Shown one piece after another: positions 1 through 64,000 of a DNA stretch of 64,000 nucleotides (position 1 is the stretch's first letter; each line of letters opens with the position of its first letter). The translations under genes and the position numbers were made by a program. Below the pieces are notes generated by a model. It did not search any database and had not been told where the DNA came from. It was given only the letters and a program-made list of their open reading frames with translations. This DNA comes from Salinibacterium sp. PAMC 21357. Lineage in GTDB: Bacteria; Actinomycetota; Actinomycetes; Actinomycetales; Microbacteriaceae. The stretch lies in the NCBI RefSeq assembly GCF_000247645.1, contig NZ_AHWA01000004.1, forward strand, positions 310,001 to 374,000. Reading direction: 5' to 3'.

Positions 1-808
1 AGATCAGCGCAGGATCCGGCGTGAACGTCGCGGTCACGCGGTGGCCCAGTCTACAGCCGTCAGCTGTCTGTTCGAATGCACTCAGCGCCTGACCAAGCTC
101 GCTTCCGATCGGGGTGGGCACTGTGGTTAGCGGCACTGTGATCGCCAGGCCAACTATCGATGACGACCCATACATCGCCAATGCCCTTTGGTTTTGATTG
201 CAGACGACCCAATCATCGCCGGGTGTCCTCTTTGCATCTGTAAGGACACCGGCAGTGACGTCGTAGGTAAATCCTGTTTCCTTCGTGAGTTGGTCCGAAA
301 TCAATGCCGCTTCGCCGCCGGAGAAATCCTTCGGCACACACCACGTCGAAAGTGTTTCGTCATGGAAGCAACTACTCTCAAGCAACTCCCGTGCTTCTGC
401 GACCGACATACCGACCACATCAGGAACCAGTCGCTTGTCGGGCTCGACCGTCAAAGCGATGACGGTGTCGTCCGGAACAACACGCGTTCCGGCGGGAACT
501 TTCTGCGCGGAAACCACATAACAGCTCTGGCTGATCGTCTCGTCTGGCGCTTTGCCTTCGTCTACGCCGAGCCCAAGACTCTCAAGCGCCGCAATACTCC
601 CGGGCCACGAGGCTCCGACGAGGTCAGGGATATTGACACGCGTCGAGTCCCAAGTCGCATAGCCGCCCAAGGCGCCGGAAAGTGCGAGTACTGGCACCAT
701 CACGACAACCGGGATGAAAAGCTTCCCGCGACGGAATCGCACCCCTTGCAAGGCGGCCATAGACAGCAGCGCATCCAACCCTGCTTTATTGAAGTTTCGC
801 AACGCCAT
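1..808 (-). CDS. PASTA-domain membrane protein, partial (C-terminus cut by window edge)
   Basis: Reading the minus strand from the ATG at 808 gives an open frame of about 269 codons that runs off the left edge. The first 30 residues are a basic cytoplasmic segment (start MALRNFNKAG). A hydrophobic helix follows at about 31-50 (IPVVVMVPVLALSGALGGYA), and then two PASTA-like repeats, VNIPDLVGASWPGSIAALES and RLVPDVVGMSVAEARELLES. PASTA modules bind peptidoglycan or lipid II fragments outside the cell, usually on Ser/Thr kinases or penicillin-binding proteins. No kinase or transpeptidase domain precedes the repeats, so this is a stand-alone membrane-anchored PASTA protein whose role is not known. 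The domain order is seen directly; the extracellular location is inferred. Confidence 0.7.
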   Translation of the reverse strand, partial: MALRNFNKAGLDALLSMAALQGVRFRRGKLFIPVVVMVPVLALSGALGGYATWDSTRVNIPDLVGASWPGSIAALESLGLGVDEGKAPDETISQSCYVVSAQKVPAGTRVVPDDTVIALTVEPDKRLVPDVVGMSVAEARELLESSCFHDETLSTWCVPKDFSGGEAALISDQLTKETGFTYDVTAGVLTDAKRTPGDDWVVCNQNQRALAMYGSSSIVGLAITVPLTTVPTPIGSELGQALSAFEQTADGCRLGHRVTATFTPDPALI

Positions 809-1535
809 TCTCGAAGTATGCCCTAAAACAACATCGTCACACAGTAGGCAGCGAGAAACCGTCCAGGTACGCCACCCGCCCCTCTCTGAATTGCTCTGGG
901 AATCGTGTCCCTAGCTTTCCACTTGGGAAGCGGCCGCTTTTACCGCTGATTCGAGCTCAGCGTGTTTCGCGTGTTTGGCGTCGATCGAGGGCAGCCTAGT
1001 TGACTCTTTTGTCCTGCCCTACGAGCTAGTCACCTTGACGATGTGGAGTTTCGAGTCGCGCTGGAAGACTGCGAGGCGCTCCAAGAGCGTTCTATTCTGA
1101 GCTCCGAGCCCGCGCGGTGGCGCTGTGAAGCAGGCGGGCAGGTAGACAGTTAGGCAGTGGCAAATCTGTCACCACAACCGCAACTGAGATCGGGATAAGG
1201 CATTCGTGTGGACATAACTGGATCCGTCAAGATCAAGTGAATCAGGGGGTACCGGTCCACGGTCACAACAGCAGAAAGCGCCGAGTTGCGACGAGCTCGA
1301 AAAAGGATCCGCCTGCGCGAGTCGGAGGTCGAGATCCTCACGACGGCCCCCGTGCTTCCGGCGGAGGATAAGCCACGCCCACCGGGGTTCGTCCGTTTTC
1401 ACAAATGGAAGGTGCGTCTACAGCCGCGGCGTTCAACGACACGAAACGGTTGTCGATCGCAGCCGATGCGCTTGAGGATCAGTCTGATAGCCAGAACCCC
1501 GGCGTTTCCTCGGGAAACGCGACACTGGACAATTG
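809..1535. other. 727-bp stretch with no convincing gene
   Basis: Only short ORFs occur here, for example 1169-1402 and 1150-1341 on the minus strand. They overlap each other in different frames, have no good ribosome-binding site and show no family resemblance I recognise. No tRNA, clear terminator or tandem repeat was seen. It may contain decayed sequence or the upstream region of the PASTA gene. Confidence 0.5.
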
Positions 1536-1607
1536 TGCCCCTGGAGGGATTCGAACCCCCAACCTGCTCCTTAGGACGGAGTTGCTCTTCCGTTGAGCTA
1601 CAGAGGC
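1536..1607 (-). tRNA. tRNA-Arg (anticodon CCT)
   Basis: The minus strand folds as a standard cloverleaf. The acceptor arms are GCCTCTG and CAGGGGC, the D stem is GCTC/GAGC, the anticodon loop is GTCCTAA with anticodon CCT, and the T loop is TTCGAAT with stem GGGGG/CCCTC. The discriminator base is A and CCA is not encoded. The anticodon stem has an A-C mismatch at its outer pair. It reads AGG arginine codons. Confidence 0.93.
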
Positions 1608-1740
1608 TGGCGATACGAGTGTAGTCGAGTCGCGACCTAGAGGCCGGAGACATTCGGTTCGACGTTACGGCGCATGGCGACGGCTGCGCCGACGAACGGC
1701 GGGACCGTGACGTGCAGAGCGATTTCAGGTCGGGCTTGAG

Positions 1741-2814
1741 CTACTGCCCGGGTGGGTAGAGGAACGCCTCGACGGCCGTAGCAGCAAGCACGCGCTGGCT
1801 GTAAACACGGTTCACGTAGTTGTACTCTTCAAGCAAAACAGTGCCATCGGCGTTAATTGCTTTGACATAGGCAACGTGGTTGTCCCAGCCGAACCAGGCA
1901 ACAGAACCCACAACGGGTGTTGCACTAACGGTCCACCCGTGGGCATCCCACGCAGATTTCCACTGCGAAGCGTTTCCACCGTTAGGGGTGAGGTCAGACC
2001 AAGCCCAACGGAAAGGAGCTGAGAACGATCCAGCATCGCGGTTCAAGCGCCACGCGACGAAGTCGGTGCATTGGCGGTAGTAATAGTTGAGGGGCGACAG
2101 GTTATAGCCTGCGGTCGCCCACGGGTAGTCGTCGCCAAGCACACGAGCACCCGATGCCGCATAAGTCGCGTTTGCTGAGGCAATTGCCGTCTGCTGGCGA
2201 ATCAGAGCCAAGTCTTCGGGCGATGTCGCCTCAAAATGCTCGCGCTCGACTTCAGGAAGTGCGAGATCTGCGCTAACGGTGATCGACTGCGCGCTAGCCG
2301 GCACTACATCGGCGACCGATGTTGAGGCCACAGCAGAAACCTCTTCAGAAAGAAAACCACTCTGCCCATAAGCCGGTAAGCCAGCAACAGCAAAAAGTCC
2401 GCCGATAACGGCCATAGACGCCATAGCGCGCATCGGATTGCGACGCACCCGCTTCGGTGCCGCAAAGACGCGGGGCGCGGCGACAGAAACATTCACAGCC
2501 TTCGCTATGGGGTGCGCAAGAGCAACATCTGAACGCAAGACCGCGGCCGGAGCAATCGGAATCTCGGGCACCGCCACTGCTGCGGATGGCGTGACTGTCG
2601 ACTTTGCCACCGCTGGTGCCACTACTGCAGCAGGTACAACTGCCGCAACCTGCTGCTGTGGTGCCGCAACAGCCTTAGCGACGACGTGCTTAGCCTCTGC
2701 AGCTTCGCGAGCTGCACGAGCTTCGCGGCGAGAGAGAAAGACTGGTGCATCACTGGTGGCTTCGCCCGCGGGGACGCCAGCGGCATCCGAGCTATCAGAA
2801 GGCGAGCGAGACAA
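1741..2814 (-). CDS. CHAP-domain cell-wall amidase/peptidase
   Basis: This 357-residue protein has three parts. An Ala/Val/Pro-rich cytoplasmic or disordered N-terminal region (about 1-125) is followed by one hydrophobic segment at about 128-150 (MRAMASMAVIGGLFAVAGLP). A C-terminal CHAP domain spans about 225-357. The expected catalytic cysteine is in YYRQCTDFVAWRLN and the histidine in WDNHVAYVKAI. CHAP enzymes cut amide bonds in peptidoglycan during growth, division or lysis. The membrane segment suggests that the enzyme is anchored or secreted. It stands alone, downstream of the HNH gene on the same strand. The domain assignment rests on motif spacing; the exact bond cut cannot be told from sequence. 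Confidence 0.85.
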   Translation of the reverse strand: MSRSPSDSSDAAGVPAGEATSDAPVFLSRREARAAREAAEAKHVVAKAVAAPQQQVAAVVPAAVVAPAVAKSTVTPSAAVAVPEIPIAPAAVLRSDVALAHPIAKAVNVSVAAPRVFAAPKRVRRNPMRAMASMAVIGGLFAVAGLPAYGQSGFLSEEVSAVASTSVADVVPASAQSITVSADLALPEVEREHFEATSPEDLALIRQQTAIASANATYAASGARVLGDDYPWATAGYNLSPLNYYYRQCTDFVAWRLNRDAGSFSAPFRWAWSDLTPNGGNASQWKSAWDAHGWTVSATPVVGSVAWFGWDNHVAYVKAINADGTVLLEEYNYVNRVYSQRVLAATAVEAFLYPPGQ

Positions 2815-2896
2815 ACGGGAACCTAACAGTGGAGCGCAATCGAGGACTCGCTAGGGCAAACCTCGAGCAACGGGAATAATCACAACAGCATAACAG

Positions 2897-3394
2897 CTAT
2901 GCCGCTGGCGCCAAATATTCTTCCCAATCTGGGAGTGCCCTTTCAATTCCCCTTACCAACCACGCGCTGGTGTGCGGCGGGCGCGGCTTGATCCGCAAAC
3001 GCCACTGCATCTCTGCCGGAGTGCGATTGCTCTTCACGTTGTTGCAGCGCAGGCAGCACGCCACCAAGTTTTCCCACGACGCCTCTCCCCCGCGCGACCG
3101 CGGCAAGACATGGTCGATCGTGTTCGCTGCACCGCCGCAATAGCCACAACGGTGACCATCACGCCGCAAGACTCCCCGGCGTGAGACCGGCAATCTGCGT
3201 GTAGAAGGAATGCGAACGTAATTTCGCAGAATAATCACCGACGGGCGATCCCACGATCCACTTGAGCCCCACACAGGATGCTCTGAATCGGCAGCAATAA
3301 TCGTTGCCTTCTGATTCAGTACGAGCACAATCGCTCGCTTGAAAGACACGACCGCGAGCGGCTCGTAGCCGGCGTTCAATACCAAAGTGCGCAT
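2897..3394 (-). CDS. HNH endonuclease family protein
   Basis: The protein has 165 residues with start MRTLVLNAGYEPLAVVSFKR, a typical opening for this actinobacterial HNH family. I chose the ATG at 3394 because GAGAGG sits 6 bp upstream; the in-frame ATG two codons earlier has no space for a ribosome-binding site. The C-terminal half carries the HNH fold with zinc-type cysteine pairs: CGYCGG, then IDHVLPRSRGG (catalytic DH), then NLVACCLRCNNVKSNRT. Such proteins are metal-dependent nicking or cutting nucleases. They are widespread as single chromosomal genes of unknown purpose, with no restriction partner. No methyltransferase lies nearby, so a restriction role is not supported. Confidence 0.85.
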   Translation of the reverse strand: MRTLVLNAGYEPLAVVSFKRAIVLVLNQKATIIAADSEHPVWGSSGSWDRPSVIILRNYVRIPSTRRLPVSRRGVLRRDGHRCGYCGGAANTIDHVLPRSRGGEASWENLVACCLRCNNVKSNRTPAEMQWRLRIKPRPPHTSAWLVRGIERALPDWEEYLAPAA

Positions 3395-3471
3395 TCTCAT
3401 CCTCTCGAAAGAGCCTGCACGGCTTGCAGGCAATCGACTTCCTTGAGGCTCAATAAATGGGAGGCAGAAAA

Positions 3472-3500
3472 CAAAAAGGCACCGTCGTAAGACGATGCCT
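3472..3500 (-). terminator. rho-independent terminator
   Basis: On the minus strand AGGCATCGTC-TTAC-GACGGTGCCT forms a 10-bp stem with one mismatch, followed directly by TTTTTGTTTT. It would end transcripts coming from the dtxR side, before the HNH gene. Confidence 0.8.
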
Positions 3501-3632
3501 AGTGATTCAGTGCGCGAAAACTGCCGCGCACAAGACTGCTGTGTCGTATGTAGAAGTGGGCACGCGCATCCACGGTTTGGATGCTGCGCCTACCTAACAT
3601 GCGATTCTCCGGTTCATTCGTGAACTCCAAGG
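3472..3632 (-). ncRNA. putative structured small RNA ending in an intrinsic terminator
   Basis: The roughly 160 bases between dtxR and the HNH gene contain four stem-loops in series on the minus strand. They are GTTCA-CGAA-TGAAC (3612-3625), a GCATCC/GGATGC stem extended by GCGC with one bulge (3562-3589), GTGCGCG/CGCGCAC (3510-3531), and a terminator hairpin followed by TTTTTGTTTT (3472-3500). A TANNNT-type -10 (TAGCCT, about 3640-3645) precedes the first hairpin at a suitable distance, but no strong -35 is seen. No ORF fits. It could instead be the 3' untranslated region of dtxR. I do not recognise a named RNA family. Confidence 0.5.
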
Positions 3633-3649
3633 GCTATAGGCTAACCCAA
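3631..3649. promoter_or_regulatory. DtxR/IdeR-box-like sequence
   Basis: GGGCTATAGGCTAACCCAA matches 12 of 19 positions of the IdeR consensus TTAGGTTAGGCTAACCTAA, including a continuous TAGGCTAACC core. It overlaps the possible -10 of the putative small RNA and lies just downstream of the dtxR gene itself. The match is seen by eye; binding is inferred. Confidence 0.4.
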
Positions 3650-3729
3650 TTTTTCACGCATTTCGCACGCGGGCGCGCCGCAGAGAATGACAAGACGGTA
3701 ACGCCCCGATGAACAGCAGTTTCAGCGAA

Positions 3730-4431
3730 CTAGACGACGGGCTTTTCGACAAAAATGTGAACCGCTACCTCGTTGGGCAACTCAAGGCCTTCGCCGAATC
3801 CCTCAACGGTGACGGCGACATAAGAATCAGCGGCAGAAAAAGTTGCCATCTTGCCGGGCATCACACCGGCGTTGAACAGCTGCTGCAAAAGTTCAGGTTC
3901 GAACTGCACAGGTTCACCCAGTCGACGAATGCGGCCGTCAACTGGCGCGGTCGTCTGAGCCACCAACTCGACAATATTGACCATCCCCGCGCTGAAAGAG
4001 GGAGCAGCGGTGCCACCCAACTCTTCTAAACCAGGAATCGGGTTGCCGTAGGGCGACTCAGTGGGGTGATCAAGCATTTCGATGAGCTTGCGCTCAACCT
4101 GCTCGCTCATCACGTGCTCCCAGCGACAGGCTTCATCGTGAACAAGCGCCCAGTCGAGGCCGATGACGTCGGCGAGCAGTCGCTCAGCGAGGCGGTGCTT
4201 GCGCATTACATGCGTAGCGCGGCGGCGGCCCTCTTCAGTAAATTCGAGGTGACGGTCGCCTTCAACAACGACAAGGCCGTCACGTTCCATGCGGCCGATA
4301 GTTTGCGAAACGGTTGGCCCAGAGTGGCCGAGCCGTTCAGAGATGCGAGCCCGCAACGGGACGATGTTCTCTTCCTCAAGGTCGAGAATCGTGCGCAGGT
4401 ACATCTCGGTGGTGTCAACGAGATCGGTCAT
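3730..4431 (-). CDS. dtxR: DtxR/IdeR-type metal-dependent transcriptional regulator
   Basis: The protein has 233 residues. The N-terminal winged helix (about 1-70) includes DTTEMYLRTILDLEEENIVP and the recognition region GHSGPTVSQTIGRMERDGLV. The dimerisation/metal domain carries HRLAERLL and DEACRWEHVMSE, which supply the Cys, Glu and His ligands seen in DtxR and IdeR. A C-terminal SH3-like (FeoA-like) domain spans about 150-233. With iron bound, such proteins repress uptake genes at TTAGG...CCTAA boxes. Divergent to serC with only 40 bp between starts. Candidate boxes occur in this window at 3631, 23716 and 55779. MntR-type manganese regulators are a less likely alternative because the SH3 domain is present. 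Confidence 0.92.
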   Translation of the reverse strand: MTDLVDTTEMYLRTILDLEEENIVPLRARISERLGHSGPTVSQTIGRMERDGLVVVEGDRHLEFTEEGRRRATHVMRKHRLAERLLADVIGLDWALVHDEACRWEHVMSEQVERKLIEMLDHPTESPYGNPIPGLEELGGTAAPSFSAGMVNIVELVAQTTAPVDGRIRRLGEPVQFEPELLQQLFNAGVMPGKMATFSAADSYVAVTVEGFGEGLELPNEVAVHIFVEKPVV

Positions 4432-4471
4432 GAAATAAGACTAGCCCGAATGGGCCAATAGAATCGTACGT

Positions 4472-5584
4472 ATGGCAAGCCTGACGATTCCCACTGACCT
4501 CCTTCCCTCCGATGGACGATTCGGAGCTGGCCCTTCCAAAGTTCGACCGGAACAGATCGAGCACCTCGTCTCAGCCGCACGCACAATCCTCGGCACCTCC
4601 CACCGTCAGGCTCCCGTGCGTGACCTTGTAGGCCGCGTACGTGCTGGCCTCGGAGACCTCTTCCAGGTTCCCGAGGGCTACGAAGTAGTACTCGGCAATG
4701 GAGGCTCGACTGCCTTCTGGGATGCCGCAGCCTTCGCCCTCATAGAACGCCGCAGCGCCCACCTCGCCTTCGGAGAGTTCGGCTCCAAGTTCGCAAAAGC
4801 CGCCGCAGCACCCCACCTCGAATCGCCTCACGTTGTCAACGCCCCGGGCGGGTCGCTCGCTGAACTCGACGACATTAATGGCGCTGACGTATTTGCTTAC
4901 CCTCAAAACGAGACCTCCACAGGAGTGATGGCGCCCGTGCGCCGCTTCGACGACAAAAACGTACTCACCGTCGTTGATGCCACAAGTGCAGCCGGCGGCA
5001 TCCAGTTCGATGCCAACCAGGCCGACGTCTACTACTTCGCACCACAAAAAAACTTTGCTTCGGATGGCGGCCTCTGGATCGCCCTCTTCTCCCCCGCTGC
5101 GATCGAACGCGTCGAGCGCATCGCGGCGAGCGGGCGTTACATCCCCGAGTTCTTGTCGCTCAAGAATGCGATCGACAATTCGCGTCTCAATCAGACCCTC
5201 AACACCCCGGCGCTCAGCACGCTGCTGCTGCTCGAGAACCAGATCGACTGGATCAACGGCAACGGTGGACTCGCCTGGGCGGATGCCCGCACCCGCGAAT
5301 CGTCGTCGGTGCTCTATGACTGGGCTGCTGCCAGCGACATCGCCACCCCATTCGTCACCAATCCGGAGCACCGCTCGCAGGTCATCGCGACAATCGACTT
5401 TGACGATGCGATCGACGCCGCGGCAATCTCCAAAACCCTCCGCGCGAACGGAATCGTCGACACCGACCCCTACCGCAAGCTCGGTCGCAACCAGCTGCGC
5501 GTAGCTACTTTCGTTGCCATCGAGCCGGATGACGTACGCAAGTTGGTCTCATCGATCGACTATGTGATCGCCAACAGCAACTAA
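4472..5584 (+). CDS. serC: phosphoserine transaminase
   Basis: The 370-residue protein opens with LLPSDGRFGAGPSKVRPEQ, the phosphate-binding start typical of the actinobacterial SerC subgroup. It converts 3-phosphohydroxypyruvate and glutamate to phosphoserine in serine synthesis, and can serve pyridoxal phosphate synthesis. The PLP-binding lysine is in YYFAPQKNFASDGGLW. GNGGSTAFWDAAAF and VDATSAAGG are further cofactor-site segments. It is full length and lies divergent to dtxR, with a DUF2530 gene 9 bp downstream. In Mycobacterium, serC is also a neighbour of a DUF3027 gene, as here. Confidence 0.93.
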   Translation: MASLTIPTDLLPSDGRFGAGPSKVRPEQIEHLVSAARTILGTSHRQAPVRDLVGRVRAGLGDLFQVPEGYEVVLGNGGSTAFWDAAAFALIERRSAHLAFGEFGSKFAKAAAAPHLESPHVVNAPGGSLAELDDINGADVFAYPQNETSTGVMAPVRRFDDKNVLTVVDATSAAGGIQFDANQADVYYFAPQKNFASDGGLWIALFSPAAIERVERIAASGRYIPEFLSLKNAIDNSRLNQTLNTPALSTLLLLENQIDWINGNGGLAWADARTRESSSVLYDWAAASDIATPFVTNPEHRSQVIATIDFDDAIDAAAISKTLRANGIVDTDPYRKLGRNQLRVATFVAIEPDDVRKLVSSIDYVIANSN

Positions 5585-5593
5585 CCTGAGGCC

Positions 5594-5839
5594 ATGCGTA
5601 TCTGGCTGAAAGACTCGGAGCGACGGCCCGATCCTGAGCCAGTCGAGACCGATGACCGCAAAGCGATGCTCGTGGGCATTGTCGTGTGGGTCGTCGCCCT
5701 TGCCGTATTGCTGATCTTTATCGAGCCGCTTGACGCTGCCGGCAACCTGTGGTGGCTGTGGGCAGCGATCGCCGGTCTCGCGCTCGGACTAATCGGGCTG
5801 CTTTATACGCACGTGCGGCGCAAGAAAAGCTCGCGCTAA
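5594..5839 (+). CDS. DUF2530 family small membrane protein
   Basis: The product has 81 residues with two predicted membrane helices, about 26-46 (MLVGIVVWVVALAVLLIFIE) and about 51-71 (NLWWLWAAIAGLALGLIGLL). A basic C-terminal tail (HVRRKKSSR) suggests a cytoplasmic end. The start at 5594 follows TGAGGCC. It sits 9 bp after serC and probably shares its transcript. The family is conserved beside serC/DUF3027 in actinobacteria, but no function is known. Confidence 0.75.
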   Translation: MRIWLKDSERRPDPEPVETDDRKAMLVGIVVWVVALAVLLIFIEPLDAAGNLWWLWAAIAGLALGLIGLLYTHVRRKKSSR

Positions 5840-5971
5840 TCGCGGAAACGGTTGAACGCCAGGTCGGCCGATCATCCAGGCGATTGATTTCCCAGACAGG
5901 CAATCCCTTGACATAACCGACTCGCCGAGCAGCTCGACGCTGAACGTCTGCGGTTCGTCGCGAGCTACGCG

Positions 5972-6607
5972 CTATTCGTCCTCGTCGTCGTCGTCGCTGT
6001 CGTCGTCATCGCTGTCGTCATCATCATCGTCGTCGTCGTCGTCAGACTCTTCGTCGTCGTCGTCAGCATCGTCGTCATCGTCAGAGTCGTCGAGGTCGTC
6101 GACGCTTACGCCTTCGTGGTCTGCGGCGCGGAACGCCCCAGAATCGTAATCGTCGTCGTCGCTGTCGTCATCGATGTCTACACCGTCGAGATCTCCCCCG
6201 TGCAGCACAGGAGAGTCGAAGAGGTCGTCATCGTCGAGGTCATCGTCTGAGTCGTCATCGCTGACCGCGTCTTCTGGGTTCGACTTCTCAGCATCCGCGG
6301 CTTCAGCAACTGCCTGGGCAGCTTTGTAGTCAGCAAGGCGTTCAGACCACGGCACCCAGTCCGGCGAAAGCAGTGCGCCCTCGGCCGGCATAAGTTCCGC
6401 TTCAAGAACCGTCGGTTCAGCGCCCTCAATGTGCGCGATGCTGACAGTCCAATTCCAGCCAGGGTAGCCACGCATGGCCGAAGCGAAGATCACCGAGACG
6501 GTGCCATCGCTTTCGACCTGCTCACCAACGAGCGCACCAATCGAAGCGTCGTCAGTGATCTCGAGGAGTGCTCCCCGAGCGAGCTTGTCGTACTGGCTAT
6601 TAGGCAT
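5972..6607 (-). CDS. DUF3027 family protein with long acidic tail
   Basis: The protein has 211 residues. The first 110 residues form the DUF3027 core (LLEITDDASIGALVGEQVES, GYPGWNWTVSIAHIEG, ALLSPDWVPWSERL). From about residue 125 the sequence becomes almost entirely Asp, Ser and Glu, ending in runs of eight or more aspartates. The DNA there is a GTC/GAC trinucleotide-like tract, which is prone to slippage. It overlaps the upstream cold-shock gene by 8 bp, so the two are probably cotranscribed. The function is unknown. The tail resembles highly charged disordered regions of nucleic-acid or metal-binding proteins, but that is only a comparison. Confidence 0.8.
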   Translation of the reverse strand: MPNSQYDKLARGALLEITDDASIGALVGEQVESDGTVSVIFASAMRGYPGWNWTVSIAHIEGAEPTVLEAELMPAEGALLSPDWVPWSERLADYKAAQAVAEAADAEKSNPEDAVSDDDSDDDLDDDDLFDSPVLHGGDLDGVDIDDDSDDDDYDSGAFRAADHEGVSVDDLDDSDDDDDADDDDEESDDDDDDDDDDSDDDDSDDDDEDE

Positions 6608-6983
6608 CTAGTTCGTCCGCTACCTTTCGCAGCATTGAGGCAATTTTGGCGCCGTGCGCCTTGTCGGGGTAGCGACCTCGCTTGAGACCGGAACCAATGC
6701 CATCCATGAGCTTCACCAGATCTTCAATGATCACGGCCATGTCATCGGCTGGCTTGCGGTTGAGTTTGCTCATGCTTGCCGGAGCATCCATGACTCGAAC
6801 CGAAAGAGCTTGAGCGCCCTTTTTGCCGTCAGCAATACCGAACTCTAGGCGGGTACCCGCCTTTATCCCTGTCGTGCCAGCAGGCAGCGCAGAGGCATGC
6901 AAGAAGACCTCTTGGCCTTCATCACTCATGATGAAGCCAAAACCCTTCTCGTCATCGTAAAATTTAACCTTGCCGGTAGGCAT
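6600..6983 (-). CDS. cold-shock-domain protein with C-terminal extension
   Basis: The product has 127 residues. The start MPTGKVKFYDDEKGFGFI was chosen because AGGAG lies 7 bp before this ATG; the ATG two codons earlier is too close. Residues 1-65 are a cold-shock domain with RNP1 (KGFGFI) and RNP2-like (VFLHASAL) motifs that bind single-stranded nucleic acid. Residues 70-127 form a helical extension (MAVIIEDLVKLMDGIGSGLK) found in the longer actinobacterial cold-shock proteins. The gene overlaps DUF3027 downstream and is divergent from a small membrane gene. It is likely an RNA chaperone; cold induction is not shown by the sequence. Confidence 0.88.
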   Translation of the reverse strand: MPTGKVKFYDDEKGFGFIMSDEGQEVFLHASALPAGTTGIKAGTRLEFGIADGKKGAQALSVRVMDAPASMSKLNRKPADDMAVIIEDLVKLMDGIGSGLKRGRYPDKAHGAKIASMLRKVADELDA

Positions 6984-7047
6984 GGGCATGCTCCTTTGTA
7001 ATCGTGACTCAAGCTTAGAACGTTTGTGGGCGGGTATCCTTGTCTAC

Positions 7048-7314
7048 GTGACAAATCATTCAACCGAACGCGACCTTCGTATCGAGCGTGTGCTCGCCTA
7101 CCTCGTCGCCATTTCGATCGCACTTGCCGTGATCAGCTTTGTCACCGTAGTTGTTGCCACGGCAGCCGGTCTCAGCGATTTCGACACAGGTGCGTGGCCC
7201 GCAGTCATCACTATGCCCTACTTTGCTCTCCCGTTGGGTGTAGCTTTCATCATCACTCTTCTGGTGCTGAACGGGCGCCGCCGCCAACGTGAATACAGGA
7301 ATGGCCACAATTAG
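7048..7314 (+). CDS. small two-helix membrane protein
   Basis: The start is GTG at 7048, giving an 88-residue product (MTNHSTERDLRIERVLAYLV). Two predicted membrane helices lie at about 16-38 (VLAYLVAISIALAVISFVTV) and about 55-76 (ITMPYFALPLGVAFIITLLV), with a basic tail. Longer versions starting near 6970 would run back through the divergent cold-shock promoter and are unlikely. The 3' end overlaps the helicase-associated gene. The family is unknown to me; a similar gene sits in this spot in many Microbacteriaceae (from general knowledge). Confidence 0.65.
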   Translation: MTNHSTERDLRIERVLAYLVAISIALAVISFVTVVVATAAGLSDFDTGAWPAVITMPYFALPLGVAFIITLLVLNGRRRQREYRNGHN

Positions 7315-9157
7315 TGACGCTGCTCTTCTGCTCGCAGCTCAACTGCGCGCACTAGACGATAGTCAACTCCTTCAGTTGTTGCGTGCTCGTGTGGTGCGCA
7401 GCAACTCTGTCAGCGACTTTTTTGACCTTGCGGATGCCCTGCAGCAGACGACATCACTTGAGCGCGTTTTTCGTACCCTTGACCGCCCTACGCTCGCGAC
7501 TCTGGCGGTCGTTGCGGATACAAATTCGCTTACAGCAGACGAAATTGTTGCCGCGCTTGGGCGCTTTGGAACGGATGTTGTTGCGGTAAAGTCGCGCCTT
7601 GACGTGCTTGTTGGCTACGCACTGCTGATCTTCCGCGATGACCGCTACAGCGCTCCTGACGGCGTGACGGACCATTTGGCGGGGTGGCCGTTCGATGGCC
7701 TTCCCAGCACCGGTGAGCTGCTCGACACGCCTCCACCATCGACGCTCACCTCGGTTGAGCCTTCAGAGCGTGAATCTCTCGACCGCATTGCCGCCGAGAA
7801 TGCGTTTTCGACAACCAATGAGGTTACTGAGCTTCTCAACCAACTGCGCATCTCCCCGGTTCGCGATCTTGCGCGGGGCGGAGTTTCACTGCCTGACTCT
7901 AAGCGGCTGGCCGTGTCGATGACGGTTCCGCTCGAGAAAATCGCCGGTCTCGTCGATATTGCTGAGCGTGCAGGTCTCGTGGCCACGACGGATGCCCAAT
8001 GGATGCCCACGGCTGACGCCACAGAGTGGATGGCGCGCTCCGCAGACGAACGCTGGTTGCACCTTGCTGTGGCCTGGCATGACGGCGTCCCTGACGACAT
8101 CCGCACCATCTTGTCTGACCGCACTCACAGCTTTTGGGGTGACGGGGTTGAAGACTATGTTCGTTGGCTGTTTCCGGCGGGCGTTGACTGGATGCTCGAA
8201 AAGTTGCGTCGCTATAGTCGCGATGCGCAATTGCTTGGAGTGACCGCTGAACGGCTGCCGAGCAGTGCAGGGATTGCACTTCTCACTAGCACTCCGGCGG
8301 AAGCGGCCGCGGCGATGGCTTCGCAGTTTCCCCGGGAAGTGCACCACGTTTATGTGCAGCCCGATCTGACAATCATTTCGCCCGGACCCTTGGCACCTCA
8401 ATTGGATGCTCGCCTGCGGGTTATTGCCGATGTTGAAACGCGAGCTCTGGCATCCACCTATCGCATCTCGCCGTCGAGTCTTCATCATGCGATGACGCTC
8501 GGGGAAACCCTCGAGGGTATGCGCGAGTTTTTGACCGAGATTTCGCTGACCGGGGTTCCGCAGCCGGTTCAATATTTGTTGGCTGAGGCAGCATCGCGGC
8601 ACGGGTTGGTGCGAGTTGGTTTGCACGGCGCGGTTGGCAGCTACATCACGTCACCCGACTCTCTTCTGTTGCAGTCGATCGCCGTCGACCCCAACTTTGG
8701 TCCGTTTGGGCTGCGTCATGAGGCCGATCGTTTGGTTTCTCGGTTTGGTGTTGAGCAACTATTTTGGGCGCTCAGCGATGCCCGGTACCCTGTTGCGGCC
8801 GAAGATCGAGACGGCAAAATCTTGTCCCTGCGTCGCGACCAGGTGAGCGAGGCCCACCCGTATGAGCCAGAGGATGCTCAGCCTGAGCAATTGCTGGCGA
8901 AGCTTCGCGCCGGTCAGGGCGGGGCCACCGGCGATGAAGATCAGGCGTGGCTTTCACGACAAATCGAGGTCGCTATTCGCAACAAACTGTTGCTGAAAGT
9001 GACGGTGAAAATGCCTGATGGTCGCGAGGTCATTTACACCCTTGAACCGTCGACAGTGGCTGCTGGCCGGATGCGCGGCCTTGACCGTGCGGCCGACATC
9101 GAACGCACTCTGCCGCTAAAGAGCATCATCGGGGTCGAGGCAACGACTGAACGCTAA
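7301..9157 (+). CDS. helicase-associated (XPB N-terminal-like) protein
   Basis: The ATG at 7301 gives 618 residues; a GTG four codons earlier is possible. The N-terminal half is helical and opens with LLLAAQLRALDDSQLLQLLR. The C-terminal third includes PREVHHVYVQPDLTIISPGP and VEQLFWALSDARYPVAAEDR, resembling the N-terminal accessory region of eukaryotic XPB/Ssl2. It ends in a small beta domain (KVTVKMPDGREVIYTLEPST) of WYL-like appearance. It carries no ATPase motifs of its own. It lies 24 bp before the XPB helicase gene, an arrangement also found in Mycobacterium. It probably works with that helicase in DNA repair; this is inferred from position. Confidence 0.8.
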   Translation: MATISDAALLLAAQLRALDDSQLLQLLRARVVRSNSVSDFFDLADALQQTTSLERVFRTLDRPTLATLAVVADTNSLTADEIVAALGRFGTDVVAVKSRLDVLVGYALLIFRDDRYSAPDGVTDHLAGWPFDGLPSTGELLDTPPPSTLTSVEPSERESLDRIAAENAFSTTNEVTELLNQLRISPVRDLARGGVSLPDSKRLAVSMTVPLEKIAGLVDIAERAGLVATTDAQWMPTADATEWMARSADERWLHLAVAWHDGVPDDIRTILSDRTHSFWGDGVEDYVRWLFPAGVDWMLEKLRRYSRDAQLLGVTAERLPSSAGIALLTSTPAEAAAAMASQFPREVHHVYVQPDLTIISPGPLAPQLDARLRVIADVETRALASTYRISPSSLHHAMTLGETLEGMREFLTEISLTGVPQPVQYLLAEAASRHGLVRVGLHGAVGSYITSPDSLLLQSIAVDPNFGPFGLRHEADRLVSRFGVEQLFWALSDARYPVAAEDRDGKILSLRRDQVSEAHPYEPEDAQPEQLLAKLRAGQGGATGDEDQAWLSRQIEVAIRNKLLLKVTVKMPDGREVIYTLEPSTVAAGRMRGLDRAADIERTLPLKSIIGVEATTER

Positions 9158-9181
9158 GCATCCGGGCGTAGGCTAGGTCGG

Positions 9182-10828
9182 ATGAACGCAGCTCCCGACG
9201 GACCTCTGATCGTGCAGTCTGACCGCACGGTTCTGTTAGAGGTCGCGCACCCCCTTGCCGAAGACGCGCGCCATGACTTGGCCGTGTTCGCTGAGCTGGA
9301 ACGCGCCCCCGAGCACATCCACACGTACCGCATCACTCGGTTGGGGCTGTGGAATGCTCGCGCGGCCGGACACGACGCTGCTGCGATGCTTGAAACGCTC
9401 GAGAAGTATTCGAAGTTTCCGATTCCGCAGAGCGTCAGCGTTGATATCGCAGAAACTGTTGGCCGCTACGGTCGACTGGTTATCAATCGTGATGCTGATG
9501 GCGCGCTGACTCTCACTGCCACAGATCCGGCAGTGTTGCGAGAGATCACGCGCGGCAAGAAGGTGGCAAGTCTGCTTTTTGAGCGTCGCGGCGAGCACAC
9601 GTTTGTGGTGCAGGCGTGGGCTCGTGGACAACTCAAGCAAGAGTTGTTGAAGCTCGGTTGGCCGGCCGAAGATAATGCTGGTTACACCCCGGGCACGCCG
9701 CATGAGATGGAGTTGGATGCTTCGGGCTGGGGCCTTCGCGAGTACCAGCAGCACGCCATCGACAATTTCTTCCACCACGGTTCTGGCGTTGTCGTGCTGC
9801 CCTGTGGTGCAGGCAAGACCCTCGTCGGTTTGGGCGCGATGGCTCAAAGCAAGACCACAACCCTGATTTTGGTGACGAATACGGTCTCTGCCCGTCAGTG
9901 GCGTGCCGAGATTTTGAAGCGCACCACCCTGACCGAAGAAGAAGTCGGAGAGTATTCGGGGCAGACAAAAGAGATCTTGCCGGTCACGATCGCGACCTAC
10001 CAAATTCTTACGGCCAAGCGAAAAGGCGAATACGCTCACTTGTCGCTGCTGGATGCTCTCGACTGGGGCCTTGTCATTTATGACGAGGTGCACTTGCTGC
10101 CAGCTCCCGTCTTCAAGCTCACCGCCGACCTGCAAGCACGCCGTCGTCTCGGGCTCACGGCAACCCTCGTTCGTGAAGATGGACGCGAGGGCGATGTCTT
10201 TTCCCTCATCGGCCCCAAACGTTTCGATGCACCGTGGAAAGAGATTGAGGCCCAAGGGTTCATTTCTCCCGCCAGTTGCTACGAGGTTCGTGTCGATCTC
10301 CCCGAAAACCAGCGACTCGAATATGCGGCGTCTGCCGACGACGAACGGTACCGGCTTGCCGCTACCGCACCGGCAAAAATAGAGATTGTGCGCGCGCTCG
10401 TCAAGAAGCACGAGGGCGAACGCATCCTTGTTATCGGGCAATACCTCGACCAAATCGATGACCTTGCCGAGAAACTGAATGCTCCGAAGCTGACCGGTGC
10501 GACGCCGGTCGCTGAGCGCGAGCGGCTCTATCAAGAGTTCCGCGAGGGGATCACCAAGATATTGGTGGTCTCCAAGGTCGCCAACTTCTCGGTCGACCTG
10601 CCTGAGGCAACTGTCGCCATCCAGGTCAGCGGATCGTTTGGCTCACGCCAAGAAGAAGCTCAGCGCCTGGGCCGCCTGTTGCGCCCCAAAGAGAGCGGCC
10701 TTCCCGCCAACTTCTACACGCTCGTTGCCCGCGACACTGTTGACCAAGACTTCGCGCAAAACCGTCAACGGTTCCTTGCCGAACAGGGCTACAGCTACAC
10801 GATTCTGGATGCCGCAGACCTGACGTAA
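9182..10828 (+). CDS. XPB/ERCC3-type DNA repair helicase
   Basis: This is a 548-residue superfamily 2 helicase. Residues about 1-180 hold the damage-recognition-like region. Walker A is VVVLPCGAGKTLVGLGAM, the DEAH-type box is YDEVHLLPAP, motif III is LGLTATLVREDG (this also contains the RED residues known from archaeal and human XPB), and motif VI is SRQEEAQRLGRLLRPK. XPB unwinds DNA 3' to 5' and opens damaged duplexes. The length and all motifs are complete. It is cotranscribed with the helicase-associated gene upstream. The repair role is established for the family; in bacteria direct evidence is limited. Confidence 0.93.
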   Translation: MNAAPDGPLIVQSDRTVLLEVAHPLAEDARHDLAVFAELERAPEHIHTYRITRLGLWNARAAGHDAAAMLETLEKYSKFPIPQSVSVDIAETVGRYGRLVINRDADGALTLTATDPAVLREITRGKKVASLLFERRGEHTFVVQAWARGQLKQELLKLGWPAEDNAGYTPGTPHEMELDASGWGLREYQQHAIDNFFHHGSGVVVLPCGAGKTLVGLGAMAQSKTTTLILVTNTVSARQWRAEILKRTTLTEEEVGEYSGQTKEILPVTIATYQILTAKRKGEYAHLSLLDALDWGLVIYDEVHLLPAPVFKLTADLQARRRLGLTATLVREDGREGDVFSLIGPKRFDAPWKEIEAQGFISPASCYEVRVDLPENQRLEYAASADDERYRLAATAPAKIEIVRALVKKHEGERILVIGQYLDQIDDLAEKLNAPKLTGATPVAERERLYQEFREGITKILVVSKVANFSVDLPEATVAIQVSGSFGSRQEEAQRLGRLLRPKESGLPANFYTLVARDTVDQDFAQNRQRFLAEQGYSYTILDAADLT

Positions 10829-10916
10829 CGGGGATTACTTTCCACCTTGCCGTTGCCCTCTCAATTGGGGTGGATGGTCGCTGTCGCGCGGAGCTTGTGG
10901 CCACTAGGATTTGAGA

Positions 10917-11939
10917 GTGAATCACGTTACTGCCCGGATCGCTTCCACCGGCACCTATCTCCCTGAGCGGATCCGCACTACCGCGGAGACTGAAAAACAA
11001 CTGCGAAGCCAGAATCCCACGGTGAAGCTCGCGACCGGGCTCATCCACCGCCTCACCGGCGTTGAGAGCGTTCATCTGCGGCCTGATGGCTGGCAGACTT
11101 CTGACTTGGCGGTCGCTGCTGCCCGCACGGCGCTCGAACATTCACCCGGCCCCATTGATCTCATCATTTTTTCGAGCGCGAGCCAGGATCTCATCGAGCC
11201 GGCCACTAGCCACATCGTGGCTGCGAAACTTGAGATTGATTGCCCAGTAATGGATGTCAAGAACGCTTGCAACAGCGTGCTGAATGGCATGCAGGTGGGT
11301 GCGGCACTGATCGCAACCGGCCAGTACCGGCGCGTTCTCATTGCGAGCGGTGAGACGCCCTCGCTTGGGGTGCGCTGGGATCTCGACAGTCATCAACAAT
11401 TCATCCGCTCGTTTCCGGGTTACACGATGAGCGATGGTGGCGCTGCGGTGATCCTGGAGGCTGTCGAACTCGATCCGGCCGATGACGCCCCTGCAGGCAT
11501 CCTCGATTCGTTGTTCGTCGCCGCGTCGAAGAATTGGTCGGTGGGAACGCTCTCGATCGGGGGCTCGATGAACCCGCGAAATGCCGAGCTCAGCTATTTC
11601 GATATCGATGGCGCTGCCCTTCAACAAGCGTTTCTCGATCTGGGTCCGCAACCGGTGCACGACATCCTCGATCGCAACGGACTCACGTGGGATGACATTG
11701 ACCTAGTCGCCATTCACCAGGTGGCGTTGCCCTACCTTCCCGCCGTATTTGAACGGCTCGGCGTTGTCGAAGATAAAACGGTGATCACCGTCGCCGATCA
11801 CGGCAATCTCGCCTCGGTAACCCTGCCCCTACAACTAGAGGTCGCGCGCGCGACCGGCCAAGTGAAACCTGGGAGTCTTGTGCTCATGATCGGCCTAGCT
11901 GGAGGCATCAGCCTCGGACTAATGTTGGTGCGACTGTGA
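10917..11939 (+). CDS. OleA-like 3-oxoacyl-ACP synthase III
   Basis: The product has 340 residues from GTG 10917, which has AGGA 7 bp upstream. It has a thiolase fold of the FabH/OleA type. The catalytic cysteine is C118 (VKNACNSVLNG), with H267 (AIHQVALPYL) and N297 (DHGNLAS). A glutamate at E94 (DLIEPATSHIV) aligns with the OleA glutamate that acts as base for head-to-head condensation of two acyl-CoAs; E. coli FabH lacks it as far as I recall. It is the first gene of a five-gene operon; the next start overlaps its stop (GTGA). The likely reaction is condensation of fatty acyl chains to a beta-keto acid. A simple KAS III priming role is the main alternative. Confidence 0.8.
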   Translation: MNHVTARIASTGTYLPERIRTTAETEKQLRSQNPTVKLATGLIHRLTGVESVHLRPDGWQTSDLAVAAARTALEHSPGPIDLIIFSSASQDLIEPATSHIVAAKLEIDCPVMDVKNACNSVLNGMQVGAALIATGQYRRVLIASGETPSLGVRWDLDSHQQFIRSFPGYTMSDGGAAVILEAVELDPADDAPAGILDSLFVAASKNWSVGTLSIGGSMNPRNAELSYFDIDGAALQQAFLDLGPQPVHDILDRNGLTWDDIDLVAIHQVALPYLPAVFERLGVVEDKTVITVADHGNLASVTLPLQLEVARATGQVKPGSLVLMIGLAGGISLGLMLVRL

Positions 11940-12718
11940 CCGCCCCTCGCTCTGCCCTTGCCGTGGTCGTACCGGTCTTCAACGAAGCCAAAACGATTGG
12001 GCCAACGCTCGTGGCGCTTCAGGCTCAGAGCGATACCGACTTCGATGTGGTGTTCGTGGACAATACGTCGACGGATGACTCAGCCGACGTCATCCGCGTC
12101 TTCGCCGCAACGCACAACCTCGACCGCTGGCGCGTTGTCGACGAGCCCGTTAAGGGAACGGGCGCGGCAGCAGATACCGGAATGCGCACCGCGATCGCGG
12201 GCGGCGCAACGATCCTCGGTCGCACCGATGCCGACTGCCTCCCCCGGAAAGATTGGACCGCTTCCCTTCGCCGCGCTTTGACGCCACAGAGCGAGGGTGG
12301 TCTCGGCCTCGAGCTGGTCGGCGGCGAACTTGTGCCTCGACACGACGAGGGGTTGTCACTGGCAAAACGGGTGCTGCTGCGCGGCGCCGTTGAATTAGCT
12401 GAAGCCTTTGGCCGTGTTCGCCCCAGTAACCACAACGACGACTATTTGGGGCCGTACATGATGGCCGCTGGCTGTAATGTCGGAATTTCTGCCAAGACCT
12501 ACGAAGCTGCTGGCGGGTTTCCGCGTACCGCAATTGAAGACCTGCACGAAGACCGCGCGCTCGTCAACGCGGTTCGTCGCATCACGGCCTCGTATGCCCG
12601 GCGGCGTGACGTTGTCGTGTTCGGCTCGTCTCGCCGAGTGCAGGCGTGGGGTCTCAAAAACACGTTGCTCTGGTACAAAGATCATGCTTACCGCCCCGAC
12701 CACGTGGACATCCGATGA
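11936..12718 (+). CDS. family 2 glycosyltransferase
   Basis: The protein has 260 residues with a GT-A fold. The start of the nucleotide-binding domain is VVVPVFNEAKTIGPTL, and the metal-binding DxD is D98-A-D100 in LGRTDADCLPRKDW. A later EDLHEDRALV segment matches the usual acidic catalytic region (ED motif). No membrane helix is obvious, so it acts in the cytoplasm or at the membrane face. Its start overlaps the stop of the OleA-like gene, and its stop overlaps the P450 start. It may transfer a sugar to the product of the operon, or act as a polyisoprenol-type transferase. The acceptor cannot be told from sequence. Confidence 0.85.
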   Translation: MTAPRSALAVVVPVFNEAKTIGPTLVALQAQSDTDFDVVFVDNTSTDDSADVIRVFAATHNLDRWRVVDEPVKGTGAAADTGMRTAIAGGATILGRTDADCLPRKDWTASLRRALTPQSEGGLGLELVGGELVPRHDEGLSLAKRVLLRGAVELAEAFGRVRPSNHNDDYLGPYMMAAGCNVGISAKTYEAAGGFPRTAIEDLHEDRALVNAVRRITASYARRRDVVVFGSSRRVQAWGLKNTLLWYKDHAYRPDHVDIR

Positions 12719-13926
12719 CGACCCACACTGCCGCTACCGCGTCACACCCGCTCGCCGCGAAGTGGGAAGAGCGCGTCATGCGCGCGGCCCATCCCGTAAC
12801 ATATCGCCTGCTTCGCTCGGTGCGAGCCCCAGTGCGTCGCCTGCCCGGTATCGGAGTTCTCGTTACTGACGCGACGCTACTGCGGTCGGTGCTCATGAAT
12901 ACGGCGACGTTTACGAAGACGGGCCCGGGAAGCTCCAGCGATCTGTGGACACCCATCCTCGGACCGTCCCTGCTGCTCAATATGGAGGGAGAAGCTCATC
13001 TCACGCTTCGTCGCAAACTTGCGCCGATCTTCGCCCCCTCCTACGTCGATTCGCTCGTCGCAGCGTCCCTTGATACGTCCGCCGCAGAACTCACCGCACG
13101 CCTCCGGTCTGGTGACGCAGTAGACATGGTGACCATCGCGCGATCGTGTGCCAGCACAATGATTTCCCAACTTGTCGGGCTCCCCCCTCGTACCGAGTCG
13201 TCGACGCCAGTATCGGATGTCGAGACCGACATATTCGACCGGGTTTCGTCGATAACCGGTTTCGTTCGGCTCTCTCGCCCGAGTCTCACAGAGCCACAGA
13301 TTGCCTTCGCGCGCGGTGTTGTCGGCGAGTTGACAGCGAATGCGCGTGCTGCCTATGCCAGCGGAGACGAGTCGATGGTGCCCGGGCGGATGCGCGCTCT
13401 AGGGCTCTCAGAAGATGAAGCAATGGGTGCCGTTGCTGCGTTTGTGCTCACGGGCACCGAAACTTTGGTCTCGTACATTCCCCGCCTGGTGGCACTGCTT
13501 GCGGATTCTGGGTGGCTGGCTCGAATCGCTGCCGACCGCAGCCTCATGGAGCCGGCAATCGCCGAGGGCCTTCGGGTGACGACGCCGTCTCCCGTCATGG
13601 TCCGCAGCGCCGCCGCGGACTCCACCATTGGCAGTGTAAAAGTGCGAATGGGAGACCGCATCATTCTGGCCACATTTGCCGCCAATCGTGCCCTCGGGGC
13701 CTTTGATCCCGGGGCGAACCCCTCTGCTGCACTCAAACAGCTGTGGTTTGGTGCCGGCAGTCACTTCTGCCTTGGAGCTCCTCTTGCCATGGCGCAGATT
13801 CGGGTCGTCCTCGAGGCGGTGCTTGACGGAGTCGGCGAGAACGGAAGCCTCATCGTTCAATCACGAACACCGTCGCACCGCGTGCTCATCCCGTCATATT
13901 CCTCTCTCACCGTGAGCGCATCATGA
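12715..13926 (+). CDS. cytochrome P450
   Basis: The product has 403 residues from the ATG at 12715, which overlaps the preceding TGA; an upstream extension would overlap the glycosyltransferase gene by 70 bases and is unlikely. The heme loop is WFGAGSHFCLGAPLAMAQ with Cys352 as thiolate ligand. The ExxR pair is in AEGLRVTTPSP, and the I-helix oxygen-activation motif is AAFVLTGTETL, with Glu where Asp is common. It is a soluble bacterial class P450 needing ferredoxin and reductase, and neither gene is in this window. It probably hydroxylates or desaturates a lipid intermediate made by the same operon. Confidence 0.92.
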   Translation: MTTHTAATASHPLAAKWEERVMRAAHPVTYRLLRSVRAPVRRLPGIGVLVTDATLLRSVLMNTATFTKTGPGSSSDLWTPILGPSLLLNMEGEAHLTLRRKLAPIFAPSYVDSLVAASLDTSAAELTARLRSGDAVDMVTIARSCASTMISQLVGLPPRTESSTPVSDVETDIFDRVSSITGFVRLSRPSLTEPQIAFARGVVGELTANARAAYASGDESMVPGRMRALGLSEDEAMGAVAAFVLTGTETLVSYIPRLVALLADSGWLARIAADRSLMEPAIAEGLRVTTPSPVMVRSAAADSTIGSVKVRMGDRIILATFAANRALGAFDPGANPSAALKQLWFGAGSHFCLGAPLAMAQIRVVLEAVLDGVGENGSLIVQSRTPSHRVLIPSYSSLTVSAS

Positions 13927-15542
13927 CTGAAATGACGCCAGATTCCCCCGCCTCTCCGGACATTTTGGCGGCACTGCTCAGCGCCTGCGACCGCACGCCA
14001 GACGCACCCGCCATGACCCTCGGCCGCCGCACTCTCTCCTACCGTGACCTCCGTGATCGCATTCTCGGCGTCGCACGTTCCCTGACCGACGAGGGCTTCG
14101 TTCCCGGCGATCGCGTGCTGTTCTCGGTACGGCCTGGTCTCGATGGAATCTGTTTAGCGCTCGGAGTCATTGCCGCCGGCGGCACAATCGTGTTCGCCGA
14201 TCCTGGCGCTGGCGAAACAATGTTCCGAGCACGCGCAGGCCTCGCCGCCCCCAAGTGGGTTGCCGCCGAAGCGTTGCTCTATGCGGCATCCGCTGGACCG
14301 CTGTCACGTATTGCGCGGTCGCGGGGCCTTCAACTCCCCGACTACGCGTCGGTCGTACCCGATGCCCGGCACATTTTCGCTGGACCGTGGTTGCCCGGCG
14401 TTCCCCGCGGCGCTATCTCTACGCGACGGCTGCTTCGGACGAGAACAGAGGCAGCAAACGCATCGACGCCTGCGGACTCGCACTCGCACTCGCACTCGCA
14501 GCTTGCCGGGGACGCTGCCGCCGAAGCACTCGTCATTTTCACGAGTGGCACCACCGGCAACCCCAAAGCAGTCGTGCATTCACGTCGCTCCCTTGGCGCT
14601 GGCCTTGACGGATTTGCGCGCCGGGTCGGATTCATCGCCGGCGAACGCCTGCTCACCGACCAGCTCATGGTCGGCATCCCGGCGCTCATCTCGGGGGCGC
14701 ACTGGGAGTTGCCGCCCGCTGGCGCAGATCCCGGAGCAAAGCCGCGTGCCTACCTGCGCCTGTTGCCGCGAGCCGATGTGCTCTTCGCCGTGCCAGCAGC
14801 GCTCGATTCAATTCTCCGGATGTTGGAGACTCGCCCCGCGCAAACACCAAATTTGCGAGCACTCCTGGTGGGCGGTGCTCCGGTGCTTCGGCCTCTGCTC
14901 AACCGTGCTCGCGCTCAACTTCCGGGCACCTCTATTTCGGCGATTTACGGCATGACCGAAGTCTTGCCCGTGGCTATCGCGGATGCTGACGAGAAGCTGG
15001 CGTGGACTGAACCCGGCGATTTCGTGGGCGAACTGATGGGCTCGGTAACCGTGCGCATTGATGCGGGGGAACTCATCGTGTCTGGCCCCGGCATCGCGCT
15101 TGCCTACCTCGGACAACCACCGCTCACGGAACTGCGCACCGGCGATCTTGCGCGCGTTGAAGGCAACAGGCTCATTCTGAGCGGCCGCAGCAAAGACATG
15201 TTTATTCGGGGAACGACCAATGTCTACCCTGGCCTCTACGAGCCCGTTATCGCTAGTATCCCGGGGGTTGAACAAGCGGCGATGGTTGGCGTTCCCGACG
15301 AGGTTGGCGATGATGCGATTGTGCTCGCAATCGTGCCCGGCCCCGGTTTCGACGAAGAAGCGCTGCGGCGTGCGCTGCCCGGGCTCATCGATGCCGCGGT
15401 GCTGCCCGACCACATCCACGTGCTTGAGGCCCTCCCCACGAGCGGCCGAAACAGCAAGCTCAACCGTGCCGCGTTGACGAAAATTGTGGTGGACGCTCTG
15501 AAATCTCCCGAGACTTCTCGCCGCGCAACGACACCGTCATGA
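13923..15542 (+). CDS. OleC-like AMP-dependent ligase (possible beta-lactone synthetase)
   Basis: This is a 539-residue ANL-superfamily adenylate-forming enzyme. The phosphate loop is VIFTSGTTGNPKAVVHS (about 205-221). Core motifs are YGMTEVLPVA, RTGDLARVEG, SGRSKDMFIRG and a C-terminal lysine region LPTSGRNSKLNRAAL. OleC relatives adenylate beta-hydroxy acids and close a beta-lactone; other ANL members make acyl-CoA. The OleA-like and OleD-like neighbours favour the former. A His-Ser repeat (DSHSHSHSQL) before the P-loop comes from four tandem hexanucleotides. Start and stop overlap both neighbours by 4 bp. Ordinary fatty acyl-CoA ligase remains possible. Confidence 0.8.
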   Translation: MTEMTPDSPASPDILAALLSACDRTPDAPAMTLGRRTLSYRDLRDRILGVARSLTDEGFVPGDRVLFSVRPGLDGICLALGVIAAGGTIVFADPGAGETMFRARAGLAAPKWVAAEALLYAASAGPLSRIARSRGLQLPDYASVVPDARHIFAGPWLPGVPRGAISTRRLLRTRTEAANASTPADSHSHSHSQLAGDAAAEALVIFTSGTTGNPKAVVHSRRSLGAGLDGFARRVGFIAGERLLTDQLMVGIPALISGAHWELPPAGADPGAKPRAYLRLLPRADVLFAVPAALDSILRMLETRPAQTPNLRALLVGGAPVLRPLLNRARAQLPGTSISAIYGMTEVLPVAIADADEKLAWTEPGDFVGELMGSVTVRIDAGELIVSGPGIALAYLGQPPLTELRTGDLARVEGNRLILSGRSKDMFIRGTTNVYPGLYEPVIASIPGVEQAAMVGVPDEVGDDAIVLAIVPGPGFDEEALRRALPGLIDAAVLPDHIHVLEALPTSGRNSKLNRAALTKIVVDALKSPETSRRATTPS

Positions 15543-16474
15543 AAGTTGCCGTCACCGGAGCGAGCGGATTCGTCGGCGGCGCTATCGCCACCGCTCTCAC
15601 CGCCCGTGGGCACGACGTCCTCGGCTTTGGGCGAAGCACCAACGGGTGGAGCGGTCGCTACGAACGCTGGGATCTGACCTCCGGGGTGCGTGCACCCGAG
15701 GCGACCGCAAACCCTAACTGGCAGGCTGACGCCGTCATCCACTGCGCCGCCCTCGCGGACGATTGGGCCAGCCGCGAACAGGCATTTCGCGTCAACGTCA
15801 GCGGCACCCGCACCGTCGTGGAGAGCTTTCCGGATGCACGCATCATCCATATTTCTTCGTCGAGCGTGTACGACGCCTTCACCCCAACGGTGCACGCCAC
15901 CGAAGATGCGGCGCCCCCGACCACTTGGCTCAGCACTTATTCCGAGTCGAAGGCTGCAGCAGAGCTCGAGGTCGGGTCCGCTGCCGTCATCCTGCGCCCT
16001 CACGCGGTTTATGGGCCAGGCGACACCACCCTTCTTCCTCGCATCCTCGCCGGCTTTCGCGGGCGACGACTCATACTGCCCGCGGGCGCCGCGATGCTCC
16101 ACACGCTCACCCACATCGACAATCTCGTTGACGCAGCCGAACTGTCGCTCACCGGCTCGCCTGGCATTTACAACATTGGCGATGACGGCGACGTGTTGCT
16201 CTCAGAGATACTCACCGAACTGCTCGCTAAGCAGGGCCGGGCGGATGTCGCGCTCGCAAGCATCCCGTACTCCGTCGCGTGGGCTGCCGCCGCCACAATC
16301 GAGCGCCTGTACTCGGCGACCGGGCGAGGTCCTGGCTCCAGACGCGGACCACGGCTCACTCGCTATGCCGTGAGCCAACTCGGCCGCGAGCGCACCCTCG
16401 ATCTCAGCGCCGCACGCCGGGAGCTCGGTTATTCCCCCCGCGCGACCACACTCGAGGGTTGCGAAGACTGGTAA
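15539..16474 (+). CDS. OleD-like NAD(P)-dependent reductase (extended SDR)
   Basis: This is a 311-residue extended short-chain dehydrogenase. The Rossmann motif is VTGASGFVGGAIATAL (G7-x-x-G-x-x-G). The active-site pair Y134-x-x-x-K138 is in STYSESKAAAE, preceded by the serines of IIHISSSSVYD. The C-terminal substrate domain includes PHAVYGPGDTTLLPRIL. This combination is that of the 3-beta-hydroxysteroid dehydrogenase/OleD branch, where OleD reduces a 2-alkyl-3-keto acid to the 3-hydroxy acid. It is the last gene of the operon and overlaps the ligase stop (ATGA). At 311 residues it is slightly shorter than typical OleD. UDP-sugar epimerase is the main alternative. Confidence 0.82.
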   Translation: MKVAVTGASGFVGGAIATALTARGHDVLGFGRSTNGWSGRYERWDLTSGVRAPEATANPNWQADAVIHCAALADDWASREQAFRVNVSGTRTVVESFPDARIIHISSSSVYDAFTPTVHATEDAAPPTTWLSTYSESKAAAELEVGSAAVILRPHAVYGPGDTTLLPRILAGFRGRRLILPAGAAMLHTLTHIDNLVDAAELSLTGSPGIYNIGDDGDVLLSEILTELLAKQGRADVALASIPYSVAWAAAATIERLYSATGRGPGSRRGPRLTRYAVSQLGRERTLDLSAARRELGYSPRATTLEGCEDW

Positions 16475-16591
16475 TTACTGCGCCGCGGGTCGCGCCCCAA
16501 TCTCGCTCCCCTCTGTCCGCACTACGAACTCCGCACCCCCGCTAAGGCGGTAGGAAAGAGACACGGATTCCCCGCGCATCCGGTACCCGCT

Positions 16592-16846
16592 CTAGTCATG
16601 GTTCTCGCGGCCGACCTCGGCACCGCAACGCCAACAGTCCGCCGGCAACGCACTTTCGACCAAGGCTCCACACTCGGTGCAGACTCGCGGTAGCCAGCAC
16701 GCGGCGTCGCCATGAGCATCCTCGCTGATACGGCGCGGAGCTCGACCGTCTCCGCCGTCGCTGCCTCCTCGGCCCGCTGCGCCATCCTGTGCATCGTCCA
16801 CCTCTCTAGTGTGCGCCGTGCGCGCCACACAGTCGAGGTTCTTCAT
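16592..16846 (-). CDS. possible small zinc-ribbon protein
   Basis: The frame codes for up to 84 residues; a GTG at 16801 would give 69. The C-terminal part contains CTECGALVESALPADCWRCG, two CxxC pairs 12 residues apart as in zinc ribbons. The N-terminal half is Gly/Asp/Arg-rich and may be disordered. The start is uncertain because no well-spaced ribosome-binding site precedes either candidate. A competing minus-strand frame (16522-16830) has no recognisable motif. The function is unknown. Confidence 0.45.
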   Translation of the reverse strand: MKNLDCVARTAHTREVDDAQDGAAGRGGSDGGDGRAPRRISEDAHGDAACWLPRVCTECGALVESALPADCWRCGAEVGRENHD

Positions 16847-16945
16847 TTCGGTTTTCGCAACGCAGGCGACGCCAATACGGTGTCGGTCGCGTTGGATTGA
16901 TAACGTTGGCCTCCCCGATCCTCATCTGGTACAGAGGCCCTATTC

Positions 16946-17504
16946 ATGACACCGAATGCTGCAACTGAAAAACGTCAACCGAGCGCACCGTCGTGGAACA
17001 CCTACAAGAAGTCGATCGGCGACCGCTCCGGGCTATTCCAAGCGCTGGTAGCGACTTGGCCAGTGGCTTCGGCGCTCAATGTCGGCAGCTACCTTGATCT
17101 GTCGTCTTCGACAGGAATCCCTTCTGTCACCTACGTCGAAACTGATCGTCGGGCGGCTCGATAGTTCGTTCGACCTGCTCATTGCGCTCTACACCGGGCC
17201 AGCGTGGGATCACTGCGCGCGTTATCTTAAACCCGGCGGCCTGTTCCTCGCCAATAGCAGCCATGGGGATGCCAGCCTCGCAGCCCTGGACCCGCGCGTG
17301 ACGCTCGTCGGCGCGATCCACCAGCGGGCCGGGCGCTACCGGATCGACCGCGACGACCGCGCGAGCTATCTCATCCCGAAGAAACCGGAAACCGCCGACG
17401 CCGCCTTGATCCGCAGTTCTGATCGAGGCGTGGCATACACAAAGCCGGCGTTCGCGTACCTCTTTCAACTGAACGATTCTTCGCTGCAGCTGCAAGGCGC
17501 CTGA
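16946..17504 (+). pseudogene. decayed SAM-dependent methyltransferase-like gene
   Basis: Two frames make one broken gene. The first (16946-17164) starts MTPNAATEKRQPSAPSWNTY and includes VASALNVGSYLDLSSSTGIP and YVETDRRAAR, which look like the SAM-binding start. The second, read in another frame from about 17160 to 17504, continues with SSFDLLIALYTGPAWDHCAR and YLKPGGLFLANSSHGDAS, the second half of a Rossmann methyltransferase. The middle part expected between a TDRRAAR-type strand and the FDLLI strand, about 50 residues, is missing. So an internal deletion plus a frame change has removed the core. This differs from the single-base gaps seen elsewhere in this window. Confidence 0.65.
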
Positions 17505-17539
17505 CCCGGCAATACTGCTGCCAGCGAGCGTCTAGCCCT

Positions 17540-17794
17540 CTAGGCGAGTTCGTGCTTGGCACGGACATCGCGAATCAGACCAATTACCGCGAGTACAACG
17601 AGAAGTGTGACGCTCAGCGCCATCAGACCTAGTGAACCGAACCCCACGGAAAGGGGCCACATGGGGATGAGGCCGTCTGCGCTCCCCCAGATGGCTCCAT
17701 CCGAGCGACCGATGTGTGACATCACCGCGATCGCGCCGAATGCGAGTGCGCCTAGTCCGAAGGCGAATAGTGTTCCCAAGAATGTTCGTTTCAT
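17540..17794 (-). CDS. small two-helix membrane protein
   Basis: The product has 84 residues starting MKRTFLGTLFAFGLGALAFG. Two hydrophobic helices lie at about 4-25 and 50-72 (GSLGLMALSVTLLVVLAVIG), separated by a polar loop with W and H residues, and the protein ends in a basic stretch (RDVRAKHELA). No family is recognised. It is convergent with the methyltransferase remnant. The coding case rests on the clean two-helix layout and the positive-inside pattern. Confidence 0.55.
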   Translation of the reverse strand: MKRTFLGTLFAFGLGALAFGAIAVMSHIGRSDGAIWGSADGLIPMWPLSVGFGSLGLMALSVTLLVVLAVIGLIRDVRAKHELA

Positions 17795-17938
17795 GCGTCG
17801 CGTGCCCCTCCGCTGCCGATTCGTCCTTTCAGCGTACGCTTAAAGTTGATAACTTCTCAAGCTCACTCGTGTGGCCCAAGAAGCCGACACGCGCACGACC
17901 ATCAGCCAGCGTTCAGGAAACACGCAGATACTGGGTAA

Positions 17939-18630
17939 ATGGCTGACGGACCCAAGATTCTGATTTTGACGACGAACCCAACATTCGCGACCTCCTCACC
18001 ACGAGCCTGCGCTTCGCAGGATTCGCGGTGCGTGCGGTAGGAAGCGGGGCACAGACGATCTCGGCAGTTCTTGAAGAAGAACCCGACCTCATCATCCTCG
18101 ACGTGATGTTGCCCGATATGAATGGCTTCGGGGTGACCAAGCGCTTGCGCGCATCCGGCTACACCTCCCCCATCCTCTTCCTCACGGCAAAAGATGACAC
18201 CGAAGACAAGATCATGGGTCTCACCGTCGGTGGCGACGACTATGTCACGAAGCCCTTTAGCCTCGACGAAATCGTGGCCCGCATCAAGGCGATCCTTCGC
18301 CGCACGATGGCCGATGACGAAGAAACGATCATCCGCGCCGGTGAACTCACCATGGACCAAGACACCCACGAGGTGAGCATCGGCAGCGAACAGATCGAAC
18401 TCAGCCCCACCGAGTTCAAACTGCTGCGCTACCTCATGCTCAACCCCAACCGCGTGCTCTCGAAAGCTCAAATTCTCGACCACGTCTGGGAATACGACTT
18501 CAACGGTGACGCCGGCATCGTGGAGAGTTACATCTCCTACCTGCGTCGCAAGCTCGACATTCACACCGAAGAGCCGCTCATTCAGACGAAACGTGGTTTC
18601 GGTTACATGCTGAAAGCAGCAAAGGTCTAA
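17939..18630 (+). pseudogene. TrcR/PrrA-like response regulator, frameshifted near its start
   Basis: From ATG 17939 the frame reads MADGPKILIL and then leaves the family. Restoring one base in TGATTTTGAC (about 17962-17968) gives a D-D-E-P-N-I-R-D-L-L-T-T-S-L reading and a 230-residue OmpR-type regulator. The phosphoacceptor Asp is in LIILDVMLPDMNG, Thr in LFLTAKD, and Lys in DYVTKPFSL. The winged helix includes LSPTEFKLLRYLMLNPNRVL and SYISYLRRKLDI. A sensor kinase follows at 18723. Without correction, translation would have to begin at GTG 18028, without beta-1 and the acidic pair. A sequencing deletion is the simplest explanation; a true null allele is possible. Confidence 0.75.
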
Positions 18631-18640
18631 CTAAACCGTG

Positions 18641-18677
18641 TGGCCAGCGTCACCGCTTTAAGCGGTTTCGCTGGCCA
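18641..18677 (+). other. perfect nested hairpin between regulator and kinase genes
   Basis: TGGCCAGCG at 18641-18649 pairs exactly with CGCTGGCCA at 18669-18677, and an inner CCGCTT/AAGCGG stem continues the fold. No T-tract follows, so it is probably an RNA-processing or partial-attenuation element in the regulator-kinase transcript rather than a full terminator. Confidence 0.6.
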
Positions 18678-18722
18678 TAACTGTTTCCCGATTCCCAGCG
18701 ACGCAAGGTACCGTTCACTATC

Positions 18723-20432
18723 ATGCAGGAGAAGATCCCAGACGCGTGGAGCCGCATCTCGCTGCGCACGAAAGTCACTGGCGTTACCGTGTTGCTGCTC
18801 ACCATGGGCCTCCTCGTCGCGGGCGTCGGCACCGCCGCCGTGTTGCGCGACTATCTACTGCAACAGACTGACGACAAGATCACCGCGGCCGCCGATGGCC
18901 TCGACGGCCGCATCCAATATTCGGGAACAACCAGAGACCCGCAGTGCAGCGTCTCTCGACTGCCCAATGACCTGTATTTTGCGGTTCTCAACCACGACGG
19001 CACCATGCGATGCAATAGCCGTGAAGAGGATGCCGCACGCCCCATTCTCGAAGGCATCACGATCGCCGAGGCCGGCACGCGTTCCGGCGCGTTCACCCTG
19101 CCCAGCACCACCCTCGGAGGCCAGTGGCGGGTCATCGCCAACCCCGCAGCAAGCACGATCGGCACAGACTTTGTCACGATCGTTATTGCCCGCGACCTGA
19201 TCGATTCCAACGCCATCGTTGCTCGCTACGCCGCCATCTTTTTATTCTTCGGCCTCACTGTAGTAATCGTCGGCGGTGCTCTGACCCGATTACTCGTCAC
19301 GTCGACCTTCGCGCCCCTGCGTGAAGTTGAAGCTACCGCTGCCCGTTTCGCTGATGGCGATTTCGATCAGCGACTCTCTGGGGCAACCCCCAACACCGAG
19401 GTTGGGCGCCTCAATCGCTCGCTCAACTCGATGCTTGGCCGAATTGACCGCGCCTTCGCCGACCGCGCGCGAACCATCGATCAGATGCGCCGCTTCGTTG
19501 GCGACGCGAGTCACGAACTACGCACCCCACTGGTCACGGTGCGCGGGTATGCCGAGCTCTACCGCATGGGTGCCATCACTAAGCCAGACGATGTGGCTCA
19601 GGCTATGGAACGCATCGAAAAAGAAGCCATTCGCATGGGCGGTCTTGTTGAAGACTTGCTCGAGTTGGCCCGAATTGATGAGACAAAGCCCCTCCAACTC
19701 ACCGAAGTTGACCTATTGCCGCTCGCGAATGATGCCGCAATGGATGCTCGGGCATCGGCCGGTCGTACCGTGAACGTCATCAACACCCACCCCACGATTG
19801 ATGCTCACCCCACAGTGGCGGTCGAACCCAGCACCGACACCACCGTGATCGACCTACCTGAGAGCTCTGACCCAGGCCCGGGCACCCCCGCTCGCGGTGT
19901 CGCTGCGCTCGCCACGGGACCGATCGCGGCCGCTGGTGCACGGCTGTCACGGTTGGCGTCGCGCAAGAAATCAGTCGCGGTTGCCAAAGCGGCGGCACGA
20001 ATCACGCAGGTCGTCGCCCCGCCGAGTGATCTGCACGCCGTGGTAATGGCCGAGGAAAACAAGATTCGCCAAGTGCTCACCAACCTCGTGACGAATGCGC
20101 TCCGCTTCGCCTCCCCCGACACTCCCGTAGAGATCGGTGTTGGCGTTGACCGCGAACGCCAAGTTGCTGTGCTCTCCGTTATTGACCACGGCGAGGGCAT
20201 CCCGGCTCAAATTCGCGACAAAGTTTTCGAACGATTCTGGCGTGCCGATAGCTCACGTAACCGCGATACCGGCGGCAGCGGTCTCGGCCTCGCCATCGTG
20301 GCGGCAATCGTGCACGCCCACAAGGGCACCGTTCAGGCACTTGAGACGCCAGGAGGCGGCGCGACGTTCCGAGTCGAACTTCCCCTCCTCCCCAGCTCGC
20401 CCGACGCCACAGAGGGCACTGAGAACGACTAG
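18723..20432 (+). CDS. sensor histidine kinase (TrcS-like)
   Basis: The protein has 569 residues. Membrane helix 1 is at about 18-40 (VTVLLLTMGLLVAGVGTAAV). An extracytoplasmic sensor region of about 120 residues with two cysteines follows, then helix 2 at about 162-185 (IFLFFGLTVVIVGGALT) and a HAMP domain. The dimerisation domain has H264 in FVGDASHELRTPL. The ATPase domain has N-box NLVTNALRFA (about 454), DHGEGIP and GGSGLGLAIV. About 75-80 extra residues, rich in Pro, Thr and Ala, separate the histidine domain from the N-box. It partners the frameshifted regulator upstream. Confidence 0.9.
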   Translation: MQEKIPDAWSRISLRTKVTGVTVLLLTMGLLVAGVGTAAVLRDYLLQQTDDKITAAADGLDGRIQYSGTTRDPQCSVSRLPNDLYFAVLNHDGTMRCNSREEDAARPILEGITIAEAGTRSGAFTLPSTTLGGQWRVIANPAASTIGTDFVTIVIARDLIDSNAIVARYAAIFLFFGLTVVIVGGALTRLLVTSTFAPLREVEATAARFADGDFDQRLSGATPNTEVGRLNRSLNSMLGRIDRAFADRARTIDQMRRFVGDASHELRTPLVTVRGYAELYRMGAITKPDDVAQAMERIEKEAIRMGGLVEDLLELARIDETKPLQLTEVDLLPLANDAAMDARASAGRTVNVINTHPTIDAHPTVAVEPSTDTTVIDLPESSDPGPGTPARGVAALATGPIAAAGARLSRLASRKKSVAVAKAAARITQVVAPPSDLHAVVMAEENKIRQVLTNLVTNALRFASPDTPVEIGVGVDRERQVAVLSVIDHGEGIPAQIRDKVFERFWRADSSRNRDTGGSGLGLAIVAAIVHAHKGTVQALETPGGGATFRVELPLLPSSPDATEGTEND

Positions 20433-20471
20433 CCCTCCGCGGGCGCTCTTGCTGCGGCCTACCGTCGAGCT

Positions 20472-20762
20472 ATGACTCGATACCAAGTAGATAGCGACGC
20501 CGTTCTCAGTGCCACTGGAGCGGTACAGAACTCCATCAGTAGAATCCAAGCCGAGGTTTCAGGGTTGCATGGCCAACTCACTAACCTTCAGGGGTCGTGG
20601 ACCGGGCAGGCAGCAACCGCCTTCTCAACAGTTGTCACCGACTGGAAAGCAACCCAGCAGCGGGTAGAAGAAAACCTTGCCGCGATCAATCACGCGCTCA
20701 CTCAGGCGGGCCAGCAGTATGCAGAGATCGAGGCCGCGAACGCGCGCCTCTTCGTGCGCTAG
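20472..20762 (+). CDS. WXG100 family (ESAT-6-like) protein
   Basis: The product has 96 residues, the family's usual length. The WxG turn is in LQGSWTGQAATAF at about residue 42-45, between two long amphipathic helices. This is the helix-turn-helix hairpin of type VII secretion substrates. The C-terminal YxxxD/E-type signal is approximate: YAEIEAANAR. No EccC, EccB or partner gene is near, so it is an orphan here. It may be exported by a system elsewhere in the genome or have another role. Confidence 0.85.
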   Translation: MTRYQVDSDAVLSATGAVQNSISRIQAEVSGLHGQLTNLQGSWTGQAATAFSTVVTDWKATQQRVEENLAAINHALTQAGQQYAEIEAANARLFVR

Positions 20763-20790
20763 CGGCGGCGCAACAGGCGCTGTTAACGCC

Positions 20791-20824
20791 AGAATGGGCG
20801 CCTCCCGAAGGAGACGCCCATTCT
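20791..20824. terminator. bidirectional terminator-like hairpin
   Basis: AGAATGGGCG and CGCCCATTCT pair around a CTCC-CGAA-GGAG inner stem. It lies between the convergent WXG100 and groEL genes. No long T-tract follows on either strand, so its strength is uncertain. Confidence 0.65.
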
Positions 20825-20859
20825 GTGTACTGCGGTGAAGCTCTGTAAAGCGAGAGGAC

Positions 20860-22626
<1,767 letters not shown>

Positions 22627-22744
22627 TCAACTGGGCGCGCTGGTGGTGGCGCTGTCGCACGTCAGTGCCGTGGCGTGCGCTTGAGTGTCGTCGGCTTCGA
22701 CGGTTGCGGCTGGTGTTAACGCGGCGTGCGCGCTTGGAGGCTGG

Positions 22745-23317
22745 CTATTGGCCGCTGGCGAGGTAGTCGGAGCCGATCACGATGGTGAGTTGGGCTGCGG
22801 GGAATACGTCGGGTTCGACGAGGCGGATTTCTCCGATGCCGAGGGCGGCGGCGAGCCCGGAGGCTACGTCTTCGTCGGCGACGTTGCTGTAGTAGATGTA
22901 GGTGTCTTCGATATCGCGGGCCGAGGCGGGTGCGGCGCTTCCCATCGGCCAACCGGCGGCGGTGAGTTCGTCGAATACGCTGGTTTGCGCTCCCGTTTCG
23001 GGGGTTCCGTTGAGTACGTCGACGGTAAGGGCGCGCGCCGGGTCGATGGCAGCGGGGTCAGTGACGGGGGCGACAGTTTCTACCGGCGCTGGGGCTTCGA
23101 CGGGTTCTTCGGGGGTTGCGAAGATGGGGATTCCGAGGTCGTCGCCGAGGTATTGGCTCAGAGCGAAGAGCCCACCGAACACGAGTACACCGGTGGCGAG
23201 AAGCGCCCAAGCAAATCCGATCCAGCCGCGACCGCGTCGTTTCGGTCCGCGGTGCGCACCGATGCGTTCGATGTCGTCGGGCGCTTCGTCGAATCGGTCT
23301 TTCGGGTAACTCGCCAT
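22745..23317 (-). CDS. LytR_C-domain membrane protein
   Basis: The protein has 190 residues. A charged N-terminus (about 1-33, HRGPKRRGRG) precedes one membrane helix at about 34-55 (GFAWALLATGVLVFGGLFAL). A Pro/Val/Glu-rich linker and a LytR C-terminal domain follow from about 95 (LTVDVLNGTPETGAQ to QLTIVIGSDY). This domain occurs at the end of LCP cell-wall ligases and as stand-alone anchored proteins; its ligand is not settled. A DUF3263 gene ends upstream 3 bp before this start, so the two form an operon. Confidence 0.8.
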   Translation of the reverse strand: MASYPKDRFDEAPDDIERIGAHRGPKRRGRGWIGFAWALLATGVLVFGGLFALSQYLGDDLGIPIFATPEEPVEAPAPVETVAPVTDPAAIDPARALTVDVLNGTPETGAQTSVFDELTAAGWPMGSAAPASARDIEDTYIYYSNVADEDVASGLAAALGIGEIRLVEPDVFPAAQLTIVIGSDYLASGQ

Positions 23318-23320
23318 TGC

Positions 23321-23623
23321 TTAGTCTGTCAATTCTTCGTGGTGGTCGTGGTTGGCTGTGCGAACCGTGCGGTTGCGCATCCGGTTATCTCGGTTGCGGC
23401 GCAGTCGCGAGACCAACATTGGATCGAATTTTACAGCGTCGGGTGCGTCGATTACGGCGTTAAGCATCTGATAGTAGCGCGCGCTTGAGACATGAAACTG
23501 TGAGCTGATGGCTTCTTCTTTGGATCCGACGTGACGGACCCATTCGCGTTCGAAGTCGAGGATCTGGATTGAGCGTTCGGGCAGGCTCGTCTGGGGGCGC
23601 GCTGTTGGCTCAGTTTCCGACAC
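23321..23623 (-). CDS. DUF3263 family protein
   Basis: The product has 100 residues. The core is ILDFEREWVRHVGSKEEAIS, followed by FHVSSARYYQMLNAVIDAPD and a basic end (RLRRNRDNRMRNRTVR). The family is a short helical, possibly DNA-binding protein restricted to actinobacteria. It is 3 bp upstream of the LytR_C gene and the pairing is conserved in the phylum. No function is established. Confidence 0.8.
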   Translation of the reverse strand: MSETEPTARPQTSLPERSIQILDFEREWVRHVGSKEEAISSQFHVSSARYYQMLNAVIDAPDAVKFDPMLVSRLRRNRDNRMRNRTVRTANHDHHEELTD

Positions 23624-23715
23624 GTCAAGACCTCCAATATGAACGCAATTCTAGGGTGTGGTTGCTCTGTGCTTGCCGAGCCACGCGGCTCAGGGGCCCA
23701 AATCTCGAGAGTCGA

Positions 23716-23736
23716 GGTTAGGATTGCCTTAGTACC
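23716..23736. promoter_or_regulatory. DtxR/IdeR-box-like operator before the heme lipoprotein
   Basis: The site GGTTAGGATTGCCTTAGTACC contains the half-sites TTAGG and CCTTAG with IdeR-like spacing. It lies 22 bp upstream of the ATG at 23758, where a repressor would block transcription. Iron-dependent control of heme uptake is typical in actinobacteria. Position and symmetry are seen; binding is inferred. Confidence 0.55.
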
Positions 23737-23757
23737 CGATGTTTCCGATTGGCTTTC

Positions 23758-24864
23758 ATGCGCTTCCGACTTTTTGCCACTGCCGTGGTGTTGTCTGGTG
23801 TTCTGTTGGTGACTACCGGTTGCACTGCGGCGAGTATTGCGCAGGCTCCGACAGTCACGGTGACGGCTGATCTAGATAGTCCGTTGGCTGAATTAACGAC
23901 GTTGACTACTGCCAAGGATTACAGCGGCCTTGTCCGTGCTGCTTTGCCGTCATCCGGGATTTCGGCTCCTTTGGCGGCACCGGTGCAGTCGTTGCCGACG
24001 ACGGTGTTGTCGCATGATCTCAGCGGAGACACTTCTGTGACGATCGATTCGACTGATCGCGTGATCGCGATGGATATTTCGGGGTCAATTGCAGCGACAG
24101 TTGCTGGCCTGGGGTTGCTTGATTCTTTGGTAGCGCGCGATATTTCGACGACCTTCGATGAGGCCGCTGATTTACCGGTTATCACGTCGAGCGCACACAC
24201 GGTAAACAATGAAGCGATTCTGGCGATGCGGCCAGATCTCATTCTGACGGATGGCTCAATCGGTCCAATTGATGTGGTGTTGCAGTTGCGCGATGCCGGT
24301 ATCGCTGTGGTGTTTGTGCAGACGGAACCGTCAATTGATGGTGTTGCTGAACTGGCTCATCAGACTGCTGAGGCCTTGGGTGTTGCCGCTGCTGGCGAGG
24401 TTCTTGGCCAGCAGTTGAGTGCCGAGATTGAGGCGAAGATCGCTGAAATTGCGGGCATTGTTCCGCGTGGTGATCGTCTGCGAATGATGTTTCTCTATTT
24501 GCGGGGCACGTCGGGGGTTTATTACTTGTTTGGCCAAGAGTCGGGTTCTGACGTGCTGATTGGCGCGCTTGGCGGGGTGGATGTCGCGGCCGAAATTGGT
24601 CTCGAAGGCATGCGCCCGATGACGGATGAGGCGATGGTCGCCGCGAATCCTGACCTGATTTTGGTGATGACAGGCGGTCTCGAGAGCGTTGGTGGTGTGA
24701 GCGGACTGCTCGAAGCTCGCCCTGCGGTCGCTCTTACGGAGGCAGGCAAGAATCAGCGCTTTGTCGAGATGGATGACGGTGAGATTCTGAGCTTTGGGCC
24801 GCGTACGGTAACGGTGCTTGATGCGCTCGCACGGGCCATCTATGCGCCCGGTTCTGGGTCTTAG
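23758..24864 (+). CDS. hmuT: heme/iron ABC transporter substrate-binding lipoprotein
   Basis: The product has 368 residues. It starts MRFRLFATAVV, with a lipoprotein signal ending VLLVTTGCTAAS (lipobox Cys about 23). The class III binding-protein fold with a single long linker helix is seen in SIAATVAGLGLLDSLVARDI, MRPDLILTDGSIGPIDVVLQ and MTDEAMVAANPDLILVMTGG. Such lipoproteins capture heme or ferric complexes for an ABC importer. The permease and ATPase genes are not next to it here. It faces an HtaA heme-binding gene and follows a DtxR-like box, so heme is the best guess. The gene symbol is by analogy. Confidence 0.78.
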   Translation: MRFRLFATAVVLSGVLLVTTGCTAASIAQAPTVTVTADLDSPLAELTTLTTAKDYSGLVRAALPSSGISAPLAAPVQSLPTTVLSHDLSGDTSVTIDSTDRVIAMDISGSIAATVAGLGLLDSLVARDISTTFDEAADLPVITSSAHTVNNEAILAMRPDLILTDGSIGPIDVVLQLRDAGIAVVFVQTEPSIDGVAELAHQTAEALGVAAAGEVLGQQLSAEIEAKIAEIAGIVPRGDRLRMMFLYLRGTSGVYYLFGQESGSDVLIGALGGVDVAAEIGLEGMRPMTDEAMVAANPDLILVMTGGLESVGGVSGLLEARPAVALTEAGKNQRFVEMDDGEILSFGPRTVTVLDALARAIYAPGSGS

Positions 24865-25661
24865 CGTGCTGGCTTCCGAGGAATGCGTTTGGTTCCGCGC
24901 CAGCGAGTAACGAAGAAGATGAGGCCGGCTGCCGCAGTGACCGCGCCGACGGCGATGACGACAACAGTGTTGCGTTCAAGCGTTGTCACCGCCGCGGTTG
25001 GTGCGGGCAAGCAATCGTTGGTGGCACTGAATGTCACGGTGATGGGGTCAAATTCTTCGCCAGCGGGGTAGGTGCCGAAGGCATCAGAGCCGGCTTCGGT
25101 GAGGCTTACCGGCGCGGCGGTAAGTGTTGCTTTGCCAGCGGCGACGGCAATACCGGAGGTGTCGATGGTGGCGAAATCGACGGCGTTTTCGTCGACGGGG
25201 GTTCCGTCTTGAGTTGTTCCCGAAACGTCGAATACCAGTTGGGCGGTTGTGCTGCCGTTGAAGCGTAATTCGAGTCCGCTGAGGGTGGTGTCGAGAATTC
25301 CGTCATGACCCATAAAGCGAATACTGCCGTCAAAGGCGAGAGCACCACTACCGTCGACGAGTTCACCGGCGCCTTCGCTCCAACTAAAGTTGGGGGTCTC
25401 ATAGATGGCGCCGTCGCTCACCGCCCATTCGCCGTTGGCGATCGTGCCACTGATGTACGACCGAAGCGACTCTTTGACGCCCCACGTGATGGCGGCATCC
25501 GTCACTTGGCAGGTCGTTCCTTCAGCAGCGTTCGGTACGACGGCGTTCGGCACAGCATCTGTCGGCACAGCGGCGTTGCTCGTCATCGGGGTGAGCGCGA
25601 TGGCTAGTGCCGTGACGATGAGTGCCGCCGGCCCGAGTACGCACACATTGAGGCGACGCAT
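24861..25661 (-). CDS. htaA: HtaA-domain heme-binding surface protein
   Basis: The protein has 266 residues. A signal peptide spans about 1-30 (ALIVTALAIALTPMTSNAA). An HtaA domain spans about 50-215 (ITWGVKESLRSYISG, FNGSTTAQLVFDVSGTTQDG). A C-terminal membrane helix at about 235-255 (VVVIAVGAVTAAAGLIFFVT) ends in a basic tail. HtaA proteins in Corynebacterium take heme from hemoglobin at the cell surface and pass it to HmuT. It is convergent with the substrate-binding gene, overlapping by 4 bp. It is preceded by an acetyltransferase gene with a TAATG stop-start overlap. Confidence 0.85.
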   Translation of the reverse strand: MRRLNVCVLGPAALIVTALAIALTPMTSNAAVPTDAVPNAVVPNAAEGTTCQVTDAAITWGVKESLRSYISGTIANGEWAVSDGAIYETPNFSWSEGAGELVDGSGALAFDGSIRFMGHDGILDTTLSGLELRFNGSTTAQLVFDVSGTTQDGTPVDENAVDFATIDTSGIAVAAGKATLTAAPVSLTEAGSDAFGTYPAGEEFDPITVTFSATNDCLPAPTAAVTTLERNTVVVIAVGAVTAAAGLIFFVTRWRGTKRIPRKPAR

Positions 25662-26125
25662 TAGCGAGCCGCGCGATACATGGACTGATGCATGATGGTG
25701 GCCTCTTCGTAGAGGTCGCCGAATGACTCGAATCCAAATTTGGCATAGAGCGGCACGATGTAGTCCTGCGCGTGCAGAAGCATCGCTTCGTTGGAAAAGT
25801 CGTCGATGATGCGTTTCATGATGATCTGCGCGAGGCCTTCACCGCGGCGATCTTCGCGTACGACTACCCGACCAATGACTCGATGGCCATCCAAGTATTC
25901 GGCTGTCTCGTTGTAGAGAACGCGGATGTAGGCGGCAACGCCGTGCTCGTCAGCGATCCAGTAATGGCCCGTGGCGTCTTCTTGATCGCGGTTGTCGAGT
26001 TCTTCTTCGTCGACTTTTTGCTCAACGAAAAATACGTCGGTGCGTAGTTTCATGATCGAGTAGAGCTCGGTTGTTGTTAATTCGCCCCAAGACTTGGCGA
26101 TCACGGAATCATTAGGCACAACCAC
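25661..26125 (-). CDS. ElaA-like GNAT acetyltransferase
   Basis: The product has 154 residues with a GTG start. ElaA-type opening: TELYSIMKLRTDVFFVEQKV. The acetyl-CoA loop is VVVREDRRGEGLAQIIMKR (R-x-x-G-x-G/A), followed by the C-terminal VPLYAKFGFESFGD. The acetyl acceptor of this family is unknown. Its stop overlaps the htaA start (TAATG), so it may be cotranscribed with the heme protein, though a functional link is not implied. It is divergent from msrB. Confidence 0.85.
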   Translation of the reverse strand: MVVPNDSVIAKSWGELTTTELYSIMKLRTDVFFVEQKVDEEELDNRDQEDATGHYWIADEHGVAAYIRVLYNETAEYLDGHRVIGRVVVREDRRGEGLAQIIMKRIIDDFSNEAMLLHAQDYIVPLYAKFGFESFGDLYEEATIMHQSMYRAAR

Positions 26126-26173
26126 GAGTTTAATGTACTGGGCAGCGAAAGCTGACGATCTAAGGAGACCACT

Positions 26174-26572
26174 ATGACGTACAAGGTGAATAAGACAGAA
26201 GAACAGTGGCGCGACGAGCTCGGGCTCAAGTACTCGGTGTTGCGCGAAGCTGGCACAGATCGCCCCTGGTCTGGCGCTCTTCTCGATGAAAAGCGCGAAG
26301 GTACCTACCGTTGCGGCGCGTGCAGCGCAGAACTCTTCAAGAGCGGAACGAAGTTCGATTCTGGTTCGGGATGGCCGAGCTTTTACGAAGCAATCAACCC
26401 GGACGCTGTTGAACTGCGCGAAGACCGCTCGCTCGGCATGGTGCGAACTGAAGTTCTTTGCGCAACGTGTGGCTCACACCTCGGCCACCTTTTTGACGAC
26501 GCCCACCAGACTCCGACCGGTGACCGTTTCTGCTTGAACTCGAGCTCGTTGGAGTTCGACGAAAACGACTAG
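26174..26572 (+). CDS. msrB: peptide-methionine (R)-S-oxide reductase
   Basis: The protein has 132 residues, full length. Zinc-binding cysteine pairs are in YRCGACSAELF and VLCATCGSHLGHLFDD. The catalytic cysteine is in DRFCLNSSSLEF, and the substrate pocket is in GSGWPSFYEAI. It repairs the R form of oxidised methionine in proteins, using thioredoxin. TAAGGAGACCACT precedes the ATG. It ends 4 bp inside the 3' end of the convergent DMT transporter. Confidence 0.96.
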   Translation: MTYKVNKTEEQWRDELGLKYSVLREAGTDRPWSGALLDEKREGTYRCGACSAELFKSGTKFDSGSGWPSFYEAINPDAVELREDRSLGMVRTEVLCATCGSHLGHLFDDAHQTPTGDRFCLNSSSLEFDEND

Positions 26573-27552
26573 TTCGACAGCAGATTCTTGGGTGGTCGCT
26601 GACTCGCGAATGACGCGATCGCTACCGCAAGCAACGTAAGTACTGCACCAATCACGGTCGTTGCGGCCACCCCATCGCTGTCGGTCGGCAAGAAAAGTTC
26701 GAGCGCGAGCGCTCCTAATACCTGTCCGGCAACTGATCCGAGAACGAAAAACAGGACGCCGGTGATTGGCACCAGCACGGCGGCGACAACGATCACGACG
26801 ATGCCGACGGCTCCCCCCATGTAGAGCACAGGGTCGGTGGGAAATTGGTGTCCCCAACCTCTGACGAGTCCGTAGGCGATGGTGGCGATCGAGAGCACCG
26901 TAGTGCCGACCACGAAGTTGACGTAGGTTGCGGTCAGCGGCGAGCGCGTCACTTGACGCACGTGTCCGTTAATCGCTTGTTGCCAGCCAATGCCGAATCC
27001 GGCGATTAGCGGCAAGAACACCAGCACAAATGATCCGTCGACATGCAGATCGGCGAGCCCCGAGAACAGCACAGCCCCCACTGCCACCACGGATGCCACG
27101 ACACGGAGCACCGTGACAGGCCGCTTTTGCAGACTGCCGAGACCCACCCTGTCGATCACGGCGGAACTGATTGTTTGGCTCGCGACTGCGGCAACAGTGA
27201 ACAGCGCGACGCCGAGCGCTGATGCCGCCAGCCCCTGTGAGAGCACAAAGAATGCGCCGAATGCGCCACCGGTGAGATACCACCATGGCAACCTTTTGCT
27301 GGTTACTTCAGTGCGGAGGGTACGGAATCCTGCCCGGGCACTGGGCACAAATGGCACGATGAGGGTGAGAATGCCCAGCCCAATTCCGAACGAAATAAGG
27401 GCGGCAAGAGTCGAGTCCTGAAGCTCAACTGCAAGCTCACCATTGATGCGTGATTGGGTCGCGATGGAGGCACCAGCGATCACCGCAGCAAAAATTCCTG
27501 CGAGTGTTCGACGGCGATTTTGACGATTGGTTCGGAGCATAGGCAAAGTCAT
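26569..27552 (-). CDS. DMT-superfamily transporter (YdcZ/DUF606 type)
   Basis: Starting at ATG 27552 the product has 327 residues and about ten membrane helices in two repeated halves. Each half opens with an alanine-glycine-rich helix: LAGIFAAVIAGASIATQSRI in the first and VFLPLIAGFGIGWQQAINGH in the second. The Q-x-x-IN motif (SRINGEL, QQAINGH) is typical of the DUF606/YdcZ family, for which no substrate is firmly known. The frame extends to 27576 but would then touch tRNA-Thr. It is a single gene, convergent with msrB. Confidence 0.8.
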   Translation of the reverse strand: MTLPMLRTNRQNRRRTLAGIFAAVIAGASIATQSRINGELAVELQDSTLAALISFGIGLGILTLIVPFVPSARAGFRTLRTEVTSKRLPWWYLTGGAFGAFFVLSQGLAASALGVALFTVAAVASQTISSAVIDRVGLGSLQKRPVTVLRVVASVVAVGAVLFSGLADLHVDGSFVLVFLPLIAGFGIGWQQAINGHVRQVTRSPLTATYVNFVVGTTVLSIATIAYGLVRGWGHQFPTDPVLYMGGAVGIVVIVVAAVLVPITGVLFFVLGSVAGQVLGALALELFLPTDSDGVAATTVIGAVLTLLAVAIASFASQRPPKNLLSN

Positions 27553-27576
27553 GTCTAAAATAGGGCGTTGGCCCAA

Positions 27577-27650
27577 GCCTCCTTAGCTCAGCTGGCTAGA
27601 GCACCGCTCTTGTAAAGCGGGGGTCGTCGGTTCGAATCCGACAGGAGGCC
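27577..27650 (+). tRNA. tRNA-Thr (anticodon TGT)
   Basis: The sequence folds as a full cloverleaf. Acceptor GCCTCCT pairs with AGGAGGC, the D stem is GCTC/GAGC, the anticodon stem CCGCT/AGCGG encloses the loop CTTGTAA with anticodon TGT, and the T arm is GTCGG-TTCGAAT-CCGAC. The discriminator is C and a full CCA is not clearly encoded. It reads ACA codons, and others by wobble. Confidence 0.95.
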
Positions 27651-27658
27651 CAGCAAAG

Positions 27659-27707
27659 AATGTCGAAGGCCGTCGGGGTTGTTTAAACCCTAGCGGCCTT
27701 CGACATT
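27659..27707. terminator. strong intrinsic terminator after tRNA-Thr
   Basis: AATGTCGAAGGCCG pairs with CGGCCTTCGACATT, extended by GGGG/CCCT around a short AT-rich loop. GCTGTTT follows on the plus strand. It sits between tRNA-Thr and the convergent alcohol dehydrogenase and could serve both. Confidence 0.8.
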
Positions 27708-27734
27708 GCTGTTTAACCGGCGGATGCGCTGCTA

Positions 27735-28775
27735 CTACGTCGGGTCGACCATCACCTTGAGGGCGGTGCGCTCATCCATCGCGGTGTAGCCGTCGGGGGT
27801 CTGCTCGAGCTTTACGGTCTGGTCGAAGACGAGGCCCGGGTTCACGGTTCCGTCGAGCACTCCGGGCAGCAGCTGCTCGATGTAGGCGCGAGCCGGGGCC
27901 ACACCACCGGTGAGGGTGACGTTCTTCCCGAAGAGGCTGCGGCGTCCAACCGGGGCATCCTCGTACTGGGGAACACCGACACGGCTGATCACTCCCCCGG
28001 CGCGCACAACGCCGAGGGCCTGCTCGTAAGCAGGCATGAAACCAACGGCTTCGAGGACCGCGTGGCTGCCGGCGCCGCCGGTAAGTTCGCGCACCTGGGC
28101 GATTCCTTCTTCGCCTCGCTCGGCTACGACATCCGTGGCTCCGAATTGGATGCCAAGGTCGGTACGTGCCTTGTGGCGCCCCATGAGGATGATGCGCTCG
28201 GCGCCCATCTGCTTGGCCGAGAGGACCGCGAGCAGGCCGACAGCGCCATCGCCGATGACGGTAACGGTCTGGCCGGGAGCGACGCGAGCCTTGTAAGCGG
28301 CGTGCCAACCGGTGGCGTAGACGTCAGAGAGTGAGAGAAGCCCGGCGTACTGCGACTCGTCGACGGTGCCGGGAACCTTCACGAGAGTTCCGTCGGCGTA
28401 GGGCACGCGCACGGCTTCGGCCTGGCCGCCCGTGATGCCGCCGTTTCCCCAATAGCCGCCGTGGATGCACGAGGTCTGGAGCCCTTCGAGGCAGAACTCG
28501 CAGGTTCCGTCGGAGTAGGCGAAGGGAGCGATGACGAAGTCGCCGACCGCGAGAGTCGCAACGTCTGCCCCGAGTTCTTCGACCACGCCGATGAATTCGT
28601 GTCCGATGGGGCGAGCATCCGCATCCGCCGGCATCGAATGGAACGGGTGCAAATCGCTGCCACACACGCACGCGCGGGTGATGCGAACGACCGCGTCAGT
28701 GCTCTCGATGAGCTGGGGGTCAGGGGCGGTGATGACGCGGACATCGCCGGCGCCGTAAATGTAAGTAGCTCGCAT
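27735..28775 (-). CDS. zinc-dependent alcohol dehydrogenase (MDR family)
   Basis: The product has 346 residues from ATG 28775 (MRATYIYGAGDVRV). The catalytic zinc ligands are Cys in RACVCGSDLHPFH and the His-Glu pair in IGHEFIGVVEELG. The structural zinc region has only two close cysteines (GTCEFCLEGLQTSC gives three in all), fewer than usual. The Rossmann motif is VTVIGDGAVGLLAVL. It oxidises an alcohol or reduces an aldehyde with NAD(P); the substrate cannot be named. It lies downstream of the GH13 gene but 92 bp away, so it may be a separate transcript. Confidence 0.85.
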   Translation of the reverse strand: MRATYIYGAGDVRVITAPDPQLIESTDAVVRITRACVCGSDLHPFHSMPADADARPIGHEFIGVVEELGADVATLAVGDFVIAPFAYSDGTCEFCLEGLQTSCIHGGYWGNGGITGGQAEAVRVPYADGTLVKVPGTVDESQYAGLLSLSDVYATGWHAAYKARVAPGQTVTVIGDGAVGLLAVLSAKQMGAERIILMGRHKARTDLGIQFGATDVVAERGEEGIAQVRELTGGAGSHAVLEAVGFMPAYEQALGVVRAGGVISRVGVPQYEDAPVGRRSLFGKNVTLTGGVAPARAYIEQLLPGVLDGTVNPGLVFDQTVKLEQTPDGYTAMDERTALKVMVDPT

Positions 28776-28867
28776 AGCTCTATTCAACGCCTGTTTCGCT
28801 CCGTGCAACGAATCAGTCTTTGTTCAGCGAGCAGGAGTAGCACAGTTCCGGCGGCGCCGGTTCAGGC

Positions 28868-30445
28868 TTACTCGGCGGCCACCCACGCCGCAGCGTTCGC
28901 GGGCAGCTTGCCATCAACGAGAGCTTCTGAGCTCAGCACTACGGCTCCCGCCGGCAACTCAACCGCTGACTCCCCCATCGCGATGACCACGCGGAGGCCG
29001 TCGCTGCGCCGAGCGATTACTCGACCGTTGCCATCGATGCTCCAGTCGAGCGCCAGAGATGCCGAGGAGGATGACGACACTTCGAACTGCGCGCGAAGGG
29101 CACTTGCCTGACGGAAAAGAGCCAAGGCCGAGGTCTCGTCGAGCTCTTGCCGTTCGATCGAAAAGTCTCCCCAGGCTGGCGGTACCGGCAGCCACGGCTC
29201 GGCACCCGGGACCGGTGAAAAGCCATGCGAACCCGCGGATGCGGCATCCCACGGCAAGGGAACACGAGCCCCGTCGCGGCTCACTCCACCGTTGAACCAC
29301 ATCGGATCAGCACGACGAGCGACCGGAACGTCGACCTCGGGTAGCCCAAGTTCTTGACCCTGATAGATGTACACCGTTCCCGGAAGGCCCAAGAGCGCAA
29401 CCACTGCGGCTCGGGCTCGCTGCTGCCCGAGCGCACCACCGCCGAATCGTGTGACAGTGCGCACAATGTCGTGGTTCTCCAGGGCCCAGCTCGGCGCCGA
29501 ACCAACCGTGCGACGCACCGCTTCGAGCTGTTGCCCCACCGCCGACCATTGTTTGCCATCCCAGCCCAGTTTCGCGAACGCGAACGCGAACGTTTGGTGC
29601 AGTTCATCTGCGCGGGTGTAGCGCGCCGAACGCTCCGGTTCGAGATTGACTTCACCGACCAGCAACCGTGCCGGAGAATACTCCTCGGCGATCCTTCGCC
29701 ACGAGCGGTACACCTCGTGAACGGGCTCTTGGTCCATCGCGAGCGGATTCGACCGCAAACCGTCGATCACTGCCGGCACAGTCGGCGAATCAGGCATCCC
29801 TGCCGCTTTATAGAGACCGTGCGCCACATCGACCCGAATTCCGTCGACCCCGCGGTCAAACCAGAAGCGGATGACCGCCTCGAAGTACGCGGCAACGGCC
29901 GGGTTCTCCCAATTCCAGTCGGGTTGCCCCGGAGAGAACAAGTGGAGGTACCACTGGGTGTCGACCGTCGATTCGGGGAACACTCGGTGCCAGGCTGGGC
30001 CACCAAACACACTCACCCAGTTGTTCGGCGGCGACTCCGAGTTCAGGCCGCGTCCCTCAGAGAAATGGAACATGTCACGCTCGATCGAGCCTGGTGCGGC
30101 CGCGACCGCGGCTTCGAACAGAGGATTCTCTATCGACGTGTGGTTGGGAACAATGTCCACCAACACGCGAATTCCATGGCTGTGAGCTGCAGCGAGAAGC
30201 TCATCAAAGTCAGCAAGGGAACCGAAGAGCGGATCGACATCGCAATAGTCGCTAATGTCGTAGCCCTGATCTACCTGAGGTGAGCGCTGAAACGGCGTAA
30301 GCCAGATGCCATCTATCCCGAGTGACTCCAAGTAGGGCATCCGCTCGATGATTCCGCGAAGGTCTCCGATACCGTCGCCATCGGCATCAGAGAATGACCG
30401 CGGATAAACCTCGTAGATGACGGCGCTGTTCCACCAGTCACTCAC
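28868..30445 (-). CDS. GH13 alpha-glucosidase
   Basis: The enzyme has 525 residues. Conserved regions of the (beta/alpha)8 barrel are region I VDIVPNHTS, region II GIRVDVAHG (Asp nucleophile), region III LVGEVNLEP (Glu acid/base) and region IV ALENHDIVRT (Asp stabiliser). The N-terminus WWNSAVIYEVYPRSFSDADG and GDLRGIIERMPYLESLGIDG place it with oligo-1,6- and alpha-1,4-glucosidases. No signal peptide is present, so it acts in the cytoplasm on imported oligosaccharides. It is the last gene of the importer operon, with its start overlapping the permease stop (4 bp). Maltose, isomaltose or sucrose-like sugars are candidate substrates. Confidence 0.93.
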   Translation of the reverse strand: MSDWWNSAVIYEVYPRSFSDADGDGIGDLRGIIERMPYLESLGIDGIWLTPFQRSPQVDQGYDISDYCDVDPLFGSLADFDELLAAAHSHGIRVLVDIVPNHTSIENPLFEAAVAAAPGSIERDMFHFSEGRGLNSESPPNNWVSVFGGPAWHRVFPESTVDTQWYLHLFSPGQPDWNWENPAVAAYFEAVIRFWFDRGVDGIRVDVAHGLYKAAGMPDSPTVPAVIDGLRSNPLAMDQEPVHEVYRSWRRIAEEYSPARLLVGEVNLEPERSARYTRADELHQTFAFAFAKLGWDGKQWSAVGQQLEAVRRTVGSAPSWALENHDIVRTVTRFGGGALGQQRARAAVVALLGLPGTVYIYQGQELGLPEVDVPVARRADPMWFNGGVSRDGARVPLPWDAASAGSHGFSPVPGAEPWLPVPPAWGDFSIERQELDETSALALFRQASALRAQFEVSSSSSASLALDWSIDGNGRVIARRSDGLRVVIAMGESAVELPAGAVVLSSEALVDGKLPANAAAWVAAE

Positions 30446-31344
30446 TTAGTGGCCCCCGAAGTCAGTCCCTCGACGATGCGACGTTGGAAAATGAGCACCA
30501 TGATCATGAGCGGAATCGTCACGATTACGCCTGCTGCCATTTGAGCTCCGAAGGGGGCTTGAAAATCACTCGCCCCTGTGAACTTGGAGATCGCGACAGT
30601 GGCGGTTTGGATGGCGGGATCGTTCGCCATCGACAACGCGATGATGAACTCGTTCCAGCTATGGATGAACGTCAGGATGGCAGTGGTAAAGACCCCCGGT
30701 GCCGCAAGGGGCAGAAGAATCTTGGTGAACGCTTGCCATTTGGTGCAGCCATCGATCATCGCCGCTTGTTCCAGATCCTGTGGAAGCTGCTTCATAAAGG
30801 TCGTGAGGTTCCAGACCGCTAACGGGATCGCGAAGGACAGACTTGGCACGATCATCGCTTGGTAAGTATTGATCCAGCCGATATCGGTGAAGAGGCGCAG
30901 CAGCGGCACCACCACGGCGATGCCAGGGAACATTGATGTGGCGATGATGACGGCCAAAATGCCTGACTTGAACCGGAACTTGAGTCGCGCAATAGCGTAG
31001 GCAGCGAAGATGCCGAGGATGAGCGCGAGCACCGTGGTGATCCCGGCCACGATAAGGCTATTGAGCAAAGAGCGGCCAAAGTCGTTCGACGAATCGAAGA
31101 CTTGGGCGTAGCTCTCGAGCGACCACGTGGTGGGCAAGAGGGTCGTGTCGAAGAGGTCATTGGTGGTGCGGAAGCTCGACACCACCATCCAATAAAACGG
31201 AGCGAGGCAGTAGATCGCGACAATCGCGATTCCGACCCAGCGAGTGACGGCAGAGCCCAGGCCCGTTGCGCGCTTGCGACGCGCGCCCGGACGCGAACGC
31301 GCTCCTGCCGCTGCGATGACGTGTTGTTCAGAGATGGTGGTCAC
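30442..31344 (-). CDS. sugar ABC transporter permease (MalG type)
   Basis: The product has 300 residues. GTG 31344 was chosen because GGAG precedes it and the longer frame would run far into the neighbouring permease gene. It has six predicted helices; the first is WVGIAIVAIYCLAPFYWMVV. The EAA loop LEQAAMIDGCTKWQAFTKIL contacts the ATPase. It forms the channel together with the MalF-type permease, whose gene overlaps by 17 bp. The operon has no ATPase gene, so the energy unit must come from elsewhere, possibly the gene at 40487. Confidence 0.93.
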   Translation of the reverse strand: MTTISEQHVIAAAGARSRPGARRKRATGLGSAVTRWVGIAIVAIYCLAPFYWMVVSSFRTTNDLFDTTLLPTTWSLESYAQVFDSSNDFGRSLLNSLIVAGITTVLALILGIFAAYAIARLKFRFKSGILAVIIATSMFPGIAVVVPLLRLFTDIGWINTYQAMIVPSLSFAIPLAVWNLTTFMKQLPQDLEQAAMIDGCTKWQAFTKILLPLAAPGVFTTAILTFIHSWNEFIIALSMANDPAIQTATVAISKFTGASDFQAPFGAQMAAGVIVTIPLMIMVLIFQRRIVEGLTSGATK

Positions 31345-32353
31345 TATCTCGTCTCCTTGTGTGCTGCGCGATACGTTTACGAGATTTTTTCTCTGCCTGC
31401 TTATCGGCATCACCGACCAGATCGGCGCCGAGCAGACGAATAAAGACATAGGCGATCAGCGCGACGTACACCAGCAGAATGATGGCGAAGGCGGATGCCG
31501 AGCCGTATTGCAGTTGGTTCGATTGGTCCCACGCGAGGATCGACAGCGTCTCGACCGAGCTCTTTCGTGGCCCGATGAGCACGAACGGAAGGTCGAACAT
31601 GCGAAGCGAGTCGAGCATCCGGAACAGCACAGCGACAAGCAAAGCGGGGCGCACGAGAGGCAGAGTGATCGAAAAGAACTGCTTCCACGCGTTAGCGCCG
31701 TCGAGCTTTGCTGCTTCGTATACCTCTTCGGGAATGAGCTGCATTCCGGCGAGCACGAGAAGCCCGATGAAGGGTGCTGTCTTCCAGACTTCGGCGATCA
31801 TGACTGCAGCCTGGGCAGCGAAGCCCTCAGCCGTCCACAGAATCTGAGTGTCTAGCAGTTCGTTAGCGATTCCGTTGGATTGGAAGATCCAGCGCCACAG
31901 CAAACCCGAAACTGCGGTGGGAATCGCCCACGGAATCAGAATGGCGGCGCGCAGAAACGCTCGGCCTGCAAACGCACGGTTCATCGCGACGGCGAAACCA
32001 ACACCGATGAGAGTTTCTAGCGAGACGGTGACGAAGGTGAAGAAAGTGGTGTTCCACAGAGCGTTGTAGAAGCGACCCGATTCAGCACCGGCGAAGATCT
32101 CGGCATAGTTACCCAACCCGACGAAAGTCTCGCCTTCCACCACGAATCCGTTGGCGTCGAGGCCGGATTGGGCGCTGAAGAGCGACTGGTATACCGCCGA
32201 TAGCAGCGGATACATGATCACCAGTAGCAGCACGATAAACGTGGGTGACAGCAGGAGCGAAGCCATTCGGCCTTCGCGCTCCACACTGCCACGCTTTCGC
32301 AGCGGCGGCCGTGAGCGGGTGACGGTCGACGGGGTTGTCGTCGATGAGGTCAT
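31328..32353 (-). CDS. sugar ABC transporter permease (MalF type)
   Basis: The protein has 341 residues. The basic N-terminus (RSRPPLRKRGSVEREGR) leads into helix 1 (LLLSPTFIVLLLVIMYPLLS). Five more helices and the EAA loop YEAAKLDGANAWKQFFSITL follow. It is the second gene after the binding protein in the LacI-controlled alpha-glucoside operon. The 63-bp gap to the binding-protein gene holds a strong hairpin that could lower its expression. Confidence 0.93.
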   Translation of the reverse strand: MTSSTTTPSTVTRSRPPLRKRGSVEREGRMASLLLSPTFIVLLLVIMYPLLSAVYQSLFSAQSGLDANGFVVEGETFVGLGNYAEIFAGAESGRFYNALWNTTFFTFVTVSLETLIGVGFAVAMNRAFAGRAFLRAAILIPWAIPTAVSGLLWRWIFQSNGIANELLDTQILWTAEGFAAQAAVMIAEVWKTAPFIGLLVLAGMQLIPEEVYEAAKLDGANAWKQFFSITLPLVRPALLVAVLFRMLDSLRMFDLPFVLIGPRKSSVETLSILAWDQSNQLQYGSASAFAIILLVYVALIAYVFIRLLGADLVGDADKQAEKKSRKRIAQHTRRRDSDHHL

Positions 32354-32379
32354 AACGAAACTCTCTCTGGGATGGGGTT

Positions 32380-32407
32380 CGGGGTGGCCGTAGTGCGGGC
32401 CACCCCG
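32380..32407 (-). other. intercistronic hairpin after the binding-protein gene
   Basis: CGGGGTGGCC (32380-32389) pairs exactly with GGCCACCCCG (32398-32407) around an 8-base loop, with no T-tract. Such hairpins between a binding-protein gene and its permeases usually protect the upstream mRNA and raise its share of the product. The role here is inferred. Confidence 0.65.
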
Positions 32408-32416
32408 AGGGTGTTA

Positions 32417-33727
32417 CTAACCTGCGGTGATCGAGGCGAGCTTCTCTTGAAGGTCGCTGAGGGCATCCTGAGCCGACTTGTCGCCGTTCAAGGCTGCATA
32501 GATCTCGTCCTGGATTGCGGCCGTAGTCGCGCCGTACTGCACGACCTTGGGTCGCGGCTGTCCGTTTTCCAGCGATTCAAGCAACGTCGGGAGGTACGGG
32601 TACTGAGCCGTGACGGCATCGTCAGCGAAGAACTCGGGGAACACCGGAGCACGCGAACTGAGGGTCAAGCGCGCTTCCTGCTGTTCGCGACTCGTGAAGA
32701 ACGTCACGAAGTCGAGCGCCGTGGCTTTGTTCTCAGCGAAGCTGGAAATCGCAATGTTGCGACCGCCAAGGGTGGAAACACCCAGTCCTTGCTCGCCCGG
32801 AATCGCACTGACCTCGAACTTGCCGTTGACGGCAGAAGAACCATCCGTAGCCGAAAGCGACTTGAAGATGTAGGGCCAGTTGCGAAGGAAGACGAGCTTG
32901 CCCTCCTGGAACGCCTGACGACCCTGCTCTTCTTGGAAGGTGATCGCTTCACGCGGAATCATTCCCGAGTCAAAACCATCAACGAGAAATTCCAAGGCGG
33001 TGAGAGCTTCCGGAGTATCGACAGTGGGGGTGCCCTCCGCATCGAAGAGTGAGCCCCCAGCGGAGTTCACTGCCTCACTGAAGTTCACAGTGAGACCCTC
33101 GTTTTTATCGAACTGGCCGGCGTAGCACGACATGCCCTCAGCTTCGGGCAGCGCGAGCACAGCATCACAGGCCGCTTCCATTTCGGCCCAGGTCTCGGGA
33201 GCCGCGTCAACACCGGCTGCGGTCAGCAGATCGCTGCGCGAGTACAGCATTGCGCCATCGGTGTAGTACGGGGCGGCATACACAACGTCGCGGTAACTCG
33301 CAGCCTCAACGGTGGCGGGAATCTCTTCGTCGAGAGGAAGCGCGTCTTCGGGCAGCGGCGCGATCCATCGGTTCGCCGCAAACTCACTCGTCCACACGAC
33401 GTCGAGGTTCAACACCGAATAGCTCGAGCCTTCCACTTGCGCGTTCTGCACCATTTGCTGACGCTGCTGGTCGGCGTCGAGAGGCAGCTCGACCCAGGTC
33501 ACCTGCTCGTCAGGATGCTCCGCGTTCCACGCATCGATCGTTTCTTGAGCGGCTCCAGAAGCATCCGGGCTCGAAACGTACTGAATAGGCCCACGGCCCT
33601 CAAACTCAGCCTCCGCGGCGGGGGCGGGTTCTGCTGTTTCACCAGCACAGGCGGTGAGACCCAGTGCTGCGGTCGCGGCGACTGCTAAGCCGACGAGAAC
33701 CCGTCGATCACGGCGTCGTTGCATCAT
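32417..33727 (-). CDS. sugar ABC transporter substrate-binding lipoprotein
   Basis: The product has 436 residues from ATG 33727, which has AAGGAG upstream. The lipoprotein signal ends AALGLTACAGETA (lipobox Cys). It is a family 1 (MalE-like) binding protein: IQYVSSPDASGAAQETIDAW, WPYIFKSLSATDG and the C-terminal LSDLQEKLASITAG. It captures an oligosaccharide outside the membrane, and the GH13 glucosidase in the same operon suggests an alpha-glucoside. It lies 38 bp downstream of lacI. Confidence 0.92.
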   Translation of the reverse strand: MMQRRRDRRVLVGLAVAATAALGLTACAGETAEPAPAAEAEFEGRGPIQYVSSPDASGAAQETIDAWNAEHPDEQVTWVELPLDADQQRQQMVQNAQVEGSSYSVLNLDVVWTSEFAANRWIAPLPEDALPLDEEIPATVEAASYRDVVYAAPYYTDGAMLYSRSDLLTAAGVDAAPETWAEMEAACDAVLALPEAEGMSCYAGQFDKNEGLTVNFSEAVNSAGGSLFDAEGTPTVDTPEALTALEFLVDGFDSGMIPREAITFQEEQGRQAFQEGKLVFLRNWPYIFKSLSATDGSSAVNGKFEVSAIPGEQGLGVSTLGGRNIAISSFAENKATALDFVTFFTSREQQEARLTLSSRAPVFPEFFADDAVTAQYPYLPTLLESLENGQPRPKVVQYGATTAAIQDEIYAALNGDKSAQDALSDLQEKLASITAG

Positions 33728-33765
33728 GACTTGCTCCTTTTTCTTGGTGGTGGGGTTGTGCGCTG

Positions 33766-34755
33766 TCATTCGATAAAGCGTGCGGTGCTTCCGCGTTCAA
33801 TAAGTCGGTGCGGCAGGATGCGCGGAACAGGGCCACCCGACAGGCTCTCGGATGCGAGCAGTCGCTCGACCGCGAGTTCCCCCATCCGTTCGAGCGGCTG
33901 CGCGATAGTGCTCAACGCGGGGTACACGTGCAGCGAAGTGCGCGTGTTGTCGAAGCCGAGAACGGAAATATCGTCGGGAACCCGCCGCCCCATCCGCTGT
34001 AGCTCGTTCACGACCGCTGCCCCCATCTCGTCACTGAGCGCGAAAACGGCGGTGAGCTCGGCATCCCGAGCGAGAAGCCGCCCGAGAGCTGGAGGCGCAG
34101 AATCGTAAAGAGAGTTGCCTGATTCGACCAGCGGCGTGAGCTTCGCCTCGGCCATCGCGCGCACATAGCCGCGGGTTCGAACGGTGTTCACGAGAACGGA
34201 TGCCGGGTCTCCCGCCAGCAGGCCGATGCGGCGGTGCCCCTGCGCAATAAGGTGGCGCGTGCCGTCATAGGCCGCAGCCTCATCGTCGATGGCAAGACTC
34301 GGAAACCGATGACCGTCGCGGATCGCGACTGACATCAACGGCACGTTCGACCCGAGCACTCGCCGCATTTCTGGCGTGACTGCCGCGGAGATCAAAATAA
34401 CTCCCGCAGCACGGTAGGTGCGCAGGGTGCGGAGATAGCTCGACGCATAGGTTGAACTCGGGCCGGTGCGGCCGAGCATCACTGAGTAGCCGTGGAGTCG
34501 TGCCGCGGCTTCAACACCGCTCATGATTTCGGAGGCGAGCGCATCCGAAACTACGGGCGCCAATACGCCGATAACGGCGGTCTGCTTGGTTTTGAGTCCG
34601 CGAGCGAGGGTGTCTGGCTCGTAGTTGAGCGTGGCGATCGCCGCTTCTACTCGCTGCTGCGTTTCGGTTGAGTAGCCGACAAGGCCGTTGACTACGCGCG
34701 ATACCGTCGCTGGAGACACGCCAGCGACGCGAGCGACGTCTCTGATAGTCGTCAT
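33766..34755 (-). CDS. LacI-family transcriptional regulator
   Basis: The protein has 329 residues. The DNA-binding domain is MTTIRDVARVAGVSPATVSR, followed by a hinge helix at about residue 50 (EPDTLARGLKTKQTAVIG) and a periplasmic-binding-protein-like ligand domain (VLGFDNTRTSLHVYPALSTI). It is the first gene of the importer operon. Two inverted copies of a 17-bp site lie 36-101 bp before its start, so it probably represses itself and the operon until an alpha-glucoside binds. AAAGGAGGGGCAA precedes the ATG. Confidence 0.93.
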   Translation of the reverse strand: MTTIRDVARVAGVSPATVSRVVNGLVGYSTETQQRVEAAIATLNYEPDTLARGLKTKQTAVIGVLAPVVSDALASEIMSGVEAAARLHGYSVMLGRTGPSSTYASSYLRTLRTYRAAGVILISAAVTPEMRRVLGSNVPLMSVAIRDGHRFPSLAIDDEAAAYDGTRHLIAQGHRRIGLLAGDPASVLVNTVRTRGYVRAMAEAKLTPLVESGNSLYDSAPPALGRLLARDAELTAVFALSDEMGAAVVNELQRMGRRVPDDISVLGFDNTRTSLHVYPALSTIAQPLERMGELAVERLLASESLSGGPVPRILPHRLIERGSTARFIE

Positions 34756-34790
34756 TTGCCCCTCCTTTGGGTGCGTACTCAGCGCGGTAC

Positions 34791-34807
34791 GTAATCGTTT
34801 GCGTTAC
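34791..34807. promoter_or_regulatory. putative LacI-family operator, proximal copy
   Basis: The sequence GTAATCGTTTGCGTTAC has near-palindromic ends (GTAA...TTAC). Its reverse complement matches the distal copy at 34840 in 15 of 17 positions. The position, 36 bp before lacI, fits repression. Confidence 0.6.
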
Positions 34808-34839
34808 CTACGCTGACGAGATTAGGGAAGGCCTTCTAG

Positions 34840-34856
34840 GTTACGCAAACGTTTAC
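34840..34856. promoter_or_regulatory. putative LacI-family operator, distal copy
   Basis: The sequence GTTACGCAAACGTTTAC contains the CG-centred AAACGTTT core common to LacI/CcpA-type sites. It is an inverted copy of the site at 34791. The 49-bp distance between the copies is close to five DNA turns, suitable for looping. Confidence 0.6.
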
Positions 34857-34965
34857 TAAACACGAGCGCGGGAGCCCAAAACGATGGGAAAGCGCTGCTG
34901 ACGCTCGGCACGAGTGAACTCAGCGCGCAAGACCAGCAGCCCTCAAACCCGCAGTCGTGCGAGCG

Positions 34966-35394
34966 CTACAGCGTGCGCAGGCGGTGCAGGATCGCGTTGA
35001 GGGTGGTCGCCTCTTCCTCGGTGAGGCCGAGGTTCTCGGCGGCGTTCGCCTCCACAAATTGCGGCCAGACAGCGTCGATAATCGTTGCACCCTTGGTGGT
35101 GAGGATGAGAGGGTTAGCGCGACCGCGCCCTCCGGCACCGCTGAGCTCGAGCATCCCCGCCTCGACCATGCCGTCGATGACACCCGCCATGCTCTGGGGG
35201 CGCACCATCGTGGCGCGGGCGAGTTCCGCCCGGGTCATGGGGCCGTTACTGGAGAGCTGAACGAGCACGCCGAACTGCACTGCTGACAGCCCAGAGCTCT
35301 GGATGATCTCAGTCATCGTGTGCTCGATCGCCCGGGCGGCGCGCGAGAGCGTCCACGTGACGGCCGCATCAATCTCGGACTGCTCGATCTTCAT
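34966..35394 (-). CDS. MarR-family transcriptional regulator
   Basis: The product has 142 residues from ATG 35394. The winged helix is in LSAVQFGVLVQLSSNGPMTR, LARATMVRPQSMAGVIDGMV and the wing GAGGRGRANPLILTTKG. Helices at both ends form the dimer. MarR proteins usually sense aromatic or oxidising compounds and repress a neighbour. The DUF1761 gene 81 bp upstream on the same strand is a possible partner. No operator was identified. Confidence 0.88.
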   Translation of the reverse strand: MKIEQSEIDAAVTWTLSRAARAIEHTMTEIIQSSGLSAVQFGVLVQLSSNGPMTRAELARATMVRPQSMAGVIDGMVEAGMLELSGAGGRGRANPLILTTKGATIIDAVWPQFVEANAAENLGLTEEEATTLNAILHRLRTL

Positions 35395-35475
35395 CCGAAA
35401 CGTACCTCTCTGCTGCGGCGGGACGGCGGAGGCCGAGCCTCGCCACGACAAGCGTACGACGCGGCCCCCGTCTGT

Positions 35476-35910
35476 CTAACTCCAGAGCGTGAGAATGATG
35501 CTTGCCACCACGCTGCAGATAACGAAGTACGGAGCGTTTACGAGGCCGTACAGCAACGGACGCGGGATGTTGGGGTTGATCGCGATGTTAAAGGTGTGAG
35601 CAATGAGGTAGCCCACTCCAACGATGAGGCCGAAGGCGATTCCATCGGCAAGGGACTCGACCGCGAGCGCCCGCAGCAGAACGGCGCTCGTGACAACAAC
35701 GGCGAGGTTCGCGATGAGCGGGCCAACGATGAACAACGGTGGCATCGCTGCCGCTTTGCCGCCTGCGGGCGACGTGCTGCTCGGGTCTCCCAGAGCCGCG
35801 GCGTACGGCTTAGCCACAATGACCGCGAACCACAGACCTCCAAGAACGGTGAACACGATCGTGGACGCGATAACCGCGAGCCAGTTGATTTCAGTGAGTA
35901 CAGCAAACAT
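35476..35910 (-). CDS. DUF1761 family membrane protein
   Basis: The product has 144 residues with four predicted helices: about 8-30 (INWLAVIASTIVFTVLGGLWF), 57-80, 85-107 (ESLADGIAFGLIVGVGYLIA) and 120-142. The W-F-x-V-I-V-A-K-P motif after helix 1 is the family signature. The function is unknown. A (GAGT)5 repeat lies 11 bp before the start, next to the AGGAG ribosome site. A shortened relative is encoded at 38316. Confidence 0.85.
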   Translation of the reverse strand: MFAVLTEINWLAVIASTIVFTVLGGLWFAVIVAKPYAAALGDPSSTSPAGGKAAAMPPLFIVGPLIANLAVVVTSAVLLRALAVESLADGIAFGLIVGVGYLIAHTFNIAINPNIPRPLLYGLVNAPYFVICSVVASIILTLWS

Positions 35911-35920
35911 GATGCTCCTA

Positions 35921-35940
35921 GAGTGAGTGAGTGAGTGAGT
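35921..35940. repeat. tetranucleotide repeat (GAGT)5
   Basis: Five perfect tandem GAGT units lie directly upstream of the AGGAG ribosome-binding site of the DUF1761 gene. Such repeats can change length by slippage and alter transcription or translation start efficiency. Five units is short, so variability is uncertain. Confidence 0.8.
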
Positions 35941-36068
35941 GAAAAGAAACAGGTTCCTGCTTCTTGATAGACTCTAGAAGCAGCCGCCGACAACCCGATG
36001 CGGTCGTCGGCACCATCTCCGCTCTCCTCTCGCGCTCACTTCATTTCCCTCGAAAGAAGGCTCCACTC

Positions 36069-36668
36069 GTGGCCAGTTTCGCCGACAAACCCATCCTCAA
36101 CGTCACCATCGCCGAGTGGACGGACTACCTCGAGAACGAGCCGTCGCTCGAGGGAGTGCGCCTGAAACTCCGCAAGAAACTATCGAAGGCCCCCGGCATC
36201 ACCTGGAGCGAAGCACTCGACGTCGCTCTGTGTTTCGGGTGGATCGACGGCCAGATGGCACGCCTCGACGACGACTACACGCTGCAAGCGTTCACCCCGC
36301 GACGCAAGAACAGTCCCTGGTCTCAAGTAAATCGCGACCATGTTGCCCGGCTCATCGAGGAGGGCCAGATGCGGCCACGCGGCCTCACCGAAGTCGAGCG
36401 CGCCAAGGCAGACGGTCGTTGGGATGCTGCCTACAGCCAGAAGAACATGACGACTCCCCCAGACTTGCAGGCTGCCCTCGACGCAAACCCGGCCTCGTCG
36501 GAGTTCCACGCTAGCCTCACCCGGAGTGAGCGCTTCCAGATCTATGCGCGCCTTACCGGCATCAAGACGCCAGCCGTGCGCGCAGCCCGCATCCGAGATG
36601 TCGTGGAGAAAGGGGCGAACGGCGAACATCACTACGCGCAGCCTGCGCCCGCGCCGAAGCGGCCCTAA
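36069..36668 (+). CDS. YdeI/OmpD-associated family protein
   Basis: The product has 199 residues from GTG 36069 with AAGG upstream. The core is WSEALDVALCFGWIDGQMAR, followed by FTPRRKNSPWSQVNRDHVAR and a C-terminal LTRSERFQIYARLTGIKTPA. The family is widespread with no settled function; some members are linked to antimicrobial peptide resistance. A longer frame begins at 35964, but its first 35 residues are not family-like. It is convergent with the sigma factor gene. Confidence 0.85.
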   Translation: MASFADKPILNVTIAEWTDYLENEPSLEGVRLKLRKKLSKAPGITWSEALDVALCFGWIDGQMARLDDDYTLQAFTPRRKNSPWSQVNRDHVARLIEEGQMRPRGLTEVERAKADGRWDAAYSQKNMTTPPDLQAALDANPASSEFHASLTRSERFQIYARLTGIKTPAVRAARIRDVVEKGANGEHHYAQPAPAPKRP

Positions 36669-36696
36669 CTGCGGGGCGAGCGGGACTCCGGCGGAA

Positions 36697-37956
36697 TTAC
36701 TTAGGCAGCTGCGCGATACGGCGATCGAGATGCTGCTGCTCGGCGGCATTCGTAGCCAGTTCGCGCGCTCGGGCGAAGGCTTTGGCCGCGGCATCCGCAT
36801 CGCCGGCACGCAACAATAGCTCGGCACGAGTAGCCCAATACAGGTGATAGTTCTCAAGGCCGGTGATCTCGGCGAGCAAGCGCAGCCCCGCATCGGGGCC
36901 GTCGGCCATTGACACCGCGACGGCACGATTGAGTGCCACTACCGGCGATCCACCCGTCATGGCCAGCAGCACAGCGTAGGCGGATGCGATTGCCGGCCAG
37001 TCGGTGTCGGCGGCAGTGCGGGCGGTGGCATGGTGGCGCGCAATCACCGCTTGGGTCTGGAATGGCCCTGGCTGCAGTTGCGCCAAGGCACTACGCAGCA
37101 GCCGGTTGGCTTGCTCGATGAGTTCGCCATCCCAGCGGGTGCGATCCTGCTGCTCAAGGAGAATCAATTCGTCGCCGTGAAAACGAGTGTCGTGGCGGGC
37201 GCGAGCGTAGAGCTCCAGCGCCAATAGGCCTTCGACTTCGGGATTACCTGGGAGCAGTTCGCGCGCGGTGATCGTGAGACGAATCGCTTCTTCCACGAGG
37301 TCGATGCGGGCGCCTGCCGCACTCCCCCGGGAGAGATAGCCCTCGTTGAAAATGAGATACACAACGGTGAGCAGAGCATCGACTCTCGACGTGACGTCTT
37401 CGGGGATGCTGAGCGGGATGCCCGCGTCACGAATCTTGCGCTTCGCCCGCACGATCCGCTGCGCGAGGGTCTGTTCGGGCAGCAAAAATGCGGCGGCGAT
37501 CTCGACTGTGGTGAGGCCGCCGACAAGCCGGAGGGTCAATGCCACTTGAGTGTCTCGGCTCAGTGCCGGGTGACAACAGAGCAGCAGCAACCGCAGGTGT
37601 TCGTCGCCCGAATAGTGAGCATCGTCAATCATGTCGGGCACCTCCTCGTCGTTGCCGCCGGGGCCGTCGTCACCATTGTTGTGCTCGGCGGCCGACAGAA
37701 GATCAGGGGCTGAGCGTGCGAGACGACGCGCGGCCGCAGCGTCTCGCCGCACGCGGTCGACCGCGCGATTGCGCGCCACCGTGTAGAGCCACGCGGCGGG
37801 GTTGTCAGGCACTACGGCCCAGTTCAGAGCCTCGACAAGCGCATCCTGCACCGCATCATCGGCAACCTCGAGGCCGAAGCGGTGCGTGAGAAGAGCGAGC
37901 ACATGCCCACTCTCCTCACGCGCCAGGCGAGTGACCGCCTCTGAGTCGTCGAGCAC
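36697..37956 (-). CDS. ECF42-type RNA polymerase sigma factor
   Basis: The product has 419 residues from GTG 37956. Residues about 1-165 hold sigma-2 (VADDAVQDALVEALNWAV, AAWLYTVARNRAVDRVRRDA) and sigma-4 (VGGLTTVEIAAAFLLPEQTL). The remaining roughly 240 residues are the helical, TPR-like extension (DUF6596) typical of ECF42 (IFNEGYLSRGSAAGARIDLV, PVVALNRAVAVSMADGPDAG). ECF42 factors lack a classical anti-sigma and occur beside YCII (DGPF) genes, as here 1 bp upstream. The extension is thought to control activity. The frame upstream of 37956 overlaps the YCII gene and is not used. Confidence 0.92.
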   Translation of the reverse strand: MLDDSEAVTRLAREESGHVLALLTHRFGLEVADDAVQDALVEALNWAVVPDNPAAWLYTVARNRAVDRVRRDAAAARRLARSAPDLLSAAEHNNGDDGPGGNDEEVPDMIDDAHYSGDEHLRLLLLCCHPALSRDTQVALTLRLVGGLTTVEIAAAFLLPEQTLAQRIVRAKRKIRDAGIPLSIPEDVTSRVDALLTVVYLIFNEGYLSRGSAAGARIDLVEEAIRLTITARELLPGNPEVEGLLALELYARARHDTRFHGDELILLEQQDRTRWDGELIEQANRLLRSALAQLQPGPFQTQAVIARHHATARTAADTDWPAIASAYAVLLAMTGGSPVVALNRAVAVSMADGPDAGLRLLAEITGLENYHLYWATRAELLLRAGDADAAAKAFARARELATNAAEQQHLDRRIAQLPK

Positions 37957-37957
37957 G

Positions 37958-38305
37958 CTACGAGGGCACCACCGGGCGAACCTCGAGCGAGCCGGCCGGA
38001 ATCGGAACAGCCGCGGCGAGCGCGAGCGCCTCATCCAGATCTTTGGCTTCCACAATGTAGAAGCCGCCGAGGTGCTCTTTAGTTTCCGCGAAGGGGCCAT
38101 CAACGATGGTGTCACCGGCGCCATAGGCCCGACGAATCGTGGTCGCCGTCTCAACGCCCTGCAGCTGGTCTGCCGCCACATAGTGGCCGCCATCAACCAA
38201 CTTCTGGTTGTAGGCCATCCAAGGCGCCATCATCTCGTCGAATCCGGGCTCTCCCGGGTTTGGGCCGTCCATGGGTTCAGAGTGAATCAGGATCATGTAC
38301 TGCAT
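37958..38305 (-). CDS. YCII-related (DGPF) protein
   Basis: The product has 115 residues from ATG 38305, preceded by TAGGGAG. It starts MQYMILIHSEPMD, and the family motif DGPFAETKEHLGGFYIVEAK is intact. YCII domains form small ferredoxin-like dimers of unknown reaction. The stop is 1 bp before the ECF42 start, the standard gene pair, so it is a target or partner of that sigma factor. Confidence 0.92.
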   Translation of the reverse strand: MQYMILIHSEPMDGPNPGEPGFDEMMAPWMAYNQKLVDGGHYVAADQLQGVETATTIRRAYGAGDTIVDGPFAETKEHLGGFYIVEAKDLDEALALAAAVPIPAGSLEVRPVVPS

Positions 38306-38315
38306 GTTTTTCTCC

Positions 38316-38567
38316 CTAACCGATTTGTGAAATGTGGCCGAAGAGGCCAATAACAACGGACATGACGATGAGAACTGCGAGCTGATGACCCATATCGATC
38401 ACAAACAGCGTCGGGGACTTCTTCTCAAAAAGATACTCGACAGCGTTTCGCGACGCGGTAAAACCGAGCCACCCAATGGATGACACAGCCAACGTGACCG
38501 CCAGAAACGAGCCGCCAAACTGGTCGTGGGCGATCGCTGCTGCAAGCGCCAGCACATTCAGCGTCAT
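38316..38567 (-). CDS. N-terminally truncated DUF1761 membrane protein
   Basis: The product has 83 residues from ATG 38567 with AAAGGACATG upstream. It matches only the second half of DUF1761: GWLGFTASRNAVEYLFEKKS, then LFVIDMGHQLAVLIVMSVVI. The first two helices and the signature after helix 1 are absent, and no family-like sequence was found upstream in other frames. It may be a remnant, or a short functional form. It ends 11 bp before the YCII gene and is probably in the same transcript. Confidence 0.55.
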   Translation of the reverse strand: MTLNVLALAAAIAHDQFGGSFLAVTLAVSSIGWLGFTASRNAVEYLFEKKSPTLFVIDMGHQLAVLIVMSVVIGLFGHISQIG

Positions 38568-38870
38568 CATGTCCTTTCGGGGCCGGAATCTCCTGCCCTT
38601 CACTGACATGACGCAGCGCACGTGCCGGATCGACATGTGCGCTGCAAAAAACTTTCTGCACCCTTCGGGGCCTCCGCGACCCCCGTGCATCCGACCATCC
38701 GAAACCCTCTAGCTCGCAACTATCCGGGCACAAAAACGGGGACCCGCGCTAGGCGCGGATGGGTGTAAAAGATTGTTAGCGTTTCCTTGAGATGCTTTCG
38801 CGCGTAAACGAGGAACGATTCTTCGTGATCTCTTTGGAGACAGTCTCTTCAGACAGGAGAAGGGCAAACG

Positions 38871-39161
38871 ATGGCTGAACGACCGCGCAAAAAACCTCGT
38901 TCGCGCGCTACTGCCGCGTCTGTCCTAGTAGCGATCTGCGGCTCATTCGTGAGTTGGCTCGTCGGTGCCATCGTCGTCAGACTCGGGCTTAATTGGGCAG
39001 ATACTTTCGAGTACTCCCCCGCATCAGAGTGGCGTTACCTCGGGGTTGCTATCCTCGCTTTGACTATCGCGACCTCCGGCTCCATCGGAGGCGCACGCTT
39101 TAGCCGGCGCTTCAGGCGAGAGCGGCTGATCTCGCCGCATCTCACCCCCGCAGACCAATAA
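38871..39161 (+). CDS. small two-helix membrane protein
   Basis: The product has 96 residues. A strongly basic start (ERPRKKPRSR) precedes two helices, about 16-38 (ASVLVAICGSFVSWLVGAIV) and about 57-76 (YLGVAILALTIATSGSIGGA). A basic RRFRRER follows. The ATG follows GGAGAAGGGCAAACG. No family is recognised. A terminator hairpin follows about 110 bp downstream. Confidence 0.6.
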   Translation: MAERPRKKPRSRATAASVLVAICGSFVSWLVGAIVVRLGLNWADTFEYSPASEWRYLGVAILALTIATSGSIGGARFSRRFRRERLISPHLTPADQ

Positions 39162-39268
39162 GGATTCGCCCCAGAATACCCATTGCGGCGAACGGTTCTG
39201 AACTGAGTGCAGCCGTCCAAAGTCCCGAATGACACACACAGTTCTGCGGAGGAACCTCATGTAACGAG

Positions 39269-39302
39269 ATAGGGCCCCGATCCGTATGGATCGAGGCCCT
39301 AT
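39269..39302. terminator. bidirectional terminator
   Basis: ATAGGGCC and GGCCCTAT pair around a CGATCC-GTAT-GGATCG inner stem, followed by TTCGTG on the plus strand and preceded by AT-rich bases on the minus strand. It lies between convergent genes. Confidence 0.75.
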
Positions 39303-39320
39303 TTCGTGTCTAAACGATAT

Positions 39321-40241
39321 CTATGGAACCGGTGTCGCCTCCGGAGTCGGGGTTGAACTCTCGATGAAGTTGTCACCGGCTGCTTGGGTGACAAAAGCCT
39401 GGAAGGCGGTGAGGTCTTCCACTGATCCCTCATATTTGAGTCCGTTGACCAGAATGGTGGGGGTACCGAGGACCTGGGCGATTTCGGAGTTCGGAATCGG
39501 CCCCGAGAGAGCGAGTGCCGTGGAGTTCTTTACCCACGACTTGAACGTCTCGTCCTGGATGCACTCGGTGATTGTTGGCACATTTTCGACCCCAGCGGTG
39601 TCGAGCAGTGCAACGAGTTCATCATTGCTCAATCCGCCCGTGTTTTCTTCAGGTTGGACCTCGGCCGACAACAGCAAGTTGTGGTATTTGTAAAAATCGT
39701 TAGGCGAAGAATCAGCGACGCAAGCCACAGCGTTCACCGCACGGGACGAATAGCGCTGACCCTGCGAGTAGCGATCAAGAATGGAGATCGGGTGAATCTC
39801 AAGCGTTGCTGCGCCGTTGTCAACGAGGCTCTCGATGTAATCGGAGTTCGTCTGCTCAAATGCGCCACAAATCGGGCACAGGTAGTCGACATACATCTGG
39901 ATGTCGAGAACACCAGAATCTTCATCCGGAACGCTCGCGATGGGGTCAGCATCTGATGCCAGAGCATCGGTAGGCGTCGCAATGAAGCCCTGCTTCAACT
40001 GGATGCCGTTGCTGGCGAAGTTTTGCGGTCCGGGGCCCGCCGGCTGGTTCGAGTTGACCAGAACAAGAGCAATAACAGCAACGATTGCAACGAGCGCGAG
40101 GCCAACGCTGCCCTGAAGAATCACCTTGGTGCGGCGGTCTTTCTTCTTTTGCTCATCGCGCTGAACACGGGCCTTTTCACGTGCCGCTTCGCGTCGCTCG
40201 TTCTTGCTGAGTCGGCTGTCGCCGGAATTGCCGTTGCTCAA
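39321..40241 (-). CDS. membrane-anchored DsbA-like thiol oxidoreductase
   Basis: From TTG 40241 the product has 306 residues; GTG 40280 is an alternative. A charged N-terminus (KNERREAAREKARVQRDEQK) precedes one helix at about 38-60 (GSVGLALVAIVAVIALVLVN). An extracytoplasmic thioredoxin-fold domain follows with active site CPIC (YVDYLCPICGAFEQ) and cis-Pro loop GTPTILVNG. This is the actinobacterial DsbA/BdbD-type form that makes disulfides in exported proteins. A VKOR/DsbB partner is not in the window. The Ser/Thr/Pro-rich tail (SSTPTPEATPVP) is unusual. Confidence 0.82.
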   Translation of the reverse strand: MSNGNSGDSRLSKNERREAAREKARVQRDEQKKKDRRTKVILQGSVGLALVAIVAVIALVLVNSNQPAGPGPQNFASNGIQLKQGFIATPTDALASDADPIASVPDEDSGVLDIQMYVDYLCPICGAFEQTNSDYIESLVDNGAATLEIHPISILDRYSQGQRYSSRAVNAVACVADSSPNDFYKYHNLLLSAEVQPEENTGGLSNDELVALLDTAGVENVPTITECIQDETFKSWVKNSTALALSGPIPNSEIAQVLGTPTILVNGLKYEGSVEDLTAFQAFVTQAAGDNFIESSTPTPEATPVP

Positions 40242-40421
40242 TCGAACCTCATCTGCCGTATAAATCACTGTGTTGGGCACCAGTAAACGCGGCGCACTCG
40301 TCGAATTCTAGGAGAAATCTCTGGGAAATGCCCAACCACCGTGTGAAACGAGTCCGGCAGCGGACTGAACCACTCGGTCATGTGGCCCCCAAAAAGGTGC
40401 AATAATGACCCAACGCGGTTT

Positions 40422-40465
40422 CGATCGCTGTCCATCACTCGGATCGTCCGGCACGTACCTGCCGG
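40422..40465 (+). promoter_or_regulatory. hairpin leader upstream of the sugar-ATPase gene
   Basis: Two stems in series precede the ribosome site: CGATC/GATCG (40422-40446) and CCGGCA-CGTACC-TGCCGG (40448-40465), the latter 3 bp before AAGGAG. An msiK RNA leader motif is known upstream of actinobacterial msiK genes; I cannot confirm a match to it from memory, so this is only a candidate. Confidence 0.4.
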
Positions 40466-40486
40466 TGAAGGAGAAATACAAGAACA

Positions 40487-41587
40487 ATGGCGTCTGTAAC
40501 TTTTGACAATGCAACCCGCCTCTACCCCGGATCAACGATCCCGGCTGTAGACAAGCTGAATCTTCACGTAGAAGACGGCGAATTCCTCGTACTGGTCGGC
40601 CCCTCGGGTTGCGGCAAGTCAACTAGCCTTCGCATGCTTGCTGGCCTCGAAGAGGTCAACGATGGCAGCATCCTCATCGGAGATCGCGACGTCACTGACG
40701 TTCCTCCGAAGGACCGCGACATCGCCATGGTCTTCCAGAACTACGCCCTCTACCCGCACATGACTGTTGCCGAGAACATGGGCTTCGCGCTCAAGATCGC
40801 CGGCATCAACAAGGAAGAGCGCGCAGCTCGCGTACTTGAAGCAGCAAAGCTTCTCGACCTCGAGCCTTACCTCAGCCGCAAGCCCAAGGCCCTCTCGGGC
40901 GGTCAGCGTCAGCGCGTTGCCATGGGTCGCGCTATCGTTCGCCAGCCTCAGGTGTTCCTCATGGATGAGCCGCTCTCGAACTTGGACGCCAAGTTGCGCG
41001 TTCAGACTCGTACGCAGATCGCTAGCCTTCAGCGTCGCCTCGGAGTCACCACGGTGTACGTGACTCACGACCAGACCGAAGCGCTCACCATGGGTGACCG
41101 CATCGCAGTTCTCAAGGATGGCCTCCTCCAGCAGGTTGGTACTCCTCGCGACCTGTACGAAGCACCGCAGAACATTTTCGTCGCTGGCTTCATTGGCAGC
41201 CCCGCGATGAACCTGTTCAGCGTCGACATCGTCGACGGTGGCCTTCAGTTCGGCGACACTGTTGTACACGTTGACAGCGAGACCCTTGGCGAGACTGACG
41301 CGAAAACCGTCACTATCGGTGTTCGCCCCGAGGACGTGATCATCTCGACGACTGGTAACGGACTTCGGGTTGAGGTCGACCTCGTCGAAGAGCTCGGCGC
41401 TGACGGGTACCTCTTCGGTCACGCCGAGATCAAGGGCGAACGTGTCGATATCGTCGTTCGCGTCGATGGCCGCTCACACCCGAACGCTGGCGACGAGGTC
41501 TTCTTGACCCCTGAGCCTCACCACGTTCACGTCTTCGACACCGTCACTGGCCTGCGCCTGACCAAGAAGCCTGTCGTCGCGAGCTAG
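40487..41587 (+). CDS. msiK: sugar ABC transporter ATPase (UgpC/MsiK type)
   Basis: The product has 366 residues. Walker A is VGPSGCGKSTSLRMLAGLE, the Q-loop VFQNYALYPHMTV, the signature LSGGQRQRVAMGRAI, Walker B VFLMDEPLSNLDAK and the H-loop YVTHDQTEAL. The C-terminal OB-type regulatory domain begins at about 240 (FIGSPAMNLFSVDIV). In Streptomyces, MsiK energises many carbohydrate importers. This gene stands alone, and neither sugar importer operon in the window (30442-33727, 50791-53919) has an ATPase, so it may serve both. The gene symbol is by analogy. Confidence 0.92.
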   Translation: MASVTFDNATRLYPGSTIPAVDKLNLHVEDGEFLVLVGPSGCGKSTSLRMLAGLEEVNDGSILIGDRDVTDVPPKDRDIAMVFQNYALYPHMTVAENMGFALKIAGINKEERAARVLEAAKLLDLEPYLSRKPKALSGGQRQRVAMGRAIVRQPQVFLMDEPLSNLDAKLRVQTRTQIASLQRRLGVTTVYVTHDQTEALTMGDRIAVLKDGLLQQVGTPRDLYEAPQNIFVAGFIGSPAMNLFSVDIVDGGLQFGDTVVHVDSETLGETDAKTVTIGVRPEDVIISTTGNGLRVEVDLVEELGADGYLFGHAEIKGERVDIVVRVDGRSHPNAGDEVFLTPEPHHVHVFDTVTGLRLTKKPVVAS

Positions 41588-41669
41588 TTCCCGCTTTACA
41601 ATCGAGCCCGTCAACGTCGAACAATGTTCGGATGCGTTGGCGGGCTCGTTTCAGCTTAAGGAAACGTGA

Positions 41670-42932
41670 ATGTCTGGTTCTGTCAACATCACTTCGGCCA
41701 CCGCCGACCCCGCCCTACTAGATCTTCCGTGGGAGTTGCCACTCGAGCTGTGGCCCGACGACGCGATCGCCACCTTGCCCAAGGGAATCTCCCGGCACCT
41801 GGTGAGGTTTGCGAACCTCAGCGGCTACATCGTTGCTATCAAAGAGACCTCGAGTGAGCTAGCCAAGCGCGAGTATGACATGTTGCGCACTCTGCAAAAG
41901 CTTGACGTTCCGTGTGTTGACCCGCTCGCCATCATCACTAACCGCACCGCTGCCGACGGCGAAGAGCTCAAGTCAGTACTCGTTACTCGGCATTTGCGCT
42001 TCTCGCTGCCCTACCGGGCTGTCTACTCGCAGAGCTTGCGCCCCGAAACCGCTCGCCGTCTCGTTGATGCTCTCGCTGTATTGCTCGTGCGATTGCACAT
42101 TGTCGGCTTCTTTTGGGGCGATGTCTCGCTCTCCAACACTCTCTTCCGCCGGGATGCCGGAGCTTTCGCCGCCTACTTGGTGGATGCTGAAACAGGTCAG
42201 CTCTATGATCGACTGTCTAACGGGCAGCGAGAGAACGATCTCGAAATCGGGCGCGTAAACATCGCTGGTGAGCTCTTCGATCTTCAGGCCGGCGGTCGTC
42301 TCTCAGAGGACATCGACCCGATCGAGATCAGCAACGGAATCCTTGCTCAATACCGAACACTATGGCAGGAACTCACCGGTTCCGAACGCTTCGACCACTC
42401 CGAGCGCTGGCGCATCAACCAGCGCGTTGAACGACTCAACGCGCTCGGATTCGACATTGAAGAACTCGCGATCAAAACCGAAGATTCGGGAACTCGGGTT
42501 CGCATCCAGCCCAAGGTAGTGGATGCCGGACACCACTCACGTCGCCTGCTGCGCCTCACCGGTCTTGACGCTCAAGAGAATCAGGCTCGTCGCCTTCTGA
42601 ACGACATGGATTCATACCGTGCAGCCTTCGGCAAGCAAGACATGGACGAAGAAATGCTTGCCCATGAGTGGGCCGCGCGCGTCTTTGAGCCCGTGATCCG
42701 TGCGATTCCGAAGGAGTTGCGCGGAAAACTTGAGCCAGCCGAAATCTTCCACCAGCTGCTCGACCACCGACGCCAGCTTGCTCAAGACTCGGGCCATGAC
42801 ATCCCGCTCGCTGAAGCAGTCGGCAGTTACGTCGAGAACGTTTTGAGGTTCCGTCGTGACGAAGCCACCATGATCAACCCACCGACGGCGCTTTCACGGC
42901 GCCCATCACGATTCCTGATGGTGGTGTCGTGA
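41670..42932 (+). CDS. DUF4032 protein with kinase-like fold
   Basis: The product has 420 residues. The N-terminal half looks like a lipopolysaccharide-kinase/RIO-type domain: the Lys of YIVAIKETSSELAKREYDML, the catalytic loop FFWGDVSLSNTLFR (HGD-like with Asp and Asn) and the metal Asp in YLVDAETGQLYD. The C-terminal half is DUF4032 (about 250-400), with HHSRRLLRLTGLDAQENQAR and LLDHRRQLAQDSGHDIPLAE. The phosphorylated target is unknown. TAAGGAAACGTGA precedes the ATG. It lies 82 bp after the ATPase gene, an adjacency also seen in relatives (from general knowledge). Confidence 0.82.
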   Translation: MSGSVNITSATADPALLDLPWELPLELWPDDAIATLPKGISRHLVRFANLSGYIVAIKETSSELAKREYDMLRTLQKLDVPCVDPLAIITNRTAADGEELKSVLVTRHLRFSLPYRAVYSQSLRPETARRLVDALAVLLVRLHIVGFFWGDVSLSNTLFRRDAGAFAAYLVDAETGQLYDRLSNGQRENDLEIGRVNIAGELFDLQAGGRLSEDIDPIEISNGILAQYRTLWQELTGSERFDHSERWRINQRVERLNALGFDIEELAIKTEDSGTRVRIQPKVVDAGHHSRRLLRLTGLDAQENQARRLLNDMDSYRAAFGKQDMDEEMLAHEWAARVFEPVIRAIPKELRGKLEPAEIFHQLLDHRRQLAQDSGHDIPLAEAVGSYVENVLRFRRDEATMINPPTALSRRPSRFLMVVS

Positions 42933-42988
42933 GCCACGATGATGACGATGACGATAGCAACGACTGGCGCCTGAACGTTTAGCTCACG

Positions 42989-43471
42989 CTAAGAGAGCAG
43001 CTGTTCGAGCCCGCGACCGGTCACGTGCTCGAACACGAGGTTCGTTTCGGTATGCGAAACGGCAGGGTGGCTCGCCAAATAGGTGAGCATGAAATCACGC
43101 AACTCGGCCGCACTATGAGCCGCGACGTGCAAGAGGTAGTCGTCTCCGCCCCCGGTGTGAAAGAACGCCAGCACGCCGGGCCAATACGGTGCAGCACTGC
43201 GAAAGGCATCAACATCTTCTCGCACATGCTTCACGAGTTTGATGGAGATGAGCGCCTGCACGCTCATGCCGAGTTTCGCGACATCGATGTCGGCATGGAA
43301 CCCGCGTAGATAGCCTTCGTCGTGCAACCGTCGTAGCCGCTGCGAAACTGTCGACTCTGCCACGCCCGCCGCCGCTGCCAGCGCCGAGCCCGACATGCGC
43401 GCGTTCGTGGCCAGGCTCGCGAGGATCGCTCGATCGATCGAGTCAATCGGCACGGTTCTTGGTTCAGTCAC
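42989..43471 (-). CDS. Lrp/AsnC-family transcriptional regulator
   Basis: The product has 160 residues with GTG start after AGGAGGCCACC. The helix-turn-helix is in DRAILASLATNARMSGSALA and GVAESTVSQRLRRLHDEGYL. The ligand-binding RAM domain follows (VQALISIKLVKHVREDVDAF to HPAVSHTETNLVFEHV). It is divergent from the PLP lyase gene at 43570. A 7-bp inverted repeat between them is a likely operator, so it probably controls that lyase in response to an amino acid, perhaps methionine. Confidence 0.9.
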   Translation of the reverse strand: MTEPRTVPIDSIDRAILASLATNARMSGSALAAAAGVAESTVSQRLRRLHDEGYLRGFHADIDVAKLGMSVQALISIKLVKHVREDVDAFRSAAPYWPGVLAFFHTGGGDDYLLHVAAHSAAELRDFMLTYLASHPAVSHTETNLVFEHVTGRGLEQLLS

Positions 43472-43496
43472 GGTGGCCTCCTGGCCGCAGTTTATG

Positions 43497-43515
43497 CGAA
43501 ATGCGTCACATTTCG
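43497..43515. promoter_or_regulatory. putative Lrp/AsnC operator
   Basis: CGAAATG and CATTTCG form a perfect 7-bp inverted repeat with a 5-base spacer, midway between the divergent lrp-type and lyase starts. Size and position fit an AsnC/Lrp dimer site. Confidence 0.6.
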
Positions 43516-43569
43516 TGAAGATTCTGCATCAGAGTTGATTTGTCGCGAAGTTTCTGCTGATATCAGAGG

Positions 43570-44754
43570 ATGCTGCCTCCTGATATTCGCCTCGAAACCC
43601 TTGCTGTTCACGCGGGACTGGAGGGCGTTCACGAAAGTGGCCAACACGTTCCCTCCATCGATCTCTCGACAACGAACCCCCTGCCCAACGTTGAGGAGGG
43701 CGGAGACTCCTACGAGAACCTCGCTGGCGGAAACCCCATCGTCGATGGCCACTCCGCGGTCTACCAACGTCTCTGGCAGCCGGGCGTTGCCCGCTTCGAA
43801 GACAGTCTCGCTGCGCTCGAGGGCGCCGAAGCCGCCGTTGCCTATGCCAGCGGAATGGCCGCGCTTGCTGCAGTGCTGATCTCCATCGCATCCGCCGGTC
43901 GCCCCCACGTTGTCGGTGTGCGCCCGCTGTACGGCGGAACCGACCATGTGCTCGACAACGGCCTACTCGGCACGACTGTCACCTGGGCTGACGCCGATTC
44001 AGTAGCGGAGGCCATTCAGCCCGACACTGGGCTCGTGGTCATCGAGTCCCCCGCCAACCCCACGCTCGAGCTCGTCGACATCAAGAAGATCGTCGCAGCA
44101 GCAGGCGATGTGCCTGTGCTTGTCGACAACACTTTTGCGACTCCCGTGCTGCAACGCCCGATCGAACTCGGCGCAGCCATGGTCCTTCACAGCGCCACCA
44201 AGTACCTCGGCGGACACGGCGACGTCATGGGCGGCGTTATCGCCACCAGCGAGGCGCACGCCAAGAGCCTGCGCAACGTTCGCGCTCTCACCGGTGGAGT
44301 ACTCCACCCCTTCGCGGCCTACCTTCTCCACCGCGGGCTGCGCACCCTGCCCCTGCGCGTGCGGGCCCAGCAGGAGACCGCTGGCGAACTTGCCCGTCGG
44401 CTTGACGGGCATCCGGCTCTCGCTCGCGTGCTCTACCCCGGCCTTCCGGGCCAGGACCCAGCGGGGCTCATCGGAACGCAGTCTGCCGGAGCCGGTTCGC
44501 TGATCGCGCTCGACCTCGCTGGCGGCTACGACGCCGCGGCAAAGTTCACCGAATCAGTGAAGCTGATCACCCATGCGGTCTCCCTCGGCGGCATCGACAC
44601 GCTCGTGCAGCATCCGGCATCACTCACCCACCGCCCAGTGGCTTCAGAGGCAAAGCCGGGAGCAGGGGTAGTGCGCATCTCGATCGGCCTCGAGCACGTC
44701 GAAGATCTCATGAACGACATCACTGCCGCGCTCGATGCTGTGACGGCTAAGTAG
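43570..44754 (+). CDS. methionine gamma-lyase-like PLP enzyme (trans-sulfuration family)
   Basis: The enzyme has 394 residues. The PLP lysine is in LHSATKYLGGHGDVMGGV, and SGMAALAAVLISI and VIESPANPTLELVDI are cofactor-site segments. RISIGLEHVEDLMNDI is the usual C-terminal motif with the substrate Arg. Family members include cystathionine gamma-synthase, gamma-lyase and methionine gamma-lyase, which sequence alone does not separate. The neighbouring Lrp regulator points to amino acid breakdown. The ATG lies directly after CAGAGG, too close for a standard ribosome site, so a leaderless transcript is possible. Confidence 0.87.
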   Translation: MLPPDIRLETLAVHAGLEGVHESGQHVPSIDLSTTNPLPNVEEGGDSYENLAGGNPIVDGHSAVYQRLWQPGVARFEDSLAALEGAEAAVAYASGMAALAAVLISIASAGRPHVVGVRPLYGGTDHVLDNGLLGTTVTWADADSVAEAIQPDTGLVVIESPANPTLELVDIKKIVAAAGDVPVLVDNTFATPVLQRPIELGAAMVLHSATKYLGGHGDVMGGVIATSEAHAKSLRNVRALTGGVLHPFAAYLLHRGLRTLPLRVRAQQETAGELARRLDGHPALARVLYPGLPGQDPAGLIGTQSAGAGSLIALDLAGGYDAAAKFTESVKLITHAVSLGGIDTLVQHPASLTHRPVASEAKPGAGVVRISIGLEHVEDLMNDITAALDAVTAK

Positions 44755-44780
44755 CCGAAGCATTACGTTTGGCGCAACAC

Positions 44781-44815
44781 AAAGAGCCGCTGTTCCCGAG
44801 GGAACAGCGGCTCTT
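44781..44815. terminator. bidirectional rho-independent terminator
   Basis: AAAGAGCCGCTGTTCCC pairs with GGAACAGCGGCTCTTT around a short GAG loop, followed by TTTGTTG on the plus strand and an A-rich run on the other side. It separates the convergent lyase and rlmB genes. Confidence 0.88.
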
Positions 44816-44850
44816 TGTTGCCTATCGTTCGGGCTTAAGCCCAGACTCAG

Positions 44851-45885
44851 CTACTTCTTTTTGCGCGCTGCTGCTCGCAACTTCGAGATTTCATAGAGTG
44901 TGACGCTCGCGGCGATACCAGCGTTGAGCGACTCAGTCGAGGCACTAATGGGGATCGAGACGATTGCGTCGCAGTTCTCGGTGACGAGCCGCGAGAGACC
45001 CTTGCCCTCGCTGCCGACCACGATCAGAACGGGCTCTTTTGCCAACGGTAACGAGGGAAGCGAAACATCGCCGTCACCATCGAGGCCGAGCACGAAAACG
45101 CCGCGCTTCTTGTATTCCTTGATCATTTGCGTGAGGTTGTTGGCCATAGCAACGGGCGTGCGTGCCGCAGCACCAGCCGAAGTCTTCCACGCGGATGCCG
45201 TCATGCCCACCGAGCGACGCTGCGGAACGATTACACCTTGGCCGCCGAACGCGGCAACCGAGCGCACAATGGCACCGAGGTTGCGGGGGTCAGTAATGCC
45301 ATCCAGGGCCACGAGCAGCGGAACTTGGCCGCGCGCCTCAACCTTGTCAAGCAATTCCATGGGGTGCGCATACTCGTAGGGCGGCACCTTTAGCGCGAAG
45401 CCCTGGTGCACAGAGTCGAAACCGGCGAGGCGGTCGAGTTCTGGACGCATCACTTCGAGAACAGCAAGGTTGCGGGCCGTAGCCAGCTTCAGGATCTCTT
45501 TAACGCGGTCATCGTATTCGATGCGAGCAGCCATGTAGAGAGTCTGAGCGGGGATCTTGGCACGCAGTGCCTCAAGTACTGAATTGCGGCCTGTGACCAT
45601 CTCTGACTCGTCGGCAGACTTTGCTACCCGCGACCGGCTCGGTTGACTCGGCCGTTTGCCACCCTCAGATGGCTTGCCACTGTTGCGGCGAGTCCCGCCG
45701 GCAGCTTCGTAACGCTCCGCGGCAGCCTTGCGCTTGCCAGCGGGGTGATACGGGCGATCTTCCGCTTTGGGGGTGGGCTTGCGACCTTCGAGAGCTTGAC
45801 GTCCCTGGCCTCCCGAGCCAACCTGAGGGCCCTTGCTGCCCTTGCGTACAGCTCCTGCGCGGGGTTTGTTACCTGGGTTTTTCAC
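44851..45885 (-). CDS. rlmB: 23S rRNA (guanosine-2'-O)-methyltransferase RlmB-type
   Basis: The product has 344 residues from GTG 45885 with AGGAG upstream. The first 90 residues are basic, Gly/Lys-rich and disordered (KAAAERYEAAGGTRRNSGKP). The SpoU substrate-binding region starts MVTGRNSVLEALRAKIPAQT. The SPOUT knot has LLVALDGITDPRNLGAIVRS (motif 1), VVGSEGKGLSRLV (motif 2) and SIPISASTESLNAGIAASVT (motif 3). It methylates a guanosine ribose in 23S rRNA. It lies 31 bp downstream of cysS, as in Mycobacterium. Confidence 0.93.
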   Translation of the reverse strand: MKNPGNKPRAGAVRKGSKGPQVGSGGQGRQALEGRKPTPKAEDRPYHPAGKRKAAAERYEAAGGTRRNSGKPSEGGKRPSQPSRSRVAKSADESEMVTGRNSVLEALRAKIPAQTLYMAARIEYDDRVKEILKLATARNLAVLEVMRPELDRLAGFDSVHQGFALKVPPYEYAHPMELLDKVEARGQVPLLVALDGITDPRNLGAIVRSVAAFGGQGVIVPQRRSVGMTASAWKTSAGAAARTPVAMANNLTQMIKEYKKRGVFVLGLDGDGDVSLPSLPLAKEPVLIVVGSEGKGLSRLVTENCDAIVSIPISASTESLNAGIAASVTLYEISKLRAAARKKK

Positions 45886-45916
45886 GAGTGTTGCTCCTGT
45901 CGGAAGCGCCGAATGT

Positions 45917-47347
45917 TCACGGCAAGCTCCAATGCGATTCGGTCGAGTCATCCTCTACAGTGATGCCCGCCGCTGATAGTTCATCACGGATTCGGTCGGC
46001 AACAGCAAAATCTCTTGCTGACCGGGCCGTATTGCGATCCTCGATGAGCTTCTCGACCAGTGCTGAAAGTGCAGCAACAGCCGGTTCTGAACGTTCAGAA
46101 CCCCATCGTGGATCTTGTGGGTTGATACCCAAGACTTGTGCCATAGCGACCACTTGCGATCGCGCGGTGGCGACTGCCGCGAGATCTCCGTCGTCGAGCG
46201 CGGCATTGCCTGCTCGAATTGTATCGTGAACAACGGCCAATGCTTGCGGCACAGCAAGATCGTCATCCATTGCTTCGCCGAATTCTTCGGGAACTTCGTT
46301 GGTGTTCGCCACATCGAAGCGAGTGTCCCGCAGTCGGCGTGCTGCTCTTTCGATGAATACTTCAAGTCGCTCAAACGCTGCCTCGGCCTCGTCGAGTGAA
46401 CCATCTGTGTAATCGATGGTGGAGCGGTAGTGAGCGGCGCCAAGAAGGTAGCGCACCACAATCGGGCGAGCGGCATCTAACAGGTCACGCGCAAATACCG
46501 AGTTGCCGAGCGACTTTGACATCTTTTGGCCATTCACATTGACCATGCCGTTGTGCACCCAGTGCTTGGCAAAGTCGTCGCCGGCCGCTGTCGACTGCGC
46601 GAGCTCGTTTTCGTGATGCGGGAATCGCAAATCTAGGCCGCCACCATGGATGTCGAACGCCCCTCCCAAGTACCGGCGAGACATGGCAGAGCACTCAATG
46701 TGCCAACCCGGGCGTCCATTGCCCCAAGGCGATGACCACGAGGCCGACTCTGGCTCGGCTGGTTTACTGCCCTTCCAGAGGGCAAAGTCGCGAGGGTCTC
46801 GCTTGGAGCGGGGATCGGCATCGGCGGCGGCAACCATGTCGTCGAGCTTTTGACGCGTCAGTTCGCCATAGCTTGGCCAAGACTTGGTGTCGAAGTAGAC
46901 GTCGCCCGAGTCATCCGCTGCCGCGTAGGCGTGGCCGCGTTCAATGAGCTTGCCAATGAGGTCACGCATCTCAGATATGTTGGCGGTCGCTCGTGGTTCG
47001 TAAGTTGGTGGCAGAATACCGAGTTCGTTGTAGCCCGCAGTGAATTCGAGTTCGATGCGGTATGCCAGGGCCCACCACTGTTCGGTGGAGCCCTCCGCTG
47101 CGGCATCCACTGTTTTGCTCAGGATCTTGTCGTCAATGTCGGTGACGTTGCGTACCAACGTCACGTCGAGACCGCGGTAGGTGAGCCAGCGGCGCCAAAT
47201 GTCGTACACAAGGGCAGAACGTAGGTGACCGATGTGAGGCGCTGACTGCACGGTGGGGCCGCACACGTAGATCCCTACTTTTCCCGGCTCGCGGGGGTCG
47301 AGGTCAACGAGGCTGGCACTCCGAGTGTCATACAGGCGAATAGTCAC
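45917..47347 (-). CDS. cysS: cysteinyl-tRNA synthetase
   Basis: The product has 476 residues. The HIGH motif is in [16 protein letters not shown], and KMSKS in [16 protein letters not shown]. Zinc ligands include the Cys in IYVCGPTV, the Cys of WHIECSAMS and the HHE of [12 protein letters not shown]. It charges tRNA-Cys. It forms an operon with rlmB downstream. In Mycobacterium, cysS is followed on the other side by ispF-ispD-carD; here an inserted 6.5-kb sugar segment lies in between. Confidence 0.97.
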
Positions 47348-47435
47348 TGACCAAGTTTAGCGACACCACCTGTCTATTACGTGGCCGCGGCGCTGGCCCT
47401 CACGCGTGGTGAAGAAACCGGGGCCGTTCCGCCGG

Positions 47436-47467
47436 CGCTGACAGTGAAAAGAGCCCCGCTGTCAGCG
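47436..47467 (-). terminator. terminator-like hairpin after the dehydrogenase gene
   Basis: CGCTGACAG and CTGTCAGCG pair over 9 bp, with a 14-base loop holding an A-rich run. It lies between the 3-hydroxyacyl-CoA dehydrogenase stop and cysS. No clear T-tract follows. Confidence 0.5.
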
Positions 47468-47486
47468 GCCGTGCGGAGGTGACTTA

Positions 47487-48347
47487 CTAGGAGGAGTAGT
47501 CGTAGAAGCCTCGCCCTGAGGCGACGCCCAGGTAACCCTTGTCGATGTATTCGGTCTTTAGCCACTCGGCAAATTTCTTCGTCTTTTCGTCTCCGTGAGA
47601 CATGACGTTGTACGGAGTGGTCAACCCAATGACGTCGAAGATCTGGAAAGGCCCCATCGGTGCACCAGTGGCGATCCGCCAGGTGTTGTCTACGTCAGCA
47701 GGCTCTGCGTAACCATCGGCCGCAAGCTCGGCTGCTGCGTTCAGGAATGGCACAAGCAACGAGTTAAGAACGTAGCCAGCCTTCTCCTTGTGGATCGGAA
47801 CAGGCACCATGCCAATCTCTGACGCGAATTCGACCACTGTGTCGAAGACAGCAGGGTCAGTGTCGCTCGTTCCCATGACTTCGGCCGTGTTGAACTTCCA
47901 GATTTGGTTGGCGAAGTGCAGCGCAAGGAACTTGTCTGCCCGGCCTGTGGAATCCTTGATGTCACTCGGCAGCAGAGTTGACGAGTTGGTCGCGAAAATC
48001 GTGTGTTCCGGTGCGAGCTTTCCCAGCTCCGCGTAGGTGGACTTCTTGAGATCCAGAATTTCGGGAATGGCTTCGATGACCAGGTCGGCGTCCTTGACCG
48101 CGTCCGCGAGATCGCGCGAGAAACGCACACGCCCGAGGGATTCTTGGGCCTTGCCATTTTCCGCACCAGCGACACTATCTGCGACATAGGTTTCCGCGAG
48201 TCCGGCAAAGCGCGTACGCGCCTTGTCGAGAGCCTCGTCATTGATGTCGTAGGCCACGACGTCAAAGCCGCTGAATGCTGTCTGGAAAGCGATCTGTGAT
48301 CCGAGCACGCCTGTGCCGAGAACTGTCACGCGCTTAATGCTTGTCAT
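47487..48347 (-). CDS. 3-hydroxyacyl-CoA dehydrogenase family protein
   Basis: The protein has 286 residues. The NAD motif is VTVLGTGVLGSQIAFQTAFS. The catalytic region has NSSTLLPSDI and LHFANQIWKF, and the His-Glu pair expected of 3-hydroxybutyryl-CoA dehydrogenase is altered: ALHFANQIW replaces the usual HFFNPV. The C-terminal domain has KEKAGYVLNSLLVPFLNAAA and MGPFQIFDVIGL. It probably oxidises or forms a 3-hydroxyacid or its CoA ester. It lies 190 bp from the IclR gene and has its own ribosome site (AAAGGACACA). Confidence 0.85.
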   Translation of the reverse strand: MTSIKRVTVLGTGVLGSQIAFQTAFSGFDVVAYDINDEALDKARTRFAGLAETYVADSVAGAENGKAQESLGRVRFSRDLADAVKDADLVIEAIPEILDLKKSTYAELGKLAPEHTIFATNSSTLLPSDIKDSTGRADKFLALHFANQIWKFNTAEVMGTSDTDPAVFDTVVEFASEIGMVPVPIHKEKAGYVLNSLLVPFLNAAAELAADGYAEPADVDNTWRIATGAPMGPFQIFDVIGLTTPYNVMSHGDEKTKKFAEWLKTEYIDKGYLGVASGRGFYDYSS

Positions 48348-48537
48348 TGTGTCCTTTTACTTTCGATTTTCGGGTCTGAAGCAATCAGGCTCGCATCGGC
48401 AGCTGCTATAACAACTCCCGATAGCTGCGAGCGTACGCCTCCGTTCTTCACGTTTGCTCGGTGCCGCCTCGTTGGCGGGGATGACCGCAAACGTTGTCTC
48501 GCCGAACGAAAGTGAACCGAAAGAAATCGGGCGGAAG

Positions 48538-49314
48538 CTAGTCCTCCTGAGCGGCAGACGGCTCTTCTTCACGGGGGCGCCAGCCGAGTTCGCGAGAAAT
48601 CGCGGTCGTCGTACTGAGGAGATCATCGATGTTCTTCACGAGCTCGTCAATATCGGCTTTTTCACGAAACGACGTTATCGAGATGGCGCCAGTAACCCGC
48701 TCGTTGTGATCCCAGACCGGAGCAGCGATGCAATTGGAAACGATGTCGAATTCGCCCTCGTCCGTCGCCCAGCCGCGTTCCTTAACCACGTCGAGTCGCT
48801 TGAGAAACTCGCTTTTGGTAGTGATGGTGTTCGGTGTGTACCCGGTGAACGTCGCATTCGCCAAGATGCGATCCCGACTGGGAATATCGAGGTTGGCCAG
48901 AATCGCTTTGCTGACGCCGGCAGTATGCAGCACCACGAACCCGCCGATTGTGGTGTTAAGGCTGATGCTCTGAACCGGCTCAATTTTGTCGACGTAGACG
49001 ATATGCCCCTCTTGGGGAACAGCAAACTGAATCGTATGCTTTGTCGCCTCCGAGAGCCGAACTATATAGGGGTGCACGACGGTCCGAAGATCGAACTGAT
49101 TAATAGCCGACTGGGCGAGCCCGGCAAGGCGGAATCCGACGCCGTAGCGGCCAAAGTCATCCTTGCGAACAAAGCCAGCGGCAGACATCGTTTGCAGAAT
49201 CCTGAGAGCTGTCGTTCGGTGCACACCAAGCTCTGCCGCAATTTCGCGAAGCTCCCGAGGATGCTCGCTGCAGTATTCGAGGATGTCGATCGCCCTACTC
49301 ACGGTCTGTGACAT
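48538..49314 (-). CDS. IclR-family transcriptional regulator
   Basis: The product has 258 residues. The winged helix is SQTVSRAIDILEYCSEHPRE and LGVHRTTALRILQTMSAAGF. The effector domain (about 75-245) includes HTAGVSKAILANLDIPSRDR and ISITSFREKADIDELVKNID. It lies in the middle of the sugar-uptake segment. A GCACA-N3-TGTGC repeat before its own start also occurs before the ABC importer, so it probably controls both sugar operons and itself. Confidence 0.92.
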   Translation of the reverse strand: MSQTVSRAIDILEYCSEHPRELREIAAELGVHRTTALRILQTMSAAGFVRKDDFGRYGVGFRLAGLAQSAINQFDLRTVVHPYIVRLSEATKHTIQFAVPQEGHIVYVDKIEPVQSISLNTTIGGFVVLHTAGVSKAILANLDIPSRDRILANATFTGYTPNTITTKSEFLKRLDVVKERGWATDEGEFDIVSNCIAAPVWDHNERVTGAISITSFREKADIDELVKNIDDLLSTTTAISRELGWRPREEEPSAAQED

Positions 49315-49335
49315 CGTTCACCCCATTGCATCATT

Positions 49336-49350
49336 CGCACACCCTGTGCA
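49336..49350. promoter_or_regulatory. putative IclR operator before iclR
   Basis: CGCACACCCTGTGCA contains GCACA-CCC-TGTGC, a 5-bp inverted repeat with a 3-base spacer, 22 bp before the iclR start. The same motif occurs at 50638. Confidence 0.6.
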
Positions 49351-49368
49351 TTCAGTTAGTTGTCTCTG

Positions 49369-49800
49369 TCACGATACCGTCGTTTGAGTATTCACCCCAA
49401 CGGTGACAAGAATGTTGGCGAATCGCCGAGTATCCCCCGTAACGATGCACAACACTAGGTTGTCGCTGCGTACAAGATCGTAAAAATCGTCTCGCTCCAG
49501 TAAGTCATGGGGCACGTCACCACCGAGAATCGTCTTTACTTCGGCGCTGACCGGGCTGGCAATCGACTCTGGCGTGAGCATGCTTGTGTAGCGCTCGAAC
49601 GGCACCATCTGCGTCAGCACCGCGAGCACGTCGGTAGTGAGCGGGGTACCCGCTGTGAAGTTGAGGTAGGCAACCGTGGCACGCTTGCCAGCGATCGTGG
49701 CCGCCGCAAAGTGAGCGTCTGCGATCATGATCGTCGACTTATGCCCGGCTGCTGCGAGCGCGCCCAGAATAGGCGGATGGATAATTGGTGCGCTAATCAC
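49369..49800 (-). CDS. RbsD/FucU-family sugar mutarotase
   Basis: The product has 143 residues from GTG 49800. It opens MISAPIIHPPILGALAAAGH, which carries the family's catalytic histidine, and ends RRFANILVTVGV. RbsD and FucU interconvert ring forms of ribose or fucose before phosphorylation or oxidation. Its start is 3 bp after the SDR stop, so the two form an operon. Together with the nearby ABC importer it indicates uptake of a pentose or deoxyhexose. Confidence 0.85.
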   Translation of the reverse strand: MISAPIIHPPILGALAAAGHKSTIMIADAHFAAATIAGKRATVAYLNFTAGTPLTTDVLAVLTQMVPFERYTSMLTPESIASPVSAEVKTILGGDVPHDLLERDDFYDLVRSDNLVLCIVTGDTRRFANILVTVGVNTQTTVS

Positions 49801-49803
49801 GCG

Positions 49804-50565
49804 CTATCCGAAGTACTGCGCGCCGTTGACATCGAGAACGATGCCACTGACGAAGCTTGCAGACGGGCTGGCCAACCACGTAGCGGCCGAGGCGACGTCT
49901 TCGGGAGTTCCGGCACGGCCAACGGGAATTGTCGCGATAGTGGCAGCCTTTGAGGCCGCTGAGGTGAAACGGTCGTGGAATGGTGTTGCTTCGATGAATC
50001 CCGGAGCAATCGCATTCACTGTCGCGCCGCTGGCACCGAGTTCTTTCGCTAGCCCTCTGGTAAATCCGAAGATGCCCGCTTTGGTAGTTGCATAGGCCGT
50101 TGCTCCGGCATGACCACCGTTGCGACCGGCTAGCGAGGCAATATTGATGATTCGCCCGCCATCCGCGTGCATGATCGCCAGAGCGTGTCTAGTGACCAGA
50201 AAGAGGCTGTCGAGGTTTACGGCAATGACCTGGTTCCAGAGAGAGTGAGTCATCTCTGCAATGGGCGCCCGCTCTACGAGCCCGCCAACGTTATTGACGA
50301 GAATGTTGATCGCGCCGAATTCGGCACCGACTTGGGCAATTGCAGATTCGACATCTGCCTCATTGGTCGCATCAAGTCGAATAGCCAGCGGGGCATACCC
50401 CGAGGCGCTTTCCAATTCGTGCAGAAAACTGTCCTCCGGCTTGTGGGAGCGGTAGCTTAAGGCGACACGTGCTCCCTCCGCTGCTAGTCCGACAGCAATT
50501 GCGCGACCAATCCCCACGCCGCCTCCGGTTACTAAAGCCGTTGCCCCCTGCAAGATCGTTGCCAT
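49804..50565 (-). CDS. short-chain dehydrogenase/reductase
   Basis: The product has 253 residues, a classical SDR. The cofactor motif is ALVTGGGVGIGRAIAVGL, the NNVG strand is ILVNNVGGL, and the catalytic set is S in IINIASLAG, then Y-x-x-x-K in TAYATTKAGIFGFTRG. PGFIEATPF and the C-terminal VDVNG-like VLDVNGAQYFG are typical. In this context it may oxidise the imported sugar (as in L-fucose or L-rhamnose dehydrogenases). It is divergent from the ABC importer and shares its regulatory region. Confidence 0.9.
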   Translation of the reverse strand: MATILQGATALVTGGGVGIGRAIAVGLAAEGARVALSYRSHKPEDSFLHELESASGYAPLAIRLDATNEADVESAIAQVGAEFGAINILVNNVGGLVERAPIAEMTHSLWNQVIAVNLDSLFLVTRHALAIMHADGGRIINIASLAGRNGGHAGATAYATTKAGIFGFTRGLAKELGASGATVNAIAPGFIEATPFHDRFTSAASKAATIATIPVGRAGTPEDVASAATWLASPSASFVSGIVLDVNGAQYFG

Positions 50566-50637
50566 TGTGTGCTCTCTTTCTTTTTCATCGGATTGCTAAC
50601 GAACAGTGCCCCGCGAGTTCGATAAGGTAACCCTGAG

Positions 50638-50652
50638 TGCACACACTGTGCA
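50638..50652. promoter_or_regulatory. putative IclR operator in the divergent control region
   Basis: TGCACA-CAC-TGTGCA is a perfect 6-bp inverted repeat with a 3-base spacer, between the SDR and importer starts. A half-conserved copy (TGCACA-ATG-CGTGCG) begins at 50725 and overlaps the importer promoter. Confidence 0.65.
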
Positions 50653-50695
50653 TTCTACGCACAGAATTGGGTATTGAGGGGAACCCGATTTTGGC

Positions 50696-50725
50696 TTGAC
50701 ACCCCTCGCGGGGCGCACATAAGAT
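50696..50725 (+). promoter_or_regulatory. sigma-70 type promoter of the ABC importer
   Basis: TTGACA (50696-50701), an 18-base spacer, then TAAGAT (50720-50725). The -35 is a perfect match. The IclR-like half-site overlaps the -10, so bound regulator would block it. Confidence 0.7.
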
Positions 50726-50790
50726 GCACAATGCGTGCGTATGTTGCACAGACATAAGCGCGAATATGCTCATCAGTCAAGGAGGACCGA

Positions 50791-52077
50791 ATGAAACACA
50801 GCATTAAACGCACCCTGGCACTCGCCATAGTCGCCGCGGTCAGTTTGTCATCATGTTCAGCGGCATCAACAGACCCCGACCGAGAGACGACGCTGACGAT
50901 TTGGAACCCGCAAGACAACTGGCGTCAAACCACAGATTTCTACAAAGACAAGATCGCGGAGTTCGAAGAACAGCACCCCAACGTCACCATTAAGTACGTC
51001 GACATTCCCTACGGCCAGTACGAGGCTCGCTACACCGCTGGCTTCGCTAGCAAGAGCGATGCTCCGGACATCTTCATGGGTCAGGTTTCCTACTACGGTG
51101 GTGCGCTCGGTGTTGCCGGACAAGCTCCAGATGATCTGCAGAAGCTGTGGGAAGAGAATCTCACCCCGCTCACCGCCGGTAACTTCAAAATTGATGGCGA
51201 GTGGAGCGGCTATCCAGTTAGCTCCGACCTAGGCATGGAATTGTTCTACAACATCGACCAGTTCGTTGAAGTCGGGCTCGACCCAGAAAGCCCGCCGGAG
51301 ACCTTCGAGGAGCTCCGCGAGTATGCCGACCTCCTGGCTACTCAAGACTCCGCCGGCGCCGTGACTCGCAACGGGATGGCGCTTCGCTACTCCGGAAACC
51401 CGACCGGCATCGTTGACAAGGCACTGCCCTATATCCACGCATTTGGTGGACGCCTGTACGCCGAAGATAATTCAACGGCTGACGGTTATCTCAACAGCGA
51501 CGAGACCATCGCTGGCGTTCAATACATGCAAGACATGGTGACTGGCGGAGTTTCTAGCTTGCAACTCGGAACGCCCGATGACACCTTCGCCCAAGGGCTC
51601 TCGTCGATGACCTTCCGTGAGGGTTGGTACGAAGGCTGGCTCAAGCAAAACGCTCCCGAAGTTAACTTCGGAGTTGTTCCTTACCCCACCGGCGACGCCG
51701 GATATCCCAAGGTAAGCCTGCTCTTCAACTGGGGCTGGATGGTCAACGACAACAGCGCAAACAAGGATCTCGCTTGGGACTGGATGCGAGCAATCTCCGA
51801 TCCGAAGCTCGACCTCGAACTCGCCAAACTTGAAGGCTATATGCCGGTGTGGGCACAGAACTTCGACGACCCCTACGTTGTCGACCGCACTGACTATATT
51901 GCCGTTCAGAAGCAGCTCGATGAAGGCGCAGGCCCGGTCTACAACGCGCCGTACACCAATCAAATCGCCACCGCAGTTGGCGCAGCGATCGAACGCGCAC
52001 TCCAAGGCGCCGACGTTCGAGAGTCCCTCGAAGGGGCCGTGACCGAAGTCAATGAACTGCTCGAGCGAGGCAACTAG
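50791..52077 (+). CDS. sugar ABC transporter substrate-binding lipoprotein
   Basis: The product has 428 residues. The signal peptide ends AAVSLSSCSAAST (lipobox Cys about 23). It is a family 1 binding protein: LTIWNPQDNWRQTTDFYKDK, FEEQHPNVTIKYVDIPYGQY and DAPDIFMGQVSYYGGALG. GGAGG lies 7 bp before the ATG. It is the first gene of an IclR-associated importer operon opposite the SDR/mutarotase genes. The sugar is not identified; a monosaccharide such as fucose or rhamnose is a guess from the neighbours. Confidence 0.92.
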   Translation: MKHSIKRTLALAIVAAVSLSSCSAASTDPDRETTLTIWNPQDNWRQTTDFYKDKIAEFEEQHPNVTIKYVDIPYGQYEARYTAGFASKSDAPDIFMGQVSYYGGALGVAGQAPDDLQKLWEENLTPLTAGNFKIDGEWSGYPVSSDLGMELFYNIDQFVEVGLDPESPPETFEELREYADLLATQDSAGAVTRNGMALRYSGNPTGIVDKALPYIHAFGGRLYAEDNSTADGYLNSDETIAGVQYMQDMVTGGVSSLQLGTPDDTFAQGLSSMTFREGWYEGWLKQNAPEVNFGVVPYPTGDAGYPKVSLLFNWGWMVNDNSANKDLAWDWMRAISDPKLDLELAKLEGYMPVWAQNFDDPYVVDRTDYIAVQKQLDEGAGPVYNAPYTNQIATAVGAAIERALQGADVRESLEGAVTEVNELLERGN

Positions 52078-52108
52078 GTACCGCACCTAGTTCGAAAGGC
52101 TTCACACC

Positions 52109-53014
52109 ATGACAGTCCCCACTCTTGGCAAGCAGAAGAGCTACTCTCGGCGCACCACTATTCGAGCGTTCCTCTTTCTCGCCCCCGCACTGTTCTTCGT
52201 CGTCTTGTTGTTTATCATTCCCCTGGGATACAACATTGTGATCAGCTTCTTCGACTGGTCAGTAATCGGACGACGCGAGTTCATCGGAATAGAAAACTAC
52301 GTTTCCGTTGTGACGAGCGAGCGCTTCATGAACGCCGCAGGCAACACCCTGTACTTCACAGTGCTCGGTGTTCCTGCTGGCGTCATACTTGCGCTGATCG
52401 TCGCGCTCGGCTTCAACGCCTTGCTTTGGAAACGCGGATCAGGACTGATTCGGGCCTTGTACTTCGCGCCTGTGGTCGCCTCGCTCACCGCGGTAGCGTT
52501 CGTCTGGTTGTGGATCTTCAACCCCGCTTATGGGCTGGCAAACAGCATCCTCGGATTCTTCGGAATTCCCGGGCAGGACTGGCTCACGAGCGACGGCCAA
52601 GTAATCCCATCCTTGGCGATCATGTACATCTGGGCTCGCCTCGGATTCAACGTGATCATCCTGGTGGCAGGGCTCAATGGCATTGATCGTTCCTATTACG
52701 AAGCGGCCCGGCTCGATGGCGCCGGGCCGTTTCGGATGCTGTGGTCGATCACTCTGCCCCTGCTCAACAAGCAGCTAGTGCTCGTCATCAGCGTCGAAGT
52801 GATGAACGCGTTCAAGCTCTTCGAACTCCCGTTCGTCGCGACAAAAGGTGGGCCCGTCGGGTCGAGTCGATCGATGGTGATGGAAATCTATGAGCTGGCC
52901 TTCCGCCTTGACCGCTGGGGGGAAGCCGCCGTGTATGTGGTCATCTTCTTCGTCTTCTTGGTTGCGATTACTGCCATTATTCGCAAAATCTTCACAAGGG
53001 ATATATCAGAATGA
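52109..53014 (+). CDS. sugar ABC transporter permease (MalF type)
   Basis: The product has 301 residues with six predicted helices, the first at AFLFLAPALFFVVLLFIIPL. The EAA loop is YYEAARLDGAGPFRMLWSIT. It lies 31 bp after the binding-protein gene, and its last four bases overlap the next permease start (ATGA). Confidence 0.94.
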   Translation: MTVPTLGKQKSYSRRTTIRAFLFLAPALFFVVLLFIIPLGYNIVISFFDWSVIGRREFIGIENYVSVVTSERFMNAAGNTLYFTVLGVPAGVILALIVALGFNALLWKRGSGLIRALYFAPVVASLTAVAFVWLWIFNPAYGLANSILGFFGIPGQDWLTSDGQVIPSLAIMYIWARLGFNVIILVAGLNGIDRSYYEAARLDGAGPFRMLWSITLPLLNKQLVLVISVEVMNAFKLFELPFVATKGGPVGSSRSMVMEIYELAFRLDRWGEAAVYVVIFFVFLVAITAIIRKIFTRDISE

Positions 53015-53919
53015 GCACCACATCGGTCAAGGATCGCCCAGCGACCACAACGACACTCAAGCCTGCTGCGCCCCGACGACGAAAGGGTTCCTGGCGCTCG
53101 GTTCACAATCTGAAGCAAGCAGGGATCTTTATCGCCCTTGCGCTCGGCGGCATCGTGATGACACTGCCTCTCCTTTGGGTGGCCCTATCGTCGCTTAAGG
53201 AGCCGTCGGAGATTCTTGAAGTTCCGGTGCGATGGCTGCCAGACAACTTCTTCAACTTCGACAACTACGTCGAGCTTTTCGCGCAATACAACTTCGGTCA
53301 GTACATCGCGAACTCGTTTATCGTGACCGGCATCGGCATCGTCACTAGCTTGGTGATCGCCCTTCTGGCCGCCTACGCCTTCGCGTACTATCAATTCCCC
53401 TTCAAAGAGCCCATTTTTCTCCTGGTGCTCGCGTTGTTCATGGTTCCGCAAGAGGCACTCGTGATTCCGATGTTCCTCATGGTCTCGGAAGCTGGCCTGA
53501 CCAACACCTACATCGGCATGGCACTTCCTGACCTCTTTACCGTCCTTGGCGTCTACTTGCTGCGACAGTTCATGGAGGGAATCCCCTACAGCTACGTCGA
53601 GGCAGCGCGTGTTGATGGAGCCAGCGAGCTTCGGATCCTTGCGCGGGTCATCACCCCAATGGTTGCTCCGGCGATCGTAGTATTTGTGATCATCAAGTTC
53701 ATGTTCACGTGGAACACATTCCTGTGGCCGCTGCTCGTGGCTCAGGACGAAGCGATGTATACCGTGACTGTCGGCCTAGTGAACTTTGCTGGCTCTGAGT
53801 TCAATCAGTGGAACTTGATCAACGCCGCGACAATGATCAGCATGATCCCCACGATCATCCTCTTCGTCACGCTCCAGCGCTTCCTCGTGAAGGGCGTCGC
53901 GCTCAGCGGCATGAAGTAA
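53011..53919 (+). CDS. sugar ABC transporter permease (MalG type)
   Basis: The product has 302 residues. A basic start (PRRRKGSWRSVHNLKQAG) leads into helix 1 (IFIALALGGIVMTLPLLWVA). The EAA loop is YVEAARVDGASELRILARVI. It completes the importer membrane pair; no ATPase gene follows before the terminator at 53927. Confidence 0.94.
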   Translation: MSTTSVKDRPATTTTLKPAAPRRRKGSWRSVHNLKQAGIFIALALGGIVMTLPLLWVALSSLKEPSEILEVPVRWLPDNFFNFDNYVELFAQYNFGQYIANSFIVTGIGIVTSLVIALLAAYAFAYYQFPFKEPIFLLVLALFMVPQEALVIPMFLMVSEAGLTNTYIGMALPDLFTVLGVYLLRQFMEGIPYSYVEAARVDGASELRILARVITPMVAPAIVVFVIIKFMFTWNTFLWPLLVAQDEAMYTVTVGLVNFAGSEFNQWNLINAATMISMIPTIILFVTLQRFLVKGVALSGMK

Positions 53920-53926
53920 TCCCACT

Positions 53927-53968
53927 AACGAAAAGGGCCGCACCTCACCGGTGCGGCCCTTTCTCGTT
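53927..53968. terminator. bidirectional rho-independent terminator
   Basis: AACGAAAAGGGCCGCACC pairs with GGTGCGGCCCTTTCTCGTT around a short loop, with T- and A-runs in the stem ends. It ends both the importer operon and the convergent ispDF. Confidence 0.88.
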
Positions 53969-55151
53969 AATAGCTAGTTGTTGGCCCGCACGAGTGCGGT
54001 GGCCATCGGGCTACGCCTTCGCCACGCCCGGTGAAACCGAGAGCATCGGTCGTCGTGCCTGCGACACTCACGGGAGCACCAAGAATTCCGCTCAAGAAGG
54101 TCTCGGCTTCAGCGCGACGGCGAGAAACGATGGGATGATTGCCCACAATCTGAACCGTCACGTTGCCCACCTGGAAGCCGGCCTGGTGAACCAGACGAAC
54201 TGCCTCACGCAGGAACACGTCACCGTGGGCCTCAGCGAATTGGGGATCGCTCGTACCAAAGACGCTGCCCAGATCGCCCAGGTTCGCTGCCGAGAGCAGC
54301 GCGTCGCAGATCGCATGCGATACGACGTCTCCGTCGCTGTGGCCGCGCAGACCGACTTCTTCTGGCCAGTACAACCCAGCGAGCCACAGTGGCTTGGTCT
54401 CGTCGTAGGCATGCACGTCAGTGCCGCTGCCCACTCGGATGTCGAATTCGGTCGAGGTCATAATCAATTGCTCCGCTCGGCGCAGGTCCCACTCGGTCGT
54501 AATTTTGAAACCTCGCGCATCGCCAGTAATCACGGTAACCGGATGCCCGGCTGCAGTGACGGCGGCGGCATCGTCGGTGAACTCCTCAGAAGTGCTCTCG
54601 TGGGCCGCGACAAGTTGGGCGCGCGGAAAGCCTTGAGGCGTCTGCACTGCGCTGAGGGCAGAGCGATCGACGGTATCCAAGATCTGGCCGTCAGGATCGG
54701 TGCGCTTGATGGTGTCGGTCACGGCAAGCCCGGGAAGTGCGCCGGAGCCGGAGGCGCGAACGTGAGCCACTACTGAATCGAAAATGGCGGTGGGGGTAAA
54801 GGGTCGCGCGGCATCGTGCACGAGCACGACATCCACGGAAGGCTTCAGCAACAGTAGGGCTGCAGCAACCGACTCTTGACGGGTCGAACCGCCGACGGTG
54901 ACATCGATATCGCTCGCTACAGCGCCAACGGACTCGACCATCAATTGCCGCGCAGCGTCGACGTAGCCCTCCGGTGCTGTCACAATCAGCTGAACTGGTT
55001 CGGACATGGCAAGAACAGGCTCGAGGGCCCAACTCAAGATCGCCCGCCCGGCTACGGTCACGAATGCTTTCGGCTCGCGGTGACCGAGCCTAGTTCCGCT
55101 GCCGGCTGCCACGACAATGACAGCGACGCAGGGTTTCTTGTTGGTGCTCAT
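53967..55151 (-). CDS. ispDF: bifunctional IspD-IspF enzyme, C-terminus altered by an apparent frameshift
   Basis: The product has 394 residues from ATG 55151. Residues about 1-230 are IspD (MEP cytidylyltransferase): VIVVAAGSGTRLGHREPKAF, VLVHDAARPF. Residues about 235-394 are IspF (MECDP synthase): metal site RVGSGTDVHAYDE, GHSDGDVVSHAICDAL, and TTTDALGFTGRGEGVA. Both steps belong to non-mevalonate isoprenoid synthesis. The last residues read RWPPHSCGPTTSY, but one extra base near 54007-54012 would restore the usual ending (MATALVRANN, stop at 53974). The neighbour carD carries a similar gap, so a sequence error is likely. Confidence 0.93.
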   Translation of the reverse strand: MSTNKKPCVAVIVVAAGSGTRLGHREPKAFVTVAGRAILSWALEPVLAMSEPVQLIVTAPEGYVDAARQLMVESVGAVASDIDVTVGGSTRQESVAAALLLLKPSVDVVLVHDAARPFTPTAIFDSVVAHVRASGSGALPGLAVTDTIKRTDPDGQILDTVDRSALSAVQTPQGFPRAQLVAAHESTSEEFTDDAAAVTAAGHPVTVITGDARGFKITTEWDLRRAEQLIMTSTEFDIRVGSGTDVHAYDETKPLWLAGLYWPEEVGLRGHSDGDVVSHAICDALLSAANLGDLGSVFGTSDPQFAEAHGDVFLREAVRLVHQAGFQVGNVTVQIVGNHPIVSRRRAEAETFLSGILGAPVSVAGTTTDALGFTGRGEGVARWPPHSCGPTTSY

Positions 55152-55246
55152 ATGCAGCGAGTTGCTCCCCAATGAAGGGCGAAGAGAAACCTCGTCGCCA
55201 AACAACCCCAGCCGATTTAGCGGCTAAGAGAAGGCCGAGTTGGCGG

Positions 55247-55728
55247 CTAAGAAGCAAGAACCTCGTCAAGAACGAGAGATGCCTTGTCTTCGTCAGTCTT
55301 TTCTGCGAGCGCGAGCTCGGAGATCAGAATTTGGCGAGCCTTGGCAAGCATGCGCTTTTCTCCAGCAGAGAGACCGCGGTCTTGGTCACGACGCCACAGG
55401 TCGCGAACAACTTCAACACCTTGATGACATCGCCAGAGGCAAGCTTCTCGAGGTTGGCCTTGTATCGACGCGACCAGTTGGTTGGTTCTTCAGTGAAAGG
55501 TGCACGAAGCACCTCGAACACTGCGTCGAGACCTTCGCGACCGATAACGTCGCGCACACCAACAAGGTCAACGTTCTCGGCAGGAACTTCGATCGTCAGA
55601 TCGCCCTGCGTGACGTTGAGCTTGAGATAAACCTTCTCTTCGCCCTTAATGGTGCGCTTCTTCACCTCGGTGATAGTTGCGGCACCGTGGTGGGGATAAA
55701 CGACAGTCTCGCCGACCTCAAACAACAT
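55247..55728 (-). pseudogene. carD: CarD-family transcription regulator, single-base frameshift
   Basis: The frame from ATG 55728 is a perfect CarD ([23 protein letters not shown] polymerase-interacting Tudor-like domain; [20 protein letters not shown]) until about 55420. After that it reads [10 protein letters not shown] and stops at 55324. Adding one base in the run near 55415-55420 continues [10 protein letters not shown]-type family sequence, [20 protein letters not shown], to a stop at 55247, giving 160 residues, the normal length. CarD stabilises the open promoter complex and is essential in mycobacteria. A sequencing deletion is far more likely than a true null. Confidence 0.8.
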
Positions 55729-55778
55729 GAATAGTGGTCCTCTCGAAGAAAACCCAGTTTACCACAGATAGGGCATGG

Positions 55779-55797
55779 TAAGGGTTGCCTAACTAAA
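55779..55797. promoter_or_regulatory. DtxR/IdeR-box-like sequence between carD and lpqE
   Basis: TAAGGGTTGCCTAACTAAA has AGG and CCTAAC half-site elements with an extra TAA, near the IdeR consensus. It lies 33 bp before the lpqE-like start. The match is weaker than at 23716. Confidence 0.35.
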
Positions 55798-55829
55798 CCC
55801 TCCGGCGTGGCTATCGATAGTATGGCTCT

Positions 55830-56338
55830 GTGACAGTACGCAACCGCGCAGCACGCGCCGCAACCTCCGCCCTCATCGCCGGCGCTCTCCTTGTGGGCAC
55901 CGCTGGTTGTTCTTTCCTCACGCCGATCGCCACGCTCAACAAGTACGACCCGAGCGATGGCATCAGCACCTCCGTTGGTGAGCTGAAGGTGCGCAACGTT
56001 CTTGCCGTCAGCAGCGAAGACAATTCGGCCGTGAGCCTCGTGATCCGATCGTCAACACGAGCTCGTCTAGCGGAAGCCTCAATCTTCAGTACGAATCTGT
56101 CGACGGCGAACGCGTAGACATCTCGAAGCCCCTCTCGGCCAACGAGGTCAAGAGCTACGGCAACACTGTCGAGGCGTCCACAATCGTGATCACTGACGCC
56201 GGCGTCGCTGCAGGCCAGCTGTTCCCGCTGTACGTTCAGTACGGCGACGAGAGCGGCAAAGAGCTGTTGGTTCCGGTCATCTCTGGCGACAACAAGATCT
56301 ACGCCGACCTAGCGCCAGCTAGCGCACTCAGCGAGTAA
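55830..56338 (+). pseudogene. lpqE: LpqE-like lipoprotein, single-base frameshift
   Basis: The start MTVRNRAARAATSALIAGAL and lipobox LVGTAGCSFL mark a lipoprotein. The original frame ends at 56117 with unrelated residues (RSSTRARLAE). Restoring one base at about 56045-56048 gives IVNTSSSSGSLNLQYESVDG, then SKPLSANEVKSYGNTVEAST to a stop at 56338, 169 residues in all. In Mycobacterium, lpqE lies next to carD in this orientation, and the family resembles copper-chaperone (PCuAC-like) lipoproteins. A DtxR-like box lies upstream. A sequence error is the likely cause of the break. Confidence 0.7.
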
Positions 56339-56394
56339 CGCTAGCTCCCGGCCGTGCACGTCGGCCGTCGCTCAGTCGCCAGTCGCTCGGCCGC

Positions 56395-57074
56395 TTAGTC
56401 TTCGAAGCGGTAGCCAAGTCCGCGCACTGTAACGAGCATTGTGGGCTGTGACGGTGTCTTCTCAATCTTCGAACGGATGCGCTTGATGTGCACATCCAGC
56501 GTCTTGGTATCCCCGAAGTAGTCAGCGCCCCATACTCGATCGATGAGCTGGCCCCGCGTGAGCACCCGGCCACCATTGCGCAACAACAGCTCGAGAAGTT
56601 CGAACTCTTGAGCGGCATGCTCACATCGGCGCCATCAACGGTGACCGTGTGACGCTCCACATCCATGCGCACGCTTCCGGCTTCCAGAACTGATTCGTGT
56701 TCGTCAACGTCTTCAGTGCGGCGACGAAGAACCGCGCGGATGCGAGCCAAAAGTTCACGAGTGGAATATGGCTTCGTGACATAGTCATCCGCTCCCAGCT
56801 CAAGACCGACCACGATGTCCACTTCGCTGTCTTTGGCTGTAAGCATGATGATGGGAACGTTGGAGCGGGTGCGAATTTCTCGGCACACCTCAGTGCCTGA
56901 GAGCGCGGGCAGCATGAGGTCAAGAAGAATTACGTCTGCGCCGTTGCGGTCGAACTCAGCAAGCGCCGCGAGCCCGTCTTCAGCAATTGTCGTTTCGTAG
57001 CCTTCACGCTCCAGCAAGAATGCGAGAGGTTCGCTGAGCGATGGCTCATCTTCGACAATAAGAATTCGGGTCAT
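56395..57074 (-). pseudogene. regX3: RegX3-like phosphate response regulator, single-base frameshift
   Basis: The receiver domain is intact: ILIVEDEPSLSEPLAFLLER, Asp in VILLDLMLPALSG, Lys in DYVTKPYST. At about 56605-56609 (minus strand CTCAAGAGTTCGAA) one base is missing. With it restored, the frame continues KEFELLELLLRNGGR to the winged helix GQLIDRVWGADYFGDTKTLD and TVRGLGYRFED, stop at 56395, 226 residues. RegX3 with SenX3 controls phosphate-starvation genes. The start overlaps the senX3 stop (TAATG). Without correction the DNA-binding domain would be lost. Confidence 0.82.
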
Positions 57075-58225
57075 TACTTATCTCCAATTGCATTGGTGGC
57101 GTTGGTGTCAATTTCGGGCAGTCGAATCGTGAATGTTGAACCCTGGCCGAGCTGCGACCACACGCGAATGTCGCCACCGTGGTTTTGCACAACGTGCTTG
57201 GCGATGCTCAAACCGAGTCCGCTGCCGCCGGTGTGCCTGCTGCGCGCGGGATCGCTGCGGTAGAAGCGTTCGAAGACGCGGTCGAGTTCGTCTTCGGGAA
57301 TCCCGAGTCCTTGATCGGTGACGGAGATCTCGATGGCCCCCGCCTTTCGACGGACCCCGATGCCTACCCGGGTGTTTTCGGGTGAGTACTGCACAGCGTT
57401 CGAGATGAGATTGTCGAGGGCGAGCACGAGCAGTGTTTCGTCGCCGAAGACTTCGACACCGCTTTCGCCGCCGCGCACCAGACTGACGCGACTGAGGTCG
57501 GCGACGACACGGTTCTGATCGACGGCGACCGTGAGCACGTGGTCAATGTCAACGGGTTCCGCCTCTGCTAGCCCGTCAGCGGACTGCAATCGCGAGAGCT
57601 CAATGATCTCTTGGGTGATGCGCGCAAGCCGCTGAGACTCCTTTGTGAGCCTCTTGGCGAAGCGGGTGACCTGTTCAGGCTCGTCAGAGGCGCTCACGAG
57701 CGCTTCGGCAAGCAACCCGACGGCACCGATCGGCGTTTTGAGCTCGTGACTAATATTCGCCACGAAGTCACGGCGAACACTTTCCAGGCGATAGGACTCC
57801 GTGCGATCTTCGGCCAACAAGAGAACATATCGTGTGCCGAGGCGGGCCACACGAACAAAAAGATAAATGTTGGCGTCACCAAAAGGGCCGCGCGACAGGT
57901 GCACTTCTTGAGCTATTGGCTCGCCGGTTCGTCTGACTTGGTCGACGAACTCGACCAGTTCTGGATGCACGAGCGCATGATTCCACACGAGGCCGTAGGT
58001 GAGGGCGGCGTGCGAGGCCTTCATGATGTTGTTCGAAGGGTCGAGCACGATTCCCGCAGATTCCAAGGCATCGATGACCTGATCTACGCCGTCGGGAACA
58101 GCGGAGGCGACCACGTGAGCCGCCCGCTGACCGCGTCGAGCGGCCGCATAAATGATGAGGGACATACCGCCACCGAGAATTACGCCAAAGGCGAGGGCGG
58201 CTGGCACGAGCCAAGCAGAGTCCAT
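57074..58225 (-). CDS. senX3: SenX3-like sensor histidine kinase
   Basis: The protein has 383 residues. The N-terminal membrane helix is VPAALAFGVILGGGMSLIIY. A PAS-like domain spans about 45-145 (ALESAGIVLDPSNNIMKASH). The phospho-histidine is in RRDFVANISHELKTPIGAVG, the N-box in LALDNLISNAVQYSPENT, and the G boxes in TDQGLGIPEDEL and GGSGLGLSIAKH. Kinase and phosphatase activity on RegX3 depends on phosphate supply through Pst and PhoU. It is divergent from phoU, as in other actinobacteria. Confidence 0.93.
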   Translation of the reverse strand: MDSAWLVPAALAFGVILGGGMSLIIYAAARRGQRAAHVVASAVPDGVDQVIDALESAGIVLDPSNNIMKASHAALTYGLVWNHALVHPELVEFVDQVRRTGEPIAQEVHLSRGPFGDANIYLFVRVARLGTRYVLLLAEDRTESYRLESVRRDFVANISHELKTPIGAVGLLAEALVSASDEPEQVTRFAKRLTKESQRLARITQEIIELSRLQSADGLAEAEPVDIDHVLTVAVDQNRVVADLSRVSLVRGGESGVEVFGDETLLVLALDNLISNAVQYSPENTRVGIGVRRKAGAIEISVTDQGLGIPEDELDRVFERFYRSDPARSRHTGGSGLGLSIAKHVVQNHGGDIRVWSQLGQGSTFTIRLPEIDTNATNAIGDK

Positions 58226-58392
58226 AGCGACTAGATTAGTAACATCTGAGGCGTCCGCTTGCCGCCGGTTCGCGACGAGTGCTCACTTCAGATAAAGTTC
58301 AGGCCGCCAACACCTGTTGTTAACCTAACGCGGGCAGGGTGGCCTAAGCCGTGCGGGCTTCGTCATGCCCGTATCGAAGGGACGTAGATAGC

Positions 58393-59046
58393 GTGCGCGA
58401 AGTATTTCAACAAGAACTACGCGAGGTTCAAGACCGCCTCGTCGAAATTGCCAGCCTTGTGGCGGTCTCAATTGAGAACGCCACTCAAGCATTCAATGAA
58501 TCAGATGTGTCGCTCGCCGAAACGGTGATCGCAGATGACGATGAAATTGATGTCGCGGCTGCCGAACTCGACGAACTGGCGATCAACATCCTCGCTCGTC
58601 AACAACCAGTCGCCCGCGACTTGAGAATTGTGGTGAGCGCTCTGCGCATCAGCGCTTCTCTCGAGCGCATGGGTGACATGGCTGAGCACATCGCTCAGTT
58701 GGCTCGTTACCGGTTCCCCGACAAGGTGGTGCCCAAGTCTTTGCGGGGCACATTCGCCGAACTCGGTGCGCTCGATGTAGCGGTCGCCAAAAAGCTCGTC
58801 GAGCTGCTCAAGCATGAAGACGTGCGCATTGCCGAAGAGATTCGCAATGACGACGACAAGATCGACGCGCTGCACTTGAGCGTGTTCGACAAGGTGCTCG
58901 GTGAGACCTGGAAGGGTGCAGCGGTCGATACCGTGGATGCCACTCTGGCGTCGCGCTACCACGAGCGTTTTGCCGATCACGCAGTCTCCATCGCCAAGAA
59001 GGTTCAGTACTTGGCTACTGGTGACTGGGTTCCGACCGACGACTAA
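58393..59046 (+). CDS. phoU: phosphate signalling regulator PhoU
   Basis: The product has 217 residues from GTG 58393 (MREVFQQELREVQDRL); the longer frame to 58351 is not family-like. Two repeats of a three-helix bundle carry metal motifs: ETVIADDDEIDVAAAELDEL in repeat 1 and EEIRNDDDKIDALHLSVFDK in repeat 2. PhoU links the Pst phosphate importer to the SenX3/RegX3 system and keeps it off when phosphate is plentiful. It is divergent from senX3. Confidence 0.93.
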   Translation: MREVFQQELREVQDRLVEIASLVAVSIENATQAFNESDVSLAETVIADDDEIDVAAAELDELAINILARQQPVARDLRIVVSALRISASLERMGDMAEHIAQLARYRFPDKVVPKSLRGTFAELGALDVAVAKKLVELLKHEDVRIAEEIRNDDDKIDALHLSVFDKVLGETWKGAAVDTVDATLASRYHERFADHAVSIAKKVQYLATGDWVPTDD

Positions 59047-59107
59047 GCACCTCACAACTCACCGTCTCACCGCGGCGAGTTGAGGTGGCGCTCAGCAGCC
59101 ACCACAC

Positions 59108-59145
59108 AAGAAGCCCCGACGAGATTTCTCTCAGCGGGGCTTCTT
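59108..59145. terminator. terminator between phoU and gpmA
   Basis: AAGAAGCCCCG pairs with CGGGGCTTCTT around a 16-base loop. It lies between convergent genes and is weakly T-tailed on the plus strand. Confidence 0.75.
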
Positions 59146-59176
59146 GCGTGTGAGCTGACGCTCGTGAACTAGTGCG

Positions 59177-59920
59177 TTACTTCTTGCCCTGTGATGCCAC
59201 AGCAGCCGCACCGGCTTCTGCCGCCTCGGGGTCGAGGTAGTACGCAGGCTTGATCGGCATGAAGTTGTCGTCGAGCTCGTAGACCAGGGGAATTCCGGTC
59301 GGGATGTTGAGGCTCGCGATAGCGTCATCCGAAATGCCATCAAGGTGCTTCACGAGCGCGCGCAGCGAGTTGCCGTGAGCGGTGACGAGCACAGTCTTAC
59401 CTTCAGCGAGATCCTTCGTGATGTCGGATTCCCAGTAGGGCAACATGCGGTCGATGACGATCTTGAGGCTTTCAGTGCGAGGCACTTCGCCGTCGATACC
59501 AACGTAGCGACGCTCGTGGGCCTGGCTATATTCAGCGTCGTCGGCAAGCTCGGGCGGCGGAACGTCGAAGCTGCGGCGCCAGGTCATGAACTTCTCTTCG
59601 CCAAACTCTTCGAGAGTCTGGGCCTTGTCTTTGCCCTGGAGCGCACCGTAGTGACGCTCGTTGAGTCGCCAGGAGCGCTTCACGGGCAACCAGTCGAGGT
59701 CAGCGACCTGCAGCGCAATGTTTGCGGTGTGGATGGCACGCTTCAGCAGCGAAGTGTACTGAACATCGGGCTGCTTCTCGAACGCGGCGATAAGTTCGCC
59801 GGCCCGCGTTGCTTCAGCGCGGCCTTGATCGGTGAGCCCAACATCCACCCATCCTGTGAAAAGGTTTTTCTGGTTCCATTCGGAGTTGCCGTGGCGCAAC
59901 AAAATCAGGGTGTGAGTCAT
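59177..59920 (-). CDS. gpmA: 2,3-bisphosphoglycerate-dependent phosphoglycerate mutase
   Basis: The enzyme has 247 residues. The phosphohistidine motif is [12 protein letters not shown], and the second histidine is in [33 protein letters not shown] and [17 protein letters not shown] are further active-site segments. It interconverts 2- and 3-phosphoglycerate in glycolysis. It lies convergent to phoU; gpm1 also neighbours senX3-regX3 in Mycobacterium. Confidence 0.95.
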
Positions 59921-59965
59921 ACCTCAAGCGTACCGAGAACACGCGGCGATCGCGTGCGCGTGACG

Positions 59966-61033
59966 TTAACGCTTGACGGCACCGAGTCGAGGAAGGCGCG
60001 GCACGTTGGCTTCGGCTCCAGCATCTGGGGGCACGATCACTTCTTGCGCAGCCGCAATTTCCCCCACGTCGGAGGCGACTGCCAGCGTTTCGGCGGCATC
60101 TACTCCGCGTTTAACGATGGCGAGGGCGATCGGGCCGAGTTCAAAGTGGCGGGCCGATGCGGTGACAGTTCCCACAACTTTTTCGCCGAGCGACACCTCT
60201 GCGCCCGGCGCCGGCAGCGCACCCTCTGAACCGTCGAGGTGCAGCATGACGAGTCGACGTGGCGGATGACCGAGATTGTGCACTTTGGCGACAGTCTCTT
60301 GGCCGCGGTAGCAGCCCTTGTTGAGATGCACTGCTGAGCGCATCCAGTCAAGTTCGTGCGGAATGCTGCGGTCATCGACTTCGCTACTGAAGTGGGGTCG
60401 CCAGGCGGCAATGCGTAGTGCTTCGAATGCGAGCGAACCGGAGGCGGCATGACCGCTCAGGTCGGCATCGATCGCGACGAGCGATTCGCGGTAATTCCAG
60501 GAGGCACCGGGGTGGTTCTCGGCGCTCGAATACTGGTGGCCACCGCGCGTGACAGCGGCCCACGAGTCACTCCACACGAGCGGAAAACCATGAGACTCAG
60601 CTACCGGGATGGCCAAATCGCCAAAGCTGCCGATAGTGAGAAAATCGTCGCTGCGATCAGCGATTTCTACGCGAAGCATGAATCGCATGCGGTCGAGCCA
60701 TGCGGCGAGAGCTTGCCGCTGAGAACCATCAACGAGCAGCCACAGCGTTTCGGAGTCATCGATTACTCGCATCGCGTGCTCGATTCGCCCATTCGGGCTC
60801 AGAAGGAGCGTCTCTGCGCTCTCCCCCGGCTGCAGTCCGCTCAACGCTTGTGATGTCAGCGAGTCAAGCCACGTGAGCCTATCGGGACCGGTGATCGTGA
60901 TTACGGCACGATCAGCGAGTTCGACGACGGATTGCCCCTCAGCCAGCAAACGCTGCTCGCCGAAAGGGTTGCCGTAGTGCTCGGGAGGCTCGCCAACTGC
61001 ACCCGGTCGAGAAGTAAAAGTGCTATTCGACAC
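59966..61033 (-). CDS. ygfZ: YgfZ/GcvT-domain folate-binding protein
   Basis: GTG 61033 gives 355 residues; ATG 61054 is also possible. The GcvT-like fold begins AVITITGPDRLTWLDSLTSQ. The YgfZ signature is NKGCYRGQETVAKVHNLGHP, with the family's conserved cysteine. The C-terminal beta domain includes VVGTVTASARHFELGPIALA. YgfZ helps maintain iron-sulfur enzymes using a folate. The gene overlaps the nitrobindin gene by about 11 bp, so the two are cotranscribed, a common actinobacterial pair. Confidence 0.88.
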   Translation of the reverse strand: MSNSTFTSRPGAVGEPPEHYGNPFGEQRLLAEGQSVVELADRAVITITGPDRLTWLDSLTSQALSGLQPGESAETLLLSPNGRIEHAMRVIDDSETLWLLVDGSQRQALAAWLDRMRFMLRVEIADRSDDFLTIGSFGDLAIPVAESHGFPLVWSDSWAAVTRGGHQYSSAENHPGASWNYRESLVAIDADLSGHAASGSLAFEALRIAAWRPHFSSEVDDRSIPHELDWMRSAVHLNKGCYRGQETVAKVHNLGHPPRRLVMLHLDGSEGALPAPGAEVSLGEKVVGTVTASARHFELGPIALAIVKRGVDAAETLAVASDVGEIAAAQEVIVPPDAGAEANVPRLPRLGAVKR

Positions 61034-61619
61034 GAGCAAGCCGTCCTGACGCATGGTTTCGAAGGTCTTGGCCAAAGGCGGCGATATCCCACGCCCATAG
61101 CAGGTGAGCATCTACCAGTCCGTAGAGCCGTGTTGCTGCCGTGTACTCCTTAGCGCTTTCGGTGCGCATCACGGCGTCAGTTGCGAGATCGATGCGGGGG
61201 CCAGCGACCTCACCGAGATAGATTTCGCTGATGCCACCCGGATGCACGATCGACACTTCGATCTCGAACCCGCCAGAGGGCGAGCGCAAGGTTTCAACCT
61301 CCTCGGCCGTCGTATACGGCGGCGCACCTACCGAAGGTAGTAGGCCGGGGCCTGGATCGCCATCGGTCGCGGGCCGACGCAGACTCCAATAACCCGTCTC
61401 TGTCACATGAGGGGTCTGGTTCTCGTCAAGCAACCACGTATAGGAGCTGTAGTTGAGGTGAGGAAGACCGTCATGCGTAAAACTGATGCGCTGACCGAAT
61501 TCGATGCTGCGCGACTCTTCACCAATGGTGTAATCAACAACACCAGTGCCCTCCCACAGGCCAATGAGCCAAGAGAGTGGGGCGAGTTCGGCGGGGCCGG
61601 AGGTGTCTAGTTCGATCAC
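61023..61619 (-). CDS. nitrobindin-like heme-binding beta-barrel protein
   Basis: The product has 198 residues. The family motif GxWxGxG is in LSWLIGLWEGTGVVDYT. Strands continue through RISFTHDGLPHLNYSSYTW and ETGYWSLRRPA. The proximal histidine expected near the C-terminus would be in the DAHLLWAWDIAAFG region. Nitrobindins bind ferric heme and convert peroxynitrite to nitrate. It is upstream of and overlapping the ygfZ gene. Confidence 0.85.
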   Translation of the reverse strand: MIELDTSGPAELAPLSWLIGLWEGTGVVDYTIGEESRSIEFGQRISFTHDGLPHLNYSSYTWLLDENQTPHVTETGYWSLRRPATDGDPGPGLLPSVGAPPYTTAEEVETLRSPSGGFEIEVSIVHPGGISEIYLGEVAGPRIDLATDAVMRTESAKEYTAATRLYGLVDAHLLWAWDIAAFGQDLRNHASGRLARVE

Positions 61620-61631
61620 AACTCGGCGCGG

Positions 61632-61742
61632 TTAGCGCTGACCGCGGAACAGGTTATAGACCACAACAACCGACACGTAGCCGATCGACAGCGTCGCGAG
61701 ACCCAGAAGGCCGACGAAGAAAAGCTCAAGAGCGAGAAGCAT
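61632..61742 (-). CDS. 36-residue single-helix membrane peptide
   Basis: ATG 61742 to TAA 61632 encodes MLLALELFFVGLLGLATLSI and then a second short hydrophobic run ending in YNLFRGQR. AGGATCAGTAC precedes the ATG, giving a well-placed ribosome site. It is almost entirely hydrophobic with a basic end, as expected of a small membrane protein. It is too short for default gene finders. It lies just upstream of nitrobindin and may share its transcript. Confidence 0.55.
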   Translation of the reverse strand: MLLALELFFVGLLGLATLSIGYVSVVVVYNLFRGQR

Positions 61743-61774
61743 GTACTGATCCTATCTTGTGCGGCCCAAGCGCA

Positions 61775-62029
61775 CTAAATGAAAGCGAAAATTGCTGTCG
61801 CCGCAGCCACGACAGCGAGCGACCCCACGATGCTGGCTGTCGCCCGCGCCACGAAGCGTTCTTTGCGATGAATGAGGATCTGAATGACAAACGTCAACAC
61901 GACGGCACCGGCGAGAGTAATCGCGAGCCACGTTACGCGCATGTCAGCAGTCGCCAATATGCCGATAATTATTGCGCCCGCAAGACTCAACAACCACACG
62001 GGAACAACGCTCCATTTTTGCCAAGTCAT
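61775..62029 (-). CDS. small membrane protein, three predicted helices
   Basis: The product has 84 residues. Helices are at about 7-25 (VVPVWLLSLAGAIIIGILA), 31-52 (VTWLAITLAGAVVLTFVIQI) and 62-82 (ATASIVGSLAVVAAATAIFA), with a basic loop (HRKERFVAR) between the last two. The family is unknown; the gene is on the same strand as the small peptide and nitrobindin genes. Confidence 0.6.
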   Translation of the reverse strand: MTWQKWSVVPVWLLSLAGAIIIGILATADMRVTWLAITLAGAVVLTFVIQILIHRKERFVARATASIVGSLAVVAAATAIFAFI

Positions 62030-62121
62030 ACCACCATCGTAGCTAGCTCAAGCGACGCAGCACGCGTTCACGGGCTCTCGAATCGATGGGTAGAATACTT
62101 TTCACGCAGTGGGGAGGCCAA

Positions 62122-62928
62122 ATGGCACACATCTTGATGCTTAGCTCTGCGCCCAATGCTGATCCATTGCCCGCCCTGGGCTTGCTCAGTCATATGGTCG
62201 AAGTGGTCGTTGCTGCGCCCGCAACTCTCGTTGCATCACCAACAACCGACCTCATTATTGTTGACGCCACGACAAACCTTGCCGCGGCCAAAGGTCTCTG
62301 CAATGTGCTCTACACGAGCGGCATATCTTGCCCACTCTTCGTGGTCGTGAACGATGGCGGATTCGCTGCGATCAACGACCAATGGCACCTCGACGACCTC
62401 CTCGTTGCGGCCGCTGGCCCCGCCGAAGTGGATGCCCGCATTCGTCTGGCCCTGGCTCGCCGCGAAGGTGAGAGTTCGTCATCGAAGATCCGCGCATCCG
62501 GAATCGTTATTGACGAAGCTAGCTACTCGGCAAAGGCGAAAGACCGCTCGCTCGACCTCACTTTTAAAGAGTTTGAGCTATTGCGCTTTTTGGCCTCGCA
62601 CCCCACCCACGTATTCACTCGCGAGCAGCTACTCAGCGAAGTGTGGGGCTACGACTACTTCGGCGGAACCCGCACCGTTGACGTGCATGTCCGTCGCTTG
62701 CGCGCCAAACTCGGCGATCTGGAATCGCTCATTGGAACCGTGCGCAACGTCGGCTACTGCTTCAACATTGCCGAAGAAGTAGAGAAGCCGTCAACAATTT
62801 TGACTCAGAACACGGCGACAGCTGCCATCTCGGCCACTCCCGACGCCAATGACTCCGCGAGCGCAGCGGGTACGGCCACGGACACCGCTGACGCCGTCGA
62901 TGCCGTGCAGCACTCGCTCGCGGGCTAG
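62122..62928 (+). CDS. GlnR-like orphan OmpR-family regulator
   Basis: ATG 62122, preceded by GGGAGG, gives 268 residues. The receiver is atypical: beta-1 ends LMLSSAPN, so the acidic pair is missing, one Asp remains in LIIVDATTNL, and the usual Lys-Pro is replaced by AAAGPAE. The winged helix is complete (LTFKEFELLRFLASHPTHVF, VWGYDYFGGTRTVDVHVRRL). This is the pattern of actinobacterial GlnR, which controls nitrogen genes without a partner kinase. A 60-residue Ala/Thr/Asp tail follows. The nitrogen role is inferred from the receiver type. Confidence 0.75.
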   Translation: MAHILMLSSAPNADPLPALGLLSHMVEVVVAAPATLVASPTTDLIIVDATTNLAAAKGLCNVLYTSGISCPLFVVVNDGGFAAINDQWHLDDLLVAAAGPAEVDARIRLALARREGESSSSKIRASGIVIDEASYSAKAKDRSLDLTFKEFELLRFLASHPTHVFTREQLLSEVWGYDYFGGTRTVDVHVRRLRAKLGDLESLIGTVRNVGYCFNIAEEVEKPSTILTQNTATAAISATPDANDSASAAGTATDTADAVDAVQHSLAG

Positions 62929-63026
62929 CGCACGCCAACCCTCAACAGTCCCGCGGTTTTTTGCTAAACAGCACCATTACCGGGCGAGTTAATCAGTTGT
63001 TCATCACCGAGTGGCAGGATGATCTA

Positions 63027-64000
63027 ATGGACAACGACAGTGCGATAGCCGATCCCAGCTCCGCAACAGATTCGCTCGACGAATACGACATCGATGAATC
63101 ATCAAGTGTTGACGATGGCACGTTGATCGCCGACCGATACCTCGATCGCGAACTGAGCTGGCTTGCCTTCAACCAGCGAGTGCTCGAATTGGCAGAAGAC
63201 CAGTCATTGCCGCTGCTGGAGCGCGCTAACTTCTTAGCCATTTTCGCCAGCAACCTCGACGAGTTCTTCATGGTGCGGGTCGCCGGCCTCAAGCGCCGAA
63301 TCGTGACCGGGCTCGCTGTGCCCACCAACACTGGCCGTGCGCCCACCGACGTTCTCGACGAACTCAGTGCTGCCGCTCACGCACTTCAGGAACGTCACGC
63401 TGCAGAATTTCGCAACAGCGTAAAGCCGGCGATGGATGCGGAGGGCATTCACATTGAAACGTGGGCCGACCTTGGCCCCGAAGACCGCGAGCGCGTTTAC
63501 GAGATTTTCTCCAACCAGATTTTTCCTGTGCTCATGCCGCTGGCGGTCGACCCCGCACATCCGTTCCCGTACATCTCGGGGCTCTCGCTTAATCTTTCTA
63601 TTCGAGTACGCAATCCCAAAACGAAGAAAGAAGAATTCGCGCGCCTCAAGGTACCGAGCGTTCTACCGCGCTTCATTCAGCTGCCCGACGACGGCACAGA
63701 CCAGTTGCGTTATATCCCGCTCGAAGATTTGATCTCTAACCATCTCGGAGCCCTGTTTCCCGGCATGGAGATCTTGGCGCACCACGAGTTTCGCGTCACG
63801 CGCAACGAAGATGTCAACGTCGACGAAGACGAGTCAGAAAACCTCATCAAGTCGCTCGAGAAGCAGATTCTGAACCGTCGCTTCGGTCCGCCTATCCGGC
63901 TGGAGATCACCGATGACATGGATGACGTCACGCTGGGCCTGCTCGTACGCGAACTGAAGATCACCGAGCAAGAGGTGTATCGCCTACCGGCACCACTCAA
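63027..64000 (+). CDS. ppk: polyphosphate kinase, N-terminal part (cut by window edge)
   Basis: The first 324 residues are present. The acidic, disordered N-terminus (about 1-35) precedes the PPK N-domain: RYLDRELSWLAFNQRVLELA, ANFLAIFASNLDEFFMVRVA. Middle-domain segments are VLMPLAVDPAHPFPYISGLS and QLRYIPLEDLISNHLGALFP. The catalytic histidine region would lie beyond the window. Ppk makes polyphosphate from ATP. AGGATGATCTA precedes the ATG. It lies 98 bp after the GlnR-like gene. Confidence 0.95.
   Translation, partial: MDNDSAIADPSSATDSLDEYDIDESSSVDDGTLIADRYLDRELSWLAFNQRVLELAEDQSLPLLERANFLAIFASNLDEFFMVRVAGLKRRIVTGLAVPTNTGRAPTDVLDELSAAAHALQERHAAEFRNSVKPAMDAEGIHIETWADLGPEDRERVYEIFSNQIFPVLMPLAVDPAHPFPYISGLSLNLSIRVRNPKTKKEEFARLKVPSVLPRFIQLPDDGTDQLRYIPLEDLISNHLGALFPGMEILAHHEFRVTRNEDVNVDEDESENLIKSLEKQILNRRFGPPIRLEITDDMDDVTLGLLVRELKITEQEVYRLPAPL

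Follow-up and report, generated by a model that had tools for sequence, protein, structure and literature searches.

The five genes at positions 10917 to 16474 of the window, by which we mean the whole 64,000-nucleotide stretch of a Salinibacterium sp. PAMC 21357 contig analysed here, form an intact operon that recurs in several actinobacterial families. Comparison of sequences indicates that the conserved pathway is real; chemistry of the OleA/OleD type gains comparative support, and a beta-lactone end product does not. On balance, we favour the view that the operon directs biosynthesis of a modified two-chain lipid, which would be built by an OleA/OleD-type route and then adenylated, oxidised and glycosylated.

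Layout and spread of the operon

All five genes lie on the forward strand and are joined by four 4-bp overlaps at 11936, 12715, 13923 and 15539 (GTGA once, ATGA three times); the open reading frame coordinates and the sequence itself confirm this arrangement. The first gene (10917..11939) encodes a ketosynthase III (KS) of a separate, OleA-like clade, with a Cys-His-Asn triad and an OleA-type glutamate. Its GTG start at 10917 seems likelier than a possible TTG at 10911 because an AGGA lies about 7 bases upstream. It is followed by a GT2 glycosyltransferase with a GT-A-type fold (11936..12718) and a cytochrome P450 (12715..13926) whose I-helix ET, ExxR and heme-cysteine motifs are intact, then by an AMP-forming ligase of its own deep clade, with core motifs and C-terminal lysine conserved (13923..15542), and an extended SDR of the NAD epimerase/SDR type (15539..16474). 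Pfam and NCBIfam bear out the family assignment of all five genes. Between the operon and a response regulator gene, positions 16946-17504 hold what appears to be a methyltransferase-like frame remnant, interrupted by a frame change. The GC3 of the five operon genes is within the range of five neighbours; overall GC reaches 0.643 in the ligase and 0.661 in the SDR, against 0.623 in the top neighbour, a mixed signal with regard to gene transfer.

Searches of Microbacteriaceae and of named genomes bear out the gene set as an intact, conserved operon. A KS orthologue is present in 16 of 199 Microbacteriaceae genomes, the window's own included, at 58-73% identity besides its own; the other KS matches listed in the 199 genomes have at most 33% identity. 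In named genomes, 383 relatives were confirmed by a scan, and we examined the best 80. By profile searches, 55 of these best 80 of 383 loci have the order KS-GT2-P450-ligase-SDR, 54 of them exactly and one (L115) with an extra upstream GT2 match that is probably noise. Eight more stop after the ligase, six truly lacking the SDR (four Agrococcus, two Cellulosimicrobium) and two (L071, L091) at a contig end. A further 13 have neither GT2 nor ligase (ten SDR-KS-P450, one KS-P450-SDR and two KS-P450 cut upstream by contig ends), and the last four comprise three cut after GT2 and L103, whose matches are broken up. The hosts include Microbacteriaceae, Micrococcaceae, Promicromonosporaceae, Cellulomonadaceae and Pseudonocardiaceae, that is, at least five actinobacterial families. 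The grouping is not chance, because 55 of the best 80 of 383 loci, spread over several families, keep the order.

Other genes recur nearby. A second P450 family on the opposite strand (for example, L038:13302-14543) is found near the operon in 40 of the best 80 of 383 loci, including 36 of the 54 that match the five-gene order exactly; the other P450s of the window's genome are only 25-35% identical to it. Dihydroxy-acid dehydratase-like genes occur in 28 of these 80 loci and TPP-enzyme genes in 16 (for example, L113:2410-4269 and L106:18138-20015), mainly in Promicromonosporaceae, Cellulosimicrobium and Agrococcus, where they may mark an old site or a supply of branched acyl groups. An ABC-F ATPase gene (L036:4389-6209) is near the operon in 17 of the 80; those listed all belong to Microbacteriaceae or to related MAGs.

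The ketosynthase and its partner enzymes

The residues C118, H267, N297 and E94 named in the preliminary description (C120, H269, N299 and E96 if counted from the TTG) are present in the KS and invariant in 16 of 16 aligned sequences, the window's included, as is the E-P pair formed by the OleA glutamate and the proline after it. The catalytic Cys, His and Asn are kept in all 34 operon KS rows of a wider alignment, in which Glu occupies the column of OleA E117 in every operon row (34 of 34) and every OleA row (28 of 28) but in 0 of 8 rows of the FabH type. According to Smith et al. 2020 (PMC7064751), this Glu is essential in Xanthomonas campestris OleA, the mechanism is unique to OleA homologues, and only two of the OleA proteins in that paper's alignment do not have proline directly after it.

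Overall similarity is spread between the two families. Over 298 aligned residues, the window KS shares 28.5% identity with X. campestris OleA; its identity to a FabH is 32.7%, and it scores 152 bits with the FabH model and 151 bits with the OleA model (PRK09258, cut-off 285). Its predicted structure (pLDDT 87.5) has FabH as the top Foldseek match by E-value, with query TM-scores of up to 0.86 for OleA and 0.83 for FabH. Around the active cysteine it reads NAC, as in OleA; this motif is missing in two aligned PDB FabH chains. The KS tree of 70 rows was built from the 16 aligned KS and 18 of the 80 named loci, without three duplicate loci and without pieces shorter than 250 residues (the genome's own split oleA, and oleA genes truncated where a locus ends). 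In it, all 34 rows of operon KS group together (support 99/97), outside both the OleA clade (28 rows, 100/100) and the FabH-type clade (8 rows, 97/88); the tree does not place them with FabH, the competing assignment that the preliminary description had raised. A midpoint drawing puts the operon clade on the FabH side, with long branches meeting, as they do in both the KS and the ligase tree, which include those branches. By these sequence comparisons, the KS stands apart from OleA and FabH as a third clade.

Of the five proteins, GT2 is the best conserved, with 70-76% identity to 12 orthologues, and it has the motif D98-A99-D100; its predicted structure (mean pLDDT 65.6) resembles many GT2 folds, giving no donor or acceptor. 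The SDR carries the glycine motif and YxxxK, and its top NCBIfam match is OleD, at 142 bits against a cut-off of 580, in agreement with the earlier view of an OleD-like reductase. NCBIfam cut-offs were dropped as a test of OleC or OleD membership, since the genome's own canonical OleD (292 against 580) and OleBC (269 against 900) also fall short of them.

The ligase matches a general long-chain acyl-CoA ligase model best (146 bits) and PRK09274 next (134 bits), and all 12 aligned operon ligases match both. The genome's own OleC has PRK09274 as its top model (323 bits), and a distant kinship of the ligase with OleC is therefore possible. The named OleC model gives the window ligase 69 bits against a cut-off of 900. 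In a quick tree with 10 of 24 OleC rows and four other ligases of the window's genome (its own match L141 left out), the operon ligases form their own clade of 23 rows, apart from OleC and the four others; the split uniting them with OleC against those four has an SH-aLRT of 90, below the starred 95, on long branches. The second-best model favours the label 'OleC-like'; the separate deep clade and the score with the named OleC model do not.

Canonical ole genes and variant operons

That OleB is missing, as had been proposed, is true of the operon, in which the Pfam/NCBIfam scan finds no alpha/beta hydrolase among the five genes, but not of the genome. Another contig carries a canonical ole cluster consisting of OleD, a 955-aa OleBC fusion and OleA in two frames, the last at L050:6960-8107 on contig C5 and adjoining the intact OleBC fusion and OleD. 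Absence of OleB from the genome is ruled out by this fusion, which is also the genome's sole OleBC-like match at E <= 1e-60; no such gene lies near the operon. In all 10 other OleBC-bearing congeners, oleA is one open stretch of 352-418 codons from stop to stop; in the window's genome, the split could be either genuine or an artefact of assembly.

Across the genus, the two gene sets occur largely in different genomes. Among 27 genomes, 12 have the operon KS, 11 have OleBC and 5 have neither; only the window's genome has both, and an overlap of one or none would arise by chance with p = 0.003, uncorrected for kinship. Genomes whose helicase is 95-99% identical to that of the window's genome (n = 10) include nine with OleBC and none with the KS, whereas those at 84-89% (n = 14) include 11 with the KS and one with OleBC. 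The window's genome has the OleBC of the 95-99% group plus the operon. In the family as a whole, OleBC is present in 3 of 16 operon genomes and 73 of 183 others, a difference that is not significant (p 0.11). At E <= 1e-60, oleBC was not found in 13 of the 16 operon-bearing family genomes (4 candidates per genome scored) or in 62 of the 72 genomes behind the named loci (some of them in the family set too; 18 candidates per genome scored in part). These counts are to be read with the threshold, at which a distant or unfused OleB weaker than 1e-60 would go unseen, and with the scoring of only 4 or 18 candidates per genome, because of which oleBC may be overlooked.

The operon looks as if it occupies what is an empty site elsewhere, because within the 1.5-kb flank the helicase is followed by a response regulator in 4 of 19 congener loci and by the KS in none of the 19. 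On the question of transfer, this evidence is better than base composition.

Loss of the SDR goes together with presence of the canonical genes. In all six genomes with SDR-less operons, oleBC is found next to an OleD, whereas of the 55 five-gene loci that have the SDR, 4 lie in genomes with oleBC (Fisher p 4e-6), a count that leaves out 8 of the best 80 of 383 loci, cut or broken up; the window's genome, which stands outside the 4 of 55, has both SDR and oleBC. It is as if the canonical OleD can stand in for the SDR, in which case the KS product would be an OleA-type keto acid. The pattern is a pointer and no proof, because the tree needs only two SDR losses and a pairwise test on it is unable to reach significance.

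All 13 loci that have neither GT2 nor ligase group together in the tree (SH-aLRT 98), and the joint loss is a single event. Upstream, 11 of the 13 carry an adenylate-forming gene of TIGR02304 ('F390 synthetase-related'), and the remaining two are truncated at a contig end; two members score 334 and 348 bits against a cut-off of 252. The gene lies at L084:7411-8853, with equivalents in L074, L077, L080, L082, L083, L085, L086, L087, L090 and L097. No orthologue of the operon ligase or GT2 was found genome-wide in 12 genomes of this second architecture, where the best matches reach 109 and 67 bits, respectively, against at least 820 and at least 487 in positives. Judged by gene content, a second enzyme family seems to maintain the adenylation step, and the sugar step seems dispensable. 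As this other adenylate-forming gene occurs without a GT2, adenylation is not tied to the glycosyltransferase.

Proposed pathway, alternatives and known systems

A front end of the OleA/OleD type is likely. The KS would join two acyl-CoAs head to head, with the glutamate as base, giving a 2-alkyl-3-keto acid that the SDR would reduce to a 2-alkyl-3-hydroxy acid. The ligase would then adenylate the carboxyl group, leading either to closure of a beta-lactone or to an activated ester, while the P450 would oxidise one chain and GT2 would put a sugar on the resulting hydroxyl. As end product, we entertain a beta-lactone only tentatively, and a sugar-linked 3-hydroxy acid or ester slightly less readily still.

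The end of the pathway may also run differently, as a glycolipid route without a lactone, in which the ligase would activate the 2-alkyl-3-hydroxy acid for transfer to a sugar or carrier, analogous to corynomycolate activation, and GT2 would make the sugar acceptor. The fit of the window ligase to a general acyl-CoA ligase model, with so few bits for the named OleC model, is consistent with such a route, as are the concerted loss of GT2 and ligase, both absent from the 12 alternative-architecture genomes, and the listing of functionalised hydroxy acids among the outcomes of OleA pathways in PMC7064751. However, PRK09274 links the ligase to the genome's own OleC, the joint loss counts as one event, and the alternative architecture has another adenylate-forming gene yet no GT2; we consider the route a minority possibility.

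The front end may instead be FabH-like. The KS might elongate a special starter a single time with malonyl-ACP, and a medium-chain acid would then be processed by the SDR and ligase, with no head-to-head condensation; the equal model scores, the top Foldseek matches and the side of the midpoint drawing on which the clade falls all suit this. The invariant OleA glutamate, the NAC motif, the well-supported separate clade and the link between SDR loss and canonical ole genes argue against it, and we regard it as improbable. That the operon feeds an ordinary olefin pathway finished in trans by the genome's own OleBC and OleD is very improbable: both enzymes are present in this genome, but most other operon-bearing genomes yielded no oleBC at the threshold used, and a plain olefin needs neither a P450 nor a glycosyltransferase. 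The OleA/OleD-type route to a modified two-chain lipid is the reading we prefer.

A wider proposal, which we put forward as speculative, is that oxidised, glycosylated two-chain lipids are widespread and replace head-to-head hydrocarbons, a lineage having either the operon or oleABCD, with adenylation by the operon ligase or, in Herbiconiux and its kin, by an F390-synthetase-like enzyme of TIGR02304. If the proposed pathway is correct, many actinobacteria make an unseen sugar-bearing lipid or beta-lactone; some beta-lactones inhibit lipases or proteases, and hydroxy acids with two chains are similar to mycolic acids. The within-genus swap with oleABCD would make the role of bacterial head-to-head hydrocarbons testable, and Salinibacterium, Agrococcus, Cellulosimicrobium and Herbiconiux, which can be cultivated and variously have or lack each gene set, offer natural comparisons for lipidomics.

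The gene set is not undescribed, as had been suggested, because Smith et al. 2020 (PMC7064751) published the same five domains in Actinoplanes atraurantiacus and, from the same inferred chemistry, predicted a glycosylated, hydroxylated beta-lactone; the chemistry of the preliminary description is this existing prediction, without a product. That paper, which also mentions the nocardiolactone and lipstatin producers, reports the Actinoplanes OleA as active on p-nitrophenyl hexanoate, but the protein that could be recovered did not condense any of the C8-C16 acyl-CoAs tried; we found no product of the gene set. Among the papers listed by searches of open-licence PMC, neither the gene set nor its TIGR02304 variant is described a second time, and a term search of PMC7158056 gave no occurrence. 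Within this scope, the breadth of the operon, the pattern of SDR loss, the exchange between operon and oleBC, and the TIGR02304 variant are possibly new.

By domain content, the Actinoplanes cluster as described in PMC7064751 resembles the window operon in its OleA-like KS, glycosyltransferase, OleC-like ligase (a loose label), P450 and OleD-like SDR, and in having no oleB in the cluster; its OleA is 29% identical to X. campestris OleA, compared with 28.5% for the window KS. The paper does not set out the order of the genes plainly, and A. atraurantiacus is not among the best 80 of 383 loci. The A. atraurantiacus genome is said there to lack oleB altogether, whereas the window's genome has OleBC. 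With the OleABCD olefin pathway of the Xanthomonas and Micrococcus type, the operon shares a KSIII with an E117-type Glu, an OleD-like SDR and an AMP-forming ligase; it differs in having no OleB, in the separate clades of its KS and ligase, and in the extra P450 and GT2. The nlt (nocardiolactone) and lst (lipstatin) clusters are OleB-less beta-lactone clusters with oleACD-like genes, and lipstatin uses the LstA/LstB pair; the window operon likewise has oleACD-like genes without oleB and differs by its single KS and the added P450 and GT2. Condensation and activation in corynomycolate and mycolate synthesis give 2-alkyl-3-hydroxy acids joined to sugars, and the window operon would give similar acids, but with no polyketide synthase among its five genes.
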